Assembly (NCBI GenBank): GCA_021821085.1
Contig: JAKACV010000008.1
Span: 1-64,000 of the forward strand
DNA length: 64,000 nucleotides
Direction: 5' to 3'
Origin: Bacillota bacterium
Lineage (GTDB): Bacteria > Bacillota > Bacilli > Alicyclobacillales > SLC66
Position numbers and translations under genes: made by a program. The notes beneath the pieces are model-generated. The model did not search any database. It saw only the letters and a list, made by a program, of their open reading frames with translations, and was not told where the DNA came from. Below are positions 1-64,000 of this stretch, piece after piece (position 1 is the stretch's first letter; each line of letters opens with the position of its first letter).

Positions 1-847
1 CAGCCGCCACATCGCGCCTCTGAAGGGCTTCGGAGGTCAACCGGGCCTGTTCCACAGAAGCAGTAAACACGATGCTCTTGCGGTCGCTGGCGTGCGTCAA
101 GATGGCGTCTGCAACAGCTTCGGCAACACCCGCTTCGAGCAGTGCATCGGCCAACTCATCCTCGTTGAAATCGCCTCCGCGTCCGACATGCACGTTCGAC
201 AGATCGACACGAAGCGGAACCGCGCGCGGCACAATATCCACCAAGTAGGTATCCTGGATTGCCTGTAACAGTGGCAATTGATAGGCGATGGACTGGAACA
301 CGTTATCTAACCCTATGCCGTCTGCCCGCTCCACCGTGGCCGTGAGACCGAGCAGGGGAGGGCCGTCGGGTCGGAAGCATCCGAGATGCTCCAGCAGAGA
401 ACGATACGACGGCGCGCTTGCATGATGGCTTTCATCGACCACGACGAAATCGAAGTCTTGTAGATCACGTCGACGTTTTTCATGAATGGCCGATTGGACA
501 CTGACGAAAACCACATCGGCGTTCGGCTCATGTCGATCCGCCATTACCACGCCTTGCATAGCTTTCGGCCATACGTTTGAGAAGGCTTCTGCCGGTTGCG
601 TGATCAATTCCTGTCGATGCGCAATCCAGGCCGTTCGCCCTCCCATCCGCCGCGCGATATGCGCCCCGGTGAAGGTTTTCCCTGCGCCTGTCGGCAGGTT
701 GATGATGGAGCGGCGGACACCTTGCGAGAGGCCCGACAAAAAGGCTTCTGCCGCTTCCGTTTGATAGGGCCGGAGTGCTATACTGGCCCTGTCGCTTTTG
801 CTCAGACCGCCCGTCTCCAGCGGGCGGTTTCGTGTTGCCGTGGTCAT
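1..847 (-). CDS. Superfamily 2 DEAD/DEAH-box helicase, C-terminus cut by window edge
   Basis: About 282 N-terminal residues are visible and the frame stays open to base 1, so the gene is partial. A Q-like RPYQTEA segment near residue 28 precedes Walker A (LPTGAGKT, about residues 49-56), a DESH Walker B box and a LTAT motif III. That order fits restriction-type or phage DEAD/DEAH helicases that unwind nucleic acid with ATP. The ATG at 847 overlaps the TGA of the upstream gene as ATGA, so translation is probably coupled in a leftward replication operon. The first codons contain a GC-rich hairpin that reads as a terminator on the opposite strand (806-830). The role in element replication is inferred from the primase neighbours. 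Confidence 0.85.
   Translation of the reverse strand, partial: MTTATRNRPLETGGLSKSDRASIALRPYQTEAAEAFLSGLSQGVRRSIINLPTGAGKTFTGAHIARRMGGRTAWIAHRQELITQPAEAFSNVWPKAMQGVVMADRHEPNADVVFVSVQSAIHEKRRRDLQDFDFVVVDESHHASAPSYRSLLEHLGCFRPDGPPLLGLTATVERADGIGLDNVFQSIAYQLPLLQAIQDTYLVDIVPRAVPLRVDLSNVHVGRGGDFNEDELADALLEAGVAEAVADAILTHASDRKSIVFTASVEQARLTSEALQRRDVAA
776..832 (+). ncRNA. Candidate short antisense RNA over the helicase gene start
   Basis: On the plus strand an extended -10 element (TG-C-TATACT, 776-784) is followed 22 bases later by a perfect 7-bp GC hairpin (arms 807-813 and 821-827) and TTT. A transcript starting near 791 would be about 40 nt long and complementary to the first codons of the leftward helicase gene. 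No good -35 is seen at standard spacing; TTGATA at 761-766 is only 12 bases away. A similar arrangement occurs at 3678-3740. This is inferred from sequence only. Confidence 0.35.
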
Positions 848-1239
848 GCGTCACTTCCTCTCTTCGTTTTCAGCCAACTCATAAATTCACACGCTTTCCT
901 CACTGCCGTTTTATAATCCGGCCCCTTGTACAGTGTTTTATACGTTTGCAAGCGGCCATCCTCATGCCAGTGAATGCGGTATGTGTGCCACTCGTTGGTG
1001 TCCTGCTCAATGATTACAGAGGAAAACTTACCAATCTGCGCCTGAGCCTCATTCGTCTCCCACGTCGTGAATCCGGACTGGCGGAGTTTGGTATATTCCG
1101 GTGTATCAGCGAAGGAACGCACAACGGGCAATTCGACAACGGCGGACGCAGCAGGAGAACCATCTTTTGTCGTTGTCGATGGCCGCCAGTTCCGCCAGTA
1201 CTCCATCTCTTGCTCGACCGTTATCCCATCGGGGATCAT
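844..1239 (-). CDS. Hypothetical protein of the mobile element replication operon
   Basis: About 131 residues with no family I recognise. The frame opens further upstream, at 1308, but the ATG at 1239 has a strong GGGGGTGAGG ribosome site a few bases ahead, and the extra upstream codons would run through a GTGGCAC repeat cluster, so I start it here. The protein is soluble, rich in charged and aromatic residues towards the C-terminus (a YRIHWHEDGR segment), and has no signal or membrane helix. Its TGA overlaps the ATG of the helicase gene. The position between a DUF3987 protein and a helicase suggests an accessory replication role; this is inference. Confidence 0.6.
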   Translation of the reverse strand: MIPDGITVEQEMEYWRNWRPSTTTKDGSPAASAVVELPVVRSFADTPEYTKLRQSGFTTWETNEAQAQIGKFSSVIIEQDTNEWHTYRIHWHEDGRLQTYKTLYKGPDYKTAVRKACEFMSWLKTKRGSDA

Positions 1240-1252
1240 TCGCCTCACCCCC

Positions 1253-1374
1253 ACAATAGAAGTGGCACTTGTGGCACCTCGTGGCACTGTAATTTCTGAT
1301 TCACGCATTTCATTCGAAAAACCCTGTCACAGCGCGGGTTACAATAGAAGTGGCACTTGTGGCACTTGTGGCAC
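1253..1374. repeat. Two clusters of iteron-like GTGGCAC repeats
   Basis: Copy A (1253-1287) and copy B (1341-1374) share the opening ACAATAGAAGTGGCACTTG and each carry three GTGGCAC units at a 9-10 base pitch (1262, 1271, 1281; 1350, 1359, 1368). Copy B runs up to the stop codon of the DUF3987 gene and copy A covers the upstream region of the next gene. Evenly phased direct repeats beside primase and helicase genes resemble iterons of a replication origin or a binding array for an element-encoded regulator. Confidence 0.65.
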
Positions 1375-2937
1375 CTATAGGTGTACATTTTCACGCGTTG
1401 CCGGGTTGATTCTGAGCACGTATACATCGCGTCCATTCTCGGAAATTTGCGGCTCGATCCTCACCCATCCCAATTGGCTTAACGAGTCAATTGCCTTAAC
1501 CACCGCTTGTTTCGTGGTTAACTCGCCCCAATGCTTGCGGTACAGGTCACGCAACGGCATTCTATCAATTACGTCGCCAACTTTTATGCGTTCCGCCAGC
1601 GCATGAGTTGAACCTGTACCATCATCAAGTTCACTGCGATATACCTTTCGAGCATGGGCGTCCAGGTACGCGCACCAACTTGCCGCCCGTTTTGCCGCGT
1701 CCAGAGAAACATCCCCTACCTCACCATCCGCGAGATGTAACACCAATGCGAGCGAGGGGAGAAGACTTCGATATTTGCTCACGTGCGCTTCGTATGCCGG
1801 GGTGTCCGCGAGTTGTCCGCTGCGTAGGCGTCGTTCGAGCGATGATCGCCACTCATCGTGCATTATTTGCGCCTCTGGTGAAAAGTGCAGATAAGGGAGA
1901 GTGTCAGCATCGTGCTCATCACGGTTAACCCGGAATGCATCAACGCCCACGGTTGCCAGGTCTTCAAGGCACGCGAATGCTTTTTGTCTCGCATTATGGT
2001 CCGGTCGCCCTGGAGACGTATACGCTGGAACATCATCTGGCCAAACGAGCAATTGAAAACGTGAGAGCAATCCGTCAGCGCCGCCATCCGATACCGCCTC
2101 ATCAATGTAGCGCCTAAGTTTTGCAGGTTGAATCCCGCCGATGATCGACAAACAGAGTGTTGGCACCCATAAGCTCCCACGCCCGATGCGATCCACGCTA
2201 TACCCCTCAGAACCGTTCCATGCATTAAGGAAAAATCCGCGATCTGTCTTGTGATTTTCTTGCTCCATACCGGCTAACCATCCAGCGAGTTCGTCGCGCA
2301 CCATCAAAAGTCCTTGAGTATTTCGAATTAGTAGGTCCGCGATTTTTTCCTGGGTGGCGTCTCCGATAATGTAGCGCTTGGGTCCGGCAGGGAGTTCGTT
2401 CAAATCACGCATCAAATCAGTCATCGAAATTTCAAGAGCACCTACGTCTTGTCCTTTTTTCGCGGCCTGTTGGATCGCCTGTTTGCATCCGGTAATGCGC
2501 GCCTGAAACGATTCCCGTTTTGCGGCGGTTTCCTCTGCTATCGCCTTCCACTTTTCGCGCTCCTGCGCCTCAATTCTGCTCAGTGGCTTCAGTCCACTGG
2601 CTACGGCGTGCGATTTCATCAGGCCCGGTCGTCCTACAATGGCACCGTAGAGATTGCAAATTACGCTATAATCATTGAGCCGCGAGGGACGGATGCTGAC
2701 TCGCCGAGCGAGAATCGCAGCCAGACTGACCATCGCGGGCACGGCCATCATCTCCAACGGGAGCGATGCGCGCATAGCAACATCTACCAACCACGCGCGC
2801 AATCGGCGGGGCAATAGACTCTCCTCCAAATGCGGGGTTGCAAACATCTGCGTCTTGTCCGGCAACGCTTGGGGAGCGGGCCATGTTTTTTCAACGGCGG
2901 CCAAGAGGTCAGTGATATTAGTAACTTTTGCGACCAT
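1375..2937 (-). CDS. DUF3987 family protein (phage/plasmid primase-helicase partner)
   Basis: About 520 residues resembling DUF3987 proteins, which sit next to primase-polymerases in prophages and integrative elements. Visible landmarks are the N-terminal PLEMMAVPAMVSLAA segment, an IVGRPGLMKS region in place of a classical Walker A, DELAGWLAGM and GGADGLLSRFQLLVWPD. The ATG at 2937 is chosen because it overlaps the TGA of the upstream primase gene (ATGA) and is preceded by a purine-rich GGGGCGAGGGTG site; a longer in-frame start at 2991 lacks these. Its last codons touch the GTGGCAC repeats. A role in replicating the element is inferred. Confidence 0.8.
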   Translation of the reverse strand: MVAKVTNITDLLAAVEKTWPAPQALPDKTQMFATPHLEESLLPRRLRAWLVDVAMRASLPLEMMAVPAMVSLAAILARRVSIRPSRLNDYSVICNLYGAIVGRPGLMKSHAVASGLKPLSRIEAQEREKWKAIAEETAAKRESFQARITGCKQAIQQAAKKGQDVGALEISMTDLMRDLNELPAGPKRYIIGDATQEKIADLLIRNTQGLLMVRDELAGWLAGMEQENHKTDRGFFLNAWNGSEGYSVDRIGRGSLWVPTLCLSIIGGIQPAKLRRYIDEAVSDGGADGLLSRFQLLVWPDDVPAYTSPGRPDHNARQKAFACLEDLATVGVDAFRVNRDEHDADTLPYLHFSPEAQIMHDEWRSSLERRLRSGQLADTPAYEAHVSKYRSLLPSLALVLHLADGEVGDVSLDAAKRAASWCAYLDAHARKVYRSELDDGTGSTHALAERIKVGDVIDRMPLRDLYRKHWGELTTKQAVVKAIDSLSQLGWVRIEPQISENGRDVYVLRINPATRENVHL

Positions 2938-3746
2938 CACCCTCGCCCCCTTTGACGACGCCGGAGTTCCCGCGTGGCGATAGAGTGCCATACTTTGGCT
3001 ATCTGCTTATCGCTTAGCGGGGGGTCACAACACGAACGACCATAGGCGTAAACGAGTGCCTCTGCCAAGTGTTCATCAACACGTCTGGCGAGCAAGTGAC
3101 CGCACACACTTGTTAAGGACACGTCTCGCATACCATATGAAGCACCGTCTGCAAGCTTAGCGATGTCGGTTTTATGCGACTGTGCCGTATCGTAAAGCCA
3201 TTCAGGGGCGGATGGTAACGCCAGATCCCGCAAACTGTGTCCTGGTGCCCACTCGTAACGTTTCCCCGACGGGTGGACACTCGGGGGAGCGATCACATAG
3301 CCGCCTTGCGCGCGGATGTCAACTCCGGGTAGAATACCGACCCGCGATGCAAGGGGGCGTGCTGGATCGGCAGCCGTGTAGATGTGCCAGCCCTGAGACG
3401 TACGCACCTGCGGACCGCGGGGGAGGCCCATTTTCTTGATTATTTTCACGGCTTCGTCACTGTCAATGTCGATTACCACGACGCCAGATGGTCCGCACGC
3501 TATGCCGATATTCGCGTTTGGCCATCGCGACAACCATGCGTGGATGGTGTCTGGGTCTGTCGTCGCATCTTTCAACCCGTGTTCTGTCAGCGGTTCTTTT
3601 CCGCGCACGCGGCAGGGAAAAACGTGGTACACACTTGCGGCCAGAGCTAATGCAGACTCGCACATGTTGGCCCTGTGTGATATACTTACACCATCTAAAA
3701 GTTTCGAATCGGCGACTCCTTGGGGGTCGTCTTTTTTTGCGTTCAT
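2937..3746 (-). CDS. Bifunctional primase-polymerase (Prim-Pol) with primase C-terminal domain
   Basis: 269 residues. The N-terminal half is an archaeo-eukaryotic-type Prim-Pol: a basic RGKEPLTEHGLKDAT segment, then GPSGVVVIDIDSD containing the metal-binding D-x-D, then SQGWHIY and a GGYVIAPPSVHPSG block. The C-terminal 70 residues resemble the PriCT-1 helical domain. It would make primers, and possibly extend them, for element replication. ATG 3746 has AGGAGG eight bases upstream. A terminator-like hairpin of opposite polarity lies across its first ten codons (3712-3738). It starts the tightly overlapping leftward operon. Confidence 0.88.
   Translation of the reverse strand: MNAKKDDPQGVADSKLLDGVSISHRANMCESALALAASVYHVFPCRVRGKEPLTEHGLKDATTDPDTIHAWLSRWPNANIGIACGPSGVVVIDIDSDEAVKIIKKMGLPRGPQVRTSQGWHIYTAADPARPLASRVGILPGVDIRAQGGYVIAPPSVHPSGKRYEWAPGHSLRDLALPSAPEWLYDTAQSHKTDIAKLADGASYGMRDVSLTSVCGHLLARRVDEHLAEALVYAYGRSCCDPPLSDKQIAKVWHSIATRELRRRQRGRG
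3678..3740 (+). ncRNA. Candidate short antisense RNA over the primase gene start
   Basis: An extended -10 (TG-A-TATACT, 3678-3686) on the plus strand is followed by an 8-bp hairpin with a 3-base loop (arms 3712-3719 and 3723-3730) and seven T residues (3732-3738), a good intrinsic terminator. A transcript of about 45-50 nt would be antisense to the primase start codon region. No gene on the plus strand would otherwise need a terminator here. A TGGCCCTGT 9-mer near this promoter also lies beside the promoter at 776-784. Confidence 0.42.
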
Positions 3747-3758
3747 GCCGCATGCCTC

Positions 3759-3968
3759 CTATTCCGCCCGCTGCGTCTCTGCCGCCCGGCGCAACGCCTC
3801 GTCCACCTCGGTCACGTCGTACCTTACCAGTCGCCCGATCCGGCGCGCCGGGATAATGCCCTGCCTCGTCCAGCGCCGCACCGACTCGTCCGATACACCG
3901 TACATCCTACCAATCTCCACTGCGGATACGCGCGGGCACAGTGTCGTTCTCGGTGTGTCATTAATCAT
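3759..3968 (-). CDS. Excisionase-like helix-turn-helix DNA-binding protein
   Basis: 69 residues with a MerR/excisionase-type helix-turn-helix: VSAVEIGRMYGVSDESVRRW followed by a wing (RIGRLVRYDVTEVDEAL). Such proteins bind attachment-site or promoter DNA and either direct excision or regulate the replication operon. ATG 3968 has GAGGTGA six bases upstream. It lies just upstream of the primase gene in the same direction and is divergent from the gene at 4050, a typical spot for an element control protein. The HTH fold is clear; excisionase rather than repressor function is a guess. Confidence 0.8.
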   Translation of the reverse strand: MINDTPRTTLCPRVSAVEIGRMYGVSDESVRRWTRQGIIPARRIGRLVRYDVTEVDEALRRAAETQRAE

Positions 3969-3981
3969 CTGCCTTCACCTC

Positions 3982-4011
3982 TTGGGTATATCATCGCATG
4001 TGGTGTATACT
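3982..4011 (+). promoter_or_regulatory. Probable promoter for the rightward gene at 4050
   Basis: TTGGGT (3982-3987) and TATACT (4006-4011) are separated by 18 bases in the divergent region between the HTH gene and the 353-residue gene. The palindromic GTATAC inside the -10 means a leftward promoter may overlap it. Confidence 0.5.
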
Positions 4012-4049
4012 AGAGCCAAACACAAAAGCGGTGAGAAAGCGGTGAGATT

Positions 4050-5111
4050 GTGGCGACAGACAGGAGTTTGCGGGAGACAAGTATAGACTTGGGAGCAGAA
4101 CCGTGGATACTCGCTGAATTGATATGGATGCGCGGGGGACTTGCGTGCGATCGGCACACGCGCTTGCTGTGTGCCGGAAGTATCAGCTATTTCAGTCGGG
4201 ACAGTTTCGGGCGGATTGTAACACTTCATTCTCCCTATCACGACGATGTGGAACGGTACGCCGTCACGAAACCGCTAGAAAACTTTCGCGCTCTCGCGAA
4301 CGCAGGGTCGTTTTACCAATACACATGTGAGTGGCACAGTGACGGGTATCCCTATATACGCGCGGTCGGCGACGAAGACGCGGCGTTGCTCCAGTGCTGC
4401 CAAGACTACGGATTGCCGACGGATGCGCGGGACTTCGGTACGCCACTTGGCGTGAATAGCATCCTTATACCAGAACCTGCACGACCGGACTGGATCGATG
4501 AACCGGAAGAGAGACGCCCCCAGTTTGTAGGACACGCTGAACCGGGTCTACGAACGACAGCCTTTTTCGCACACATTTGTCAGACATTCGTCGATCTAAA
4601 GAACCGCAAGGACTGGAAGTCGCTGAAGTCGTATTACCAAGACACGCCGGACGGCATGGGCACGTTTCTGTTAGACCATCCGCCTTACATCGGCGCATTC
4701 TCGCTGCCCCAAAGAGAACATGGCGAACGTGATAGTGCGTATGACGCAAGGAAGCTTTCAGCAGGCGTGACAGTCACAATTCTTGAGATTTGCGGATGGT
4801 ATCTGAAGGATTCTCTGCGCGTTGTCGTGCAGGGAGGCTTAACCGAATCTGACGCGCCACGGCTCGTGCAGGCGGCGGCGGGGCTGCGGAGCTATCTCTT
4901 TTTGCAGTTCGCCAATGCTATGAACCTAACCGCCGTGACGCGCTCGTCGACAAAGGTTTGTGAGCGATGCGGAGAGGACTTTATCCCACGCCTTGACCAT
5001 CCGCGCGAACGAACATGTCGTGAGTGCCAGTACAAACGGGACCGCGAGAAGCACAAGGCGAAGTATCACGCAGAAAAGAAAGAGGCAGCGCATCGGACTA
5101 CTATGGTCTAG
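4050..5111 (+). CDS. Unknown element protein with C-terminal zinc ribbon
   Basis: 353 residues, family not recognised. Start GTG 4050 follows a GGTGAG site; an AAAGCGGTGAG direct repeat precedes it. The main body is soluble and globular. The C-terminus has a clear zinc-ribbon motif, CERCGEDF then 13 residues and CREC, followed by a strongly basic tail, suggesting nucleic-acid binding. It is the only rightward gene in the visible part of the element and is the gene closest to the tRNA-Ala attachment site. Cargo, defence or transfer roles are all possible; the sequence alone does not decide. Confidence 0.75.
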   Translation: MATDRSLRETSIDLGAEPWILAELIWMRGGLACDRHTRLLCAGSISYFSRDSFGRIVTLHSPYHDDVERYAVTKPLENFRALANAGSFYQYTCEWHSDGYPYIRAVGDEDAALLQCCQDYGLPTDARDFGTPLGVNSILIPEPARPDWIDEPEERRPQFVGHAEPGLRTTAFFAHICQTFVDLKNRKDWKSLKSYYQDTPDGMGTFLLDHPPYIGAFSLPQREHGERDSAYDARKLSAGVTVTILEICGWYLKDSLRVVVQGGLTESDAPRLVQAAAGLRSYLFLQFANAMNLTAVTRSSTKVCERCGEDFIPRLDHPRERTCRECQYKRDREKHKAKYHAEKKEAAHRTTMV

Positions 5112-5260
5112 TCTCGGGTCTAGTTTTCTCGGTCGGTGTCCTGTGTCGGGTTAAGCGTACACATGTTCTGTGTGTGGACAATCCGGGCCAATTCGGGGTT
5201 TATAGCCGTTTCATCGTGCGTGGGTATGCGTCCTATGTTATGATGAATGTCATTTTTTGA
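5112..5260. other. Terminal 150 bases of the mobile element, no gene seen
   Basis: The stretch between the last element gene and the tRNA remnant has no convincing open frame. It holds a GTCTAGT direct repeat at its start and then AT-richer sequence running into the attachment site. Integrase arm-binding sites would be expected here, but I cannot identify them. Confidence 0.4.
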
Positions 5261-5307
5261 GCCTTGCACGCAGGGGGTCAGCGGTTCGAGTCCGCTTATC
5301 TCCACCA
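5261..5307 (+). tRNA. 3' part of a tRNA-Ala(TGC) gene: attachment-site copy (partial)
   Basis: The bases match the anticodon loop (CTTGCAC, anticodon TGC), the 3' anticodon stem (GCAGG), variable loop, T arm (GCGGTTCGAGTCCGC) and acceptor strand TATCTCC plus CCA of an alanine tRNA. No D arm or 5' acceptor strand (expected GGAGATA) precedes it. Homology stops at the anticodon stem, the usual crossover point for tRNA-targeting integrases. It is therefore an att duplication, and the intact tRNA-Ala should lie at the other end of the element. Confidence 0.85.
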
Positions 5308-5383
5308 AATGGTACAAAGCTAAGATAGCGCGTCGGTTTATGTGTATAGACAAGCATAAGAAGTATACATTATACATTGAAAT

Positions 5384-5407
5384 CTGAGCTTTTGCTCAGG
5401 TTTTTTT
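5384..5407 (+). terminator. Intrinsic terminator downstream of the tRNA remnant
   Basis: CTGAGC-TTTT-GCTCAG followed by G and seven T residues. It probably ended the original tRNA-Ala transcript before the element inserted. Confidence 0.85.
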
Positions 5408-5475
5408 GTTGTACGAGCGAAGTGTATAGTGGTGACATAGTTGTACATAGTAAATGGAAAGGGATGGGTGTCAGT

Positions 5476-5775
5476 ATGATTTTGACGACGGAACGTCTTG
5501 TTGTTGCAGCGGTTGCTTTTGGATTATTGTTTTTTTTACAAAGCCGCAGTCGGAGAGTATCCGATCGGATTTTGAAAAATATACAGGATCAACGCGAGAA
5601 ACGAATTGATGGAGTCATTGAAGAGGAACGTTTGCACGACTATGACCGCTTTGAATTACATCCTATGCAAATCGAACGATTCACTCAGACGCCTGATACA
5701 AAGACTCTTTCAATTATTGTTTCTGAAACGGTCGAATCAGAGCCTCTTGAGCGCAGGGATCAGGAGAATGAGTAA
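5476..5775 (+). CDS. Small single-pass membrane protein of unknown function
   Basis: About 99 residues: one N-terminal membrane helix (LVVAAVAFGLLFFL), a basic stop (SRSRR), then a charged cytoplasmic region rich in Glu and Arg. ATG 5476 is preferred; ATG 5464 in the same frame lies directly against GGAAAGGG, too close for a ribosome site. No family recognised. It precedes the AI-2E transporter gene by about 115 bases and may share its transcript. Confidence 0.6.
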   Translation: MILTTERLVVAAVAFGLLFFLQSRSRRVSDRILKNIQDQREKRIDGVIEEERLHDYDRFELHPMQIERFTQTPDTKTLSIIVSETVESEPLERRDQENE

Positions 5776-5891
5776 CACGATTGATTCATTTGCCCTCCAT
5801 GGTAACATGGATAAGTATTATGTCCGCTCTTTGCATCATATATATGATGCATGGTTCTGCTTGTCCCGTTGTTTGAAATGGAGGCTCTACA

Positions 5892-6959
5892 ATGAAATTT
5901 CAGGATCACAAAGACCGAGCGCTTTACATAGCGGTCTTCGTGCTCATTATACTAGCCAGTCTTGATTTAATTGGGCAATTACGCGAATTTCTATTCGATA
6001 TGTGGGATATTGTTTGGGCCATTTTATTGCCGCTTGTCGTAAGTATTATTGCGACTTATGTGTTGCGGCCGGTTGTTGATGCGCTTGTGGCTCGTAAGGT
6101 GCCACGCACACTCAGCATTTTAATTATTTATGCGATTCTTGCGATATTCCTCACCGTGATATTTCTAAACGCACTTCCTTTGCTTTCATTGCAAATCCAG
6201 GCGTTCATTCGCCAGTTGCCTGGGTATGTGGCTGCTATTGATGACTTGATTGACCGTTTATCATTTGCTACGAGGATCTTGCCAAATGGGGTTCGCGTAG
6301 CGCTAGAGAAGACATTGAACAGCGCGGAATCAGACTTGTTAGGAGGGCTCTCAAGGACACTGATCGGCGTAAAGGACATGGTCAGTGGAGCGATTCAAGC
6401 GTTTATTGTTCCGTTTCTTGTCTTTTATCTACTGAAAGATTATTCGCTTTTTACAGCGTTACTCGTGCGGGTATTTCCGAAGCGTTCTCGTAAAACGGTA
6501 GAGGAAATTCTCGAACGCATTGATCAATCGCTCGGACGTTATGTGCGTGGTCAACTGTTTGTTATGCTTCTGGTCGGAGTGGCTACGTTTATTGGCATGC
6601 TGATCGTAGGGATGCCCTACGCGCTAATGTTGTCATTGATTGTGGCATTGACCAACATCATCCCCTATATTGGGCCATTTATCGGAGCAGCCCCGGCGCT
6701 GTTTATGGCACTCGGAGTTTCACATGTAATGTTGTTTAAGGTACTCCTCGTGAATCTTGTGGTTCAACAGTTGGAAGGTAATATTTTTTCGCCTTGGATT
6801 ATGGGGAAAACGATGAATCTTCATCCCTTGTTAATCTTGCTTGCAGTCATGTTCGCAGGTGAAGTGGCTGGGGTCGCAGGGCTGATATTCGCAGTTCCCA
6901 TTGTTGCGGTATTAAAAGTGATTTTTGACCACGTTTCTCATCATGCGATGGAAAAGTGA
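5892..6959 (+). CDS. AI-2E family transporter (YrrI-like)
   Basis: 355 residues with about eight membrane helices in the PF01594 pattern: two N-terminal helices, a long extracytoplasmic loop (IRQLPGYVAAIDDLI), then helices with FIVPFLVFYLLKDY and the conserved IPYIGPFIGAAPA motif. Family members export small molecules or act as ion antiporters; the substrate here is unknown. ATG 5892 has TGGAGG seven bases upstream. The position upstream of alaS matches Bacillus yrrI. A solitary 5S gene sits between this gene and alaS. Confidence 0.9.
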   Translation: MKFQDHKDRALYIAVFVLIILASLDLIGQLREFLFDMWDIVWAILLPLVVSIIATYVLRPVVDALVARKVPRTLSILIIYAILAIFLTVIFLNALPLLSLQIQAFIRQLPGYVAAIDDLIDRLSFATRILPNGVRVALEKTLNSAESDLLGGLSRTLIGVKDMVSGAIQAFIVPFLVFYLLKDYSLFTALLVRVFPKRSRKTVEEILERIDQSLGRYVRGQLFVMLLVGVATFIGMLIVGMPYALMLSLIVALTNIIPYIGPFIGAAPALFMALGVSHVMLFKVLLVNLVVQQLEGNIFSPWIMGKTMNLHPLLILLAVMFAGEVAGVAGLIFAVPIVAVLKVIFDHVSHHAMEK

Positions 6960-6977
6960 TTTGAACGGGAACAGTGG

Positions 6978-7006
6978 TTGACACGGTGGAGATCTTTTGG
7001 TATATT
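6978..7006 (+). promoter_or_regulatory. Strong sigma-A promoter for the solitary 5S rRNA gene
   Basis: TTGACA (6978-6983), 17-base spacer, TATATT (7001-7006). The mature 5S 5' end at 7015 is about eight bases downstream of the -10, so transcription probably starts at or next to the mature end. Confidence 0.88.
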
Positions 7007-7014
7007 TACAAAGA

Positions 7015-7134
7015 GCTTGGTGATGATGGCGGAGGGGACACACCCGTACCCATCTCGAACACGACGGTTAAGCCCTCCAGCGCCGATGGTACTTGGACCG
7101 CAGGGTCCTGGGAGAGTAGGTCGTTGCCAGGCAA
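7015..7134 (+). rRNA. rrf: 5S ribosomal RNA, not linked to 16S or 23S
   Basis: The conserved 5S core is present: ACACCCGTACCCATCTCGAACACG, here named only by position 7047-7070, then TTAAGCCCTCCAGCGCCGATGGTA and GGGAGAGTAGG. The ends pair as helix I (GCTTGGTGA with TTGCCAGGC, allowing G-U). Length is about 118 nt. There is no 16S or 23S in the window; upstream is a protein gene and downstream a terminator, and it has its own promoter. An orphan 5S is unusual but known in some Bacillota. The exact 3' end could be 7132 to 7136. Confidence 0.93.
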
Positions 7135-7139
7135 GCTAT

Positions 7140-7170
7140 AAAGACCCACTCATTATGTGTGGGTCTTTAT
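7140..7170 (+). terminator. Intrinsic terminator of the 5S gene
   Basis: AAAGACCCAC and GTGGGTCTTT form a 10-bp stem with a short loop immediately after the 5S 3' end. Confidence 0.9.
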
Positions 7171-7214
7171 CTATGGATGTACGCATTTGTAAAAGAGTAC
7201 ATGTGATCTGCCAC

Positions 7215-7243
7215 TTGCGCACGTTAGCCACATTTGCTATACT
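7215..7243 (+). promoter_or_regulatory. Promoter of the alaS T-box leader
   Basis: TTGCGC (7215-7220), 17-base spacer, TATACT (7238-7243), a few bases before the T-box leader begins. Confidence 0.75.
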
Positions 7244-7249
7244 CCAACT

Positions 7250-7506
7250 CAAATAGCGAAGCAGGACAGGAGTACCGTCTAGCCCACATGCAGAGAGTGA
7301 ATTCGGTAATTGCTGTGAGAGTTCACATGTGAAGAAGTAGGGAAGCTAGTCCGAAGGCTGCACGGATGAACGTGACGGATGCGCCCGTTAACGCGTATAG
7401 AGCGATGCAAGTCACATGAATGTATGTGTGGATGATTGCATAATAAGGGTGGTACCGCGTGAGTCTCACGTCCCTTGGTGGATGAGAGGCTTATTTTGTT
7501 TTGAGA
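7250..7506 (+). promoter_or_regulatory. T-box riboswitch controlling alaS
   Basis: The leader has the T-box layout: an AGTA-containing 5' strand of Stem I (near 7271), a distal stem (GTGAATTC to GAGAGTTCAC, 7306-7326), the signature AGGGTGGTACCGCG at 7446-7459 that pairs with the uncharged tRNA acceptor end, then a competing terminator (AGTCTC with GAGGCT, T-rich tail near 7492-7502). A GCT followed by A at 7345-7347 is a possible specifier codon, consistent with tRNA-Ala. Uncharged tRNA-Ala would allow read-through into alaS. Confidence 0.93.
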
Positions 7507-7525
7507 CGAGACTGGGGGCTTGAGC

Positions 7526-10147
7526 ATGAAAGGTAGCGAGTTAAGAAGGATGTATGTTGAGTTTTTTCGCGAAAAGGAACACGATATTATGCCAAGTGCA
7601 AGTCTCGTTCCGCAAGATGACGCTTCATTACTATGGATCAATAGCGGGATGGCGCCGTTAAAGAAATACTTTGATGGTCGGGTGGCGCCTTCTAATCCGC
7701 GTATGACCAATAGTCAAAAGTGTATTCGCACGAATGATATTGAAAACGTAGGAAAGACAGCCCGTCATCAAACATTTTTTGAGATGTTAGGTAACTTTTC
7801 AATCGGTGATTATTTTAAACGCGAAACTATTCATTGGGCATGGGAATTTCTTACTGAGCGTATTGGGCTCGATGCACATCGTCTCTCCGTTACCATTCAT
7901 CCTGAAGATGATGAAGCATTTCTCATTTGGCATCGCGAAATCGGTGTTCCTGAAGAGAAAATCTTGCGCCTAGAAGAAAACTTTTGGGACATTGGAGAAG
8001 GACCTTGTGGACCTAATTCAGAGGTATTCTTCGATCGCGGAAAAGAAGTTGGGTGCGGGCGTGAAGAGTGTGATGCGGCCTGTGATTGTGATCGTCACCT
8101 TGAAATTTGGAATCTGGTGTTTAGCCAGTACAATCATAATCCGGATGGTTCATATACACCCCTTCCTAAGAAAAACATCGATACCGGCATGGGTCTTGAG
8201 CGTACGGCATCCGTATTACAAAATGTAGCAACTAATTTTGATACGGATTTATTCCGTCCAATTATTGACGAGGCTGCACGTTTGGTTGGGGTTCAGTACG
8301 GAGTGACGCAGGATATTGACACGAAATTGAAAATTATCGCAGACCACGTTCGAACGGTCTCATTTTCGATTACGGATGGGGTTTCACCAAGTAATGAAGG
8401 GAGAGGGTATGTTATTCGGCGTTTGCTTCGACGCGCAGTGCGCAGTGGGAAGCAGTTGGGTTACAATCACCCGTTCTTGCATCGCCTCGTGGCCACTGTT
8501 GGAACTATTATGGAAGATTATTACCCTGAGGTTTTACAAAAAAAAGAGTATGTGGAGCGCATCATTCGACTGGAAGAAGATCGGTTCTTCGAAACGCTGA
8601 CTGAAGGAGAATCACTGCTTGATCAAGTCATTTCGCAGGTAAAAAAGCAAGGGAAAAATATAATCCCTGGGGCACAAGCATTCAAATTATATGATACCTA
8701 TGGTTTTCCAGTTGATTTGACAGAGGAAATCGCGGCGGAAAATGGACTTTCTGTGGATCGCGAAGCGTTTTCGAAGGCACTTGAGGAGCAACGTGCGCGC
8801 GCGCGTAATGCGCGTCAGGAAATTGATAGTATGCAGGTCCAGACTACTGTACTACGCGATTTGGATGAGAAAAGCTCATTTGTTGGATATACGGAGTACT
8901 CAATACCTGCAAAGATCGAGTGGATGCTGGTCAGTGGCGAAGTTGCCGCCGTGGCTGAACTAGGTGAACGTGTCCAGATTGTGCTTGATCGTACGCCGTT
9001 TTATGCAGAAAGTGGAGGACAAGCGGCTGATCGTGGCATGCTCATTCATCCTAGTTTTGAATTGCGTGTACTCGATGTGCAAAAAGCACCACACGGTCAA
9101 CATGTGCATGATTGTGAAGTTGTTATGGGCAGAGCGACAATTGAAACAGTGGTCACAGCAGCGATTGATGTCAATGCCAGACTGGATATCATGAAACATC
9201 ATACTGCCACTCACTTGTTGCATAAGGCGTTACGTGAGGTACTTGGTGAACATGTGGCACAGGCTGGATCATTAGTTCAATCAGATCGCTTACGATTTGA
9301 TTTCTCACATGTGGGTGCCCTGTCGAGTGATGAGTTGGAGCAAGTGGAGCGTCTTGTCAATGAAGAGATTTGGCGCGATGAAGTGGTGACGATCGAAGAA
9401 ATGCCGCAGAAGCAAGCGAAGTTACTTGGAGCAATGGCGTTATTTGGGGAAAAATATGGAGACATCGTCCGGGTGGTGCGCGCTGGAACCTATTCATTGG
9501 AGCTGTGTGGGGGATGTCATGTCGAGCGCACGGGGCAAATTGGTTTGTTTAAGTTAGTTCAAGAGAGTGGCATTGGCTCTGGTGTGCGACGTGTAGAGGC
9601 TGTGACAGGGAAGCATGCATATGAGCATGTTCTAGCAGAAGAAAAGTTGCTTTTCACCATGGCAGAATCAATGCGTGCCAATGTAGCGCAGCTTCCCGAG
9701 CGTATTGATGCTATGCTTGGTCATACCAAGCAATTGCAACGGGAAATTGAAGGATTGACAGCGAAACTTGGTAGAGTCGAAGCGATGCAACTATTGAATC
9801 AGATTGAACCGATTTTTGGCGGACATATGCTTGTTGCCAAATTGCAAGATCTGGATGTGGAAGGGTTGCGTGCAATTGTCGATGAACTAAAGTCGCGGCG
9901 AAATGATCTGTTGATTCTCCTTGGATCGACCAAGGAGAATAAAGTTGCTTTTGTGGTATATGTACCAATTGAATACCAGACAAAAGGGTACCATGCAGGC
10001 AAACTAGTGAAAGAAGTGGCAGCTGTTGCAGGGGGAACTGGTGGTGGTCGTGCCGATATTGCGCAAGCTGGTGGAAAACAACCTGAGCAACTTGATGCAG
10101 CGTTACGTAAGGCAAAACACCTGTTGACCGTTCAATTGACACAATGA
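7526..10147 (+). CDS. alaS: Alanyl-tRNA synthetase
   Basis: About 873 residues, normal length. It charges tRNA-Ala and edits misacylated tRNA. The catalytic domain starts with ELRRMYVEFFREKEH and contains the class II motif 2 region (RHQTFFEMLGNFSIGD). The editing domain carries HTATH (residues 559-563) and CGGCH (661-665), the four zinc-binding positions. A C-terminal glycine-rich GGTGGGRADIAQAGG block belongs to C-Ala. ATG 7526 lies eight bases after GGGGG; an in-frame TTG at 7520 would add two residues. Controlled by the T-box leader. A hairpin at 10214-10251 follows. Confidence 0.98.
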   Translation: MKGSELRRMYVEFFREKEHDIMPSASLVPQDDASLLWINSGMAPLKKYFDGRVAPSNPRMTNSQKCIRTNDIENVGKTARHQTFFEMLGNFSIGDYFKRETIHWAWEFLTERIGLDAHRLSVTIHPEDDEAFLIWHREIGVPEEKILRLEENFWDIGEGPCGPNSEVFFDRGKEVGCGREECDAACDCDRHLEIWNLVFSQYNHNPDGSYTPLPKKNIDTGMGLERTASVLQNVATNFDTDLFRPIIDEAARLVGVQYGVTQDIDTKLKIIADHVRTVSFSITDGVSPSNEGRGYVIRRLLRRAVRSGKQLGYNHPFLHRLVATVGTIMEDYYPEVLQKKEYVERIIRLEEDRFFETLTEGESLLDQVISQVKKQGKNIIPGAQAFKLYDTYGFPVDLTEEIAAENGLSVDREAFSKALEEQRARARNARQEIDSMQVQTTVLRDLDEKSSFVGYTEYSIPAKIEWMLVSGEVAAVAELGERVQIVLDRTPFYAESGGQAADRGMLIHPSFELRVLDVQKAPHGQHVHDCEVVMGRATIETVVTAAIDVNARLDIMKHHTATHLLHKALREVLGEHVAQAGSLVQSDRLRFDFSHVGALSSDELEQVERLVNEEIWRDEVVTIEEMPQKQAKLLGAMALFGEKYGDIVRVVRAGTYSLELCGGCHVERTGQIGLFKLVQESGIGSGVRRVEAVTGKHAYEHVLAEEKLLFTMAESMRANVAQLPERIDAMLGHTKQLQREIEGLTAKLGRVEAMQLLNQIEPIFGGHMLVAKLQDLDVEGLRAIVDELKSRRNDLLILLGSTKENKVAFVVYVPIEYQTKGYHAGKLVKEVAAVAGGTGGGRADIAQAGGKQPEQLDAALRKAKHLLTVQLTQ

Positions 10148-10213
10148 ATAGTGTCTCTGTTGCGTTTTTGTATTGAATCGAAAATAATAGCGGATAATGG
10201 GTACCGTCGCCTA

Positions 10214-10251
10214 CATCCTAAAATTGCGAGTGAAAAGAGGATTTTAGGATG
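10214..10251. terminator. 11-bp perfect stem-loop between alaS and ireB
   Basis: CATCCTAAAAT (10214-10224) pairs perfectly with ATTTTAGGATG (10241-10251) around a 16-base loop. No T-run follows, so it may be a processing or stability element rather than a classical terminator. Confidence 0.5.
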
Positions 10252-10309
10252 CAGGTGTGGAATATAGCGAACGTAGGACGATAAGCACCGCGAAGGGAGT
10301 TTTGCCCGT

Positions 10310-10570
10310 ATGTCTTCATTTGAAGAAACGATGCAATTTCGACTTCGGCCAGATGAGCCGAACCGAGCGGAGCGTGCGCTGATGCTAGCTTACGATGCAC
10401 TGACAGAGAAGGGGTATAATCCGATTCATCAGATTTCGGGATACCTGATTTCGGGTGATCCAGCCTATATAACGAGTTTCAAGGATGCGCGCGATGCGGT
10501 TCGTAGAGTGGAACGCGATGAACTGATTGAGGAGTTAGTGCGCGCTTATTTAGCCGCCCGTTTGTCATGA
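10310..10570 (+). CDS. ireB: IreB family regulatory phosphoprotein (YrzL, UPF0297)
   Basis: 86 residues, full family length. The central [23 protein letters not shown] block and the C-terminal [13 protein letters not shown] are hallmarks of the family. In Enterococcus the homologue is phosphorylated by the PASTA kinase IreK and affects cephalosporin resistance. The start MSSFEETM matches the family. Its stop overlaps the ruvX start (ATGA), and the order alaS-ireB-ruvX-yrzB-mltG is the usual Bacillota arrangement. Confidence 0.96.
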
Positions 10571-10995
10571 GAGTGCTTGGAATTGACTATGGCGATGCAC
10601 GTATTGGCATCGCGTTAAGTGATCCTCTGTGGATAACTGCACAGGCGTATGAAGTGATTGATCGCAAAAAGGTGGTTGATCCAATTGCGCGCATTGCGGA
10701 CATCATTTCAATCAATGATGTGGGACGACTCGTCATTGGGTTGCCTGTACACATGAATGGTTCCATGGGAGAACGGGTAGAACAGACAAAGATATTTGCA
10801 CGGCAGCTAGAAAGTGTGGTTGGCCTTCCGATGGAGTGGGTTGATGAGCGTCTGACGACAGTGAGTGCGGAAAAGCTACTTATTCAGTCTGATGTAAGAA
10901 GGGGCAAGCGTAAAAAAGTAGTTGACAAGATCGCCGCTGCGCTCATCCTACAGACGTATCTGGAGTCTAAGGGGAGAACACAACATGATGGATGA
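10567..10995 (+). CDS. ruvX: Holliday junction resolvase RuvX / pre-16S rRNA nuclease YqgF
   Basis: 142 residues with the RNase H-like fold markers: [15 protein letters not shown] at the N-terminus, [14 protein letters not shown] in the middle, and WVDERLTT followed by the basic [14 protein letters not shown] segment. Acidic D and E residues for metal binding are in place. The family acts in 16S 5'-end processing and possibly recombination. Start ATG overlaps the ireB stop; the end overlaps the yrzB start. Confidence 0.95.
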
Positions 10996-11260
10996 ACTGT
11001 TACAAGGGCGTGTTGTTCTAGTAGATGATGAAAAACAAGAAGAACCCTATCGAGTTTTGCGAGTGATCGAGATGAATGAGCGACATTATGTCGTTTTGCA
11101 GTCCGAATTAGACACGAAGGAAGAACCGCTCATTTTACGCGTCGAGGGCAACATTGAGGCAGATGAGGTCTCATTTACAGGAATCGAAGATGATGACGAA
11201 TGGGAGAACGTAGCTGAAGCATTCGACACCATTCTCTTTGAACTGGACGATCAGAGTTAA
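10985..11260 (+). CDS. yrzB: DUF1292 family protein (YrzB-like)
   Basis: About 91 very acidic residues. The pattern VVLVDDEKQEEPYRVLRVIEMNERHYVVLQ and a Glu/Asp-rich C-terminus fit DUF1292, small proteins of unknown role encoded between ruvX and mltG. ATG 10985 has GGGGAG eight bases upstream; a second ATG follows directly. The TAA shares its last A with the mltG ATG. Confidence 0.9.
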   Translation: MMDELLQGRVVLVDDEKQEEPYRVLRVIEMNERHYVVLQSELDTKEEPLILRVEGNIEADEVSFTGIEDDDEWENVAEAFDTILFELDDQS

Positions 11261-12354
11261 TGGCAGATTTGCATTTGCTGCGAAGACGTCTACGCCGCCC
11301 TGCGTTGATCGTCTCTATGATCGTGATTGTATGTGCGGTTCTTCTCTCTGTAACATATGGTGTGATTCAGTGGATGGTGAACAGCCCATCAGGAAAGCTT
11401 GGATCCACCCAGTGGATGAATGTGAGTCAAGGAATGTCAAGTGCTGAAATTGCCAACCTACTTGCGACACACGGAGTGATTCGTAGTCCCTTTTTCTTTC
11501 GTCTGTACTTATCGATCACTCATCAAGGTGCGGACTTGCAAGCTGGACGCTATCCGTTTCATTCTGGCATGACGATGGTGCAAGTGATTCAGGAGTTAAA
11601 GCAGGGAGCGGCGCAGTATAACACAGAAAAGGTGACGATCCCAGAAGGTTTCACTGTACGGCAGATTGCGTCAACGCTCGCGACACATAAGATATGCTCG
11701 GAACAGGCGTTTATGAATGCAGTTCAACATGATCATTTTTCTTATTGGTTTATAAAGCAGCTTCCGCATAATAAAGCAATTCGCGATCCATTAGAAGGGT
11801 ATCTGTTTCCAGATACGTATGATTTTTTGATTGGTGAATCGCCAAAAATGGTTTTAAACACGATGCTCGGCGAGATGAATCAGGTGCTCACACCTGCTCG
11901 ATTGAGTGTGATGCATCAGGATGGATTGACGCTGCCACAAATGTTAACGATCGCGTCGATGGTGGAACGCGAAGCGAAGTTAAATAGTGAGCGTCCATTG
12001 ATCGCAAGTGTCATCTATAATCGCTTACATCATCATCCACCCATGCGTTTGCGTATTGATGCAACTGTGCTCTATGCGATCGGCTACCATTCTTCACTTG
12101 CTCCATCGGCATTTTTGGTGAATAATCCGTATAATACGTACGTCAACTATGGATTGCCTCCTGGACCAATTGCCAATCCGGGACTAGCTTCGATTGATGC
12201 GACACTGCATCCAACTAAAACCGATTATTATTATTATGTGGCGAAAGGGAATGGCACTGGTGCGAGCTACTTTGCGACGACTTATAGTCAGCAGTTAGCG
12301 AACGAAGCAAAACGGCAACAGAATCTTGCTAAACGCCAACATACAGGGAGTTAA
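11260..12354 (+). CDS. mltG: Endolytic murein transglycosylase MltG
   Basis: 364 residues: a cytoplasmic basic start, one membrane helix (about residues 16-38), a LysM-like region with IPEGFTVRQIAS, and the YceG catalytic domain with EGYLFPDTYDF, MVEREAKL (catalytic Glu within residues 236-238) and SVIYNRL, then GLPPGPIANPG. It cleaves nascent glycan strands at the membrane and so sets strand length. Translation is coupled to yrzB (TAATG). Next in the window is sigK, not the yrrM-yrrN-yrrO-udk series of Bacillus, so synteny breaks here. Confidence 0.96.
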   Translation: MADLHLLRRRLRRPALIVSMIVIVCAVLLSVTYGVIQWMVNSPSGKLGSTQWMNVSQGMSSAEIANLLATHGVIRSPFFFRLYLSITHQGADLQAGRYPFHSGMTMVQVIQELKQGAAQYNTEKVTIPEGFTVRQIASTLATHKICSEQAFMNAVQHDHFSYWFIKQLPHNKAIRDPLEGYLFPDTYDFLIGESPKMVLNTMLGEMNQVLTPARLSVMHQDGLTLPQMLTIASMVEREAKLNSERPLIASVIYNRLHHHPPMRLRIDATVLYAIGYHSSLAPSAFLVNNPYNTYVNYGLPPGPIANPGLASIDATLHPTKTDYYYYVAKGNGTGASYFATTYSQQLANEAKRQQNLAKRQHTGS

Positions 12355-12390
12355 AGGGTCAAGAGTCTCACATGTTCACTGTCCTTTGTG

Positions 12391-12398
12391 CATACACT
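12391..12398 (+). promoter_or_regulatory. Possible sporulation -10 element upstream of sigK
   Basis: CATACACT matches the -10 consensus of mother-cell sigma-E promoters (CATACA-T) and partly that of sigma-K. No convincing -35 is seen at the right spacing. Placed 36 bases before the sigK start, it fits the known mother-cell control of sigK. Confidence 0.4.
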
Positions 12399-12426
12399 TT
12401 TTGCGCGGTGCAAAGGAGGTTTATAG

Positions 12427-13122
12427 ATGGGGCTCTTGACCATATTGGCAATGCTTGTACGAGAGTTGTCCGTTTTTGTTTCCTTTGTTAAAAATCACAC
12501 CTTTCCTCAACCTTTGACGAATGAACAGGAAGAAAGAGCAATCAAACAATTGCAACAGGGAGATGAAGAGGCGAGAAATCTCTTGATTGAACACAACTTG
12601 AGACTGGTCGCCCATATTGTCAAAAAGTACGGGCAAGGAAAAGATGATGCAGATGATCTGATCTCCATCGGAACGATTGGATTAATCAAGGGGATTCAAA
12701 CGTTCAAGCCAGATAAAGGTGTCCGGTTGGCTACCTATGCAGCACGCTGTATTGAAAATGAAATTTTAATGCACATGCGGTCGCTTCGCAAAGTGAAAAA
12801 AGACGTATCTATTCATGAACCGATTGGGCAAGACAAGGAAGGTAATGAAGTTTCATTACTGGATGTACTTGGCACAGAGGATGATGAAATTCTTGCATCA
12901 CTCCAATTTCGCATGGACCGAGATCGTATTTATAGCGGCTTAGCTGTGTTAGATCCTCGTGAACGGCAGATTATTTGGTCGCGTTTTGGATTACCTTATG
13001 GAACAGAGAAGACGCAACGGGAGATCGCACACGAACTTGGGATTTCACGTTCGTATGTGTCTCGAATTGAAAAACGCGCATTGCATAAATTGCAGGAGCA
13101 ATTTAAACAAACACCCGGATAA
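12427..13122 (+). CDS. sigK: RNA polymerase sporulation sigma factor sigma-K (pro-form)
   Basis: 231 residues in one uninterrupted frame. An N-terminal hydrophobic pro-sequence (about residues 1-20, LLTILAMLVRELSVFVSF) precedes KNHTFPQPL, where SpoIVFB would cleave at the mother-cell membrane. Region 2 has HNLRLVAHIVKKY, DLISIGTIGLIKGI and TYAARCIENEILMH; region 4 has KTQREIAHELGISRSYVSRIEKRAL. It drives late mother-cell genes. AAAGGAGG precedes ATG. Unlike B. subtilis, no skin-type element splits the gene. Confidence 0.96.
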   Translation: MGLLTILAMLVRELSVFVSFVKNHTFPQPLTNEQEERAIKQLQQGDEEARNLLIEHNLRLVAHIVKKYGQGKDDADDLISIGTIGLIKGIQTFKPDKGVRLATYAARCIENEILMHMRSLRKVKKDVSIHEPIGQDKEGNEVSLLDVLGTEDDEILASLQFRMDRDRIYSGLAVLDPRERQIIWSRFGLPYGTEKTQREIAHELGISRSYVSRIEKRALHKLQEQFKQTPG

Positions 13123-13202
13123 TGTAGGGGGACAGCACTTCTTTGCATCGTTATTCTGCCTGTGATACGATGAAGAACATCGATAGGGAAGGCGGAATGT
13201 AG

Positions 13203-13769
13203 GTGCTCGGTTCACTGCGACCGCATGAGTACGTGACATCGATTTATCACATTCACCTCGAACGGTTATGGGAAAATGGGATTCGAGGGATTATTACAGA
13301 CCTTGACAACACTCTGGTGGAGTGGAATTCACCACATGCGACGGAAAAATTGATGGCTTGGCTTGTGCAGGTGGAGAGACTCGGATTCCGAATCTGTATT
13401 CTGTCCAATAATAGAGATGCGCTACGCGTGTCTAATTTTGCCCGGCCGCTGAACATACCGGCTCTACACAAAGCGGGCAAACCGCGAAAAGCTTCTTTCT
13501 ATACAGCGCTATCGCAGCTTAACACAGATGCGACCGCAACGGCGATGATTGGGGATCAACTCTTTACAGATATTTTAGGTGGGAATCGACTGGGAATGTA
13601 TACAATTTTGGTTGAACCGATTCATCCACATGAGTTCATTGGCACTCGGCTTATACGTTTGGCTGAACGTGCTGTTTTGTGCGGGAAGAGGCCGAGTGCT
13701 ATGCAATCAGAACATTTTTTGTTTTATGTAACTGTTGATGATAAAGAAGGAGAAGAGTTTCATTCATGA
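13203..13769 (+). CDS. yqeG: YqeG family HAD IIIA-type phosphatase
   Basis: 188 residues. HAD motif I reads ITDLDNTLVEW, motif II ILSNN, and a later K precedes MIGDQLFTDILGGNR (motif IV). This places it in YqeG, HAD phosphatases conserved beside yqeH, substrate unproven; some homologues act on phosphatidylglycerophosphate. GTG 13203 follows GGAAGGCGG. The stop overlaps the yqeH start (ATGA). Confidence 0.94.
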   Translation: MLGSLRPHEYVTSIYHIHLERLWENGIRGIITDLDNTLVEWNSPHATEKLMAWLVQVERLGFRICILSNNRDALRVSNFARPLNIPALHKAGKPRKASFYTALSQLNTDATATAMIGDQLFTDILGGNRLGMYTILVEPIHPHEFIGTRLIRLAERAVLCGKRPSAMQSEHFLFYVTVDDKEGEEFHS

Positions 13770-14872
13770 GCATGGTTTGTACTGGGTGTGGCGCTCCGCT
13801 GCAGATGGATCGCGAGGGCGAAAAAGGTTATATTACCGGCGACGCATTTATGCGCGAATATCCGCAGTGTCAGCGGTGTTACCGCATTAAACATTATGGC
13901 GAGGTTACGCCTGTCAGCGTAACAGAACAAGATTATCGAGCGGCCGTCATGCATGCGCTTGAGCGGCCGTCAGTAGTTCTATATGCTGTTGATCTATTTG
14001 ATTTTAATGGCAGTGTGGTGAGGGGACTGCAAGGATTACTCAATCAACACCGAGTGATTTTGGCAGCCAATAAGTTTGATTTATTTCCGGAGCGTACAAA
14101 CGCTGATCGGGTACGTGGATGGTTGTGGCGAGAAGCGCGGCGCCATGACATCGATCCTGCAGAGGTGTTTGTCGTCAGCGCGAAAACTGGCAACGGAGTT
14201 GACGCGTTGTTCGAACGATTGCGACGTGAGGCCAGGGACAAGCCTATCATTGTGGTTGGTATGGCCAATGTAGGTAAATCATCTATTTTGAATCGAATTT
14301 TACATCTGAGTGATCCGAATGAAGGGCAACTTTATACGACAAGCCAATTTCCGGGCACAACGCTTGGACCGTTAGCATTTAAGATGGGGAAGACGGGGCT
14401 CACTGTGATTGATACGCCTGGGTTACTCGGGGAACATCGTTTGCAAGATCGCGTTTGTATCGATTCTCTTAAACAGATACTTCCAACCAAACGCATTCGT
14501 CCACGCGGTTATCAGTTGCAGGCTGGACAGACACTGTTCCTAGGGGGATTGGCACGACTGGATTTTGTATCCGGTGCACCACAATCATTTGTTATCTATG
14601 CTGGGAATCAGCTTGTTGTTCATCGGACAAAGTTAGAAAAGGCAGATGAATTGTACGAACGGCATCGCGGGCAGTTGCTTACGCCTCCGTGTTCGAACTG
14701 TGATGCTTCGTTACAAAAATTATTTAGTAAAAAAATGGGTTTCAAAGAAGGGCGACCAGTGGATATTGTGATCCCGGGACTAGGTTGGATTCGCTTATCC
14801 GGGGCTACTGTAGACCTGCGATTGCATACACCACATCGGATTGATCCTGCAGTTCGACCTGCCTTGATTTAA
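13766..14872 (+). CDS. yqeH: Ribosome biogenesis GTPase YqeH
   Basis: 368 residues. It has an N-terminal treble-clef zinc finger (CTGCGAP with CQRCYRIKHY), then a circularly permuted GTPase: NKFD (G4, residues 102-105), VSAKTGNGVD (G5), then GMANVGKSS (G1, 165-173) and DTPG (G3). The family acts in 30S assembly. Start overlaps yqeG; the aroE gene follows after about 30 bases in the classic yqeG-yqeH-aroE order. Confidence 0.97.
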   Translation: MSMVCTGCGAPLQMDREGEKGYITGDAFMREYPQCQRCYRIKHYGEVTPVSVTEQDYRAAVMHALERPSVVLYAVDLFDFNGSVVRGLQGLLNQHRVILAANKFDLFPERTNADRVRGWLWREARRHDIDPAEVFVVSAKTGNGVDALFERLRREARDKPIIVVGMANVGKSSILNRILHLSDPNEGQLYTTSQFPGTTLGPLAFKMGKTGLTVIDTPGLLGEHRLQDRVCIDSLKQILPTKRIRPRGYQLQAGQTLFLGGLARLDFVSGAPQSFVIYAGNQLVVHRTKLEKADELYERHRGQLLTPPCSNCDASLQKLFSKKMGFKEGRPVDIVIPGLGWIRLSGATVDLRLHTPHRIDPAVRPALI

Positions 14873-14901
14873 GTTTTACATGCGAAAGGGGGAAGAGGAA
14901 T

Positions 14902-15759
14902 TTGCCAGACTTGCTTGCCGTACTCGGTCATCCGATCGGGCATTCGCTTTCCCCAGTCATGCACAACGCAGCCATCGCGGATCTTCGGAAAGACGCGCTA
15001 TATACTGCGATTGATGTACATCCGCTGCTACTTAAACAAGCACTCGTCGGGTTGCGTGCACTTGGCTTTCTAGGGGCCAATTTGACTATTCCACATAAAG
15101 AACAGGCAGTGCCGCTCTTGGACAATGTGACAGACGTAGCTATGCGTATTGGTGCTGTGAACACGATTTATCGCGATCAGGAACAATTGATTGGGGACAA
15201 CACAGATGGTGCAGGATGGGCACAGTCGATCACTAGACAATTGCAATGTTCGCTTCATGGAATGCGGGCACTGATCATTGGGGCGGGTGGTGCTGCACGA
15301 GCGGTCGGAGATGCACTTCTGGAAGCTGGCTGTGAGTCACTCACACTTGCGAATCGCGATGTCGTTCGTGCGCTTACGTTAGCTGAATATCTGCGTTCTT
15401 GGTATCCGAATAAAGTCATTCAAGCTGTATCCTTCCCGGATTTATCCACAATTGGAATGGACTTACTCGTCAATACGACACCAGTAGGGATGTACGGTCA
15501 TTTGGAAGGGCGCATGCCAATCGAAGGTTCTCTATTGCACGAAGGATTGATCGTGAGTGATCTCGTATATCGCCCATTGCAAACGCCCCTCATCGAAGCG
15601 GCAAAGGCGCAAGGAGCACGTGTGCACGGAGGGCTTGGCATGCTCGTCAATCAAGGGGCGCTTTCTTTTGCGATGTGGTTTGGAGAAACCCCATCGTTAT
15701 CTGTGATGGAACGAGCAATAGGAGAAAAATTAGCGATACATTATCCACAACAAGTATAG
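14902..15759 (+). CDS. aroE: Shikimate dehydrogenase
   Basis: 285 residues, normal length. It reduces 3-dehydroshikimate with NADPH in the chorismate pathway. Substrate-binding LGHPIGHSLSPVMHN, catalytic Lys in NLTIPHKE, DNTDGAGW, the nucleotide-binding GAGGAARA and the C-terminal GLGMLVNQGALSF are all present. The start is TTG 14902 after GGGGGAAGAGGAA. It sits between yqeH and yhbY. Confidence 0.97.
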   Translation: MPDLLAVLGHPIGHSLSPVMHNAAIADLRKDALYTAIDVHPLLLKQALVGLRALGFLGANLTIPHKEQAVPLLDNVTDVAMRIGAVNTIYRDQEQLIGDNTDGAGWAQSITRQLQCSLHGMRALIIGAGGAARAVGDALLEAGCESLTLANRDVVRALTLAEYLRSWYPNKVIQAVSFPDLSTIGMDLLVNTTPVGMYGHLEGRMPIEGSLLHEGLIVSDLVYRPLQTPLIEAAKAQGARVHGGLGMLVNQGALSFAMWFGETPSLSVMERAIGEKLAIHYPQQV

Positions 15760-15773
15760 AAACGGTGGTTATT

Positions 15774-16070
15774 ATGGTTCTTTCAGGAAAACAATCGCGT
15801 TATTTGCGCACATTAGCTCACCCATTGCAACCGATTATTCAAATTGGGAAAGGCGGGATTTCCGATCAAGTCATTGATCAAATTGGGTTAGCGCTTGAGG
15901 CGCGTGAATTGATTAAAATTTCAGTGCTAAACAATAGCTTACTTTCTGTACAAGAAGCAGCTGAAGCGGTGCAAGTGGGAACGAAAGCGGAGATCGTGCA
16001 GACGATCGGTCGAACAGTGATTGCGTATCGGCGCTCACAAGATCATCGTTCGATCGTACTGCCACGCTAA
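15774..16070 (+). CDS. yhbY: YhbY family RNA-binding (CRM domain) protein
   Basis: 98 residues. LSGKQSRYLRTLAHPLQPIIQIGKGGISD is the CRM-domain opening with the GKGG loop, and the sheet ends with GRTVIAYRRS. The family binds pre-50S particles. ATG 15774 comes 15 bases after aroE, with a GGTGG site upstream. nadD follows after eight bases. Confidence 0.94.
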   Translation: MVLSGKQSRYLRTLAHPLQPIIQIGKGGISDQVIDQIGLALEARELIKISVLNNSLLSVQEAAEAVQVGTKAEIVQTIGRTVIAYRRSQDHRSIVLPR

Positions 16071-16077
16071 TTGTCTT

Positions 16078-16674
16078 ATGCGGATCGGTTTATTTGGTGG
16101 AACATTTGACCCGCCACACGTTGGCCACTTAATGATTGCACAGATTGCAAGTGAGGTGGCTTACTTAGATCGCGTAGACTTTATCCCAGCTGCTATCCCT
16201 CCGCACAAGCAACAACAAGTGATCACGGACATGGCACTGCGTTTAGATATGGTGACCATTTCCCTACGATCATTTTCTACTTTTTTTGTAAGTACGATGG
16301 AGTATGAGCGCAACGGACCCAGTTATACAGTCGACACAGTTCGGGCGTATCGTAAACGTTATCCCAAGGATGATCTTTTTCTACTTCTTGGGGCAGATAT
16401 GTATGATAACTTTCCACTTTGGAAAGATGCAGATCAAATTCTGCAAGAAGTGACGTTGATTGTAGCCCCTCGCCCAATTCAAGAAAGGGTTGTGGAGTCA
16501 CAGCCTGTTGGACCAGCACTTCACATGAAGGTCATCGACCTTGATATGCCTGCTCTTGAAATTTCGAGTTCTTGGTTGCGTGAAAGGCTGCTTGCCGGAT
16601 TGCGAGTAGATCCCTTACTACCTGAGGGAGTTGCAAAGTGGATTGTAGAGAGAGGAGTTTATGACCGATCGTGA
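16078..16674 (+). CDS. nadD: Nicotinate-nucleotide adenylyltransferase
   Basis: 198 residues. GGTFDPPHVGH (residues 6-16) is the nucleotidyltransferase HxGH region and ISSSWLRERL the conserved ISSTxxR-like motif. It adenylates nicotinate mononucleotide in NAD synthesis. ATG 16078 has no clear ribosome site, so translation is probably coupled to yhbY. The stop overlaps the yqeK start (GTGA). Confidence 0.96.
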   Translation: MRIGLFGGTFDPPHVGHLMIAQIASEVAYLDRVDFIPAAIPPHKQQQVITDMALRLDMVTISLRSFSTFFVSTMEYERNGPSYTVDTVRAYRKRYPKDDLFLLLGADMYDNFPLWKDADQILQEVTLIVAPRPIQERVVESQPVGPALHMKVIDLDMPALEISSSWLRERLLAGLRVDPLLPEGVAKWIVERGVYDRS

Positions 16675-17231
16675 AAGACTGGTCTCTCTATGTGTCAAAG
16701 CAGCTATCGCCAAAACGCTATGCTCATGTGGTGGGAGTTGCCCATACGGCAGCCACACTCGCTTTGCGCTTTGGCGTTGATGAGCAAAAAGCTGTAACTG
16801 CAGCTTGGTTGCATGATATATATCGTGAACTCGATTACATTGCACTCAGTCGTCTGGCGATAGAAGTCTGTGTTGAGGTGCCTCAGTCAGATGTAGTGAC
16901 TTGGCATGGACCGATTGCTGCGGCGCGTTTAGCGTGTGATTTTGAAATTTTTGATGAAGAAATAAAAGAGGCAATTGCCTGCCACACTTTGGGCTGTACA
17001 GGGATGAGAGAAGTTTCTCAGATCCTTTATGTGGCCGATGCGATTGAACCATCCAGATCGTATCCTGGTGTAAGTGAATTGCGTGCGGCGGCCGAATGTA
17101 GTTTACCCTTTGCCGTGGCGAATGTAGCTGATGCATCGATTATGTTTCTTGTCAAGCGGCATTTGCCTGTTGCATTGCAGACAGTGGCGATGCGCAATCA
17201 ATTTTGGCAAAGGATAGACGAAATGAAATGA
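16671..17231 (+). CDS. yqeK: YqeK family HD-domain Ap4A hydrolase
   Basis: 186 residues with HD-domain metal ligands: H in YAHVVGVAHTA, HD in AAWLHDIYRE, HGPIAAARL, and D in YVADAIEPSR. Members symmetrically hydrolyse diadenosine tetraphosphate. GTG 16671 overlaps the nadD stop, in the usual nadD-yqeK-rsfS order. Confidence 0.95.
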   Translation: MKDWSLYVSKQLSPKRYAHVVGVAHTAATLALRFGVDEQKAVTAAWLHDIYRELDYIALSRLAIEVCVEVPQSDVVTWHGPIAAARLACDFEIFDEEIKEAIACHTLGCTGMREVSQILYVADAIEPSRSYPGVSELRAAAECSLPFAVANVADASIMFLVKRHLPVALQTVAMRNQFWQRIDEMK

Positions 17232-17281
17232 ATAGCGTAGAGTAAAATGATAATAGAAGACCCCATATAGGAGGTTGGCGC

Positions 17282-17632
17282 ATGCGCGATCAGTATAGAG
17301 AGTACGCCAAACTGGCTGCAGATGCAGCAGATGATAAAAAGGCTAATGATGTGGTGATCCTTGATATTCGAGAGTTGTCGATCATTGCTGACTACTTTGT
17401 AATCTGTAGTGCACATTCACGTACTCAGGCGCAAGCGATTGCAGATGCAGTGTCGGAGCAATTGGAATTAAGCGGTGTTACGTGTAAGGGAACGGAAGGC
17501 CATCATGACGGTAAATGGGTATTACTTGATTTTGGAGATGTGATCGTACACGTATTTCAGGAGGAAGAACGTCGGTTTTTTGATTTAGAGCGGCTTTGGG
17601 GAGATGCTCCTCGTTTATCATTGTCTGTTTAG
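17282..17632 (+). CDS. rsfS: Ribosomal silencing factor RsfS
   Basis: 116 residues. DDKKANDVVILDIRELSIIADYFVICSA, a central KGTEGHHDGKWVLLDFGDVIVHVF block and the C-terminal ERLWGDAPRL are diagnostic. It binds L14 and blocks subunit joining during starvation. GGAGG precedes ATG 17282. Confidence 0.96.
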   Translation: MRDQYREYAKLAADAADDKKANDVVILDIRELSIIADYFVICSAHSRTQAQAIADAVSEQLELSGVTCKGTEGHHDGKWVLLDFGDVIVHVFQEEERRFFDLERLWGDAPRLSLSV

Positions 17633-17639
17633 TTTTATT

Positions 17640-17692
17640 CGCCAGAATCAGAGTGGGGATGGCAACGACTCCGATTCTGGCGTCTCTATAGG
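17640..17692 (+). terminator. Long stem-loop between rsfS and yqeM
   Basis: CGCCAGAATC (17640-17649) pairs with GATTCTGGCG (17683-17692), extended inward by AGAGT/ACTCC. A T/C-rich stretch follows instead of a pure T-run, so termination is likely but may be partial. Confidence 0.6.
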
Positions 17693-17722
17693 GTTCTTTG
17701 TTATGTGCGGTAAAGGGGCTGT

Positions 17723-18559
17723 ATGAGGGTGTATAAGGGTTTTTCTACAATATATGATGATTTGATGCAAGATGTCCCATACGATCAATTTGCATCGCTA
17801 TTTGATCGTGCAGTGCACTATGTGGGAATTCCTTTAGGACGCGTGATGGATTTAGGATGTGGTACGGGCACAATGATTCCGCATTTATTGCGCAAAGCGC
17901 GCTCTGTCGTGGGGATCGATCCTTCGTTGGACATGTTAACTGTCGCGGCTCAAAAACAAGTCACTACGCGCAATCGCGTGACATTTGTACAATCGACTGC
18001 TGCAGATATGCCAACAGAGGTGCGGGTGGATTTTTGCGTCTCGTTTTGCGACGTATTCAATTACATAGTAACAGAGCGTGAATTACTTCAATCTTTTCGA
18101 GCTGTGGCGCGTGCATTGTCCTTTAATGGGCATTTTTTATTTGACCTCCATAGTCCGCATAAAGTATTGAACTTGCTTGGCAATCAAGCTCATTATGATG
18201 TTACCGATGATCATGTCGCGTTTATGCAGACTTCAATCAATGATCAGGAACTGATTGTAACCTATGAACTTACTCTTTTTGCAAGAACGCAAAACGAATT
18301 ATATGAGCGCATGGATGAGAATCACCAGCAACGAGCGTATCCACTTTCCATAGTTTTATTCACACTTGCAAAAGCGGGATTCCAAAGTGTTCACATGGGA
18401 AGTGATGGAGACATCGCACTGGAAGCGACACCCGTTGATTTGTCCCACTTTGGTAAACTTCCACCAGAAGAACAACAGAAGGAGGCAAAAAAACTCGAAC
18501 AGCAGTATTCACTCCGTTCTGCTGAACGTTGGTTTTTCTTTGCGCATGTGGAGAGTTGA
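17723..18559 (+). CDS. yqeM: Class I SAM-dependent methyltransferase (YqeM-like)
   Basis: 278 residues. YKGFSTIYDDLMQDVPYDQ is the family opening, followed by the SAM-binding VMDLGCGTGTM motif, GIDPSLDML and FCDVFNYI. The position after rsfS matches Bacillus yqeM. The substrate is unknown. AAAGGGG precedes ATG 17723. It converges on mntR with only 26 bases between the two stops and no evident terminator. Confidence 0.9.
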   Translation: MRVYKGFSTIYDDLMQDVPYDQFASLFDRAVHYVGIPLGRVMDLGCGTGTMIPHLLRKARSVVGIDPSLDMLTVAAQKQVTTRNRVTFVQSTAADMPTEVRVDFCVSFCDVFNYIVTERELLQSFRAVARALSFNGHFLFDLHSPHKVLNLLGNQAHYDVTDDHVAFMQTSINDQELIVTYELTLFARTQNELYERMDENHQQRAYPLSIVLFTLAKAGFQSVHMGSDGDIALEATPVDLSHFGKLPPEEQQKEAKKLEQQYSLRSAERWFFFAHVES

Positions 18560-18585
18560 AACTGCCATAGGGCACAGAGTGTAGT

Positions 18586-19044
18586 TTATACTGAATCGGC
18601 TTTTGTATCAGAAGAATTGATGGCTGTTTGTGGGGTCTTTCGATGATGGTGTGCAAAAGCTGTTAGATATTCAGGATGACATTCGAAAAAGTTTACAAGG
18701 TTTGTCAAAGCCTTCACTGTTTGCGGACTCACATGGTGTTCAATCCCCTCGACATCCACCTGAATCGTCTCCTCAGCAATCCCGAGCATGCGAAGTAATT
18801 CTGCTAGCATGGAATGCCTCTGTTTCATTGCGCGCCCCATCTGTTCTCCGGATTTTGTGAGGATAATGCCACGGTATTTCTCGTACGTTACATATTCTTG
18901 CTCATCTAGTTTTTGGATCATTTTTGTCACGGAGGACGGTTGTACAGCCAGCGAAGTGGCGATATCAGATACGCGAGCATACCCCTTGTCCTTCATCAGT
19001 TCGTAGATCTTTTCTAAGTAGTCTTCCATACTAGGCGTAAGCAT
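18586..19044 (-). CDS. mntR: Manganese-responsive transcriptional regulator MntR
   Basis: 152 residues. The N-terminal winged helix begins TPSMEDYLEKIYEL and continues YARVSDIATSLAVQPSSVTKMIQKLDEQEYVTYEKYRGI, nearly the Bacillus MntR sequence. The dimer/metal region has E and H ligands in VEGIEHHVS. It represses Mn uptake when Mn(II) is bound. ATG 19044 aligns with family starts; an in-frame GTG at 19062 adds six residues. A His-rich AHHHRKT tail is slightly longer than in B. subtilis. No Mn transporter is nearby. Confidence 0.93.
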   Translation of the reverse strand: MLTPSMEDYLEKIYELMKDKGYARVSDIATSLAVQPSSVTKMIQKLDEQEYVTYEKYRGIILTKSGEQMGRAMKQRHSMLAELLRMLGIAEETIQVDVEGIEHHVSPQTVKALTNLVNFFECHPEYLTAFAHHHRKTPQTAINSSDTKADSV

Positions 19045-19246
19045 GCAGTCGCCCACTTTCACAGAGATTCTGCACTATTGTACTACATCTGAAACGAGAT
19101 TGCATAAAAGCAATCGATATTCTCTCTGATTAGGGTGCGAGCGCGTTAACCACTTATGATTTTGTAGATTTACGCAGAGGGAAAAGGATTTTTCATGATT
19201 ACTGCGAACAGATCTATCTACAATCTACGCGGATGGAGGTGGAAAT

Positions 19247-19942
19247 GTGCGAAGTGTCCAGGCGAGGCAACGTATGATGGGTTATCTATTTGGCGCTGTG
19301 GTAGTCATTGCATGGGGGTGGTACTTCCTTTCGTATGTAAATGGTCAAGATTTTTCTTCAATGCATACGAGCAGTCTTTCTAAATCATATACAGATCTTT
19401 CCCAAAAGAAAAATCTGAACCATCGCCAGATAGGTACGCTGGAGCAAGGGAAGACAGTAATGACAGTTGATGTAATTGGTGCCGTTGAACGTCCTGGATT
19501 GTACGAACTGCCGCTCGATGCACGGTTGAACGCAGTTTTGCTTGCCGCGGGTGGTCCGACAAAAACAGCCGATTTGGGCGCGATCAACTTAGCTGCTGTG
19601 GTGGAGGATGGAATGCAGATCGTCGTTCCAGATCGTCGACAAGTAACTGCAACGGACGGGACTTCTGCGTTTGCCGGATCGCCCCTACAAGGATTGTTAT
19701 CGTCACCTAACATCCCAAGGCATAGAGGGAAAGGAAAGTTGCAGCCTGGTGAACGAATCGCTCTCAATCAAGCAACAATTGCAACTCTGCTGAAGTTACC
19801 GGGCATTGGTCAGAAGAAGGCGCAAAGCATTTTCACTTATAAAACATTGCATGGGGCGTTCACCTCTCTCTCGCAGTTGCAAGGAGTACAGGGAATCGGA
19901 TCAAAATTACTAGCGAAAATCTTGCCCTATTTGACGCTATAG
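19247..19942 (+). CDS. comEA: DNA-uptake protein ComEA
   Basis: 231 residues: a membrane anchor (about residues 10-30), a SLBB domain (VDVIGAVERPGLYELP, with GPT) and C-terminal helix-hairpin-helix motifs (LNQATIATLLKLPGIGQKKAQSI and GVQGIGSKLL). It binds incoming DNA at the cell surface during competence. GTG 19247 follows GGAGGTGG. The comEB usually between comEA and comEC is absent; an NlpC/P60 gene lies there in reverse. Confidence 0.93.
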   Translation: MRSVQARQRMMGYLFGAVVVIAWGWYFLSYVNGQDFSSMHTSSLSKSYTDLSQKKNLNHRQIGTLEQGKTVMTVDVIGAVERPGLYELPLDARLNAVLLAAGGPTKTADLGAINLAAVVEDGMQIVVPDRRQVTATDGTSAFAGSPLQGLLSSPNIPRHRGKGKLQPGERIALNQATIATLLKLPGIGQKKAQSIFTYKTLHGAFTSLSQLQGVQGIGSKLLAKILPYLTL

Positions 19943-19960
19943 TTGTATTGCCCCAAAAAA

Positions 19961-19995
19961 GAGCAGAGTCACACGGGATATTCCCAGTGTGACTC
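19961..19995 (-). terminator. Terminator of the NlpC/P60 gene, possibly bidirectional
   Basis: GAGTCACAC (19966-19974) pairs with GTGTGACTC (19987-19995). Reading leftwards it is followed by TGCTCTTTTTT, a good tail for the minus-strand gene; it may also stop comEA transcripts. Confidence 0.8.
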
Positions 19996-20051
19996 GCAAA
20001 TTTCTGTCGTGTACGAGATATGCGTGAAGCGTTGTTGCGGCTTTGAGTTAC

Positions 20052-20729
20052 CTAAAGTATATTTCTTGCGGTAACATACCGACTACTCCAGTAATAGGGG
20101 TTATTGATATTGTCAATTTCAACGTCTGTGCTTGCCGCATCGACAAACTTGTTATTGCCGATGTAAATCCCAACGTGTGAGATTCCAGTGCCCATAGTAT
20201 GGAAAAAAACAAGATCGCCCGGCTGTAAGTCGGCTTTATTTACATATGTACCGACATTTGCTTGCTCCGTAGCAGTGCGCGGAATACTCATGCCAAATTG
20301 TTTATACACAAATTGCGTGAATCCGGAGCAATCAAAGCCGCTTGGGCTTGTGCCACCCCAAACATAGGGTGTACCAAGATAAGTCAATGCTTTATGCACG
20401 ATTTGCTGACCAAGAGTATAGGAAGCGTCAGACTTAATATCGTTAAAAATGTTGTACGTTACGACGTCATTTGTTCCAAGTTTGCGAGCTTTCTTGAAAG
20501 CAATGACCGCTTGTGCCGTTCGGGGCCCGTAATGATTAGTGATTTTCGCTGACTTAGGATACTCATGTAGTATCTTCAAATCAGACTTCAAGGTTGCAAC
20601 TGCAGGACCTTCTACACCTGATTGCATGATAACTTTACTTGTCGATGCGAAGGCTGGATTTGCCAAAAACAAAGTTGCAGCTGTCGTCCCAATCAAGGAT
20701 AGGGACGCAACCCACTTGGACATACGCAA
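20052..20729 (-). CDS. Secreted NlpC/P60 peptidoglycan endopeptidase
   Basis: 225 residues. A signal peptide (residues 1-28, ending NPAFA) is followed by a peptidoglycan-binding-like region with the YGPRTAQAVIAFKKA repeat motif and a C-terminal NlpC/P60 domain: YVWGGTSPSGFDCSGF (catalytic Cys134) and SHVGIYIG (His185). It would cut peptide stems in the wall. A TTG at 20729 has AAAGGGG at proper spacing; ATG 20723 is two codons further in. A c-di-AMP riboswitch lies directly upstream, consistent with wall hydrolase control by this messenger. Confidence 0.92.
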   Translation of the reverse strand: MRMSKWVASLSLIGTTAATLFLANPAFASTSKVIMQSGVEGPAVATLKSDLKILHEYPKSAKITNHYGPRTAQAVIAFKKARKLGTNDVVTYNIFNDIKSDASYTLGQQIVHKALTYLGTPYVWGGTSPSGFDCSGFTQFVYKQFGMSIPRTATEQANVGTYVNKADLQPGDLVFFHTMGTGISHVGIYIGNNKFVDAASTDVEIDNINNPYYWSSRYVTARNIL

Positions 20730-20744
20730 AAAATAGGCCCCTTT

Positions 20745-20885
20745 CGTCTGCCTTCGAGGTTAGTTGACGGGTTAGGGCAGAAAGGTTGCCCCTCTAAAAA
20801 TTTCAGATTCACCCCATGGTGTTGCGTCCCCCGTACCGGTCAGAGTCACCGGATTCGGCAATTTCTCTCTTAGAAATGATTCTAC
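20745..20885 (-). promoter_or_regulatory. c-di-AMP riboswitch (ydaO/yuaA type)
   Basis: Read on the minus strand, the leader has the conserved blocks in order: GCCGAATCCGGTGACTC, ACCGGTACGGGGGACGC, ATGGGGTGAATC, then GCCCTAACCCGTCAACTAACC and CTCG. These are the ligand-binding junctions of ydaO motif RNAs. High c-di-AMP normally switches such genes off. A downstream GGGGCC plus T6 stretch may form the terminator and also overlaps the ribosome site of the wall hydrolase gene. Confidence 0.92.
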
Positions 20886-20946
20886 CAGTTACGACATGGT
20901 CTGACAACAATAATTTGAGATTGTTGTGAGATTAGGAGGAGTTCTT

Positions 20947-22629
20947 TTGTATCGAATTGTTGCATATATCAGTTTGGCATTTTGTTTTGGGGTCGCGCTC
21001 GATTTATGGCAGCTTGATGGAGTGATATGGATTCTTGTATTGGCAGGTGTGGCAGGACATTTGGCTATCATGTTCATAGTGAGTGGCGGACAGAAGATGG
21101 CTACACCCATCTTCACTAGTTTCATCCATCCGTTGACTCTATATGGTAGACGACAAATGACAAGATTCAGCAAAAATTATGCTGGAATCACTTCGCGACA
21201 TAGTTTGGTGAGCGTTATATTGTTTTTCTCTGTGGGCATGGGTGCGCTTAATTCACACGTGGAACAAAGCGTACGTACTACTTCGTCAGTAACATTACTT
21301 TCCTTTGCACGGGAGAATCGGACAAATTTGGATGCGGTCGTCGAGATTGATGGGGAAATCAATCGGACATCAAAGTCGATGCAGGCTCCTTGTAAGGTGC
21401 TCGCTGTCTATACAGAGGCTGGTCTACGACCGTTCAATTCACCTCCTGTGATTTGGCTGGAGATCTATCGCGGGAGCGAAGAGATGCACAAGCGCAAACA
21501 AAGTGCTACGCGCGAACTTGCGCGTTATTATACGAAAATGAGTACCTTACAACCGGGGGATATCGTGAATGTGTTTTTGCGTGTGAAATCAGTGCCAAAA
21601 GGACCATTTGCTGTGGCTTTACTGCGCAAGAAAATTTCACTTCTTGGTCAAGGGTCGGAGTTCGGTTTAGGCGCTGTTCAAAGGCAGACTGTTCGCTGGA
21701 ATGATATTTCCGTACTGCAAGGTCAGACACTCGATTGGATCAAACAGCGCGTTCGAACAAGTTACGGGAATTTGACAAGCAGTTTTTTATTATCCTTTGC
21801 GATTGGCGACCGTACGGAGATGAATCAAACGGTACTGCAAGTGTTTACAGCACTTGGAATCATTCATGCTTTTGTTGCTTCTGGAGCGACCATTCGGATG
21901 ACAGTGGCGCCCGTCGTCACTCGATTGCAAAAGCGACTTAAGTATCGGCAAGTGTGGTATGTAATCGGAATTGGAAGTACAGTAGTGCTTGTATTCTGCA
22001 CGGGATTTGCACCTCCTGCTGTAAGGGCGGGTATTGTATACGGATATGAATTGACAGCTCGTGTCTTACAGCGACCCTTTGATCGCCTCACTGCGAATAC
22101 AGTATCTCTTGTGTGGCTCGTACTCATCGTCCCGCAATTGCTGTTTGACCCGGGCGTTATCTTATCTTATGGCGCTGCGACCACCCTCGCTTTGCTACCA
22201 AGGCCAGTCGATAGGCAATTAGCAAAGTGGGTGAAATGGACTTTCTTGCGTCACTTGCTAAGTCGGGGGATAGCGGGTCAAATCGGAATTTCTCCACTCG
22301 TAGCAGAGGAGTTTGGACAATTCCCCTATTTTTCACTGCTGATTAATGTGCTTTTGTATCCCTTATTAGAATGGATCATTCCTATTTCGTTTGGTTTGTG
22401 TGTTGCAGCATGTATAGACCCATCATTATTGACGCCAGTGAGTCCGTTTCTTGCTACTGTGCTCAGCACTCTCACTACGCAAATTGTCACGTTGCATGCA
22501 ATTCCGCTCTCATTTCATTTTAATAAACCTCCGGTATGGGAGTTGCTGAGTTACTACTTTGCAATTTTGTCTCTATTCATATGGATAACTCGGTATACTT
22601 CGACGTCAGAGCGCAAATACTTTTCATAG
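20947..22629 (+). CDS. comEC: ComEC/Rec2-type DNA channel protein lacking the nuclease domain
   Basis: 560 residues with many membrane helices. It shows a DUF4131-like N-terminal soluble region (INRTSKSMQAPCKVLAVYTEAG) and the Competence domain (FTALGIIHAFVASGATI in place of the usual GLSHLLAISGLH, GFAPPAVRAGIVYG, LLFDPGVILSYGAATTLALL, GISPLVAEEFGQFPYFSLLINVLLYPL). It ends at residue 560, whereas family members usually run to 750-800 with a metallo-beta-lactamase domain, and no such domain follows. TTG 20947 has AGGAGG seven bases upstream. It probably forms the DNA import pore. Confidence 0.82.
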   Translation: MYRIVAYISLAFCFGVALDLWQLDGVIWILVLAGVAGHLAIMFIVSGGQKMATPIFTSFIHPLTLYGRRQMTRFSKNYAGITSRHSLVSVILFFSVGMGALNSHVEQSVRTTSSVTLLSFARENRTNLDAVVEIDGEINRTSKSMQAPCKVLAVYTEAGLRPFNSPPVIWLEIYRGSEEMHKRKQSATRELARYYTKMSTLQPGDIVNVFLRVKSVPKGPFAVALLRKKISLLGQGSEFGLGAVQRQTVRWNDISVLQGQTLDWIKQRVRTSYGNLTSSFLLSFAIGDRTEMNQTVLQVFTALGIIHAFVASGATIRMTVAPVVTRLQKRLKYRQVWYVIGIGSTVVLVFCTGFAPPAVRAGIVYGYELTARVLQRPFDRLTANTVSLVWLVLIVPQLLFDPGVILSYGAATTLALLPRPVDRQLAKWVKWTFLRHLLSRGIAGQIGISPLVAEEFGQFPYFSLLINVLLYPLLEWIIPISFGLCVAACIDPSLLTPVSPFLATVLSTLTTQIVTLHAIPLSFHFNKPPVWELLSYYFAILSLFIWITRYTSTSERKYFS

Positions 22630-22669
22630 GAGTGACAATATTGCATTTAAAATTATGGAAGGTGATGAC

Positions 22670-22858
22670 GTGATTTCTACAGAGACGATCGATTTGGAGC
22701 TACTTGCGGAAAAGTTGATTGCAGACGCATTTTATTTTCGGGACAACGCCAATTACTTCACACTGACGACAGTGCTTGAGACAACGGCTGAGATTGCAAA
22801 GTATTTGAAGGAACGAGAGGAGGCAATGCAATGGACACGTCACGAGCTTTTTCGCTGA
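22670..22858 (+). CDS. Small acidic protein of unknown function
   Basis: About 62 residues, helical and acidic (TIDLELLAEKLIADAFYFRDNANYFTLTTVLETTAEI), no family recognised. GTG 22670 has AAGGTGA about five bases upstream; an ATG at 22655 in frame lacks a ribosome site. It overlaps the start of the zinc-ribbon gene at 22831 by 28 bases, so the two are probably co-translated. Confidence 0.6.
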   Translation: MISTETIDLELLAEKLIADAFYFRDNANYFTLTTVLETTAEIAKYLKEREEAMQWTRHELFR

Positions 22859-23010
22859 CCTGTTTAGCATGCGAAGAAGAGTTTGTGGTTGATTCGAATG
22901 ATGTGCTGTTTAACGGTGGCTTGGAAACAATCTTATATACCGTTTGTCCGAGTTGTCATGTGCAGACTCCCTTATCCACTTTTGAAGTGGCGTCATTTTT
23001 AGAAGGTTGA
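22831..23010 (+). CDS. Small double-CxxC zinc-ribbon protein
   Basis: 59 residues, ATG 22831 with AGAGGAGG seven bases upstream. Two CxxC pairs, CLAC near residue 11 and CPSC near residue 42, frame a short beta region, a compact zinc ribbon, followed by a short acidic tail ending in EG. Function unknown; such mini-ribbons often bind nucleic acid or protein partners. It overlaps the gene before and is followed after two bases by another small open frame. Confidence 0.7.
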   Translation: MDTSRAFSLTCLACEEEFVVDSNDVLFNGGLETILYTVCPSCHVQTPLSTFEVASFLEG

Positions 23011-23012
23011 GC

Positions 23013-23144
23013 ATGGTAAAAAGGATTACAACAATGGTGTCGATTGCTTTAATGTGTACAGTTTTAACAAATATAAATGCAGGCACCTCTCAAGATCCCC
23101 ATTCGAACTATGTTACGCCAGACCCTACTGTGCACGTTCTCTAA
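23013..23144 (+). CDS. Predicted 43-residue exported peptide
   Basis: ATG 23013 lies two bases after the zinc-ribbon stop, with AGAAGG six bases upstream. The peptide begins MVKRITTMVSIALMCTVL, a basic start plus hydrophobic stretch, then NINAG with an Ala-x-Ala-like signal cleavage region, leaving a mature part of about 20 residues (SQDPHSNYVTPDPTVHVL). No family recognised. The good ribosome site and tight spacing argue that it is translated. The NADH dehydrogenase gene starts 78 bases later. Confidence 0.5.
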   Translation: MVKRITTMVSIALMCTVLTNINAGTSQDPHSNYVTPDPTVHVL

Positions 23145-23222
23145 TGAAGAGGATGTGCTTTTTCCGTTTTGCGAACACTATATCCAGATCAGGTGTTGAT
23201 ATTTACAGTAGGGGGGATGTGT

Positions 23223-24437
23223 ATGGGATCGCTCGTCATCGCGGGGGCAGGTTACGGCGGTGTGATGGCTGGCTTACAATTCGAAAAAGCACTACGGCCA
23301 TTTGTGATAGTGAATAAGCATTCTTATCATCAATTTATTACGTGGTTACATGAAGCAGCCGGTGGGAGACATCGGGTCGAGGATTATAAGGTCGAATTAA
23401 GTGAAGTTTTTCGCCAACGCGATTCATCCGTGGCTAAGGATACCATCGTTTCAATTGATCGTGCCTCACGCAAATTGATTGGGAAAAAAACAGAATACCC
23501 TTATGACTATGCCATTATTGCTCTTGGAAGTGCGCCGGAGTTTTTTGGGATCCCTGGCCTGGTAGACTACAGCATGCAACTTCGCTCCTTGGAGACAGCT
23601 CGACAAATACGTACACACATTGAACAACAATTTGCTGCTTATCGAGAAGATCGGGACCCGCGTCGATTGCGTGTTGTCGTGGGTGGGGCAGGCTTGACTG
23701 GGATTGAATTTGTTGGTGAATTAGCCGATTGGCTGCCCGAACTTTGTAATAAATTTGGGATTCCTAATCATTCATTTGGGATTCAAAATGTGGAGGCGGC
23801 ACCAGTGATTTTGCCGGCTCTTTCCACGAATTTGCAGAATAAAGCAAGGGACATTTTGGAGGGGAAAGGGGTTCGTATTCGCACCAACACAAAGATCATC
23901 AAGGTTATGCAAGATACGGTATACTTGGAGTCAGATGAAATCATAGAAGCGCGTACGATTGTTTGGACAGGCGGTGTGAGGGCTAACCCGTTGTTAAAAG
24001 AGGCTGGATTTACTTGTGATGGGCGAGGAAGAGCACAAGTGAACGAATATTTACAGTCTATCGATGATGAGCATGTGTTTGTGATTGGCGATTGTTCATC
24101 GTTTTTGTCTACTGGTAGGCCACTTCCTCCTACGGCGCAGTTGGCTTCACAAATGGGAGAGACCGTCGCAGCTAATATCCTGGCGCATATGAATCAAGGG
24201 GTCATGACACCATTTGAACCGAAAATTCTTGGTACCCTGGCATCGCTCGGTCGAGATGTCGGAGTTGGGCTTGTTGGCAATCTACAAACATCAGGTGTTC
24301 CGGCAAGCATTGCTAAAGAGTTGACGAAGGTAAAATACTTGTGGCAATTGGGTGGATTGCGCATGATTTCACGCAATCGCAAATCTATCGTGAGGGGATC
24401 AAACAGCCGCGAAAAGGAGTTGGCTTCTGATGATTAA
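23223..24437 (+). CDS. Type II NADH dehydrogenase-like FAD oxidoreductase
   Basis: 404 residues. Two Rossmann motifs, GAGYGG at residues 8-13 (FAD) and VGGAGLTGIE near 152-161 (NADH), plus the FAD-binding VFVIGDCSSF and the TAQLASQMGE block fit NDH-2. It passes electrons from NADH to quinone without pumping protons and attaches to the inner membrane face. ATG 23223 has GGGGGG seven bases upstream. It lies downstream of three small genes and upstream of a TnpB remnant. Confidence 0.9.
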   Translation: MGSLVIAGAGYGGVMAGLQFEKALRPFVIVNKHSYHQFITWLHEAAGGRHRVEDYKVELSEVFRQRDSSVAKDTIVSIDRASRKLIGKKTEYPYDYAIIALGSAPEFFGIPGLVDYSMQLRSLETARQIRTHIEQQFAAYREDRDPRRLRVVVGGAGLTGIEFVGELADWLPELCNKFGIPNHSFGIQNVEAAPVILPALSTNLQNKARDILEGKGVRIRTNTKIIKVMQDTVYLESDEIIEARTIVWTGGVRANPLLKEAGFTCDGRGRAQVNEYLQSIDDEHVFVIGDCSSFLSTGRPLPPTAQLASQMGETVAANILAHMNQGVMTPFEPKILGTLASLGRDVGVGLVGNLQTSGVPASIAKELTKVKYLWQLGGLRMISRNRKSIVRGSNSREKELASDD

Positions 24438-24568
24438 AACCTTCAAAGTTTAACTCGAGCCGAACAACAAGCAGCTGTACGGAGTGCGGGAACGTGATGG
24501 ATCGGGATTTGAATGCGGCAGTCAACCTCATGCAATGGAATACTAGTATGCACTACAACTTTGATTAG
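24434..24568 (+). pseudogene. Remnant of an IS200/IS605-family TnpB (C-terminal zinc finger end)
   Basis: The frame ending at TAG 24568 reads SSRTTSSCTECGNVMDRDLNAAVNLMQ. The C-x-x-C pair and DRDLNAAVNL are the signature end of TnpB/OrfB proteins with their RuvC DRDxNAA residues. Only about 40 residues survive; the first CxxC pair and everything before it are missing. The scar sits between the NADH dehydrogenase and holA, and its last bases overlap the holA ribosome site. Confidence 0.8.
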
Positions 24569-24576
24569 GGAGATTT

Positions 24577-25629
24577 ATGGTGGAAAAGTCCTTTTACGAG
24601 ACGTTACAAGCGATTCGCGGTGGGATATCCAGTGGCGTGTACGTTTTATTCGGAGTATTAGATGGATTTGCACCGCAATGGCTTGCGCAGGAATGTAAGC
24701 AAGGCATGGACGCAGATCAGATGGATCAACAGGTTTTGATTGTAAAATATTCACTGACGACCGAATCTCTTGCGCAAATTGTGTCAGACCTTACAGGTGG
24801 GGGCCTCTTTGCAAGCCGATCTGTTGCCTTGTGTAGCGAGTTTGACGTCTTAACAACGACTTATAAGAGCAAGTCTGACGATGGTGATCTGATGCAGATG
24901 ATTGAATGGATGTTGGAGCATCCTATTGAAGGACCGCTTTTTCTGACGACGACAGCTGAAAAGTTGGACGAAAGAAGAAAAGTGACAAAAAAACTACGAA
25001 ACTCGCCGCATATCACAGTGGTGAATGCGGCTAAACATAGTCCAAAGGAATGGAAGGAACTTGCTCGTTTACTTATGGGCAATCGTCAAGTACTTGATGC
25101 TGCGCAGCTTGATCATGTCGTTGCAAAAACCGGAGATTCGCTCGGTTTATTGGCCCGGGAAATGGACAAGATTACGACTTATGCCGGTGTGCGAACGCAA
25201 CTCTCTATAGGAGAGTTGGATCTATTAGTTATAGATGCAAGACCAGTAGAAATCTTCGATGTGGTTAAGCATTTTATCGAAGGTCGCTACGCTCTGGCTG
25301 CACAATTGTATAACAAAGTAGAGGATCGCTCACTTTTTGCTTTTTTGGCTCTGCTCGCCCGACAATACCGCCTGATCGCACGTGTTGGTGAAGCTGAGTT
25401 ACGCGGGTATGCAAGTGGTGAAGATCAAGATCTGGCGGGAAGGCTTGGGGTTCATCCCTACGCGATTAAGGTGGCGCGTGAACAGTCGCGGCTCATATCA
25501 GTTGCGCAGGCTAAAAGTGAGATTGAAGCGATTGCTTCTATGGAGTACGAGGTTAAATCTGGAGGATTAACTGAGAAAACGGCGCTTGAATTGTGGTTTA
25601 TGCGTCACATGGCAAAATCAAGTGCATAA
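24577..25629 (+). CDS. holA: DNA polymerase III subunit delta
   Basis: 350 residues. YVLFGVLDGFAPQWL replaces the usual YLLYGEE Walker-like opening. The clamp-loader delta pattern continues with SDLTGGGLFASRSVALC, KKLRNSPHITVVNAAKHSPKEW, GDSLGLLAREMDKITTYAG, and the C-terminal FAFLALLARQYRLIARVGE and HPYAIKVAREQSRL. It opens the sliding clamp in the clamp loader. The comEC-holA-rpsT order is typical of Bacillota. ATG 24577 has AGGGAGA just upstream. Confidence 0.93.
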   Translation: MVEKSFYETLQAIRGGISSGVYVLFGVLDGFAPQWLAQECKQGMDADQMDQQVLIVKYSLTTESLAQIVSDLTGGGLFASRSVALCSEFDVLTTTYKSKSDDGDLMQMIEWMLEHPIEGPLFLTTTAEKLDERRKVTKKLRNSPHITVVNAAKHSPKEWKELARLLMGNRQVLDAAQLDHVVAKTGDSLGLLAREMDKITTYAGVRTQLSIGELDLLVIDARPVEIFDVVKHFIEGRYALAAQLYNKVEDRSLFAFLALLARQYRLIARVGEAELRGYASGEDQDLAGRLGVHPYAIKVAREQSRLISVAQAKSEIEAIASMEYEVKSGGLTEKTALELWFMRHMAKSSA

Positions 25630-25766
25630 AGTGAGGGATCATGAGGGGGCGTCAACGTTTAGTGGTTCCGCAGGCGCATGCTGCCATTGGCTGAGAGATG
25701 ATCACACGGCTTGTTGAAGTGGCAAAACAAGAATTGCATAGGGATCGGACGTCGTTTCGATAAAAC

Positions 25767-25795
25767 AAAAAGAGGCGTTCTAGGCGCCTCTTTTT
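25767..25795. terminator. Bidirectional terminator between holA and rpsT
   Basis: AAAAAGAGGCG and CGCCTCTTTTT form a perfect 11-bp stem that gives T-runs on both strands, serving the converging holA and rpsT transcripts. Confidence 0.92.
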
Positions 25796-25812
25796 CTCTA
25801 GCTAGAGTTGTT

Positions 25813-26085
25813 TTACATCGCCTGAGTCGTTTTATGGAAGCGTTTTGTGAGACGGGATTTCTTACGCGCAGCATAATTGCGATGCACAATTCCTTTTGTC
25901 GCAGCTTTATCTAAAGAACGTGTTGCACTGCGCAGGGCGGTTTGCGCCGTCTCCATGTCGCGTTCGCGCAAAGCATTCTCAAACTTCTTGAGTGCTGTAC
26001 GCAGAGCGGACTTTGCAGATGCGTTGCGGAGCGTACGAGCTTTTGTAATCTTTACGCGCTTAATCGCAGACTTGATATTCGGCAT
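25813..26085 (-). CDS. rpsT: 30S ribosomal protein S20
   Basis: 90 residues, Lys/Arg-rich. PNIKSAIKRVKITKARTLRN is the standard opening and AATKGIVHRNYAARKKSRLTKR the C-terminal helix. It binds 16S rRNA early in 30S assembly. ATG 26085 has AAGGAGGTGA upstream, a near-perfect site. Confidence 0.98.
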   Translation of the reverse strand: MPNIKSAIKRVKITKARTLRNASAKSALRTALKKFENALRERDMETAQTALRSATRSLDKAATKGIVHRNYAARKKSRLTKRFHKTTQAM

Positions 26086-26260
26086 TCACTTCACCTCCTT
26101 ACGCATTCGTATCGCCTAAATAAACAGCTTACATTGTACCATGTGCGGGAGTAACAAGCAATCCTTCGTCCTTGAGGCGATCCTGTCAGGACAGCATGGA
26201 CCGAAAGAGAGATGGGTATACTAAGATCAGTTGAAACAAAGGGGGCTTACGTAGGGTCTT

Positions 26261-27316
26261 ATGCATCAATTGCCTAGAATGACACATCAAATGCGGAGTT
26301 TGCAAGAAAAAAGATTACTTTCTGAGAAAAACCAAACGAGTGATATGCAAAACTATAGTGTACGAACAGACCTTGCTATTGAAGCACATGAATTATATCG
26401 CACAGAGGCACAGATTCGCGGCGTGCAAATGGAGCGCGATGAGGAACCGCAAATTCAGGTGACTCGAATTGAGGTGAAAACGGAAGCGGCTGCTAAACAA
26501 ATTGGGAAGTTGAAAGGTCGGTACATCACACTTGAAGTACCTGATTTGCGGAAAAAGGATCCTGATTTGCAAGATCGAGTTGCTCGGCGTTTAGCGCAGG
26601 AATTGAAGTCGTTTATACAGGTTCCAGAAAAGTCAATTGTGTTGGTGATCGGATTAGGTAACTGGAATGTTACTCCAGACGCAATTGGACCACTTGTGAT
26701 TGAGAACCTGTTTGTAACAAGGCATTTGTTTTCGCTCATGCCAGAAATTATTGATGAAGGATTTCGCTCCGTATGTGCCTTGGCACCTGGTGTCCTTGGA
26801 ATTACGGGAATTGAGACAAGCGAAATTGTTCAAGCGATTGTGGATCGCCTACACCCTGACCTTGTGATTGCCATTGATGCACTTGCTGCGCGTTCGATTG
26901 ATCGAGTCAATTCGACGATTCAAATTTCAAATTCAGGAATTCAGCCTGGAGCGGGTGTGGGAAATCGCCGCAAAGCTTTGAATCGCGAAACGCTGGGTGT
27001 TGACGTAGTGGCTGTGGGTATTCCGACAGTAGTAGACGCCGCGACGATTACTTCTGATGCGATGGATTTATTATTACAAACTTTAGAGAGCAAGGTGCCT
27101 GGCAATGGAGCAGGTCAGATCCTCGGTCAATTTAATTCTGAGGAAAAGCGTGCACTCATTACGGAAGTGCTACAACCGCTTGGAAATAATTTGATGGTTA
27201 CACCGAAAGAAATCGATGAATTTGTAGACGATATTGCGCATGTTGTTGCAATGGGATTGAATGTAGCACTTCATCCAAGTATGTCAATGGAAGATGCAAG
27301 GGAATTAACACACTAA
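26261..27316 (+). CDS. gpr: Germination protease GPR
   Basis: 351 residues. NYSVRTDLAIEAHE marks the zymogen processing site; VLVIGLGNWNVTPDAIGPLV, ALAPGVLGITGIETSEI, AIDALAARSIDRVNSTIQISNSGIQPGAGVGNRRKALNRETLG are the catalytic core. It degrades small acid-soluble spore proteins at germination. ATG 26261 gives a propeptide of about 36 residues, longer than the 15-16 of Bacillus; ATG 26345 nearer the RTDLA site lacks a ribosome site. This gene and sigK show a spore former. Confidence 0.95.
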   Translation: MHQLPRMTHQMRSLQEKRLLSEKNQTSDMQNYSVRTDLAIEAHELYRTEAQIRGVQMERDEEPQIQVTRIEVKTEAAAKQIGKLKGRYITLEVPDLRKKDPDLQDRVARRLAQELKSFIQVPEKSIVLVIGLGNWNVTPDAIGPLVIENLFVTRHLFSLMPEIIDEGFRSVCALAPGVLGITGIETSEIVQAIVDRLHPDLVIAIDALAARSIDRVNSTIQISNSGIQPGAGVGNRRKALNRETLGVDVVAVGIPTVVDAATITSDAMDLLLQTLESKVPGNGAGQILGQFNSEEKRALITEVLQPLGNNLMVTPKEIDEFVDDIAHVVAMGLNVALHPSMSMEDARELTH

Positions 27317-27400
27317 TGAACTTTTTGGTTGCTCGTAGCATACGTGATCTTTTTCTATCATAGAAATCTACTATTGATAGAGTGTGAAAGAGGAGAGCGT

Positions 27401-27985
27401 ATGAATCGCTATGATGTGAAAGAATACATGGAAACGTGGCGCGAAGGAGTGGCCACAGAATTGTTAGCGCAAAAAAGATTGCCAAGGCGTTTGCAAAAAA
27501 TGATTGGTTTCCTGATATTTCTCGTTGTCAGCAGCTTGACCCTTTTAGGCGGCGTGTTCATGGCGGCTACTTTTATGCATGTTATTGTTACAAGGCTCGA
27601 TATGCCACCAGCAAATCCTTACCCAGTCTATACAATTGGTCAAACCCAACTGATGCAGACGACACCTAGCGCAGCAGTCAAGGGATCAATTGTGCAGGCA
27701 CCTGCAACACAAATTCAGTCATCTGCGCGGACAAGCCATGCCAATGTACAGACTACTACAGTGACCTTGCTTCGCCGTCCGACCATTGGCGATGCACTCG
27801 ATAAGTGGATTGCACAGACACAAAATCCAGCTAACGCATATCTCCAGGAAGACGCAGTAGACACTGGATTGTATCTACAGCGTGAGGTTCATCAATGGCT
27901 TTTATCGATTTTTGCACGTGCAACACGGATCACACAGTGGCCAACGGTGAACCCTCAAGGTGTGTCATTAACAAATGGCCAGTAA
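27401..27985 (+). CDS. Single-pass membrane protein of unknown function in the spoIIP/yqxA position
   Basis: 194 residues. A basic cytoplasmic start ([14 protein letters not shown]), one membrane helix (about residues 35-60, [20 protein letters not shown]), then an extracytoplasmic Ser/Thr/Gln-rich linker and a helical end ([21 protein letters not shown]). ATG 27401 has GAGGAGA five bases upstream. Bacillus has spoIIP and yqxA between gpr and lepA; this protein is too short for SpoIIP and shows none of its catalytic residues. It might be a spore-membrane protein; I do not recognise it. Confidence 0.7.
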
Positions 27986-28006
27986 TTTACATGCATTGTC
28001 ATTGCT

Positions 28007-28036
28007 TCTCATTGATACAGTATCGTACAATGAGAG
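28007..28036 (+). promoter_or_regulatory. Possible promoter of lepA-hemW
   Basis: TTGCTT (about 28003-28008) and TACAAT (28027-28032) with an 18-base spacer lie in the gap before lepA. Weak -35; low certainty. Confidence 0.35.
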
Positions 28037-28077
28037 GTAATGACTTTTTTATTTGGTATAAATCGAGGAGGATATTC

Positions 28078-29886
28078 GTGTCTGAACAATTAGATATTTC
28101 CCGAGTCCGCAATTTCTCGATTATCGCTCATATTGATCATGGGAAATCTACGTTGGCAGATCGCATTTTAGAATACACTGGCGCTCTTTCCGCTCGCGAG
28201 ATGCAGGAACAGGTTCTAGATCAAATGGATCTAGAACGTGAGCGGGGAATTACAATTAAGTTGCAAGCTGTGCGACTCACATACCCAGCAGACGATGGAC
28301 AAGTGTATACGTTGAATTTGATTGATACACCTGGGCATGTCGATTTTACGTATGAGGTGTCACGTAGTCTCGCGGCTTGCGAAGGTGCGTTGCTTGTAGT
28401 AGATGCAGCGCAAGGGATTGAAGCGCAGACATTGGCAAATGTATATCTCGCGCTTGAGAATAATTTAGAAATTTTACCTGTTATTAATAAGATCGATTTA
28501 CCGTCGGCAGATCCGGAACGCGTGCGCAGTGAGATTGAGCGCGTGATTGGTCTCGATGCAGGCGAGGCCGTGCTCGCATCGGCAAAAGCGGGGATTGGTA
28601 TTCACGAAATTTTGGAGCAGATCGTGCGCCAAGTGCCGCCTCCGACTGGGGACTACGAGAAACCGCTCAAGGCGCTGATCTTTGATTCCCATTACGATGC
28701 ATATAAAGGAACAATTATCTATGTGCGCGTGGTTGATGGTCTGATTGCGCCTGGCACGCGCATGCATATGATGGCGACCGGTGCGCAATACGAAGTGATC
28801 GAAGTGGGCGTATTTCGTCCTCGGATGACTGTTGTTGCGGAACTTAGAGCAGGTGATGTTGGGTATGTTGCGGCTGCGATTAAAACGGTTCGAGATACTC
28901 GGGTAGGAGACACGATTACAGACGCTCATCGTCCGGTCGCAGAGCCATTGCCAGGTTATCGACGGATGAATCCAATGGTTTTTTGTGGATTATATCCTGT
29001 GGATTCCTCGGATTACCCCCTACTCCGAGAAGCGCTGCTTCGTCTTGAATTAAATGATGCAGCTTTACGTTATGAACCGGAAACGTCGTCGGCACTTGGG
29101 TTTGGATTTCGCTGTGGGTTTCTAGGGTTGTTACATATGGAAATTATCCAAGAGCGACTTGAACGAGAGTATGGGTTGACATTAATCACAACTGCGCCGA
29201 GTGTTGTCTATCATGTATATCTTACAAGTGATTCCATGATTGAAATTGATAATCCAAGCTTATTGCCGGAATCTGGTCTGATTGAACATGTCGAGGAACC
29301 GTATGTAAAGGCTTCGATTATGACGCCAAAAGATTTTGTTGGCAACATCATGGAATTGTGTCAAGAGAAGCGAGGTACTTTTGTCGACATGCAATATCTT
29401 GATGAAGCGCGCGTGACACTTCTCTATGAATTACCTCTAACAGAGATTGTGTATGATTTCTTTGACCGATTAAAATCAGGGACGAAAGGATATGCATCCT
29501 TTGATTATGAATTGATTGGCTATCGCCCGTCTTTTTTAGTGAAATTAGATATTTTATTAAATGGTGATGTGGTTGATGCGTTGTCCTTTATTGTCCATCG
29601 CGATAAAGCTTATCAGCGCGGGAAATTGCTGTGTGAAAAATTGAAAGATCTGATTCCGCAACAAATGTTTGAAGTCCCGATTCAGGCTACGATTGGCAAT
29701 AAGGTGATTGCCCGGGAAACGATCCGTGCGATGCGTAAAAATGTACTTGCCAAATGCTATGGGGGTGACATTTCGCGCAAAAGAAAATTACTTGAAAAAC
29801 AAAAAGAAGGGAAAAAACGGATGAAACAGGTGGGGAATGTGGAAGTGCCACAAGAGGCGTTTATGGCGGTGCTGAAAATTGACTGA
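28078..29886 (+). CDS. lepA: Elongation factor 4 (back-translocase)
   Basis: 602 residues. [24 protein letters not shown] holds G1, then [12 protein letters not shown] (G2), DTPGHVDF (G3), [13 protein letters not shown] (G4). Domain pattern resembles EF-G without domains IV and G', and the C-terminal domain ends [18 protein letters not shown]. It remodels stalled ribosomes. GTG 28078 follows GAGGAGGATATTC. hemW starts overlapping its stop. Confidence 0.98.
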
Positions 29887-31057
29887 CAGCCCGTCGTCGA
29901 CTTTTCCTGCCCAGGCACTGTATGTTCACATCCCTTTTTGTTCAAGTAAGTGCTTTTATTGTGATTTTAATTCCTATGTATCAAGTGAGGGCGTTCGTAT
30001 TGCTTATGTAGAGAGCTTAAAACAAGAGTTGGCGATGGTGCATGATGAGTATTTTGGAGTCTCTGCGCGTCCTGAACTTCAGTCTATTTTTTTTGGTGGG
30101 GGGACTCCCACGTTATTGTCCATTTCGGAATTCGATCACATTGCAAAGCAAATTCACGCATTGTTTGATGTGAATGGGGACACTGAATGGACAGTGGAAG
30201 CGAATCCCGGATCTGCTGATCGAGAGAAATTGTCAGCGCTTCACGCTGTTGGCGTGAATCGAATAAGTTTTGGAGCGCAAACATTCAATGAAACGTTACT
30301 TCAGGTGATTGGACGACTGCACGATGCGTCTGATGTTGAAAATAGTGTGCGTTATGCGCTACAGACTGGATTTAAGCGGATCAATATAGATTTGATGCTG
30401 GGACTTCCAGATCAAACCATTGAAGATGTGAAGGAGAGTGTGGCGAGGGCGTTACAAACGGGGATTTCCCATGTATCTGCATATGGACTTAAAGTAGAGG
30501 AAAATACACCATTTTATAAATGGCAGCAGGAAGGGCTCTTGCACTTACCGCATGAAAATGTGGAGGTGGAAATGTACGAGTTTGTCCGAACGTATTTGAA
30601 TGAGCGCGGTTTTGCTCAGTATGAAATAAGCAATTTTTCGCTTCCTGGTGAAGAAGCGCGTCACAATTTGAATTATTGGGATAACTTTCCTTATCTTGCT
30701 GTTGGTGCAGGTGCGCATGGCTATATGGGGGGCGTGCGCTATGAGAACGAACGCTCTTTGGCAAAGTATCATGAGCGTGTGGCGTTAGGTACGAGGCCGG
30801 TGGCTCAGGCGCACGTAGTGAGTGCGAATGAAGCGATGGAAGATACCATGATGCTCGGATTGCGACTCAAATCAGGTGTGAGCAAACGCCATTTTGCACG
30901 TTTGCATGGAAGAGAAGTTGATGAAGTTTTTGGCATCTTAATTGAACAATTGCAGCAACGTCGGTTGATTGAAGTTGATGACGAGTCTATTTGGATTCCT
31001 TCACAGTATGTAGAGGTGGCAAACGAGATCTTTGCGCGATTCGTTGGCTATTTATAG
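29879..31057 (+). CDS. hemW: Radical SAM heme chaperone HemW
   Basis: 392 residues. [18 protein letters not shown] gives the CxxxCxxC cluster (Cys21, 25, 28), with CDF typical of HemW rather than Hem[29 protein letters not shown], and [10 protein letters not shown] follow. It carries heme to target proteins. TTG 29879 overlaps the lepA stop by eight bases. The lepA-hemW-hrcA order is usual. Confidence 0.95.
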
Positions 31058-31086
31058 TTGACACTGTGACATTAGATTTGATACAT
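31058..31086 (+). promoter_or_regulatory. Sigma-A promoter of the hrcA-grpE-dnaK-dnaJ operon
   Basis: TTGACA (31058-31063), 17-base spacer, ATACAT (31081-31086), directly upstream of the CIRCE operator. The -35 overlaps the end of hemW. Confidence 0.75.
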
Positions 31087-31097
31087 TTTGGTTGTTC

Positions 31098-31126
31098 GTT
31101 AGCACTCATGACTTTGGAGTGCTAAC
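31098..31126. promoter_or_regulatory. CIRCE operator for HrcA
   Basis: TTAGCACTC (31099-31107), nine-base spacer, GAGTGCTAA (31117-31125), a perfect CIRCE inverted repeat, extended by one G-C pair. HrcA binding here represses the operon until heat stress. Confidence 0.97.
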
Positions 31127-31164
31127 AAGATGGTTGAGGATCCAGCCCGTAGGGAGGAACGCAT

Positions 31165-32211
31165 ATGTTGACGGAGCGACAATTACTGATTTTGCGCTTA
31201 ATCGTAGACAACTATGTACTCTCAGCTGAACCTGTTGGGTCGCGCACGGTCTCAAAGCAAGCCGATTTGGGTCTTAGCGCTGCAACCATCCGTAATGAGA
31301 TGGCTGACTTGGAAGAAATGGGATATTTGGAGCAACCACATGCGTCAGCAGGAAGAATTCCTTCTCAACTCGGATATCGATTTTATGTCGATCACTTGCT
31401 TTTGCAAGGTGCTGATTTATCTGTGCAGGAAATTGACCGGGTAAAATCTCTGTTTACAGAGCGAATAGGTGAGATGGAACGTGTGGCTCAGCAAACTGCG
31501 TCATTTTTGTCAAATCTCACACAATATACAGCGGTTGTTCTTGGACCGCAGGTGTATGACACAACCCTAAAAAGTTTGCAGCTTGTCCCACTCAATGATC
31601 GAACAGCCGTTGTGTTAGTAGTTACGTCGACAGGACAAGTTCACAATCGAACGGTAGCCGTTCCTGAGGGACTGGCAATCAAGGATTTTGAACGGATGTT
31701 TAAAGTGCTTGATAAAAAGCTCTCAGGTATCCCAGTGTATCGCATGAGATCGCGGGCATTGGAGGAGATTACGCTTGAACTTGCTCGACATATGAACGAT
31801 TTTGAAGAAGCAATGCGTGTTCTCGATCAGGCGTTATCGTGGATGGGAGAAGATTCAGAGGGGAAATTGTACGTCGGCGGTACAACGAATATGTTGCTCC
31901 AACCAGAGTTTCAGAACGTTCAAAAGGCGAAAACTGTGTTGGCATGGCTGGAACATCATCAAGATGTGATGGATGTCCTGCGCGAAGATTCGTCTGGTGC
32001 AAGGTTACAGGTGCGTATTGGCGGAGAGAACGACGTGTTAACACTTCGCGATTGTTCTCTTGTCACAGCAACTTACCACGTGGGAGGTAAGCCTATTGGC
32101 GTCGTTGGTATTCTTGGACCGACGCGAATGGATTATGCTCGAGTCATTCCTCTTCTTGACCGAATTTCTCTAGGGATGACAGAGCTGTTTACGAAATTCT
32201 ACACGAATTGA
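31165..32211 (+). CDS. hrcA: Heat-inducible transcription repressor HrcA
   Basis: 348 residues. LTERQLLILRLIVDNYVLSAEPVGSRTVSKQ and LSAATIRNEMADLEEMGYLEQPHASAGRIPSQLGYRFYVD form the winged-helix domain; the C-terminal sensor ends GVVGILGPTRMDYARVIPLLD. It binds CIRCE and autoregulates. GGGAGG precedes ATG 31165. Confidence 0.97.
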   Translation: MLTERQLLILRLIVDNYVLSAEPVGSRTVSKQADLGLSAATIRNEMADLEEMGYLEQPHASAGRIPSQLGYRFYVDHLLLQGADLSVQEIDRVKSLFTERIGEMERVAQQTASFLSNLTQYTAVVLGPQVYDTTLKSLQLVPLNDRTAVVLVVTSTGQVHNRTVAVPEGLAIKDFERMFKVLDKKLSGIPVYRMRSRALEEITLELARHMNDFEEAMRVLDQALSWMGEDSEGKLYVGGTTNMLLQPEFQNVQKAKTVLAWLEHHQDVMDVLREDSSGARLQVRIGGENDVLTLRDCSLVTATYHVGGKPIGVVGILGPTRMDYARVIPLLDRISLGMTELFTKFYTN

Positions 32212-32240
32212 TGATGGCTGGTTTGATGGAGGGATTTTAT

Positions 32241-32774
32241 TTGGCAGATGAGAAAGAGCAGACGATAAATGAGGAGTTGGGGATCACAGAAGAAGAGATG
32301 GCAGATGATTCAACTTCTGCAGAATTGACTGAAGTGGTCCGATTACATGCGGAAATACACGATTTGCAAAGTAAATTGCTGCGCGCGCATGCTGATTTTG
32401 ATAATTTCAGGCGACGCACCAAGCAGGAAAAGGAAGAACTCGCATCGTATGCTGGTGCAAAGCTGGTCACTGATTTGTTGCCTGTTTTGGATAACTTCGC
32501 ACTTGCGCTGAAGTCAGTTGGGACAGCAGGTGAGAGTGATGGATTAGCAAAAGGCGTCGATATGGTATTTAAGCAATTGCAGACGGTTCTCGATGGGGCG
32601 GGTCTGCGGCAAATGGAAGTGCTGGGTCAGATGTTTGATCCGAATTTGCATGAGGCTGTTGTATCCGAAAAGGTGGAGGGGCAGGGACCAGGTGAAATCC
32701 TAGATGTACTGCGACCTGGTTACTACTTGAAAGATAAAGTACTACGCGCAGCGATGGTTAAAGTAAGCGAGTAG
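32241..32774 (+). CDS. grpE: Nucleotide exchange factor GrpE
   Basis: 177 residues with an acidic N-terminus, a coiled coil ([37 protein letters not shown]) and the C-terminal beta wing ([28 protein letters not shown]). It exchanges ADP on DnaK. TTG 32241 sits seven bases after GGAGGG; the frame is open back to 32208, overlapping hrcA, without a good site. Confidence 0.95.
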
Positions 32775-32796
32775 ATACGAAGGGAGATATATTCAA

Positions 32797-34617
32797 ATGG
32801 CAAAAGTAATTGGAATTGACTTAGGAACAACAAACTCTTGTGTAGCTGTGATGGAAGGTGGAGAAGCAGTTGTTATTCCAAATGCGGAAGGCAATCGGAC
32901 CACACCGTCGATCGTAGGCTTTGCTAAAAATGGAGAGCGTTTGGTAGGCGACGTGGCAAAGCGTCAAGCAGTGACAAACCCGGATCGCACCGTCATTTCA
33001 ATTAAACGACACATGGGTACGAACTATAAAGTATCAGTTGATGATAAGCAATATACCCCCCCCGAAATTTCTGCGATGATTTTACAAAAATTAAAGTCAG
33101 ATGCAGAGGCGTATCTGGGTGAAACAGTCACACAAGCGGTCATTACGGTTCCTGCCTATTTTAATGATAGCCAACGGCAGGCAACAAAAGACGCGGGGAA
33201 AATCGCGGGCCTTGAAGTTTTGCGGATTGTGAATGAGCCAACAGCAGCTGCGCTTGCGTATGGTCTCGACAAAGAAGGAGACCATACAATTCTTGTCTTT
33301 GACCTTGGCGGTGGAACGTTTGATGTGTCGATTCTGGAGCTTGGCGATGGTGTGTTCGAAGTGAAGGCGACAAGTGGGAATAATCACCTTGGCGGTGATG
33401 ATTTCGATGAAAAAGTCATTCAGTACTTGGTAGCTGAATTCAAAAAGGAACAAGGCATTGATTTGAGTAAGGATCGGATGGCTTTGCAACGTTTGAAGGA
33501 TGCTGCAGAAAAGGCTAAGAAAGAACTTTCTGGTGTTGTTTCGTCCAGCATTTCATTGCCCTTTATTTCTGCAGATGCTTCGGGTCCAAAGCATCTTGAA
33601 ATGACGTTGACACGCGCGAAATTTGACGAATTGACTCGCGATCTAGTGGAGGCGACATTAACTCCGACACGTCAAGCATTATCTGATGCGGGGATGACGG
33701 TTAGCAATATTGATAAGGTCATTCTTGTTGGTGGTTCTACACGGATTCCAGCTGTTGTGGAAGCAATCAGACAATTGACAGGCAAAGAGCCATCGAAGGG
33801 AGTCAACCCTGACGAAGTGGTTGCCCTTGGTGCCGCGATTCAAGCGGGTGTACTTACGGGTGATGTAACAGGTGTTGTTCTTCTTGATGTTACACCGTTG
33901 TCGCTTGGGATTGAAACGCTAGGTGGCGTGATGACGCGATTGATTGAGCGCAACACGACGATTCCGACATCGAAAAAGCAAGTGTTTTCGACTGCAGCTG
34001 ACAGTCAGACATCGGTTGAAATTCACGTGCTTCAGGGTGAACGAGAATTTGCGCGCGACAATAAGACACTTGGTCGATTTACGTTGAATGATTTACCGCC
34101 AGCACCGCGGGGTATTCCGCAAATCGAAGTTGCGTTTGATCTGGATGCGAATGGAATTGTAAATGTATCGGCAAAAGATCTGGGTACAGGTAAAAGTCAA
34201 CGGATCACGATCACTTCTTCAGGTGGTTTAAATAAAGAGGAAGTTGAACGTATGGTCAAAGAAGCTGAATTAAATGCGGAGGCAGATCGTAAGCGCCGTG
34301 AAGAAACTGAACTGCGCAATCAAGCAGACAACCTCATCTATCAAACAGATAAGACGATCAATGATCTAGGCGACAAAGCAGATGCACAGGAGAAGGAAAA
34401 GGCCGAGAGCGCAAAAGTAAAACTGCAAGAAGCACTCGGAGGAACTGACACGGCTGTGATTCAAACGGCGTATGATGAATTAAACAGTGCGGTTCAAGCG
34501 CTAGCAGTAAAATTGTACGAACAAACAGCACAAGCAGAAACTGCACAGGATCCATCGGCAAACGGTGAGACGGTGGTTGATGCAGACTATAATGTTGTAG
34601 ACGAAGAGAAGAAGTAG
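32797..34617 (+). CDS. dnaK: Chaperone DnaK (Hsp70)
   Basis: 606 residues. [43 protein letters not shown] and [11 protein letters not shown] form the ATPase; the substrate domain has [14 protein letters not shown] and the lid ends in an acidic NVVDEEKK. As in other Gram-positives, it lacks the roughly 24-residue insert of the proteobacterial ATPase domain. It is third in the CIRCE operon. Confidence 0.98.
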
Positions 34618-34640
34618 GATTTGAAACGAGGGACGCCACT

Positions 34641-35765
34641 GTGAATAAACGAGATTATTATGAAGTCCTCGGTGTCAGTCAGTCGGCGTCGCAGGACGAA
34701 ATCAAAAAAGCGTATCGTTCACTTGCTCGCAAACTCCATCCAGATGTGAATAAGGATGACGCGACTGCGGCGGAGCAGTTTAAAGAAGTGACGGAAGCGT
34801 ATGAAGTTTTGTCTGATGCGGATAAACGCGCTCAATATGACCGATTTGGACATCAGGACCCATCGCAAGGAGCAGGATTTGGTGGTGCGGGTGGATTTCA
34901 AGGTGATTTTGGTGGATTTGGCGATATTTTTGACATGTTCTTCGGGGGCGGCGGACGTCCTCGAGGACCGCAACGCGGTTCGGATTTGGAGTATACACTT
35001 GCCATTGATTTCAAGGATGCAGCTTTTGGTCTGACTAAAGAGATCGAAATTCCACGCACGGAGACTTGTTCAGTGTGTTCCGGAAGTGGCGCAAAACCAG
35101 GCACAAAGGTTGAGACTTGTTCAACCTGTCAGGGATCAGGGATGCAGGAATTTGTCACGAATACTCCACTTGGTCGTATGGTTAACCGTCGCGCATGCCC
35201 CACCTGTCATGGCACAGGGAAGCGTATTGCGACAGTATGTGTGGAGTGTCGCGGAGCAGGAACTGTTCGACGTCGTCGCAAGATTGAAGTGAAGATTCCG
35301 CCTGGTGTCGATACAGGTACCCGGATGCGAATCAACGGTGCCGGTGAGGCTGGTGAACAAGGAGCCTCATCAGGGGATCTGTATATTGTCATTCGAATAA
35401 ACAAACACGATTTCTTTCAACGAGAAGGGAATGACGTATATTGTGAAGTGCCGATTACTTTTGTGCAAGCGGCACTTGGCGATGAAATTACTGTACCTAC
35501 GCTATATGGACGAGAAATTATTCGAATTCCAGAGGGTACGCAATCAGGTACAATGTTTCAACTCCGTGGTAAAGGAATGCCGCGTTTAGGGAATGGCGTT
35601 GCACGCGGTGATCAACGTGTGCGCGTGGTATTGCAAACACCGAGTCGTTTGACGGAGCGACAAAAGGAATTATTCCGGGAATTATCAAGGGAATTTGGTG
35701 AAGATGCGCATGAACAATCACGTAGTTTTTTTGATCGCGTGAAAAGTGCGCTGCGTGGCGAGTAG
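34641..35765 (+). CDS. dnaJ: Chaperone DnaJ
   Basis: 374 residues. The J domain has HPD in [12 protein letters not shown], followed by a Gly/Phe region, four zinc-binding CxxCxGxG repeats ([32 protein letters not shown]) and the C-terminal substrate domains. It stimulates DnaK ATPase. GTG 34641 follows GAGGGAC. Confidence 0.98.
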
Positions 35766-35772
35766 GATGTGG

Positions 35773-35827
35773 GCAAAAACAGTCAATGTAACTTTACAGT
35801 CAATAAAGTTACATTGACTGTTTTTGC
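35773..35827. terminator. Unusually long perfect hairpin after dnaJ
   Basis: The arms 35773-35795 and 35805-35827 are perfectly complementary over 23 bp around a nine-base loop, beginning GCAAAAACAGTC and ending GACTGTTTTTGC. It is a bidirectional terminator between dnaJ and the converging glycosylase gene, far longer than needed. Confidence 0.92.
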
Positions 35828-35848
35828 TTTATCGAGATCCTTGTATAT

Positions 35849-36370
35849 TTACCGAACGGTAGTCAATTCCGCTGCTTTTGTGGCTAATTGACGATAAATA
35901 TCTGCCTGTTCAGCAAGTTTCATACGAACTAATCCACTTGTAGAGGGAGCCACAAAATCTAGTGTATGTGAAAGCGTATGTTTTTTGCTAAATCCCCAAT
36001 CCTGACGCTTACTCGATCCAATAAATGATAAATAGACGCCTTTGCCGACATAACATGCAATCGCTGGTTGATAGGTGATTAACTTTTCGTATAAGATGCC
36101 GACTCCGGCGCGATATTCTTCCTTTGTGATTTCATCTGCACGTGTCGTGGGACGTGTAACCAGATTGGTGAAACCGTAGTTATAGTCGTCAAGTAAATCA
36201 TAACTTTCTTCTGGTGTATAGAGACGGTTGGTTAGTCCTGACAGGTATAATATCTTAAAAAACCGATTCGAATGCCCAGCATAGTTAAATCCACGTTCAT
36301 AGGATCGAAGAGATGGATTAAACCCAATAAATAAAATAAGTAGGTGTTTTTGCAACTTCTCTGTGAGCAC
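35849..36370 (-). CDS. mug: Mismatch-specific DNA glycosylase (MUG/TDG family)
   Basis: About 173 residues. LFIGFNPSLRSYERGFNYAGHSNRFFKIL carries the GxNPS active site and substrate pocket, and the C-terminal APSTSGLVRM is the intercalation motif region. The family removes uracil or thymine opposite G. GTG 36370 has AGGAG nine bases upstream; the open frame also contains a TTG at 36379 too close to that site. Confidence 0.88.
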   Translation of the reverse strand: MLTEKLQKHLLILFIGFNPSLRSYERGFNYAGHSNRFFKILYLSGLTNRLYTPEESYDLLDDYNYGFTNLVTRPTTRADEITKEEYRAGVGILYEKLITYQPAIACYVGKGVYLSFIGSSKRQDWGFSKKHTLSHTLDFVAPSTSGLVRMKLAEQADIYRQLATKAAELTTVR

Positions 36371-36485
36371 GCATGCCAACTCCTCTCATCGAATTTTCCA
36401 TTGGTCTCCCTAGTATGTTACACTACACTTAATGTAAACTATTGTGCGGATGGTTTTGTTCATGTGACTGAAATGGGGTTTTTCA

Positions 36486-37442
36486 GTGGATCTTTGGCGT
36501 ATTTCTGTATCTACAACATCTGAGGCGGCAGACGCTGTTAGTGTCGCATTAGAAGAAGTAGGAGCAATTGCAGTAGAAATTGAAGATCGTACGGAATGGG
36601 AGCGAAAGTTACATTCACCTCAGTTTGGTGAATGGGTCTGGGAAAAAGATTATGCTGAGTTAGTCGAAGGGGCTATCGTACGTGGATACTTTGAACATCA
36701 GTCTGATACGATTCCCGATGTGGTAGATCAACCTTTGCAGGCGCGCTTAGAACCCCTTAGAACGTGTGGCTTGGACACAGGGTCCCTTCGTTATGAGTGG
36801 TCAGAGGTGACAGGTGAATCTTATTTACATGCATGGAAGTCAGACTATCATGCGGTGTCCGTGTCTGACAAACTCACCATTGTTCCATCGTGGGAACAAT
36901 GTACGTTGAATGTTAACAAGGATCACATCTATCTTTTCATTGATCCTGGGGTTGCATTCGGTACAGGCACGCATCAGACGACTGTGCTTTGTCTACGCGC
37001 TGAAGAAAAGTGGATCAATCGTAACATTGACGTACTCGATATTGGCACGGGGACAGGAATTTTGGCGATTGCAGCTGCGAAACTCGGTGCAAGAAAGGTG
37101 CTTGCGACTGATTTGGACGAAGTGGCAGTACGCGTCGCACAAGAAAACATCCATCTAAATGACGTTTCTGATCGAGTTGAGGTCCTCGTGTCAGATTTAC
37201 TCTGTGATGTACCAGAACATCGTTATCATCTGATTACAGCGAACTTATTGGCGGATATAGTGCTGCGGGTACTGCCTGATTTGGATGCCTATTTAGCTCC
37301 AGGCGGCATCGTGTTGTTCTCGGGAATTGTTAAGACACAGGTCGAGCGCGTGATACAGGCCATGAATGATGCGCAGTTAGAACAAATCAGTGCTGACTAT
37401 ATGGATGACTGGGCTGTGATCTCAGGACATAAGAGAGGATAA
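36486..37442 (+). CDS. prmA: Ribosomal protein L11 methyltransferase
   Basis: 318 residues. An N-terminal substrate-binding domain precedes the SAM domain: DPGVAFGTGTHQTTVLCL, VLDIGTGTGILAIAAAKLGA, and NLLADIVLRVLPDL, all PrmA hallmarks. It trimethylates L11. GTG 36486 follows GGGG. The dnaJ-prmA-rsmE-mtaB order is conserved, interrupted here by mug in reverse. Confidence 0.96.
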   Translation: MDLWRISVSTTSEAADAVSVALEEVGAIAVEIEDRTEWERKLHSPQFGEWVWEKDYAELVEGAIVRGYFEHQSDTIPDVVDQPLQARLEPLRTCGLDTGSLRYEWSEVTGESYLHAWKSDYHAVSVSDKLTIVPSWEQCTLNVNKDHIYLFIDPGVAFGTGTHQTTVLCLRAEEKWINRNIDVLDIGTGTGILAIAAAKLGARKVLATDLDEVAVRVAQENIHLNDVSDRVEVLVSDLLCDVPEHRYHLITANLLADIVLRVLPDLDAYLAPGGIVLFSGIVKTQVERVIQAMNDAQLEQISADYMDDWAVISGHKRG

Positions 37443-37447
37443 GTACA

Positions 37448-38224
37448 ATGCAGCGTTATTTTGTTTCTGATGATGCGACAGATTTTCGTGATCGCATTGT
37501 GATCATGGGTGATGATTATCACCATATTGTCCATGTGATGCGTATGCCCGTAGGGACTCGTGTGGAAATTGGACATAATGGGAAAATATACATTGCTGAA
37601 ATTGATGAAATCACTCTGGATCATGTTGATCTACATGTCGCAGAGAAACTTCAGACGCAAGACATCGCATTTCAACTTACCCTGTATCAAGGATTGCCAA
37701 AGGGGGAGAAAATTGACCTGATTTTGCGGCAGGCGTGTGAAATTGGTGTGACGCGTATTGTGATTTTTGAGGCAGATCACTCCGTTGCGAGACTGTCTTC
37801 AGATAAACGTGAAGGGCGGCTTGTGCGCTGGCGTAAAATTGCAAAAGAAGCTGCAGAACAGGCGAAACGTACGCGCGTGCCAGATGTGCACTTTGTTTCT
37901 TCGCTGGAAATTGCACTTGCAACGGATAATTCCTCACTACTCCTGGTGCCGTATGAGTTGCAAGGGCATGCACTTCCATCGATTCGGGATGTGCTTGCAG
38001 CACAGTTGCCTGTGCTGTTGCCTTCTCATGAAAATCAACCGTTGAGTATTAGCTTTGTTATCGGTCCTGAGGGAGGCTTTTCATTACGTGAGATCGAGTG
38101 GTTTTCTCAACAGCGTGTTGGGCATTTGTTGACACTTGGCGCACGCATCTTGCGCACCGAAACTGCTGGCATCGTGGTGGCGACAATTATCCTCTATGAA
38201 TTGAATCAAATGGGAGTGACGTGA
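37448..38224 (+). CDS. rsmE: 16S rRNA (uracil1498-N3)-methyltransferase
   Basis: 258 residues of the SPOUT class. HHIVHVMRMPVGTRVEIGHNGK is the PUA-like start; LPKGEKIDLILRQACEIGVTRI, RWRKIAKEAAEQAKRTRVP, and IGPEGGFSLREIEWF with LGARILRTETAGIV form the SAM knot. It starts six bases after prmA. Confidence 0.96.
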   Translation: MQRYFVSDDATDFRDRIVIMGDDYHHIVHVMRMPVGTRVEIGHNGKIYIAEIDEITLDHVDLHVAEKLQTQDIAFQLTLYQGLPKGEKIDLILRQACEIGVTRIVIFEADHSVARLSSDKREGRLVRWRKIAKEAAEQAKRTRVPDVHFVSSLEIALATDNSSLLLVPYELQGHALPSIRDVLAAQLPVLLPSHENQPLSISFVIGPEGGFSLREIEWFSQQRVGHLLTLGARILRTETAGIVVATIILYELNQMGVT

Positions 38225-38225
38225 A

Positions 38226-39578
38226 ATGGAACGCAGGCAGACCGTGGCATTTCATACGCTTGGCTGTAAGGTGAATCAATATGATACAGAATCCATTTGG
38301 CAGTTGTTTGCTGCTCGTGACTATGAGCAAGTCGACTTTGAACAACATGCAGATGTATACGTCATCAACACGTGTACAGTGACTCATGAAGGCGATCGTA
38401 AATCGCGTCAGATGATCCGGCGCGCAATTCGGATGAATACAGATGCAGTTGTTGTTGTCACAGGCTGTTATGCACAGATGGCACCTGGTGAGATCCTTGG
38501 CATCGACGGAGTGGATCTCGTTGTTGGCAACCAATTTCGCAGTCAAATGATCGACATGGTAGAGCAAGTGGCACGGGATCGTAAGCCGTTTAGCGCAGTT
38601 GCACCTATTTTATCGCAAACAGAGTTTGAGGATATGGATGTTCCGTTATTTAAGGGACGAACGCGTGCATCACTAAAAATCGAAGATGGGTGCAATCATT
38701 TTTGTACATTCTGCATTATTCCCTATGCGCGTGGTCTTGTTCGCAGTCGCAAGCCTGAGAGTGTCATTGCACAGGCACGAAGACTCGTGGCTGCAGGGTA
38801 TTATGAGATTGTTCTTACTGGTATACATACAGGTGGATACGGAGAAGATCTAGAAGGCTATACTCTTGCGCAGCTTTTGCAAGAACTAGAGCGAGTAGAT
38901 GGTTTATATCGCATTCGCATTTCTTCTATTGAAGCGAGTGAAATCACACCTGAGGTGATCGATGTGTTGCATCGGTCAAAGAAAATTTGTCGACACCTCC
39001 ATATTCCTTTGCAGGCAGGACACAGTGAAGTTTTGCGGCGCATGAATCGGCATTATACGATCGAGGAATATGCGCAAAAAATATCTGAAGTGAGACGCGT
39101 ATTGCCTGAAGTTTCCATCACTAGTGATGTCATTGTGGGGTTCCCAGGTGAAACGAATGATTTTTTTGAAACCACAGTAAACTTTATTTCAGAGCAAATG
39201 TTTTCCGAGTTACACGTCTTTCCCTATTCGAAGCGCATCGGTACTCCGGCCGCCAAGTTTACCGACCAAGTGCAAGAACGTGTCAAGGAAGAACGTGTGG
39301 CGCGCTTAATTGACTTATCGGAAGAATTGCAGCGCGAATATAACAAGCGTTTTCTTGGTAGAGTATTGCAAGTGATTCCAGAAGAGATCAAGTTGATAGA
39401 CGAGCAAGAATACCTTGTTGGGCATGCGGATAATTATATGAAAGTGGCATTCGTGGGTTCTGCTACGTTACATGGTGAAATTTGTGAGGTGCGCATTATG
39501 CACACTGGCGCAGATCTTTCATTTGGGGTTATTGAGTCTGTCGTCACAGGCATGAACCAAGTGGCATACAGCGGATGA
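38226..39578 (+). CDS. mtaB: tRNA t6A37 methylthiotransferase MtaB
   Basis: 450 residues. UPF0004 domain with TLGCKVNQYDTE, NTCTVTHEGDRKSRQ and VTGCYAQ; radical SAM cluster CNHFCTFC; C-terminal TRAM domain. It adds a methylthio group to t6A at position 37 of tRNAs. CKVNQ separates MtaB from MiaB. It begins one base after rsmE. Confidence 0.96.
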   Translation: MERRQTVAFHTLGCKVNQYDTESIWQLFAARDYEQVDFEQHADVYVINTCTVTHEGDRKSRQMIRRAIRMNTDAVVVVTGCYAQMAPGEILGIDGVDLVVGNQFRSQMIDMVEQVARDRKPFSAVAPILSQTEFEDMDVPLFKGRTRASLKIEDGCNHFCTFCIIPYARGLVRSRKPESVIAQARRLVAAGYYEIVLTGIHTGGYGEDLEGYTLAQLLQELERVDGLYRIRISSIEASEITPEVIDVLHRSKKICRHLHIPLQAGHSEVLRRMNRHYTIEEYAQKISEVRRVLPEVSITSDVIVGFPGETNDFFETTVNFISEQMFSELHVFPYSKRIGTPAAKFTDQVQERVKEERVARLIDLSEELQREYNKRFLGRVLQVIPEEIKLIDEQEYLVGHADNYMKVAFVGSATLHGEICEVRIMHTGADLSFGVIESVVTGMNQVAYSG

Positions 39579-39629
39579 GAGTCTCGTTGTTTTTTAAGAT
39601 AGACAGCAATGGATAAGGGAGGGTGCTTG

Positions 39630-40733
39630 ATGAATTTGCAAATACGCGTCGCGGGTGGATTGGTGTATCGTTTTATTGATGGGGAACCTCAGATCTTATT
39701 GATTGAGGATCGATTTTCACACATAACTTTGCCAAAAGGACATGTTGAGGCAGATGAACTTTTAGAAGAGACAGCTTTACGTGAAATTGAAGAGGAAACA
39801 GGGATAATTGGACGTATCGTATCTCCAATTGGAAAGGTATCTTATACGTTCACGCACGAGGATGAAACAGTTCGAAAGGATGCATATTATTATTTGGTTG
39901 AGGCCATTACTGATGAAATTTTGCCACAGTTTACAGAGATTAAGGGTGTGCGCTTTGTCTCAGCGGAAGAAGCTGAACGTATAATGAAAGAACAAGGCTA
40001 TGAAAACAATTTCGCTATATTTACCACTGGACTCGATATGGTTAGACAGGAGGCGCTATCAGGTACGCTGCTTGCGTCTATGATTGATTCTACCTTACTT
40101 GCGCCAACCGCATCTCCTACGGAAGTTATTCGTTTATGCCGGGAGGCGCGGACCTATCAATTTGCGAGTGTGTGTATTAATCCGATTTTCGTCCGTTTAG
40201 CGGCGGAGCACTTAGGTGGAAGTCCAGTTAAGGTTTGCACAGTCATCGGATTCCCACTCGGAGCGACGAAAACAGAAGTGAAAGTTGCCGAGGCGCTACG
40301 TGCACTTGCAGAAGGTGCAGAGGAACTCGACATGGTCATTCCCCTTGGGTATCTAAAAGCAAATGATGTGTTGCGTGTAGAAGCAGATATTCGAGCGGTT
40401 GTGGAAGTCGCAGCTGAACGCGCGCAAGTAAAGGTGATCTTGGAGACGGCGCTTTTGACGGATGATGAAATTCGTGCAGGTGTCCTTTGTGCGATTCGTG
40501 CGGGTGCACAATTTGTTAAGACATCAACAGGGTTTGCAAAACAAGGCGCGACAGTTGAAGCGGTTTGTCTTTTGCGGGAAATCGTTGGCGATCAATTGGG
40601 CGTAAAAGCCTCGGGGGGCATTCGCACCCGTTTCGATGCAGATGCCATGATTGCAGCAGGGGCCACGCGCATTGGGACGAGTGCAGGTGCAAAGCTTGTG
40701 ATTTCGAATCTCGCACCTGCTTGGTCAGTGTGA
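39630..40733 (+). CDS. NUDIX hydrolase fused to deoxyribose-phosphate aldolase
   Basis: 367 residues in one uninterrupted frame. Residues 1 to about 140 are a NUDIX domain with a perfect box at 37-59 (GHVEADE, then REIEEETGI). Residues about 143-367 are a complete DeoC: IDSTLLAP, KVCTVIGFPLGATKTEVK, ELDMVIPLGYLK, Schiff-base Lys297 in FVKTSTGF, and VKASGGIRT. The aldolase splits deoxyribose 5-phosphate; the NUDIX part could hydrolyse a nucleoside diphosphate derivative. ATG 39630 has GGGAGGGTG upstream. A plain deoC often follows mtaB in Bacillota; the fusion is unusual. Confidence 0.92.
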   Translation: MNLQIRVAGGLVYRFIDGEPQILLIEDRFSHITLPKGHVEADELLEETALREIEEETGIIGRIVSPIGKVSYTFTHEDETVRKDAYYYLVEAITDEILPQFTEIKGVRFVSAEEAERIMKEQGYENNFAIFTTGLDMVRQEALSGTLLASMIDSTLLAPTASPTEVIRLCREARTYQFASVCINPIFVRLAAEHLGGSPVKVCTVIGFPLGATKTEVKVAEALRALAEGAEELDMVIPLGYLKANDVLRVEADIRAVVEVAAERAQVKVILETALLTDDEIRAGVLCAIRAGAQFVKTSTGFAKQGATVEAVCLLREIVGDQLGVKASGGIRTRFDADAMIAAGATRIGTSAGAKLVISNLAPAWSV

Positions 40734-40748
40734 AAACCTGATGGAGTA

Positions 40749-41726
40749 TTACAAATCAACGGGGCGATCGGGTAGAATACGCTCCAATACCCACGCGATT
40801 TGTGAGATGAAGGGAAGCGCAAGCAACGAAGATATGATGTTGAAGAGAATGTGGGCGAGTGCAACTTGCGCGCCAATATCGTTGGTCAGTTGCTCGATTG
40901 CAGCCGTAAATGGATGCAAAAAGAGCATGAATAGGGCAGCGCCCGTTACATTGAGGAGAACGTGTGTGGCGGCCACACGTTTGACAGGTCGCACACCTCC
41001 GATGCTGGCTAATAGTGCTGTTGTGCATGTGCCAATGTTGTTGCCAAACACGATCGCTGTGGCTCCGAGCAATGACAATGCGCCTGTTTTGGCGAGCGTG
41101 AGTGTGAGTGCCGTGGTTGCAGAACTGCTACCGATAATCGCTGTGATGGCTGTTCCTGCGAGCAGACCTGTTATCGGATGAACTTTGGCAAGCAAGAGCC
41201 AGTGGGCAAAAATAGGTGCAGCAACGAGAGGGGATGCGGCTGTGGTCATCAGATGGAATCCGACAAATAGAGTTCCGAACCCGATCACGCCAATTCCAAG
41301 GTGGTGCAACTGCGATCTGGATATGTCTGCTTTTTTTTGTGCCATACTAATAAAGTATAGAACAACACCTGCTAAGATCACATAGGGTCCAAAACGAGCA
41401 ACATTGAGTGAAAGTAAGCCTATTGTAAAAGTGCTCCCGATATTCGTACCAAGAATGATGCCAATCGTGTCTGTGAATTGTAAAGTATTCGCGGCCACAA
41501 GTCCCATTGAGATGATCGTCACCGCGGCGCTGGACTGGGTAAAGAGCGTAGCGATCATGCCTGTGAGCAGTCCGCGCAGTGGCGTCTTTACCAAACGTGA
41601 AATAACGCGCTCCATTTTACTCGATGTGGCCTGCGTAAGTCCGTGTCGCATGGTAAGTAAACCAACAATAAATACGCAAAGTCCGACGAGAATCATTACG
41701 GCGGTCTTTAACATTGAGTACGACAT
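40749..41726 (-). CDS. Na/Pi cotransporter family protein (YqeW-like)
   Basis: About 325 residues, eight or more membrane helices. The two inverted PF02690 repeats show TQSSAAVTI with GTNIGSTFT and GSSSATTAL with GNNIGTCTT, the QSSA-type sodium and phosphate sites. No PhoU domain follows, so this is the short form. ATG 41726 has GGGGGG upstream. It converges on the nudix-deoC gene. Substrate by family only. Confidence 0.9.
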   Translation of the reverse strand: MSYSMLKTAVMILVGLCVFIVGLLTMRHGLTQATSSKMERVISRLVKTPLRGLLTGMIATLFTQSSAAVTIISMGLVAANTLQFTDTIGIILGTNIGSTFTIGLLSLNVARFGPYVILAGVVLYFISMAQKKADISRSQLHHLGIGVIGFGTLFVGFHLMTTAASPLVAAPIFAHWLLLAKVHPITGLLAGTAITAIIGSSSATTALTLTLAKTGALSLLGATAIVFGNNIGTCTTALLASIGGVRPVKRVAATHVLLNVTGAALFMLFLHPFTAAIEQLTNDIGAQVALAHILFNIISSLLALPFISQIAWVLERILPDRPVDL

Positions 41727-41826
41727 CACATAAAGCCCCCCGTGCGTTCGAATCAAAGGTTATGTCTATGTTTATGCGGACAGACATCCGTATTTGCACA
41801 CACGTGGGTAAGAGAGAGGACACAAT

Positions 41827-43101
41827 ATGGTACAAGTATATTTAAAACGTCAGCGTAAGCGTCGATTGGAGATGGGACATCCGTGGATTTATCGTAATGA
41901 AATCGAGGAAGTGCGTGGTGATCCGGAACCAGGCGGTTTGGTTATTGTGAAGAATCATCAAGGGCATGAACTGGCAAGTGGTTTTTGGAATCCCATTTCA
42001 CAAATTGCGGTGCGTATTGTCTCGTATGACACGTCAGAGCGAATTGATCGCCAATGGTTGAAACGCAAGATAGGACAGGCGTGGTCATACCGAAAACGCT
42101 TTTTGGCGCAAACGGATGCCTGTCGAGTTGTGTATGGTGAGGCTGATGGGATCCCTGGTGTTATCGTTGATAAATATGGGAGTATCGCCGTTGTCCAGAT
42201 TCTCTCACTCGCTATGGATGTACGGCGCGAGTGGCTTGTCGCGGCAGTTCAAGATATTCTTAGTGTCACATCGATTTATGAGCGTAGTGATGCACCTACG
42301 CGTGTCCTGGAAGGGCTTGAACCGGTTGTTCAGTGTTTGTTCGGAGATTGCCCGGATGAAGTGGAAATTCAGGAAAATGGGATATTTTATTTAGTTGATA
42401 TAAAAGACGGACAAAAGACGGGGCATTTCTTCGATCAGCGGGACAATCGTCTAGCGCTCGCGCCGGTCGTTCGCTTTGGGGCACAAGAAAAAACGAGGCC
42501 CGATCAAAGATTCCGTGAAGACCAGGCCAATCAGCCCGTGGCGTCTCATGCGACATCTACGCGCATTGGGGCAACAGTTTTAGATTGCTTTTCACATACA
42601 GGTGCATTTGCATTGAATGCAGTGCGTTTTGGTGCGCAACAAGTCACACTGGTAGATTCTTCGGAACGTGCAATAGAGCAGGCGCAAAAAAATGCAGAGC
42701 GTAACGGGTATCGTGATCGCTGTGAATTCGTCACAGCTAACGCCTTTGACTTATTGCGTGAATATGAACGGAGCAGTCGGCAATTTGATGTCGTTATCCT
42801 TGACCCACCTGCGTTTGCTAAGAATCGGGCTGCCGTTCCCAGTGCGTTACGTGGATATAAGGAAATTAATTTGCGCGGGGTAAAGTTGATTCGAGATGGT
42901 GGATTTCTCGTCACTGCATCTTGTTCATCACATGTGACAAAAGACGAGTGGTATGAAGTGATTGCAGAGGCAGCGCAAGATGCGCGCAAGATTTTACGTC
43001 TTGTTGAGTATCGCAGTGCAGCAAAAGACCATCCGCAATTAGTTGGGATGGCTGAAAATGACTACTTGAAGTTTGCGATTTTTGAAGTGAGATCGCGTTA
43101 A
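41827..43101 (+). CDS. 23S rRNA methyltransferase RlmI-like (PUA plus SAM domain)
   Basis: 424 residues. An N-terminal PUA domain (RRLEMGHPWIYRNEI, GHELASGFWNP) is followed by the RlmI-type fold: DIKDGQKTGHFFDQRDNR, VLDCFSHTGAFALNAVRFGA, VILDPPAFAKNR, and TASCSSHVT. It probably makes m5C in 23S rRNA. A roughly 30-residue insert (about 218-247) before SAM motif I is low in conservation. GAGAGGAC precedes ATG. Confidence 0.9.
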   Translation: MVQVYLKRQRKRRLEMGHPWIYRNEIEEVRGDPEPGGLVIVKNHQGHELASGFWNPISQIAVRIVSYDTSERIDRQWLKRKIGQAWSYRKRFLAQTDACRVVYGEADGIPGVIVDKYGSIAVVQILSLAMDVRREWLVAAVQDILSVTSIYERSDAPTRVLEGLEPVVQCLFGDCPDEVEIQENGIFYLVDIKDGQKTGHFFDQRDNRLALAPVVRFGAQEKTRPDQRFREDQANQPVASHATSTRIGATVLDCFSHTGAFALNAVRFGAQQVTLVDSSERAIEQAQKNAERNGYRDRCEFVTANAFDLLREYERSSRQFDVVILDPPAFAKNRAAVPSALRGYKEINLRGVKLIRDGGFLVTASCSSHVTKDEWYEVIAEAAQDARKILRLVEYRSAAKDHPQLVGMAENDYLKFAIFEVRSR

Positions 43102-43103
43102 AT

Positions 43104-44105
43104 CTACATTTGAAAGAGTGCGGATCCCCACGATAATCCTCCGGCAAACGCTGTGAACATGATGCGGTTTCCAGGCTGAATATGGCCAAGCCGCATCCAT
43201 TTATCCAGTGTGATCGCCATCGAAGCGGCGGATGTATTGCCGTATTCCTCAAGACTGAGTGCAACCCGGTCACTCGGGATGCCAACGCGCTCACCAACGG
43301 CTTCAATGATGCGCAAATTTGCCTGATGTGGGACAAGCCAATCAATTTGTTCTGCAGGTAACTCTTGGCGAGTGAGAATACGCTTTACGCTGTCTGTCAT
43401 GCCGTTTATTGCCGCTTTAAACATGGCGCGTCCGTCCTGCCAAATATACGGAGTTACTTCGTCGCGGTCGGTTAATGTATCCAGCCATTCTTTTGGTGCG
43501 GAGGGACGTGGACAGATGGCAACATTAACACGTGTTCCATCTGAGCCAAGATCGAAGTCGATGAGACCTTTGCGTTTACCTTGTTGTGGAGTTGCGCGTA
43601 AGATAGCTGCTCCTGCTCCGTCGCCAAATAAAATACAGGAGTTGCGGTCGGTGTAATCTACATAGCGAGTTAATCCTTCTGCCGCGATAATTAGGGCAGT
43701 CTTATAGGCGCCTGTTTGCAAAAATTGTGAACCTTGTACAAGTGCAAATAAAAATCCTGCACATACCGCATTTGTATCAAAGGCAGCCGCATTGCTTGCA
43801 CCAATTTCCCTCTGCACCATGCAGGCTAGTGGGGGGAAGATGAGATCTGCTGTAATCGATGCGGCGATAATGAGATCGATTTCTGTTGGATCAATCCCTG
43901 CACTTTCAATTGCTCTTTTCGCAGCTTGTACTGCGATGTCTGTTACTGGTTGATCATCGCGAAGGCGTCTGCGCTCCCGAATGCCTGTACGCGTAAAAAT
44001 CCATTCATCATTTGTATCTACTAATTTTTCTAAATCTGAGTTTGTTATGACTGTGTCAGGTAAGGCAGACCCTGTACCGACGATCGAGACGTCGTATAAT
44101 GTCAT
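43104..44105 (-). CDS. fabH: Beta-ketoacyl-ACP synthase III
   Basis: 333 residues. The catalytic triad is Cys115 in DTNAVCAGF, His in VPHQANLRI and Asn in YGNTSAAS. RTGIRERRR is the CoA-binding start. It condenses acyl-CoA with malonyl-ACP to begin fatty acid synthesis, and often prefers branched primers in Bacillota. It stands alone, without fabF or fapR, but a candidate FapR box covers its start. Confidence 0.96.
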   Translation of the reverse strand: MTLYDVSIVGTGSALPDTVITNSDLEKLVDTNDEWIFTRTGIRERRRLRDDQPVTDIAVQAAKRAIESAGIDPTEIDLIIAASITADLIFPPLACMVQREIGASNAAAFDTNAVCAGFLFALVQGSQFLQTGAYKTALIIAAEGLTRYVDYTDRNSCILFGDGAGAAILRATPQQGKRKGLIDFDLGSDGTRVNVAICPRPSAPKEWLDTLTDRDEVTPYIWQDGRAMFKAAINGMTDSVKRILTRQELPAEQIDWLVPHQANLRIIEAVGERVGIPSDRVALSLEEYGNTSAASMAITLDKWMRLGHIQPGNRIMFTAFAGGLSWGSALFQM

Positions 44106-44122
44106 TTAGTATCAGCTCCTAA
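44106..44122 (-). promoter_or_regulatory. Candidate FapR operator overlapping the fabH ribosome site
   Basis: Read leftwards: TTAGGAGCTGATACTAA, immediately before the fabH ATG. It differs at two positions from the TTAGTACCTGATACTAA-like FapR palindrome. It also contains the AGGAG ribosome site. FapR with malonyl-CoA normally controls fabH genes. The fapR gene is not in the window. Confidence 0.55.
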
Positions 44123-44146
44123 TACTTCATGATAATGTTTGGTCTT

Positions 44147-44174
44147 ATTGTACAGTGTGAACCTTGTTTTGCAA
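44147..44174 (-). promoter_or_regulatory. Promoter of fabH
   Basis: On the minus strand TTGCAA (44174-44169), a 16-base spacer and TACAAT (44152-44147), about 40 bases before the start codon, so the FapR-like site lies just downstream of the transcription start. Confidence 0.65.
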
Positions 44175-44252
44175 AGGATAAAAAATCGCGTTCCGCTCTG
44201 AATGACAGAGCGGAACACGAGTGTACGTCATGAGCCAGGAGATAAAAATCGA

Positions 44253-44441
44253 CTATCTCTTTTGGCGCCCTGGATTGATGACGAAATCTTCTGCTTGGCG
44301 AGAGCGAATAGCCTCCGCATTGACTTGTTTTGTCTTGTCCATGCGCAATGCAGACGGGAGATTGTTTCCGCGGTGAGTATTTCTCGGGTCGATCCCCATA
44401 GCTTGTTCTGTTCCTTCGTTTTGTGCAGATGTGTCATCCAT
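44253..44441 (-). CDS. Small hydrophilic protein, possibly spore-associated
   Basis: 62 residues, polar and unstructured-looking (NEGTEQAMGIDPRNTHRGNNL, AIRSRQAEDF), no cysteine, no membrane helix. GAGGGGGAC lies upstream of ATG 44441. A second overlapping frame has no such site. Composition and its place beside a YheC/D-type gene suggest a minor spore protein; this is inference. Confidence 0.55.
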   Translation of the reverse strand: MDDTSAQNEGTEQAMGIDPRNTHRGNNLPSALRMDKTKQVNAEAIRSRQAEDFVINPGRQKR

Positions 44442-44503
44442 TTGCAGTCCCCCTCTTTTATTTTTTTGCCGAACTTCTATAACGTGAACAGAGTGAAGGA
44501 ACC

Positions 44504-45259
44504 TTATGTATGTTCACCCTGATTATATTTTCGCAGTTCGATTGCACGTTTGTGCATACCGCTATCAATTTCTTGTAAAATCTCGAGACTAGGTTTCGTA
44601 TTGATTTCTAAAATATATGGATGCCCTTTCGGGTTCAAACCAAAATCAATCCCATACAATGTGTTGGTATAAGATTTGCAGATCCCCTCACCAAGGGTAT
44701 TACTTACATCATATAGTTTCCGCCGAATCGATAAGGCTTTCTGTTCATTTAGAGGATAACAACTGTCCAGATAATGCGCGAGTGTGTCGATGGTCCCACC
44801 TTGTTTCACATTCGTAATGAACATATGAGTGGGGGCAATTTTCACGAATGCGCCGGTCACTTCGAAATGGTCGCGTTCATTTTTTTGAATAATTATACGG
44901 ATATCGGCTGCTCGTCTATGCATGCGCTGCAAAGGAATATAGCGTTGCACAATGCAACGTTCACGTCCTGTAAAAACGGGTAACTGGTTGCTCAAGTCGC
45001 GAAAATGAGCAACGCGATAACGTTTGTGCATATCCCGCCAAGTGAAACCGCGATGACGCTTGTGTACAAATACGACCTGACTCCCCCCTTCTCCAAGTTC
45101 TGCTTTTACGACCGCGCGTCTGTAGGCTTGTAACATGGTGGCCAGCGTGGACGGTGTAAAAGGATGCGTCTCGGGCAAATAGGGTCGAAGCTTTGTATCT
45201 TCTTTAAGAATGCAGTATTTTGCCCATTTGCTAATGGGAATCAGGCGTAAACTTGCCAT
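44504..45259 (-). CDS. YheC/YheD-type ATP-grasp protein, spore-coat associated family
   Basis: 251 residues. The fold markers are AVVKAELGEGGSQV, CIVQRYIPL, RAADIRIIIQKNE and YGIDFGLNPKGHPYILEINTKPS, the ATP-grasp metal site. Bacillus YheC/YheD are endospore coat-associated. The ligase substrate is unknown. GGGGTGG precedes ATG 45259. It follows the kinase-like gene by 28 bases in the same direction. Confidence 0.85.
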   Translation of the reverse strand: MASLRLIPISKWAKYCILKEDTKLRPYLPETHPFTPSTLATMLQAYRRAVVKAELGEGGSQVVFVHKRHRGFTWRDMHKRYRVAHFRDLSNQLPVFTGRERCIVQRYIPLQRMHRRAADIRIIIQKNERDHFEVTGAFVKIAPTHMFITNVKQGGTIDTLAHYLDSCYPLNEQKALSIRRKLYDVSNTLGEGICKSYTNTLYGIDFGLNPKGHPYILEINTKPSLEILQEIDSGMHKRAIELRKYNQGEHT

Positions 45260-45287
45260 CGTTCATTCCACCCCATAAGTTGGATTT

Positions 45288-46073
45288 CTAGATGTGTGAT
45301 TCTTTGATGCCGGAATAAAGCAACCAATTGATCAGGATTACGCGTAATTGCCGTTTCCGTGAAATTAACATAGTGGCCATTTCTTTTCTCATCAATGCGC
45401 TGTAGAGTGGATCTGGGTTGTGAGCAAGCAGTTGTTCAATCCTTGAATCGGGGATGGCTGCGATTTCCTCCGCGGCGGCAAGAAGGCGCTCTGGTTGAAT
45501 AAACTGGAGCCAACCTTTGGGAATGTGATAAAATTGCCACACTTGTCTCCAATACAAATGAGTCCAATCACCCGGTCGCCATTTGCGATCGCATCCATAC
45601 GCACAGTAGGCATGATCGATCAAATACCAGTTGTACTTATTGTTTTCACGGTATAAAATAATGTTTTTTCCTGAACCACGATCAATATTTGTCAACCAGA
45701 CGTCAAATGCAATGACATCGAGTAAACGGTGAAAGTGGCGCACGTACTGCTCTGGATATGCATGAACCTCTTCTGGTGCATGGCACCAACTGTGTAATTG
45801 AACGCCCTCTTTGGGTAGAGACACAATTCCGTGAAGTCGTTCATTCCCATCATCTAGTTCAGCGAGTTCTACGTTAGCGCAGGGATAGTGCAGATAATCT
45901 GCCAATTGTTTGGCAATCCATTCATTTCCGATTATCGGCCCCGCATCATACCATTGCTTTGGATACGCAAATTTAAAGAATCCTTTTGTCCCCCTCTCGT
46001 TGCGCACCCGCCAGACTTGGCCTTGAAGTTTGTTTTTCCATTTGTCAAGTAACTCCCAGGAAGTTGAAGTCAT
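45288..46073 (-). CDS. HipA-like kinase-fold protein
   Basis: 261 residues. A lysine strand (GTKGFFKFAYP), ANVELAEL, and the catalytic-type segment VIAFDVWLTNIDRGSGKNIIL with YLIDHAYCAYG (Asp for metal) match HipA-like kinases of the short HipA_2 type. There is no HipB-type antitoxin next to it, so a toxin role is unlikely. The location between a glycosyltransferase and an ATP-grasp gene recalls the CotS kinase-like coat proteins. Confidence 0.75.
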   Translation of the reverse strand: MTSTSWELLDKWKNKLQGQVWRVRNERGTKGFFKFAYPKQWYDAGPIIGNEWIAKQLADYLHYPCANVELAELDDGNERLHGIVSLPKEGVQLHSWCHAPEEVHAYPEQYVRHFHRLLDVIAFDVWLTNIDRGSGKNIILYRENNKYNWYLIDHAYCAYGCDRKWRPGDWTHLYWRQVWQFYHIPKGWLQFIQPERLLAAAEEIAAIPDSRIEQLLAHNPDPLYSALMRKEMATMLISRKRQLRVILINWLLYSGIKESHI

Positions 46074-46078
46074 TTTGT

Positions 46079-47227
46079 TTACCTCTCATTTTCTATTGTT
46101 GGAGTGAAGGCTGCATGTTTGCCTGCATGTATTTCTTCATGTTGTGCGGCGATTTGTTCCCAGGTAAATTGCTTTGCAAGCGCATATGCTGCATAGCGAC
46201 GATGTAGTGTTTCGTCAGGTTTTTTCCATACTTTCTGAACGGCGCGACCGATCTCCCTTGCAGTTGATTGGGTGATGACACTGGCGGTTTTCTCTGTTAC
46301 AAAATCGGATAATCCGGTAGAAGCCGTGGAAACAAGGGGAGTGGCGGTTCCCATTGCCTCAAGTGCTACAAGGCCGAATGATTCCTTGCGGCTTGGCACG
46401 ATTACGATGCCAGTGTGCTGCATGCGCTTTAAGACTTCTTTATGTGGCAAGGAACCTAAAAAACGAATATAAGGTGTGAGATGCAGTTGTGATACTTCTC
46501 GACGCATAAGGCCTGTGTAGTCTTTCCCTCCTTGACCAATGAGATCGAGTTGTACCTTGCGATTCTCCTTTTGTAGCGCAGATAATGCTTGAATGGTCTC
46601 AAGTGCGCATTTTGAGTGAATGAAGCGACCTACAAACAGAAGACGGTGTAGTGGTCGTTCATTCCATATTTCTGAATGACGTGCGATCGTTGCTCCGTTT
46701 GGAACAACATAAGTTTTTCTGGATGCGGCTTCATATTTTGCTGTGAGTAATAACGCTTGCCACCGACTTGGGGAAATCACATGATCAGCATGTTCAATGA
46801 GGTGACGTTGACGTTGTTCCATTCGTTTATGAGTAGAGGTTTGGACACCTTCTTCGGAGATGAGCGAATGACACGTATACGTAACTGGAACGTTGTATTT
46901 GTCTACAAGAGCGTCGACTAACTCGTCTCCCTGAATGCTGTGCACATGAATGAGATCCGGATGAATATTCATTTTACGCAAATGATGGAGAATCGGATCT
47001 GGATAAAATTTTTGCGTGCGTTTCGAGAAATATTCTGAGTCGCAAGGATATTTAAAGATGCGCATTTGCTGTTTATTCACTTCTTCGATGCGACCTGTTG
47101 CACCTTTTGTAAGGACAATGATCTCGTGTCCACGCGCGGCCATCGCTTCAGATAATTGCGTCGCCACGATGCCAAGTCCGCCAATAATGTGTGGCTCGTA
47201 TTCTGTTGTAATAACCGTAATGAGCAT
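46079..47227 (-). CDS. GT4 family glycosyltransferase
   Basis: About 382 residues of the GT-B fold. ITTEYEPHIIGGLGIVATQLSEAMAARGHEIIVLT is the N-terminal glycine-rich start; PNGATIARH, LLFVGRFIHSKCALETIQAL, and VPSRKESFGLVALEAMGTATPLVST (the E-x7-E nucleotide-sugar site) are in the C-terminal half. ATG 47227 matches family starts better than 47254. Divergent from the second GT4 gene. It may glycosylate spore surface material. Confidence 0.88.
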   Translation of the reverse strand: MLITVITTEYEPHIIGGLGIVATQLSEAMAARGHEIIVLTKGATGRIEEVNKQQMRIFKYPCDSEYFSKRTQKFYPDPILHHLRKMNIHPDLIHVHSIQGDELVDALVDKYNVPVTYTCHSLISEEGVQTSTHKRMEQRQRHLIEHADHVISPSRWQALLLTAKYEAASRKTYVVPNGATIARHSEIWNERPLHRLLFVGRFIHSKCALETIQALSALQKENRKVQLDLIGQGGKDYTGLMRREVSQLHLTPYIRFLGSLPHKEVLKRMQHTGIVIVPSRKESFGLVALEAMGTATPLVSTASTGLSDFVTEKTASVITQSTAREIGRAVQKVWKKPDETLHRRYAAYALAKQFTWEQIAAQHEEIHAGKHAAFTPTIENER

Positions 47228-47308
47228 GTGTGTATCACTCGCTTTCGCGTTCAAAACTGCTATGTGTCGCTTAGTTAATGGTTATGAATGACATAGGAGG
47301 TCAGTGCA

Positions 47309-48466
47309 ATGGAATCCCGAATTAGTCTGATTTCTCCGGGAGAAGCCTTTCTCCCCCCTTATCCGTGCACATCTGTTGAAATTTATCTCTATCATTTATG
47401 GCGTGCGATGGATTCTGGTGTCGACGTGAGTCTATATGCGAAAGAATCAATCATACAGCGAAGTGAAGGAGGTGAAAAAAGAATTCGGCTGCCAGGTGCA
47501 CACGGTGCGAACTATCTTGATCGCGTATTGGAAAATTGCGCGCTGGCTGAGGATGACATCCATCATGGGGCTGCACAGATTATTCAAATCGACAATCGTC
47601 CAAGCTATGTACCAAAAGCTAAACTTGCATTGCCGCAAGCGAAGGTCATTCTTGGGTTGCATTCACTTACTTTTTTAGAGAAAAAGCGAATCGACAACCA
47701 GGATGCTACAGTAGCTCTGAATGCGGCTGATTTAATTGTTGTGAATAGCCAGTTTATCCAACAGGAATTAACGAACCGGTTCTCACTTGCCGCAAAGAAG
47801 ACGGTCGTTATTTATCCAGGAGTGGATGTGAATGGGTTCCACCCGGTCAGTGGCAAACGTGAGGAGCGCGCTCGCGTTCAGATCCGACGTTCCCTGCGTG
47901 CTCATGATAACGACATCATTGTGTTATTTGTAGGGAGAATAATTGCACGAAAGGGAGTTGACGTGGCGATTCGGGCACTGCAATTGGCGCGTGACAGCGG
48001 TCGTGTAAACGTGAAACTTTGGGTTGTGGGGACAGCGCCCAAAGTGGCGGCAATCTATGTGCGACGATTGAAGCAACTCGCCGTTAAACTTCCTGTCACA
48101 TTTATTGGGTACCAGGATCGGGAACAGATTGCCATGCTATTTCGAGCAGCTGATGTTTTTTTGTGTCCATCGCAAAAAACGGAAGCTTTTGGACTTGTCA
48201 ATCTTGAAGCACAGGCGAGCGGTCTGCCGGTCATTGCCAGTGCGGATTGGGGGATTACAGAGGCAATCAAGGAAAATGTAACAGGATATCTTGTCGTCGA
48301 TTACGATCAACCAAAGGCATTCGCAAAGCTGATTACTCGTCTCGCATGTGACAAATCACTACGGACACAAATGGGGAGAGAAGGACGTAAGTACGTGGAA
48401 GAACACTTTACATGGGAACATACGGCGCGACGATATTTAAAGGAATACAGGATCCTTCTCAGCTGA
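47309..48466 (+). CDS. GT4 family glycosyltransferase (second)
   Basis: 385 residues. SPGEAFLPPYPCTSVEIYLYHLWRAM opens the domain; YPGVDVNGFHPV, VLFVGRIIARKGVDVAIRAL, LCPSQKTEAFGLVNLEAQASGLPVIAS holds the EAFGLVNLE nucleotide-sugar motif. GGAGGTC lies upstream of ATG 47309. It diverges from the GT4 gene at 46079 and resembles it only at family level. The CotSA protein of Bacillus spore coats is from the same family. Confidence 0.88.
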   Translation: MESRISLISPGEAFLPPYPCTSVEIYLYHLWRAMDSGVDVSLYAKESIIQRSEGGEKRIRLPGAHGANYLDRVLENCALAEDDIHHGAAQIIQIDNRPSYVPKAKLALPQAKVILGLHSLTFLEKKRIDNQDATVALNAADLIVVNSQFIQQELTNRFSLAAKKTVVIYPGVDVNGFHPVSGKREERARVQIRRSLRAHDNDIIVLFVGRIIARKGVDVAIRALQLARDSGRVNVKLWVVGTAPKVAAIYVRRLKQLAVKLPVTFIGYQDREQIAMLFRAADVFLCPSQKTEAFGLVNLEAQASGLPVIASADWGITEAIKENVTGYLVVDYDQPKAFAKLITRLACDKSLRTQMGREGRKYVEEHFTWEHTARRYLKEYRILLS

Positions 48467-48499
48467 ATTGAATTTTTATTCAAAATTTTGATTGGAATA

Positions 48500-48528
48500 T
48501 TGACAGATAATTTATCGTCATGTAAGAT
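48500..48528 (+). promoter_or_regulatory. Sigma-A promoter of the ammonium transporter
   Basis: TTGACA (48500-48505), 17-base spacer, TAAGAT (48523-48528). About 54 AT-rich bases follow before the start codon. Confidence 0.75.
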
Positions 48529-48582
48529 ATTCTGTAAATAAAGATAACATTAAACGTCACTAAACATAACGGGGGGAAGACG

Positions 48583-49923
48583 ATGATAAACTCGGGTGAT
48601 GTCGCCTGGATTCTTGCTTCATCAGCGCTTGTCCTTGTGATGACGCCAGGCCTCGCATTTTTTTACGGTGGACTTGTACGCAATAAAAATGTCATCACCA
48701 CGTTGTACCAAGTCTTCGCGGTCATGCTGATCGTCTCCGTTCAATGGGTCGTTTTCGGCTATAGTTTAGCGTTTGGACCGGATGTATTCCACGTCATTGG
48801 CGATTTGCAGTGGGCATTTTTCAACCACGTAGGCGGAGCGCCAGATCCGAATTACGCCCCCACTATTCCTAACGAATTATATGGAACGTTTCAGATGATG
48901 TTTGCAATCATTACCCCAGCGCTAATTGTTGGTGGATTAGCAGAACGTGTGAAATTCTCATCATTTCTTGTCTTCATTACGCTTTGGGCCACTTTTATTT
49001 ATGATCCGCTGGCGCATTGGGTATGGGGAGTAGGTGGTTGGTTGCATAATATGGGGATATTAGATTTCGCTGGTGGAACAGTTGTGCATATTAGTTCTGG
49101 AATATCCGGACTTATTTGTGCGATGTATCTTGGCAAACGAGCAGAGCATGGATCGTCGTCGATTAAAGCACATAATGTTCCGATGGTACTGCTTGGTGTC
49201 GCGTTGCTTTGGTTCGGTTGGTTTGGCTTTAACGCAGGAAGTGCAGCCGCTGCAAATGAGCTTTCTGTAAATGCATTTTTGGTTACAAACACAGCGACAG
49301 CCGCAGCAGCGCTTGCTTGGATGCTTGTTGAGCGTATGATGACTGGGCATGCGACACTTGTTGGAGCTGGCGCAGGTGCTGTGACTGGTCTTGTTGCAAT
49401 TACTCCCGCTTGTGGTTATGTAAATGTAGAAGGAGCGCTTATTATCGGCGCTTTAGGAGGAGTCATCTGTTATTTCTCATCGACGCTGTTAAAAGGGCAC
49501 TTTGGTTATGACGATGCGCTTGATGCTTTTGGCGGGCATGGAATTGGGGGTACATGGGGGGCTCTCGCCACAGGGCTTTTTGCTACTGTGTCTGTCAATT
49601 CTGGCGGCGCAAATGGACTGTTTTACGGTAATCCGCATCAAGCGCTTGTTCAGGTGATCGGCGTTGCTGCAACATGGGTGTTCTCCGCTATCGGAACCTT
49701 TATTTTATTGAAACTGGTCGACCTTGTCATGGGATTGCGTGTTACTCCAGAAGAGGAGAAAATGGGTCTTGATATTGCACTGCACAATGAAAATGCGTAC
49801 CCTGAAACACTGACTTGGGATGTTGCGGCGAGTGTGCTTGGGAGCTTAAAGCGCCCTGCATCAGCGCCAGAGTTGCATGCGGAAACTGGATCGAATCTAC
49901 GGGATTTTTCTCCCTCTAAATAG
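48583..49923 (+). CDS. amt: Ammonium transporter (Amt family)
   Basis: 446 residues, eleven membrane helices. TPGLAFFYGGLVRNKNV, DPLAHWVWG with FAGGTVVHISSGISGL, HNVPMVLLGVALLWFGWFGFNAGS, DDALDAFGGHGIGGTWGALATG include the twin-His pore (H in WFGFN region and DAFGGHGIGG). It imports ammonium when scarce. GGGGGGAAG precedes ATG. No glnK partner is adjacent, unlike many Bacillota. Confidence 0.96.
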   Translation: MINSGDVAWILASSALVLVMTPGLAFFYGGLVRNKNVITTLYQVFAVMLIVSVQWVVFGYSLAFGPDVFHVIGDLQWAFFNHVGGAPDPNYAPTIPNELYGTFQMMFAIITPALIVGGLAERVKFSSFLVFITLWATFIYDPLAHWVWGVGGWLHNMGILDFAGGTVVHISSGISGLICAMYLGKRAEHGSSSIKAHNVPMVLLGVALLWFGWFGFNAGSAAAANELSVNAFLVTNTATAAAALAWMLVERMMTGHATLVGAGAGAVTGLVAITPACGYVNVEGALIIGALGGVICYFSSTLLKGHFGYDDALDAFGGHGIGGTWGALATGLFATVSVNSGGANGLFYGNPHQALVQVIGVAATWVFSAIGTFILLKLVDLVMGLRVTPEEEKMGLDIALHNENAYPETLTWDVAASVLGSLKRPASAPELHAETGSNLRDFSPSK

Positions 49924-49948
49924 GTAAGTAAAAATAACGTTACGGTTT

Positions 49949-49988
49949 AAAACGAGCAATCCGCTACGAGATAGGGATTGTTCGTTTT
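49949..49988 (+). terminator. Terminator after the ammonium transporter gene
   Basis: AAAACGAGCAATCC pairs with GGATTGTTCGTTTT (14 bp, one G-U) with T-rich 3' end. Confidence 0.85.
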
Positions 49989-50015
49989 ATGTGTGATAAT
50001 AAAATATCGTTGTCA

Positions 50016-50043
50016 TTGAAATGAGTGATTATGTTACTATTAT
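50016..50043 (+). promoter_or_regulatory. Promoter upstream of the NCS2 permease
   Basis: TTGAAA (50016-50021), 16-base spacer, TATTAT (50038-50043). Confidence 0.55.
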
Positions 50044-50092
50044 GATAGGTAGATAGTGATTGCAGCGTGTTGAAGAGAGGGGTAGCGCTAAC

Positions 50093-50146
50093 TTGTTTAC
50101 GACGATTCATGCGCACAGAGCACTGATGCTGAGGTGGCATGGGTGA
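50093..50146 (+). CDS. Possible 17-residue leader peptide coupled to the permease gene
   Basis: TTG 50093, preceded by GAGAGGGG ten bases upstream, opens a frame MFTTIHAHRALMLRWHG whose TGA overlaps the GTG of the permease (GTGA at 50143-50146). The ribosome site and overlap suggest translational coupling. No regulatory repeat or terminator is evident. Confidence 0.4.
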   Translation: MFTTIHAHRALMLRWHG

Positions 50147-51447
50147 GATCTTATGTGTTGCCTCTTTTTCATGCGCGACAGTGGTTGGCAGGAAGTCAGT
50201 GGTTACTCTTTATGTTTGCAAATACAGTGGTCATCCCAGTGTCCGTCGGATCTGCGTTACATATGGGACCTTTGCAAATTGCCGGTTTTACACAGCGATC
50301 TTTTCTTTATACAGGTCTTGCTTGCCTACTGCAATTATTCTTGGGACATCGATTGCCTATTCTCGAAGGACAGTCCGGCGTATGGTGGGGAGTCATTCTC
50401 AGTGTGCTTATTGGCGCAAAGGCCGCAGGTGTACCACTTCTTGTCGCGGGTGGGAGTTTAGAAACAGGGATTGTTTTATCAGGGATACTTATTATGTTGC
50501 TTGGTGCGCTAGGCCTAGGACGATTTTTGCGCACGTGGTTTACGCCTGTTGCAACATCAGTCTTCCTTATGCTTTTGGCAACTGAACTAATTTCTATTTT
50601 TTTTCGTGGCATGTTAGGGCTTGAAAATCAAACGACCATAGATCTTAAAGTTTCTTTGTTGTCATTGGTATTGATCGTTGTTGTGGTTTGGATTACTGTA
50701 AAAGGACGGGGAGCGATTCGTAATTTTGCAATTTTGATTGGTATAGCGATTGGATGGGCAGTGTATCAATGGGGAATTGCTCCGGTGCATGCTGCACCTG
50801 TGGCTAGTTTTGCCCAGTTGTTTCAACCGCTCGCTTGGGGGCCGTTTCGCTTTGACACAGGGATCGTCCTTACCGCTGTGATTACAGGACTCATCAACTC
50901 GACAAACACAGTGGCAACACTTGAGAGCGTTGAACCACTGTTTGGATTGAGGGCATCGGATGCGATGTATCGACGATCGCTTCTTGTCACAGGCTTTAAC
51001 ACGGTTGTTTCAGGTGCTTTAGGATTGGTGCCTTATGCGCCTTATACATCTTCGATCGGTTTTTTGCGTTCTACTCAAATTTATGGCAAAATTCCTTTTG
51101 CACTTGGCGCTGTGATGTTCATGCTACTTGGCTTCATTTCACCCCTGAGTTCCTTTTTTTCTACATTGCCTGTCAGCGTAGGGGATGCTGTTCTTTTGGT
51201 AGCTTATTTGCAGCTATTTGGGTCCGCATTACAGAAGGTGGAAGGGATATCTTTTACACCGCGTACGATCTATCGGATTGCTCTACCAATACTTTTGGGA
51301 ATTGCGTTGCTTGCAACTCCTAGTTCAGCTTGGTTATCTGTACCAAGTGCCATGCGTACATTTATTGGAAATGGATTGCTTGTGGGTGTTGCGATTTCCA
51401 TTGGCTTAGAAAATCTCGTAAAATGGGATCTGATCGAAAATTCATAA
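50143..51447 (+). CDS. NCS2 family nucleobase permease
   Basis: About 434 residues, twelve to fourteen membrane helices. FANTVVIPVSVGSAL, LEGQSGVWWG, the INSTNTVATLESVEPLFG block and GLVPYAPYTSSIGFLRSTQIYGK fit the xanthine/uracil permease family. The substrate is not certain. GTG 50143 has GAGGTGG upstream and overlaps the leader frame; an in-frame GTG at 50134 is possible. Confidence 0.85.
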   Translation: MRSYVLPLFHARQWLAGSQWLLFMFANTVVIPVSVGSALHMGPLQIAGFTQRSFLYTGLACLLQLFLGHRLPILEGQSGVWWGVILSVLIGAKAAGVPLLVAGGSLETGIVLSGILIMLLGALGLGRFLRTWFTPVATSVFLMLLATELISIFFRGMLGLENQTTIDLKVSLLSLVLIVVVVWITVKGRGAIRNFAILIGIAIGWAVYQWGIAPVHAAPVASFAQLFQPLAWGPFRFDTGIVLTAVITGLINSTNTVATLESVEPLFGLRASDAMYRRSLLVTGFNTVVSGALGLVPYAPYTSSIGFLRSTQIYGKIPFALGAVMFMLLGFISPLSSFFSTLPVSVGDAVLLVAYLQLFGSALQKVEGISFTPRTIYRIALPILLGIALLATPSSAWLSVPSAMRTFIGNGLLVGVAISIGLENLVKWDLIENS

Positions 51448-51471
51448 GTAATTGAGACCTGGAGGATATAT

Positions 51472-51972
51472 ATGGCGATATATGAAATAGTTAAGTTTCC
51501 CGATCCAATTCTCACAACGCCAGCGAGAGCAATTGAGAAGGTTACGCCAAATGTGCTGCGCGTGTTGAATAACATGTATGAGACGATGAAATTCGCGAAT
51601 GGGATTGGCTTAGCTGCACCACAAGTCAATATTTTAAAACGGATTACGGTTGTTGACGTCGAGGATGGAAAAGGGCGCCTGGATCTAATTAACCCTGTGA
51701 TTCTTGAGGGAAGGGACGAAGAAATTGGTCCTGACGGGTGTCTGTCGATTCCGGGTCTCTTTGGGGATACGCCTCGCTATCGTTGGATTCGAGTGCAGAT
51801 GTGGAACGCGAAAGGTGAAGTCGTTGAATTTGAGGAAACAGATTTTCGCGCTCGGTGTATTCAACATGAGATTGACCATCTTGATGGCATTTTGTTCACC
51901 TCGCGCGCAGTGCGCTTGTACCGTGAAGAGGCGCAACCTAATTCGCCTGGAAGGAAGAAAAAGAATGTATAA
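51472..51972 (+). CDS. def: Peptide deformylase
   Basis: 166 residues. GIGLAAPQ (44-51), GCLSIPG with metal ligand Cys90, and QHEIDHLDG with His132, Glu133, His136 are the three PDF motifs. It removes the formyl group from new proteins. D replaces the usual E in EGCLS, which is a mild change. CTGGAGGATAT precedes ATG. Confidence 0.97.
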   Translation: MAIYEIVKFPDPILTTPARAIEKVTPNVLRVLNNMYETMKFANGIGLAAPQVNILKRITVVDVEDGKGRLDLINPVILEGRDEEIGPDGCLSIPGLFGDTPRYRWIRVQMWNAKGEVVEFEETDFRARCIQHEIDHLDGILFTSRAVRLYREEAQPNSPGRKKKNV

Positions 51973-51981
51973 TGGGGGAGG

Positions 51982-52818
51982 TTGTTCGAAAGAGCGGACG
52001 AATATGTTGCGTTGCACATCTCTGCTGTCTTTTCGAACATGTACTTTTGGACAACGACTTACTTAAGGCTTTGGAGGTGGGCCGCAATCAAACCAGATAA
52101 ATATGATGAACGAGAGCGGCCGTTCGAGTTAAAACCTGTTCCTGTTATGATCGGAATCTTGTTGTTGGCTTGTGTTGGATGGCTCTATTTTCATTATCGT
52201 CATTCTTTGTCCATTCATCATGCGATTGTTGTTATTCAAACGGCTGGAGTGTATGGGATTTTAGTTGCCATTTTGCTTATGGCTATTTTATGCGTACTGC
52301 CAGTTCCTTCTGAGTTTTTGATTGTTGCTAACATGATTATTTACGGTGTTGGGTGGGGACTTTTTTATTCCTGGATCGGAGCGATCATTGGCGCTGTCCT
52401 TGCAATGTATTTGACGCGTTTTTTCGGACAGCCTTACGTGCGACGATTACTTCCCGAGAAGAGGCAGCAGCAAGTGAATGAATGGGTGTCGCAGCGTGGG
52501 ACGCTAGGGCTTTTTGCGCTTCGCTTTGTTCCTTTCGTTCCGTTTCATGCGCTCAATTATATTGCTGGATTGCTTGATATCCAGTTGTGGCCTTTTGTTT
52601 GGACAACCGCGCTTGGGATTGTTCCCTTTGATTTGGTGATGGGTGCTCTTTTTATGGGAGTTAGTCACGGGACGGCGATTTGGTATGTTTGGGCGTCGAT
52701 TCCGTTTGCGATCTTGCTCGCTTTAGGAGTTGTTTTTCGCAAGAAGTGGTTCGTGTCTATGACTGTTGCTTCTGAACTGAAGGAGTCTTCGGAGAGTGGG
52801 CAGTCGCCTGATCCTTGA
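51982..52818 (+). CDS. TVP38/TMEM64 family (VTT/DedA-like) membrane protein
   Basis: Up to 278 residues. The VTT region includes VLPVPSEFLIVANMIIYG, WIGAIIGAVLAMYLTRFFGQPYVRRLLP, and FALRFVPFVPFHALNYIAGLLDI, the re-entrant loop signature of lipid scramblase-like proteins. The start is unsure: TTG 51982 lies directly against GGGGGAGG; TTG 52012 and ATG 52039 are alternatives, and the first helix is not before residue 50. Confidence 0.85.
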   Translation: MFERADEYVALHISAVFSNMYFWTTTYLRLWRWAAIKPDKYDERERPFELKPVPVMIGILLLACVGWLYFHYRHSLSIHHAIVVIQTAGVYGILVAILLMAILCVLPVPSEFLIVANMIIYGVGWGLFYSWIGAIIGAVLAMYLTRFFGQPYVRRLLPEKRQQQVNEWVSQRGTLGLFALRFVPFVPFHALNYIAGLLDIQLWPFVWTTALGIVPFDLVMGALFMGVSHGTAIWYVWASIPFAILLALGVVFRKKWFVSMTVASELKESSESGQSPDP

Positions 52819-52886
52819 CACTTGAGACTTTAAGTACGTAGTATAAATTTACCGCCCCCGTGCCGCATCGAGGGCGGGCGATCATT

Positions 52887-53318
52887 TCACTCTTTGCTGA
52901 TAAAACTTTTGATGATGCCATGCCATTGCATGGCCTTTTGCATATTTTCTGGTGTGACATATTGTAGTGCCTTTTTGATATGTTCTGTCGGCAGAGGCTG
53001 TTGTGGAATTTGATAGATAGTTCGGTGCGTTCCAGCCATTGTTCCTGGTCGGCGAAATGGTGTTGGCTGACGCATGGCCTGTTGTCCACCGAGATGTTGC
53101 ATCGGATGCTGTGGTGCAGTGGTTGTGCCAAGAAATTGGTCCAATAAAGAGGGTTCTTTGGATCTTTTCTCTTCACCCGTTTTTACAGTGGTCGCCTTAT
53201 GAGCAGGAGCGCGACGTTTGATTCCATTGCGGACGAGACCGCTCAGTGCCTGTGTAGACTGATGGTTCATAATATCAAATGCGAGTGTGCCTGCTTTTAA
53301 CAGAGTATTGAATTTCAT
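52887..53318 (-). CDS. Hypothetical protein, Gln/Pro-rich centre
   Basis: About 143 residues. An amphipathic start (KFNTLLKAGTLAFDIMNHQSTQALSGLVRNGIKRR), a low-complexity Pro/Gln/Met-rich middle (residues 65-115) and a helical end (QKAMQWHGIIKSFISKE). No family recognised. GGGGTGGG lies three to four bases before ATG 53318. The composition suggests a spore or surface-associated protein, which is a guess. Confidence 0.6.
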   Translation of the reverse strand: MKFNTLLKAGTLAFDIMNHQSTQALSGLVRNGIKRRAPAHKATTVKTGEEKRSKEPSLLDQFLGTTTAPQHPMQHLGGQQAMRQPTPFRRPGTMAGTHRTIYQIPQQPLPTEHIKKALQYVTPENMQKAMQWHGIIKSFISKE

Positions 53319-53407
53319 TTGTCCCACCCCACAAAGTACTTTTATTGTATCGTATGTTTGATTAACGGACAGGGGATGGACAGGTGCTGACTTTTAAGGA
53401 GGAAAAA

Positions 53408-54415
53408 ATGGAGAACCTATCAGAGTTGCGCGCTTGGCATGCGTCTTTACCTGAGCGAATTGAGGCGAGTCTGCGTCAAGATTCTGTGGAGCAAACGTAT
53501 CAGGTCCTTCATCAGCATCATCGCACGATGCATCGAACGGCCTTTCTACTCGCGCAAAAACAGTTGGCGGTGGAAGGACACCCGTCATTGCGTGCGTCGT
53601 ATTGTTTTGTCATGCTTGGCAGTGGTGCGCGTAGGGAACAGGCGCTACGAGTAGATCAGGATCATGCGCTGATTTATGTGGCTCATGATTTTACATCAAA
53701 GCAACGAGTTCATGATTATTTTTTTCAATTATCAGAGTTGGTATCCGCCTATCTGCACGAGATTGGCTATGCGCTTTGTTCGGGGAATGTAATGGCGAGC
53801 AATCCCCGGTGGCGAGGAACGCAAGAGGATTGGTTGCAGCGTCTGGATTTTTATCAAAAAGAGCCCACATGGGAACATATTCGCTATTTACTTATTGCGG
53901 CGGACGCCATGCCGATTATAGGAGATGAGCAATTGGTGTTTGCCATGCGTCAACAGGCGGTGGACTACGTGGCTCGGTCTCCGTTTATGCGCTGGAAAAT
54001 TGCAGATCAAGGCAGAGCAGATAAGGTGATGCTTCCGTTATGGCGCAAAGGCACCGTTTCACTAAAAGAGACACTATATACGCCGCTTGTAAACAGTATT
54101 CGATTATGGGCGCACAGTATGGATATTGCGGAACCGTCTACGCGACAACGGATTGAATTAATCTCAAAGAACCGCGGTTGGAGTGCTGAATTGGCACAAG
54201 ATGCAACACGAGCGATCGCAAGAGTGCTCACTTGGCGGCTGCGTTTGCATGTGGATCAGGCACTTCATGGTGAAGAGCCGACAGATCTACTGCATCTTGA
54301 AAAATTGAGTGGGGACGAATGGGAGCAAATGAGGATGACGGTGCGCTTCATTCGAAAACTTCAATTATTAACAGGTAAGCACTTCCACGAACGGAGGAGA
54401 GTAGATGGGATTTGA
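53408..54415 (+). CDS. DUF294 nucleotidyltransferase-like protein
   Basis: 335 residues. GSGARREQ (71-78) followed by VDQDHALIY with D83 and D85 is the GS-x(n)-DxD nucleotidyltransferase centre as in GlnD-like proteins, and the C-terminal helical DUF294_C region contains TPLVNSIRLWAHSM. Target unknown. AAGGAGG lies five bases before ATG 53408. It overlaps the exonuclease gene by 11 bases. In other Bacillota such pairs stand beside solute symporters; none is here. Confidence 0.85.
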   Translation: MENLSELRAWHASLPERIEASLRQDSVEQTYQVLHQHHRTMHRTAFLLAQKQLAVEGHPSLRASYCFVMLGSGARREQALRVDQDHALIYVAHDFTSKQRVHDYFFQLSELVSAYLHEIGYALCSGNVMASNPRWRGTQEDWLQRLDFYQKEPTWEHIRYLLIAADAMPIIGDEQLVFAMRQQAVDYVARSPFMRWKIADQGRADKVMLPLWRKGTVSLKETLYTPLVNSIRLWAHSMDIAEPSTRQRIELISKNRGWSAELAQDATRAIARVLTWRLRLHVDQALHGEEPTDLLHLEKLSGDEWEQMRMTVRFIRKLQLLTGKHFHERRRVDGI

Positions 54416-55151
54416 ACGCATTCGAGTGTGGCGACATTTGTTTGGCGGGGGTAACGCGTATGGGCGAGTGGAGCAGTTAGAAACATTTCAAGGGCAAGCC
54501 GAGTTGCGTAACATGATTCATGAGATGCATGAACAGGGATTATTTGAAAAAAAGCTTATGGAATTGCAATATGTAGCGATCGATACAGAATCGACAGGTT
54601 TTTCTTCGCGAGATGACGTTCTGCTATCTGTAGCGGCTGTTCTTTATCCCCGGCCAGATGGTGTTTCGGATGAAATGAGTTTTTCATCTTTTATTAAACT
54701 TCTGGATGGAGTTGAAATTTCGCCCGTTGTTCAGGAATTAACAGGGATCACACCTGACCGTTTACGAGATGCCCCTTCGCTTCGTGACGTATTACAGAAA
54801 TTTGTCGTATTTATTGAAGATCATGTACTCATTGCGCATCATGCGGCGCACGACATGGCGTTTTTAAATGCTGGGTTGCGAAAATTATGGAGTGTAGAGT
54901 TAAATTCATCTGTGATTGATACAGGTGAGGTTGCACGTTATTTACATGAATTTAAAAAATATCCAACACTTGATATGCTTTTGAATCTCTATGATATCGA
55001 AATTGAGAATCGTCATTCTGCACTTGGGGATGCGTTTATGACTGCGCAAATCTGGAGCAAGCAGTTGTCTATTTTACAAAAGGCCAATATTCATACGTTG
55101 GGTGCCTTCTGGGAAACATTCATGCAAGAACGGCAAAAGCGAATTCACTAG
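54405..55151 (+). CDS. DnaQ-type 3'-5' exonuclease
   Basis: 248 residues. DEDDh motifs: AIDTESTGF (D60, E62), LIAHHAAHDMAFLNAGL, and NRHSALGDAFMTAQIW. A stand-alone proofreading-type exonuclease that also resembles the PolC exonuclease. GGAGGAGAG precedes ATG 54405. It overlaps the nucleotidyltransferase gene, implying shared translation and probably a joint job. Confidence 0.9.
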   Translation: MGFERIRVWRHLFGGGNAYGRVEQLETFQGQAELRNMIHEMHEQGLFEKKLMELQYVAIDTESTGFSSRDDVLLSVAAVLYPRPDGVSDEMSFSSFIKLLDGVEISPVVQELTGITPDRLRDAPSLRDVLQKFVVFIEDHVLIAHHAAHDMAFLNAGLRKLWSVELNSSVIDTGEVARYLHEFKKYPTLDMLLNLYDIEIENRHSALGDAFMTAQIWSKQLSILQKANIHTLGAFWETFMQERQKRIH

Positions 55152-55455
55152 GTGCCATTTGCGCTTGTGATGCCAAGTGAGACGTTTAAGGAGCCTTTTT
55201 CGATGTGGTCACTGGAGCCTCGTGAGCGGGCACGGCATGCGCTTCACTTGCGTGCACGGATGCCGTGACGCTTCGCTTCGGCCGCGCAAATACGTTACGC
55301 ACATACCGCACCCGCTCACTTAGACATCCTCAAGCCACGCAAAATCGGCCCCCCCTCGTGACGGCGCCTGTGGATATCCTTCATTCATTGTCTTATTCTC
55401 ATTCTCTATTACTGCTCCAAGGTACATCACGTCGGGCGCATGGTCAATCGGGCGA
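55152..55455. other. Non-coding or decayed stretch before a transposase remnant
   Basis: A short frame runs from GTG 55152 to TGA 55267 (38 residues, containing EPRERARHALHLRARMP), directly after the exonuclease stop and without a ribosome site. The rest is GC-rich with no open frame that looks native. The composition matches the adjacent transposase remnant rather than the host genes. Confidence 0.4.
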
Positions 55456-55821
55456 ATGACGGCAGACCCAACCCCCCCATTTGATTCAGACGTCATATTC
55501 GCCGTGATGTTTCTTGGCTTTGCCCATCGCATCAAGAGTATGGAGGAGCTAGATCGGGAGATTCAGAAAGGACGGTATCGAAAAGTGATGCCGCGTGGGA
55601 AGAGATTGCCTTCCCATGATCCCGTACGAAGGGCGCTGTGCCAGGTGGTGATTCGGATGAAGGAAGAGCGGCGCACCCTCATGCAGGATGTCAAGGGGCT
55701 GTTTGACGCGCGAGAACCGGACGCGTGGAACATTCCGCTTCAAGACGTGATCCAAGAAATCAAAGAGCAGATGCGTTGGGGTTTGGCAGGTCATACGAAA
55801 GTCCTCTGGGATACGGGATAG
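55456..55821 (+). pseudogene. Internally deleted transposase remnant
   Basis: 121 codons remain open. The first part (FDSDVIFAVMFLGFAHRIKSMEELDREIQ to LPSHDPVRRAL) looks like the N-terminal domain of a DDE transposase, then it jumps to VVIRMKEERRTLMQDVKGLF, which in such enzymes lies well inside the catalytic domain. The DDE core between them and the C-terminal part are missing. GC content is higher than that of neighbouring genes. The family assignment is from pattern memory, not a search. Confidence 0.6.
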
Positions 55822-56000
55822 ACCGGTCTACAAGCAAACAGATTTCGAAAAAAATCGGTAGCCGAATCTCGTCCATAAACCGCGAAATTTGTCGCATAGA
55901 CACGGAATCAGGGTAAAGGTCAGCCGTAATTGCGCCGAGAGGCAAGGCGAGGTCAAAGAACTGGAAAAAATTGCATGGTCCCTGCTCGTGATTGCGTGAG
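55822..56000. other. Continuation of the degraded region
   Basis: No gene. On the minus strand 55822-55945 encodes a native-looking segment (PLGAITADLYPDSVSMRQISRFMDEI) that may be a piece of another transposase, lying head to head with the remnant above. Weak support. Confidence 0.3.
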
Positions 56001-56001
56001 G

Positions 56002-56031
56002 TTGACAGTATTTACTGCTGTGGAATATAAT
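56002..56031 (+). promoter_or_regulatory. Strong promoter of rpsU
   Basis: TTGACA (56002-56007), 18-base spacer, perfect TATAAT (56026-56031). A small hairpin GGCTAA/TTAGCC (56050-56067) follows in the leader, ahead of the ribosome site. Confidence 0.88.
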
Positions 56032-56100
56032 TTGCTGTGATATAGATGTGGCTAATTAAGGTTAGCCTTGCAAGTGTTCGGTGGAGGGAGGGAAACCTGT

Positions 56101-56280
56101 ATGTCCGAGATCAAGATCCGTAAGAACGAATCTTTGGATAGCGCGTTACGTCGCTTTAAGCGTGCTACTGCAAAGGACGGCATCCTCGCCGAAGTTAAGA
56201 AACGGAAGCAATACGACAAGCCAAGCGTGGCTCGCAAGAAAAAATCGGAAGCTGCTCGTAAAAATAAGAAGAAATTTTAA
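56101..56280 (+). CDS. rpsU: 30S ribosomal protein S21
   Basis: 59 residues. [20 protein letters not shown] is the conserved start, and the C-terminus is Lys/Arg-rich ([15 protein letters not shown]). GGAGGG lies eight bases before ATG 56101. yqeY follows in the standard rpsU-yqeY-yqfC order. Confidence 0.98.
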
Positions 56281-56343
56281 AGTGTATGTGAGCGGCTATT
56301 GTGCTGCAGTCACCGCACATACGATAAGGGAGCGAACAGGCGC

Positions 56344-56796
56344 GTGGGATTGGCCGATCGCCTATCTGATGAATTGAAGCAGGCTATGAGGGACAAGGAC
56401 AAGGTTCGCTTGTCCGTTTTGCGATTAGTTAAATCAGCAATGAAGTACCAAGAGATTGATGCGCATCATGCGCTAACGGATGAAGAAGTGCTCGCCGTTA
56501 TTCGCAAAGAGGTAAAGCAGCGCAAGGATGCGCTGGAGACGATAAAGGGGTCTGATCGGACCGATTTTAGGGCTTCACTCGAATCAGAACTTGAGGTCTT
56601 ATATTCTTATTTGCCAGCGCCACTATCTTTAGATGAGCTTCGCTTGCTTGTAGTGGAAGTCGTTCGTGAAACAGGTGCCTCTTCGCGAGCGGACATGGGA
56701 AAGGTTATGCCTCTCGTTATGAATCGCGTCGGTTCGAGTGCTGAAGGAAAGACAGTGAGCAAAGTCGTGCAGCAGATTCTTTCTGATTTATCCTAA
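56344..56796 (+). CDS. yqeY: GatB/YqeY domain protein
   Basis: 150 residues. LADRLSDELKQAMRDKDKVRLSVLRLVKSAMKYQEID and the C-terminal YLPAPLSLDELRLLVVEVV, ADMGKVMPLVMNRVGSSAEGKTVSKVVQQIL are typical. The domain also occurs at the GatB C-terminus and may bind tRNA. GTG 56344 aligns with family starts, AGGGAG lies about 11 bases upstream. Confidence 0.94.
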   Translation: MGLADRLSDELKQAMRDKDKVRLSVLRLVKSAMKYQEIDAHHALTDEEVLAVIRKEVKQRKDALETIKGSDRTDFRASLESELEVLYSYLPAPLSLDELRLLVVEVVRETGASSRADMGKVMPLVMNRVGSSAEGKTVSKVVQQILSDLS

Positions 56797-56829
56797 ACGT
56801 GCACGTTGTAGACAACTGATACTTATTGA

Positions 56830-56867
56830 TAGTAAAAGGCGACCCTTTTGAGGGTCGCCTTTTACTA
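56830..56867 (+). terminator. Terminator of rpsU-yqeY
   Basis: TAGTAAAAGGCGACCCT and AGGGTCGCCTTTTACTA form a perfect 17-bp stem with a four-base loop; the 3' arm supplies the T-run. Confidence 0.93.
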
Positions 56868-56920
56868 TACGGCATATCTTGCTCGATTTTGGCATAAACG
56901 TCTTTCGAGGAGGGATGTCC

Positions 56921-57199
56921 GTGAAACGTAGGTGGCGAGATAAGACAGAGCGCATGGCGGCTGATCTTCTTGAAGTACCAAAGGACACCCTGTTACACGT
57001 GCCTCGAGTCATGCTTGTTGGCAATGAACAAGTGGTCGTTGATAACTATCGGATGATTATTTCGTTCGAACCAAGCCTAATTCGGATTGCTCTTGCCAAA
57101 GGTGAAGTAGCGATTAAAGGGGACCGATTAGTGCTAAAGGTGATCGTGCCAGAACAACTTGTCATTGAAGGCACCGTATTTAGTGTGGATTTTCATTGA
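56921..57199 (+). CDS. yqfC: Sporulation protein YqfC
   Basis: 92 residues. LLEVPKDTLLHVPRVMLVGNEQVVVDNYRMIISFEPSLIRI is the YabP/YqfC pattern. Members of the family act in the mother cell during spore formation. GTG 56921 has GGAGG seven bases upstream. yqfD follows with a 13-base gap. Confidence 0.93.
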   Translation: MKRRWRDKTERMAADLLEVPKDTLLHVPRVMLVGNEQVVVDNYRMIISFEPSLIRIALAKGEVAIKGDRLVLKVIVPEQLVIEGTVFSVDFH

Positions 57200-57212
57200 G
57201 GGGGGGAAAACA

Positions 57213-58409
57213 GTGGCGATACGCATCGCAGAATTTTTAAGCGGTTCCGTGCGTGTGCTTATCTTAAATGACCCGAGTCGGGCCGTACTATCGGCTTTAG
57301 TTGCCCGCGGATTCCCCCTTTATGACGTGGAGTATATTGCGGTCGACCAGTATCAACTTACCTTGGGACTGTCACATGTTCTTGCGCTTGTACAAGCAAC
57401 CCGCCATGTAACTGCAAAGGTGCGATTTGTACGCAAATGGGGACTTCCGTTCGTCATTTGGCGTGCGAAGCGAAGAAAGGCGTTTGTTGTCGGCGCTCTT
57501 TTTTTTGTCATCGCATTGTACACGCTATCGGGGTTTATCTGGCATGTGCAGATTGAAGGTACGGATCAGCAAGAAGCTGTTCAAGTGGCTTTGGAAAAAT
57601 TACACATCTATCCTGGTGGATTATTGTATAAAGTACTTGATCAGGATGCAGTGCAATTGGCTCTATTAGACGCGCTCCCAGATCTGTCTTGGGTTGGAGT
57701 TCGGATTCATGGTACGTCGATTTATGTACGAGTGATTCCGCGAATTCCAGGTGTAAAAGCACTGCCTTCCGGACCTCAAAATATTGTGGCGAAGGTACCA
57801 GGTGTTGTTGCGACAGTTTTGGCAAATAACGGTCAAGCGGTGGTGAAACCAGGGCAGTTTGTTACTCCAGGCACCGTCTTGATCTCAGGCGCTTTAGAAG
57901 ATGGGAAAGCAGTACATGCAGATGGAATCGTTCGCGGGATTGTCTGGTATCGATCCAATCTATCTTTATCGCAAAAGACGTCAGTTGAACTACTTACGGG
58001 GAGTCATGTTCAACATGATTATCTAATGTTTGGTACATTGGCTCTGCAAGTTTGGGGTTTTTCTCATCCACCCTATGCTCATGAAGAAATTCAAAGTGTC
58101 GATGTACCGTTAAAATTAGGCGATCTAACGCTCCCCTTCGTTTTGCGTAAAGAAACCGTGTACGAAGTGACGCCACATGCAGAAACCCTCAATGAATCTG
58201 CGCTTACTCAACGCGGATTAAAGTTCGCGGCAACAGATGTGCTGGGGCTGTCAAAAGGTGACGGGAAAGTTCTACGGCAAAATGTTTTGCAGCGTAAACT
58301 AGAGCATGGTAAGCTATACATGACGATATGGACAGAAGTCCTTCAGGATATTGGGATCAATCAAACGATCTCCCCTCAACCAACGGAATCGGTAAAGAAG
58401 AAAACATGA
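57213..58409 (+). CDS. yqfD: Sporulation protein YqfD
   Basis: 398 residues. A soluble N-terminal part (SGSVRVLILNDPSRAVLSALVARGFPLYDV), one membrane helix (about residues 92-112, AFVVGALFFVIALYTLSGF) after RRKA, and an extracytoplasmic region with a PGVVATVLANNGQAVVKPGQFVTPGTVLISG hairpin. Required for spore development in Bacillus. GTG 57213 follows seven G residues. Confidence 0.94.
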   Translation: MAIRIAEFLSGSVRVLILNDPSRAVLSALVARGFPLYDVEYIAVDQYQLTLGLSHVLALVQATRHVTAKVRFVRKWGLPFVIWRAKRRKAFVVGALFFVIALYTLSGFIWHVQIEGTDQQEAVQVALEKLHIYPGGLLYKVLDQDAVQLALLDALPDLSWVGVRIHGTSIYVRVIPRIPGVKALPSGPQNIVAKVPGVVATVLANNGQAVVKPGQFVTPGTVLISGALEDGKAVHADGIVRGIVWYRSNLSLSQKTSVELLTGSHVQHDYLMFGTLALQVWGFSHPPYAHEEIQSVDVPLKLGDLTLPFVLRKETVYEVTPHAETLNESALTQRGLKFAATDVLGLSKGDGKVLRQNVLQRKLEHGKLYMTIWTEVLQDIGINQTISPQPTESVKKKT

Positions 58410-58444
58410 TGAATTTAGGCAGCGAGTAGCCAGAGGAGATGGGA

Positions 58445-59425
58445 GTGCGATTGAGCGAAGAGAGCATAGTTTCGCGAAAGTTTCTCCTGCGTGACAATGA
58501 GGAAGCGCGCGCGATTTTTGGACCACAGGATGCGAATGTTCGCATATTGGATCAGGCGTTTGACAGTACGTTGATTAATCGTGGTAATGAATTGAGTGTT
58601 CAAGGATCAGTTTCAGATATAGAACATGTCGGAGAACTGATTGGTATTTTCAAACAACTGCTACGAAAAGGACATTCACTCTCTGAACGAGATGTCCACT
58701 ATGCATTGCAGCTTCAACAAAAAGGGGATTTAGCACATTTGCTAGATCTGTACCAAGAGGATTTAGCACAGAATTTTAAAGGTAAAGCAATTCGCGTAAA
58801 GACTCTTGGACAGCGGACATACGTTGATGCCATACGTAAAAGTGATATTGTTTTTGGAGTCGGTCCTGCTGGCACGGGGAAAACGTATTTGGCTGTTGTT
58901 CTCGCCTACTTAGCATTAAAACAGGGTCAGGTGAAACGTATTGTCCTTACGCGCCCTGCAGTGGAAGCTGGCGAGAATTTAGGTTTCTTACCGGGTGATT
59001 TACAGGAGAAAGTTGATCCCTATTTGCGTCCACTGTATGATGCTTTGCATGATGTGATGGGGTCCGAACAGCTTGCCCGATCTATGGAACGCGGACTCGT
59101 AGAGGTTGCTGCGCTTGCTTATATGCGGGGACGGACATTGGAAGATGCGTTTGTCATTTTGGACGAAGCGCAAAATACGACTCCAGAGCAAATGAAGATG
59201 TTTCTTACACGCCTTGGATTTGGTTCTAAAATGGTGATTACGGGAGATATTACGCAGATTGATTTACCTCGCGGTAAACGTTCGGGGCTGCGTGAAGCGA
59301 TGCGAATTCTGGTAGATGTTGATGGCGTTGCATTTATTCTCTTGGACGAATCAGATGTGATTCGTCATCAATTGGTGCAAAAAATTATTCGTGCATATGA
59401 AAAGGATGAGGTTGAGCGGGGATGA
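58445..59425 (+). CDS. phoH: PhoH family ATPase
   Basis: 326 residues. GPAGTGKT Walker A (140-147), ILDEAQNTTPEQMKMFLTRLGFGSKMVITGD with Walker B at 240-241, and the N-terminal KH-like region. The family is linked to RNA metabolism; the exact role is not known. GTG 58445 has GGAG six bases upstream; an ATG at 58439 in frame lies too close to it. The stop overlaps the pgpH start. Confidence 0.94.
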   Translation: MRLSEESIVSRKFLLRDNEEARAIFGPQDANVRILDQAFDSTLINRGNELSVQGSVSDIEHVGELIGIFKQLLRKGHSLSERDVHYALQLQQKGDLAHLLDLYQEDLAQNFKGKAIRVKTLGQRTYVDAIRKSDIVFGVGPAGTGKTYLAVVLAYLALKQGQVKRIVLTRPAVEAGENLGFLPGDLQEKVDPYLRPLYDALHDVMGSEQLARSMERGLVEVAALAYMRGRTLEDAFVILDEAQNTTPEQMKMFLTRLGFGSKMVITGDITQIDLPRGKRSGLREAMRILVDVDGVAFILLDESDVIRHQLVQKIIRAYEKDEVERG

Positions 59426-61545
59426 TGAGTCCTAGAAAGTCGAAATCTGCGATGGCCACGCTCATTAAAAACTACGATTTGCGTTTTGGCACGCGTTTTC
59501 GAGTTGCAATTTATCTCTTTTTGACTCTAGTTCTCTTCTTTAGTTTAGTTGGAACCGTGTTGCCTGAGCGATATGACTTGTCTTCAGGGCAGGTCAGTCA
59601 AGTAACGATTCGAGCTCCGATCGACGCCGTAGATACGTATGCCACACAAGCTGCTAAGCAGGCGGCGGCCGCGCTTGTTCCTGCACGGTACGACATTAAT
59701 CCAGCGACAGAACAAGATGCTCTTGCGTCTTTAGATCGACTTTTTAATGCTGTGAATATCGTTCGCGGAGAGCAGGCGTTAAGCGCGGAGGCTGCCTTAG
59801 GACAGGTGAAGCAATCCGCACCACACAAGCTCCCGCCAGCGGCGATTGCCGCGTTATTACAAATGCAGGGAAGTGTGCTTACGGTTGTCAGCAGTGACTC
59901 TGTGCGCATCGTGCAACAATTGCTCCAAAGTAGCTTCTCAGCCCGAGATATGAGTCGCGCATCGTTGATTGTGGATCAACAATTGGTGACGCTTCAGGTT
60001 AATGAACAAATGCGCGTGATCATTGGACAAATTGTTGAATCAGTCTTGCAACCGAATCTTGTATACAATCAAATGTTGACGCAAGAAGCGAAATTGGCGG
60101 CAGAACGAAGTGTGCCTGACGTCTGGATTAACCGCGGAGACGTCATCGTACGGCGAGGCGAATTGATCACACCGACAATTATGAGCGAACTACAGGATTT
60201 AAAGTTGCTCAAAACACAACCTGATTATGGGATCTTTATTGGGTTTTTCTTTTTTATTGCACTGCTTGTTCTTGCTACTGCGTCGTTTATACAGTTGCGT
60301 CGATTACGCATTGCGCGAGATAACGTGTATCTATTGCTCTATTCGATCGTAATTATTTTTTCTGCAGGGTTGCTCTTATTGGCCAAATCAGCAGTAGATG
60401 TCGGCGTTCCAATCGATATTTCCTATGCGGTACCAGTTGCCATGGCCAGTATGATGCTAGCCATGTTTTTTGGTTCATCGCTCGCTGTATTGTCGTCTTT
60501 GTTGTTGTCCATTTTGAGTAGTGCAGTCTTTGGATTTGAATTCCAACACTTTTTCACCCCCCTCATTGGAGCGCTTGGCGCAGTGATGGCCATGACTCGT
60601 GTGCAGCACCGCAGTGTATTTATGCGAGCAGGTTTTTTAACGGCAGCCTTAAACGCATGTACGATCATTGTGATGCATTTTATCTTGACCTCAACGGGCT
60701 CTGGGTTGCATGAACTAGCTTATGAGGTGATTTACGGTATCGTGGGTGGATTGTTATCTTCTGTGCTTACGATTGGATTGATGCCATTTTTGGAGACTGC
60801 ATTTGGTGTGGTTACGCATATGGGATTATTAGAACTCGCCAATCCTACTCATCCTTTATTGCGAAGATTGCTACTTGAAGCGCCTGGCACGTATCATCAT
60901 AGTCTCATTGTTGGAAATTTGGCAGAATCGGCTGCAGAAGCCATTGGGGCTGATCCGTTAATATGCCGAGTAGGTGCCTACTACCATGATGTTGGTAAGA
61001 TGAAACGACCGTTATTCTTCGTTGAAAACCAAGTCTCGGGGGAAAATCCGCACGATAAGGTTTCTCCGAATTTATCTTATTTGATCATTACCTCACATGT
61101 GTCTGATGGCTTAAAAATGCTTGAAGAGTATAAGCTTCCCGCTCCTATACGCGATATATGCGCTGAACATCATGGAACGACTGTGCTATGGTATTTTTAC
61201 AATAAAGCACTAGAAGAGGACAAGCATCACACACCTGATATGGATCAATATCGCTATCCTGGACCTCGTCCCCAATCAAAGGAAGCGGCTATTGTTATGA
61301 TGTGTGACGCCGTGGAAGCTTCCGTTCGATCGATGGGGAAACCTACACCACAGCGAATTGAAGCATTGATCCGTAAGATCATGAAGGATCGGTTGCAAGA
61401 TGGACAACTCGATCAATGCGATATTACCTTTAAGGACTTGGAGCGAATGCTAGAGGCCTTTATGCGTACATTGCAGGGGATTTATCATGAGCGAATCGAG
61501 TATCCTGATCCTGCAAAGATAGGGGCGAATCGCGGCAAAGGATAG
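59422..61545 (+). CDS. pgpH: Cyclic-di-AMP phosphodiesterase PgpH (7TM-HD)
   Basis: 707 residues: an N-terminal membrane helix, a large extracytoplasmic 7TMR-HDED domain, seven membrane helices (about residues 270-480) and a cytoplasmic HD domain with HHSLIVGNLAESAA, YYHDVGKMKRPLFFVENQ (H522, D523) and SHVSDGLKML, AEHHGT. It hydrolyses c-di-AMP to pApA. A c-di-AMP riboswitch occurs in this window at 20745-20885. Start ATG overlaps phoH. Confidence 0.96.
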   Translation: MMSPRKSKSAMATLIKNYDLRFGTRFRVAIYLFLTLVLFFSLVGTVLPERYDLSSGQVSQVTIRAPIDAVDTYATQAAKQAAAALVPARYDINPATEQDALASLDRLFNAVNIVRGEQALSAEAALGQVKQSAPHKLPPAAIAALLQMQGSVLTVVSSDSVRIVQQLLQSSFSARDMSRASLIVDQQLVTLQVNEQMRVIIGQIVESVLQPNLVYNQMLTQEAKLAAERSVPDVWINRGDVIVRRGELITPTIMSELQDLKLLKTQPDYGIFIGFFFFIALLVLATASFIQLRRLRIARDNVYLLLYSIVIIFSAGLLLLAKSAVDVGVPIDISYAVPVAMASMMLAMFFGSSLAVLSSLLLSILSSAVFGFEFQHFFTPLIGALGAVMAMTRVQHRSVFMRAGFLTAALNACTIIVMHFILTSTGSGLHELAYEVIYGIVGGLLSSVLTIGLMPFLETAFGVVTHMGLLELANPTHPLLRRLLLEAPGTYHHSLIVGNLAESAAEAIGADPLICRVGAYYHDVGKMKRPLFFVENQVSGENPHDKVSPNLSYLIITSHVSDGLKMLEEYKLPAPIRDICAEHHGTTVLWYFYNKALEEDKHHTPDMDQYRYPGPRPQSKEAAIVMMCDAVEASVRSMGKPTPQRIEALIRKIMKDRLQDGQLDQCDITFKDLERMLEAFMRTLQGIYHERIEYPDPAKIGANRGKG

Positions 61546-61572
61546 GTGGAATCTGAGGGGGAGTGGAAACTG

Positions 61573-62055
61573 ATGCAAGAAGATGACCTTGAAGTCTATT
61601 TTGCATGTGAAGTGAATGTTTCGGAGTTTGGCGAAGACAGGATCGCGCAAATTGTCCGTGTCGTTTGTCAAGATATTGCGATTCGTGAAGAATTGGCCCC
61701 AGCGGAAGTGTCGATTACGATTGTGGATGGTGACACCATCCAAGAATTAAATCGCACGTATCGACAATTGGATCGGGTGACAGATGTCCTGTCGTTCGCT
61801 CTTCTTGAGAGCGTGGATGAATCGCTGATTGAAGCAGATGACGACGTGCAGGCAATGGGGGATATTGTTGTATGCTGGCCGCGTCTCTGTGAACAGGCAG
61901 AAGAATATGGACATAGTATTGAACGTGAACTCGCCTTTTTAACGGCGCATGGATTTTATCACTTGCTTGGGTATGATCATCAGACAGAAGAGACAGAACG
62001 AACGATGATCACGCTACAAGAGACCGTGCTTAGTACACTGGGTTTTGTTCGATAA
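61573..62055 (+). CDS. ybeY: Endoribonuclease YbeY (rRNA maturation factor)
   Basis: 160 residues. LNRTYRQLDRVTDVLSFAL and AHGFYHLLGYDH, the H-x3-H-x5-H zinc site, are present. It acts in 16S 3'-end maturation and ribosome quality control. ATG 61573 follows GGGGGAG; the frame also has a GTG at 61546 directly after the pgpH stop without a ribosome site. Confidence 0.96.
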   Translation: MQEDDLEVYFACEVNVSEFGEDRIAQIVRVVCQDIAIREELAPAEVSITIVDGDTIQELNRTYRQLDRVTDVLSFALLESVDESLIEADDDVQAMGDIVVCWPRLCEQAEEYGHSIERELAFLTAHGFYHLLGYDHQTEETERTMITLQETVLSTLGFVR

Positions 62056-62556
62056 ATGATGAGGGGGCTTGTGCGCAGTTTCCGCTATGCATTTGACGGT
62101 ATGGCGTATGCCTTGGCGACACAGCGCAACATGCGGGTACACTTTTTCGCTGCGTTTATCGTCATTTTATTGTCTACCGTTGTATCAATCAGTGTTTTGC
62201 AGATCATTACGGTGCTCTTCTCCATTGCACTCGTGATTACTCTCGAAATGGTTAATACGGCAATTGAACATGTGGTGGACATGGTGACGGTCGATTTTCA
62301 TCCATTGGCTAAAATAGCAAAGGACGTGGCTGCTGCGGCTGTACTGATTGCCGCAGTGAATGCAGTGGCTGTTGCTTATCTTATTTTTTATGATAAATTA
62401 AATCCGATTCAATGGCGAAGTATGAGTACGTTGTTACAGCCGCCTTTTATCAGTGTTTTGCTCATCAGTGCGCTGTGTTTGATGATTGCTGTTTCAGGTT
62501 ATGCAGTGCATATTCGATTGCGTGGGAAGGGTGTTCACCCGAGTGGTTCAAGATGA
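62056..62556 (+). CDS. dgkA: Diacylglycerol/undecaprenol kinase with extended C-terminus
   Basis: 166 residues, membrane protein. SFRYAFDGMAYALATQRNMRVHFFAA, LEMVNTAIEHVVDMV and KIAKDVAAAAVLIAA are the three helices of the small kinase. Family members are about 120-135 residues; here an extra hydrophobic segment (PPFISVLLISALCLMIAVSGY) follows near residues 131-152. Overlaps cdd by 14 bases. Confidence 0.93.
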   Translation: MMRGLVRSFRYAFDGMAYALATQRNMRVHFFAAFIVILLSTVVSISVLQIITVLFSIALVITLEMVNTAIEHVVDMVTVDFHPLAKIAKDVAAAAVLIAAVNAVAVAYLIFYDKLNPIQWRSMSTLLQPPFISVLLISALCLMIAVSGYAVHIRLRGKGVHPSGSR

Positions 62557-62959
62557 TTGGGACAAGTTATTACAGAGTGCGCGTGAGGTAAGGAATAACG
62601 CATACGTGCCTTATTCGCATTTTGCAGTAGGTGCAGCGCTCGAAACAGAAGACGGAGCGATTTTCAGCGGCTGCAATGTTGAAAATGTATCCTTTGGATT
62701 AACAAATTGTGCAGAACGCTCTGCCGTTTTCCACATGGTGTCGGCAGGCCAGAAGAAGATTCGCTCTGTGGCTGTCATCGCGGATGCTCCGCGTCCAATT
62801 TCACCTTGTGGAGCGTGTCGACAGGTGCTGGCTGAATTTGGGCGGGAAGAAACACCAGTTGTGCTCAGTAATTTGGCGGGACAAACCATACGCACAACAC
62901 TTGGCGAATTGATACCCTACGTGTTTATGAAGGGAGACATAAATGAGCGTGACGAATGA
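62543..62959 (+). CDS. cdd: Cytidine deaminase
   Basis: 138 residues. NAYVPYSHFAVGAALET, SGCNVENVSFGLTNCAERSAVF with zinc Cys and catalytic Glu, and SPCGACRQVLAEF with two Cys ligands are all present. It converts cytidine to uridine. GTG 62543 lies within the dgkA end, with GAAGGGTG upstream. It overlaps the era start by 17 bases. Confidence 0.96.
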   Translation: MVQDDWDKLLQSAREVRNNAYVPYSHFAVGAALETEDGAIFSGCNVENVSFGLTNCAERSAVFHMVSAGQKKIRSVAVIADAPRPISPCGACRQVLAEFGREETPVVLSNLAGQTIRTTLGELIPYVFMKGDINERDE

Positions 62960-63851
62960 TCGCAAATCGGGATTTGCCGCATTGATTGGACGGCCAAACG
63001 CAGGAAAATCGACGTTGATTAACCAACTTGTCGGGCAAAAAATTGCCATTATGTCAGATAAACCGCAAACGACTCGCACGCGTATTCGCGGCATACTCAC
63101 AAAGCCGGAAGGACAAGTGGTATTTCTTGATACGCCTGGAATGCATCGCCCGCGCCATCAATTGGGACAGTATATGATGGAAATTGCAGAAAATTCCATT
63201 CGTGAAGTCGATGTTGTGATTTGCGTGACAGATGCCTCATTTGGCGGTACAGAGAAGGATGAGTATGTTCTCGAAAAAATTAGAGAGGCACGTGTTCCTG
63301 TTGTTCTTGTTTTAAATAAAGTAGATCGTATCGCGGATAAGTCTAAACTTTTACGGCTTATCGAGGAATATCAGGCTGCTTATCCGTTTGTTGAGATTCT
63401 TCCGATTTCGGCAAAAACAGGAGAACAGGTAGATCTGTTGACATCGATCGTCTATAAGTTGTTGCCTGTCGGTCCGATGTATTATCCTGAGGAAGCGGTT
63501 ACGGATCATCCCGAGCGGTTTATCATTGCAGAACTGATTCGTGAGAAAGTATTACTGTTAACGCGTGAAGAGATCCCTCATTCTGTAGCTGTGGTCATTG
63601 AACAGTTAGAATTGCGAGAAGATCGTGATGTTCTCTATATTAATGCACTGATTTACACAGAGAGAGATTCCCAAAAGGCTATTTTAATTGGGAAAAACGG
63701 CGATTTACTTAAGCGTGTGGGTATACTGGCACGTCGCGATATTGAAAGTCTATTCGGTTCAAAAGCCTTTTTAGAACTCTGGATCAAGGTGAAAAAAGAC
63801 TGGAGAAATCGTGAACATCTCTTGCGCTCGTTCGGGTATGAACGTGATTAG
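62943..63851 (+). CDS. era: GTPase Era
   Basis: 302 residues. GRPNAGKST (G1, residues 16-24), TRTRIRGI (G2), DTPGMH (G3), NKVD (G4), SAKTGEQ (G5), and a C-terminal KH domain with ERDSQKAILIGKNGDLLKRVGILARRDIE. It matures 16S 3' end and assembles 30S. GAAGGGAG precedes ATG 62943. Confidence 0.98.
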   Translation: MSVTNDRKSGFAALIGRPNAGKSTLINQLVGQKIAIMSDKPQTTRTRIRGILTKPEGQVVFLDTPGMHRPRHQLGQYMMEIAENSIREVDVVICVTDASFGGTEKDEYVLEKIREARVPVVLVLNKVDRIADKSKLLRLIEEYQAAYPFVEILPISAKTGEQVDLLTSIVYKLLPVGPMYYPEEAVTDHPERFIIAELIREKVLLLTREEIPHSVAVVIEQLELREDRDVLYINALIYTERDSQKAILIGKNGDLLKRVGILARRDIESLFGSKAFLELWIKVKKDWRNREHLLRSFGYERD

Positions 63852-63970
63852 GCGTAGCCAACCAGAACCTGCGAGGGTGGCTTCCAACTCTTTCAACGTA
63901 TAGTTGTAGGTCTGTGACTCATCCTATAAGTAACTGGTCATGCTTTGCCGGTACAGAAAGGATGATTGCG
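63852..63970. other. Spacer between era and the yqzL-like gene
   Basis: 119 bases with no gene. An inverted segment GTAGCC-N-GGTGGCTTCC-like near the start may be a weak stem-loop; nothing else is seen. Confidence 0.3.
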
Positions 63971-64000
63971 ATGCGAGATTTCTTGTGGAAGTATTTTTCC
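63971..64000 (+). CDS. yqzL: YqzL-like small protein, truncated by window edge
   Basis: Ten codons, MRDFLWKYFS, with AAAGGATGA five bases upstream of ATG 63971. This opening matches the roughly 45-residue YqzL proteins that follow era and precede recO in Bacillota. Confidence 0.7.
   Translation, partial: MRDFLWKYFS

Follow-up and report, generated by a model that had tools for sequence, protein, structure and literature searches.

A predicted antisense RNA gene within the coding start of a mobile-element primase in Alicyclobacillales

Small plasmids are the classical case of antisense control over replication proteins: their counter-transcribed RNAs (ctRNAs), such as CopA of R1 and RNAIII of pIP501, are short antisense RNAs that act against replication protein expression, are located in the leader of the rep mRNA, and have conserved recognition loops. 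A cis-antisense RNA, asRNA1, is also found in the replication module of the Synechocystis plasmid pSYSA, a primase-helicase replicon; the ssr7036/asRNA1 locus adjoins the primase-helicase gene cyRepA1, and asRNA1 has been linked to copy number (PMC9978351). In temperate phage lambda, the short, terminated OOP RNA (promoter pO) is transcribed counter to the direction of the early replication operon and affects both replication and lysogeny (PMC3985674, PMC12197685).

Here, we describe promoter and terminator signals for a short RNA antisense to the start of a primase gene, located in a 64,000-nucleotide stretch of DNA from a Bacillota bacterium (contig JAKACV010000008.1, positions 1 to 64,000; hereafter, the window). 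As with plasmid ctRNAs, the predicted RNA would be directed against expression of a replication protein, and feedback on copy number would be expected to follow. Unlike ctRNAs, the unit lies inside the coding region (codons 3-24) rather than antisense to the mRNA leader, and its hairpin and loop sequences turn over, with loop and arm sequences differing between lineages where ctRNAs have a conserved recognition loop. Only two variants, from Sporosarcina quadrami (L137) and from G319 (L045), would cover the ribosome-binding site; in these Sporosarcina-type primases, the promoter box is placed within the first ten codons, and termination would occur upstream of the Shine-Dalgarno sequence. The likeness to pSYSA asRNA1 is one of description, and that RNA differs in that it overlaps a small upstream gene, ssr7036, instead of the primase gene and in that it is known from experiment to be highly expressed and is tied to RNase E cleavage (PMC9978351). 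OOP, in turn, has cII mRNA as its antisense target rather than the first codons of a replication gene (PMC3985674, PMC12197685).

The unit occupies positions 3676-3738 of the + strand, antisense to approximately codons 3-24 of a gene for a Prim-Pol/PriCT_1 primase (2937-3746, minus strand). This gene, the presumed target, has its start codon at 3744-3746, with the Shine-Dalgarno sequence AGGAGG, and its codons 1-27 form a non-conserved tail that contains the unit. The unit begins with an extended -10 sequence of the TRTGnTATAAT type, TGTGATATACT (3676-3686), that is conserved in ten primase lineages; upstream of it, no -35 element was recognizable. From the position of the -10, transcription is predicted to start at about 3692-3694. 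A 24-nt body (3687-3710), which includes the segment TTTCGAATC (3702-3710), is followed by a terminator hairpin, GGCGACTCC-TTG-GGGGTCGTC (3711-3731; nine pairs, six of them GC; loop TTG; -13.9 kcal/mol), and by a T tract, TTTTTTT (3732-3738), which on the sense strand is a run of seven A after the start codon. This terminator was the first listed of 15 terminator-like sites in the first 12 kb of the window. The place of TTTCGAATC is taken by a similar segment in several relatives (TTCGGAT in L003, L004, L018, and L080; TTCGGAC in L012), and some members lack it. The original prediction of an antisense promoter-terminator unit at a replication gene start was borne out at the primase, with the signals present as claimed and conserved in relatives. 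Judged by these sequence signals and their conservation, the locus has a promoter and a terminator on the strand opposite an overlapping target, as expected of a cis-encoded antisense RNA, and a candidate antisense unit at the primase is supported.

Rfam covariance models run against window positions 1-5400 gave zero matches at E values up to 5. On the sense strand, positions 3732-3738 read GC-A-AAA-AAA right after the primase start codon, a possible slippery site, and an alternative open frame of 96 aa (3463-3753) is present there. A programmed frameshift at this site was considered; the run of seven A is absent from other members.

Taken alone, one such site might have arisen by chance. The primases of G008 (70% identical) and G057 (62% identical) align to the window primase only from codon 28 on, and the design recurs with different letters in their N-terminal codons, namely TGTGATATAAT ... 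CGGCCACCTTGGCGAGGGTGGCCG-TTTTGTT in G008 and TGTGGTACACT ... GGCCGCGTTGATGGACGCGGCT-TTTTGTT in G057. The unit also occurs in seven more divergent primase lineages (L012, L014/L030, L015, L018, L023, L029, and L080). Since it is found at the same place in both close relatives and in these seven lineages, the evidence is strongly against chance. In the ten independent Alicyclobacillales primases, the layout of the unit is kept while its letters are not: the hairpin arms of each lineage pair with each other at 7/7 positions versus an average of 3.6/7 when arms are swapped between lineages, a T-rich stretch follows the hairpin on the antisense side only, and in 10/10 the hairpin begins between +13 and +17 of the ORF (mean 15.4, sd 1.3). 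Neither the body over its full length nor any recognition loop is kept constant. Because MAFFT alignments of the units misaligned the hairpins, pairs were counted manually, without a covariance model. The original prediction had named freely changing arms as grounds against it, and it survives this check, since the arms differ between relatives and yet pair; however, the relatives were found in part by a scanner that requires a -10 and a terminator, so that pairing alone is circular in the scanner-found relatives. Free of this circularity are the controls described below, the fixed +13 to +17 position, and the two nearest relatives, which were read directly.

The codons of the -10 box always end in A (ATA or GTA, then NCA), as compared to 19% and 29% in the rest of these genes, figures that are partly circular and illustrative only since the box was itself a search criterion. 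The box falls in one reading frame across members and encodes the peptide (S/I)-(I/V)-(S/P/T/A)-(Q/H) in most of them, and this recurrent peptide may reflect some protein constraint on the box. Several related primases of the same order, including long primase fusions, lack the unit, indicating that it is not essential to the family.

Scanning of 560 kb of DNA (the loci plus the window, both strands) for a -10 followed by a terminator gave 17 matches, 15 of which were antisense to a primase or helicase start, some of the matches representing a double box at a single site or copies that are nearly identical. Read backwards, this 560 kb gave 1 match, and 1.47 Mb of mostly host DNA gave 7, with 0 at an ORF start; the unit-like matches at L315, L325, L330, L335, L336, L338, and L350 fell at no recognized ORF start. 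In primases from many phyla, the extended -10 box was present on the antisense strand of the 120 nt before the Prim-Pol domain in 14/204 genes versus 0-1 occurrences in each of nine control windows. Box and terminator co-occur (Fisher P = 3e-8); among the 185 primases that lack the box, 18 have an antisense terminator of some kind in this region as well. When genome and viral contigs were first scanned at the protein level for the window primase, no matches were returned. A pattern search of 59 genomes with TTTCGGAT gave 11 matches, among which the full unit was found only at the two G008 primases; two near-identical non-primase matches (L100 and L101) were rejected, having a weaker hairpin and no matching target ORF.

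It had also been proposed that the same design recurs at a nearby helicase and that the two units form a paired primase-helicase control. The N-terminal part of a DEAD/ResIII helicase gene lies at 1-847 on the minus strand, the rest of the gene being on contig C89. Antisense to its start is a unit (776-830, + strand) with an extended -10, TGCTATACT (776-784), and a hairpin (805-829), common to L032/L282, that is followed by a poor T tract, TCGTG. We regard this helicase-start antisense unit as probable on its sequence signals. Its counterpart in G008 has a changed loop and body and nearly the same arms. It was found only in this 89%-identical relative; the other helicase loci checked were without it, apart from two versions located in the 5' leaders of the DEAD helicases of G033 (L287) and Alicyclobacillus kakegawensis (G027, L295). 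The L295 leader unit persists despite a stop codon in the would-be tail frame. Both leader units (L287 position 2314 and L295 position 2304) share the sequence CGAATC in the body with the primase unit of the window.

The 9-mer TGGCCCTGT, which had been cited as a link between the two sites, is indeed present at both. However, at the primase it lies upstream of the -10 (3667-3675), whereas at the helicase it starts within the -10 and extends beyond it (784-792); in the nearest relative, G008, neither site has it. Because of this difference in position and this absence, we rejected it as a link and treat it as chance. Co-occurrence of the unit with Prim-Pol plus DUF3987 elements was seen in several members. 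The matched pair is therefore only partly supported: the primase unit stands and the helicase unit is probable, but the latter is confined to one close relative and the two leader versions, its T tract is poor, and the 9-mer is not conserved. A matched two-gene switch is, on these signals, a weak proposal.

The window begins at a contig start (G000:C40) with the terminal 5.3 kb of a mobile element. On the minus strand, the primase gene is preceded by a gene for an HTH_17 regulator (excisionase/AlpA-like, by domain match; 3759-3968) and followed by genes for a DUF3987 protein (by domain match; 1375-2991) and a small ORF (844-1308). A 19-base att core, GCCTTGCACGCAGGGGGTC (5261-5279, + strand), is common to this site and to an intact tRNA-Ala(TGC) on C89, and the end of C89 overlaps the window start by 126 bases; together, these put the size of the element at about 15 kb. 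The element corresponds to window positions 1-5279 plus G000:C89 1-9860 (L120), with the contig break inside the helicase gene, and the remainder of the helicase on C89 is 98% identical to the G008 protein. C89 also encodes a topoisomerase IB, a type I restriction-modification pair, and an integrase beside the intact tRNA-Ala(TGC). Phage satellites or PICI-like islands would be expected to have a length of ~15 kb, an integrase adjoining the att tRNA, a replication module, and no structural genes; seen here were the integrase, the tRNA-Ala att core, the type I restriction-modification genes, and, among those ORFs that were scanned, a sub-threshold match to a small-terminase-like protein on C89. 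From its sequence, the element looks like a satellite or integrative island in tRNA-Ala. Adjoining the att site is a gene for a 353-aa protein (4050-5111, + strand) with only sub-threshold, zinc-ribbon-like matches at its C-terminus, in place of which the G008 element has a 437-aa protein (L032 6744-8057).

A related arrangement occurs in an NPL-UPA2 metagenome bin (L132; QLUB01000127.1), in which the antisense strand of a primase start has a full TTGACA-18-TATACT promoter together with a strong terminator (Tx8). A quick tree built from 196 primases requires at least 7 changes in the presence of the unit, indicating that the trait was gained, lost, or transferred repeatedly; members are located in prophage-like regions, in islands, and, in Alicyclobacillus curvatus, on a plasmid of 57 kb. 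A broader reading, which we offer tentatively and regard as somewhat doubtful, is that the unit is a transferable antisense "throttle" cassette, i.e., an RNA gene of ~60 bp that occupies, in frame, the 5' end of primase genes from several separate clades and of some DEAD helicase genes in phages, plasmids, and islands of Bacillota, with a disposable N-terminal tail as its coding shadow and a hairpin at the edge of the ribosome footprint.

We interpret the primase site as encoding a short cis-antisense RNA that would lower primase expression, a prediction from sequence signals to which we assign a probability of roughly 0.6. RNA polymerase would start at ~3693 and stop in the T tract, producing an RNA of about 45-50 nt (roughly 3693-3738; 45-60 nt on a broader estimate) that would pair with about codons 3-18 of the primase mRNA, beside the ribosome start site. 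Such pairing would block translation initiation and/or create an RNase III substrate; pairing within the first five codons can repress translation (PMC9486967). As element copies rise, and hence copies of the RNA gene, primase output would fall, and replication of the element is probably throttled by this RNA. The narrow placement of the hairpin start (+13 to +17) is probably due to the need for the sense mRNA to carry a mirror hairpin just outside the footprint of the initiating ribosome. Since the unit shares its bases with the coding start, codons 1-27 would be a translated tail that mainly records the RNA gene.

The same signals could be read in other ways. Antisense transcription itself might matter, with a convergent promoter interfering with the primase operon and the terminator shielding the upstream regulator gene, much as lambda pO faces pR and lowers its transcription (PMC3985674). 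Conservation of the promoter and terminator, and not of the body and hairpin sequences, would agree with interference of this kind, which we nonetheless consider unlikely, as the hairpin keeps a set distance from the start codon and several members have the TTCGGAT/TTCGAAT segment, which together suggest that the RNA, or its place on the mRNA, matters. It is also conceivable, although quite improbable, that the unit belongs to a replication origin, where a short transcript would open the DNA or prime near the primase gene. Lambda replication is steered by transcription near its origin (PMC3985674), the pSYSA mRNA of the asRNA-covered locus is thought to prime replication (PMC9978351), and the unit is part of the replication module in phage-like elements, in an island, and in a plasmid. 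The predicted RNA, however, ends at a strong terminator within ~45 nt, and the helicase-start and leader variants do not suggest a single origin.

Trans-acting sRNAs are commonly built as a seed plus a terminator, and the TTCGGAT segment common to several members could be a single-stranded seed for another host or phage mRNA, with the primase overlap incidental. We think this very improbable, given that the segment is missing in L014/L030, L015, L023, and L029, that no convincing free-standing, terminator-bearing copies were found away from primases in the 59 genomes, and that the unit overlaps the primase start far too regularly for this to be incidental. That the signals reflect coincidence in the coding sequence, or a feature at the level of the protein or mRNA, with the box as a codon motif or operator and the hairpin acting in the sense mRNA, could be argued from the shared frame and similar short peptide of the box and from the mirror hairpin that the sense mRNA necessarily has. 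Against this stand the backwards-read, host-DNA, and nine-window controls, the co-occurrence of box and terminator, the restriction of the T tract to the antisense side, the A-ending box codons (a partly circular point), and the leader unit that persists with a stop codon in frame (L295), all of which make it the reading in which we place the least belief.

The literature searched, which included few subscription journals, describes no antisense RNA embedded in a phage or satellite primase coding sequence, a weak negative, and held nothing relevant on antisense RNA with PICI primases or in Alicyclobacillus. As far as this search shows, placement in the coding start, sequence turnover with kept geometry, and spread over several primase clades are apparently undescribed. 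If real, a cis-antisense RNA gene at the primase start would explain the non-conserved N-terminal tails of these primases, would allow replication control in mobile elements to be predicted simply, and would serve as a clear system for studying how the same bases are shared between an RNA gene and the start of a protein-coding gene.
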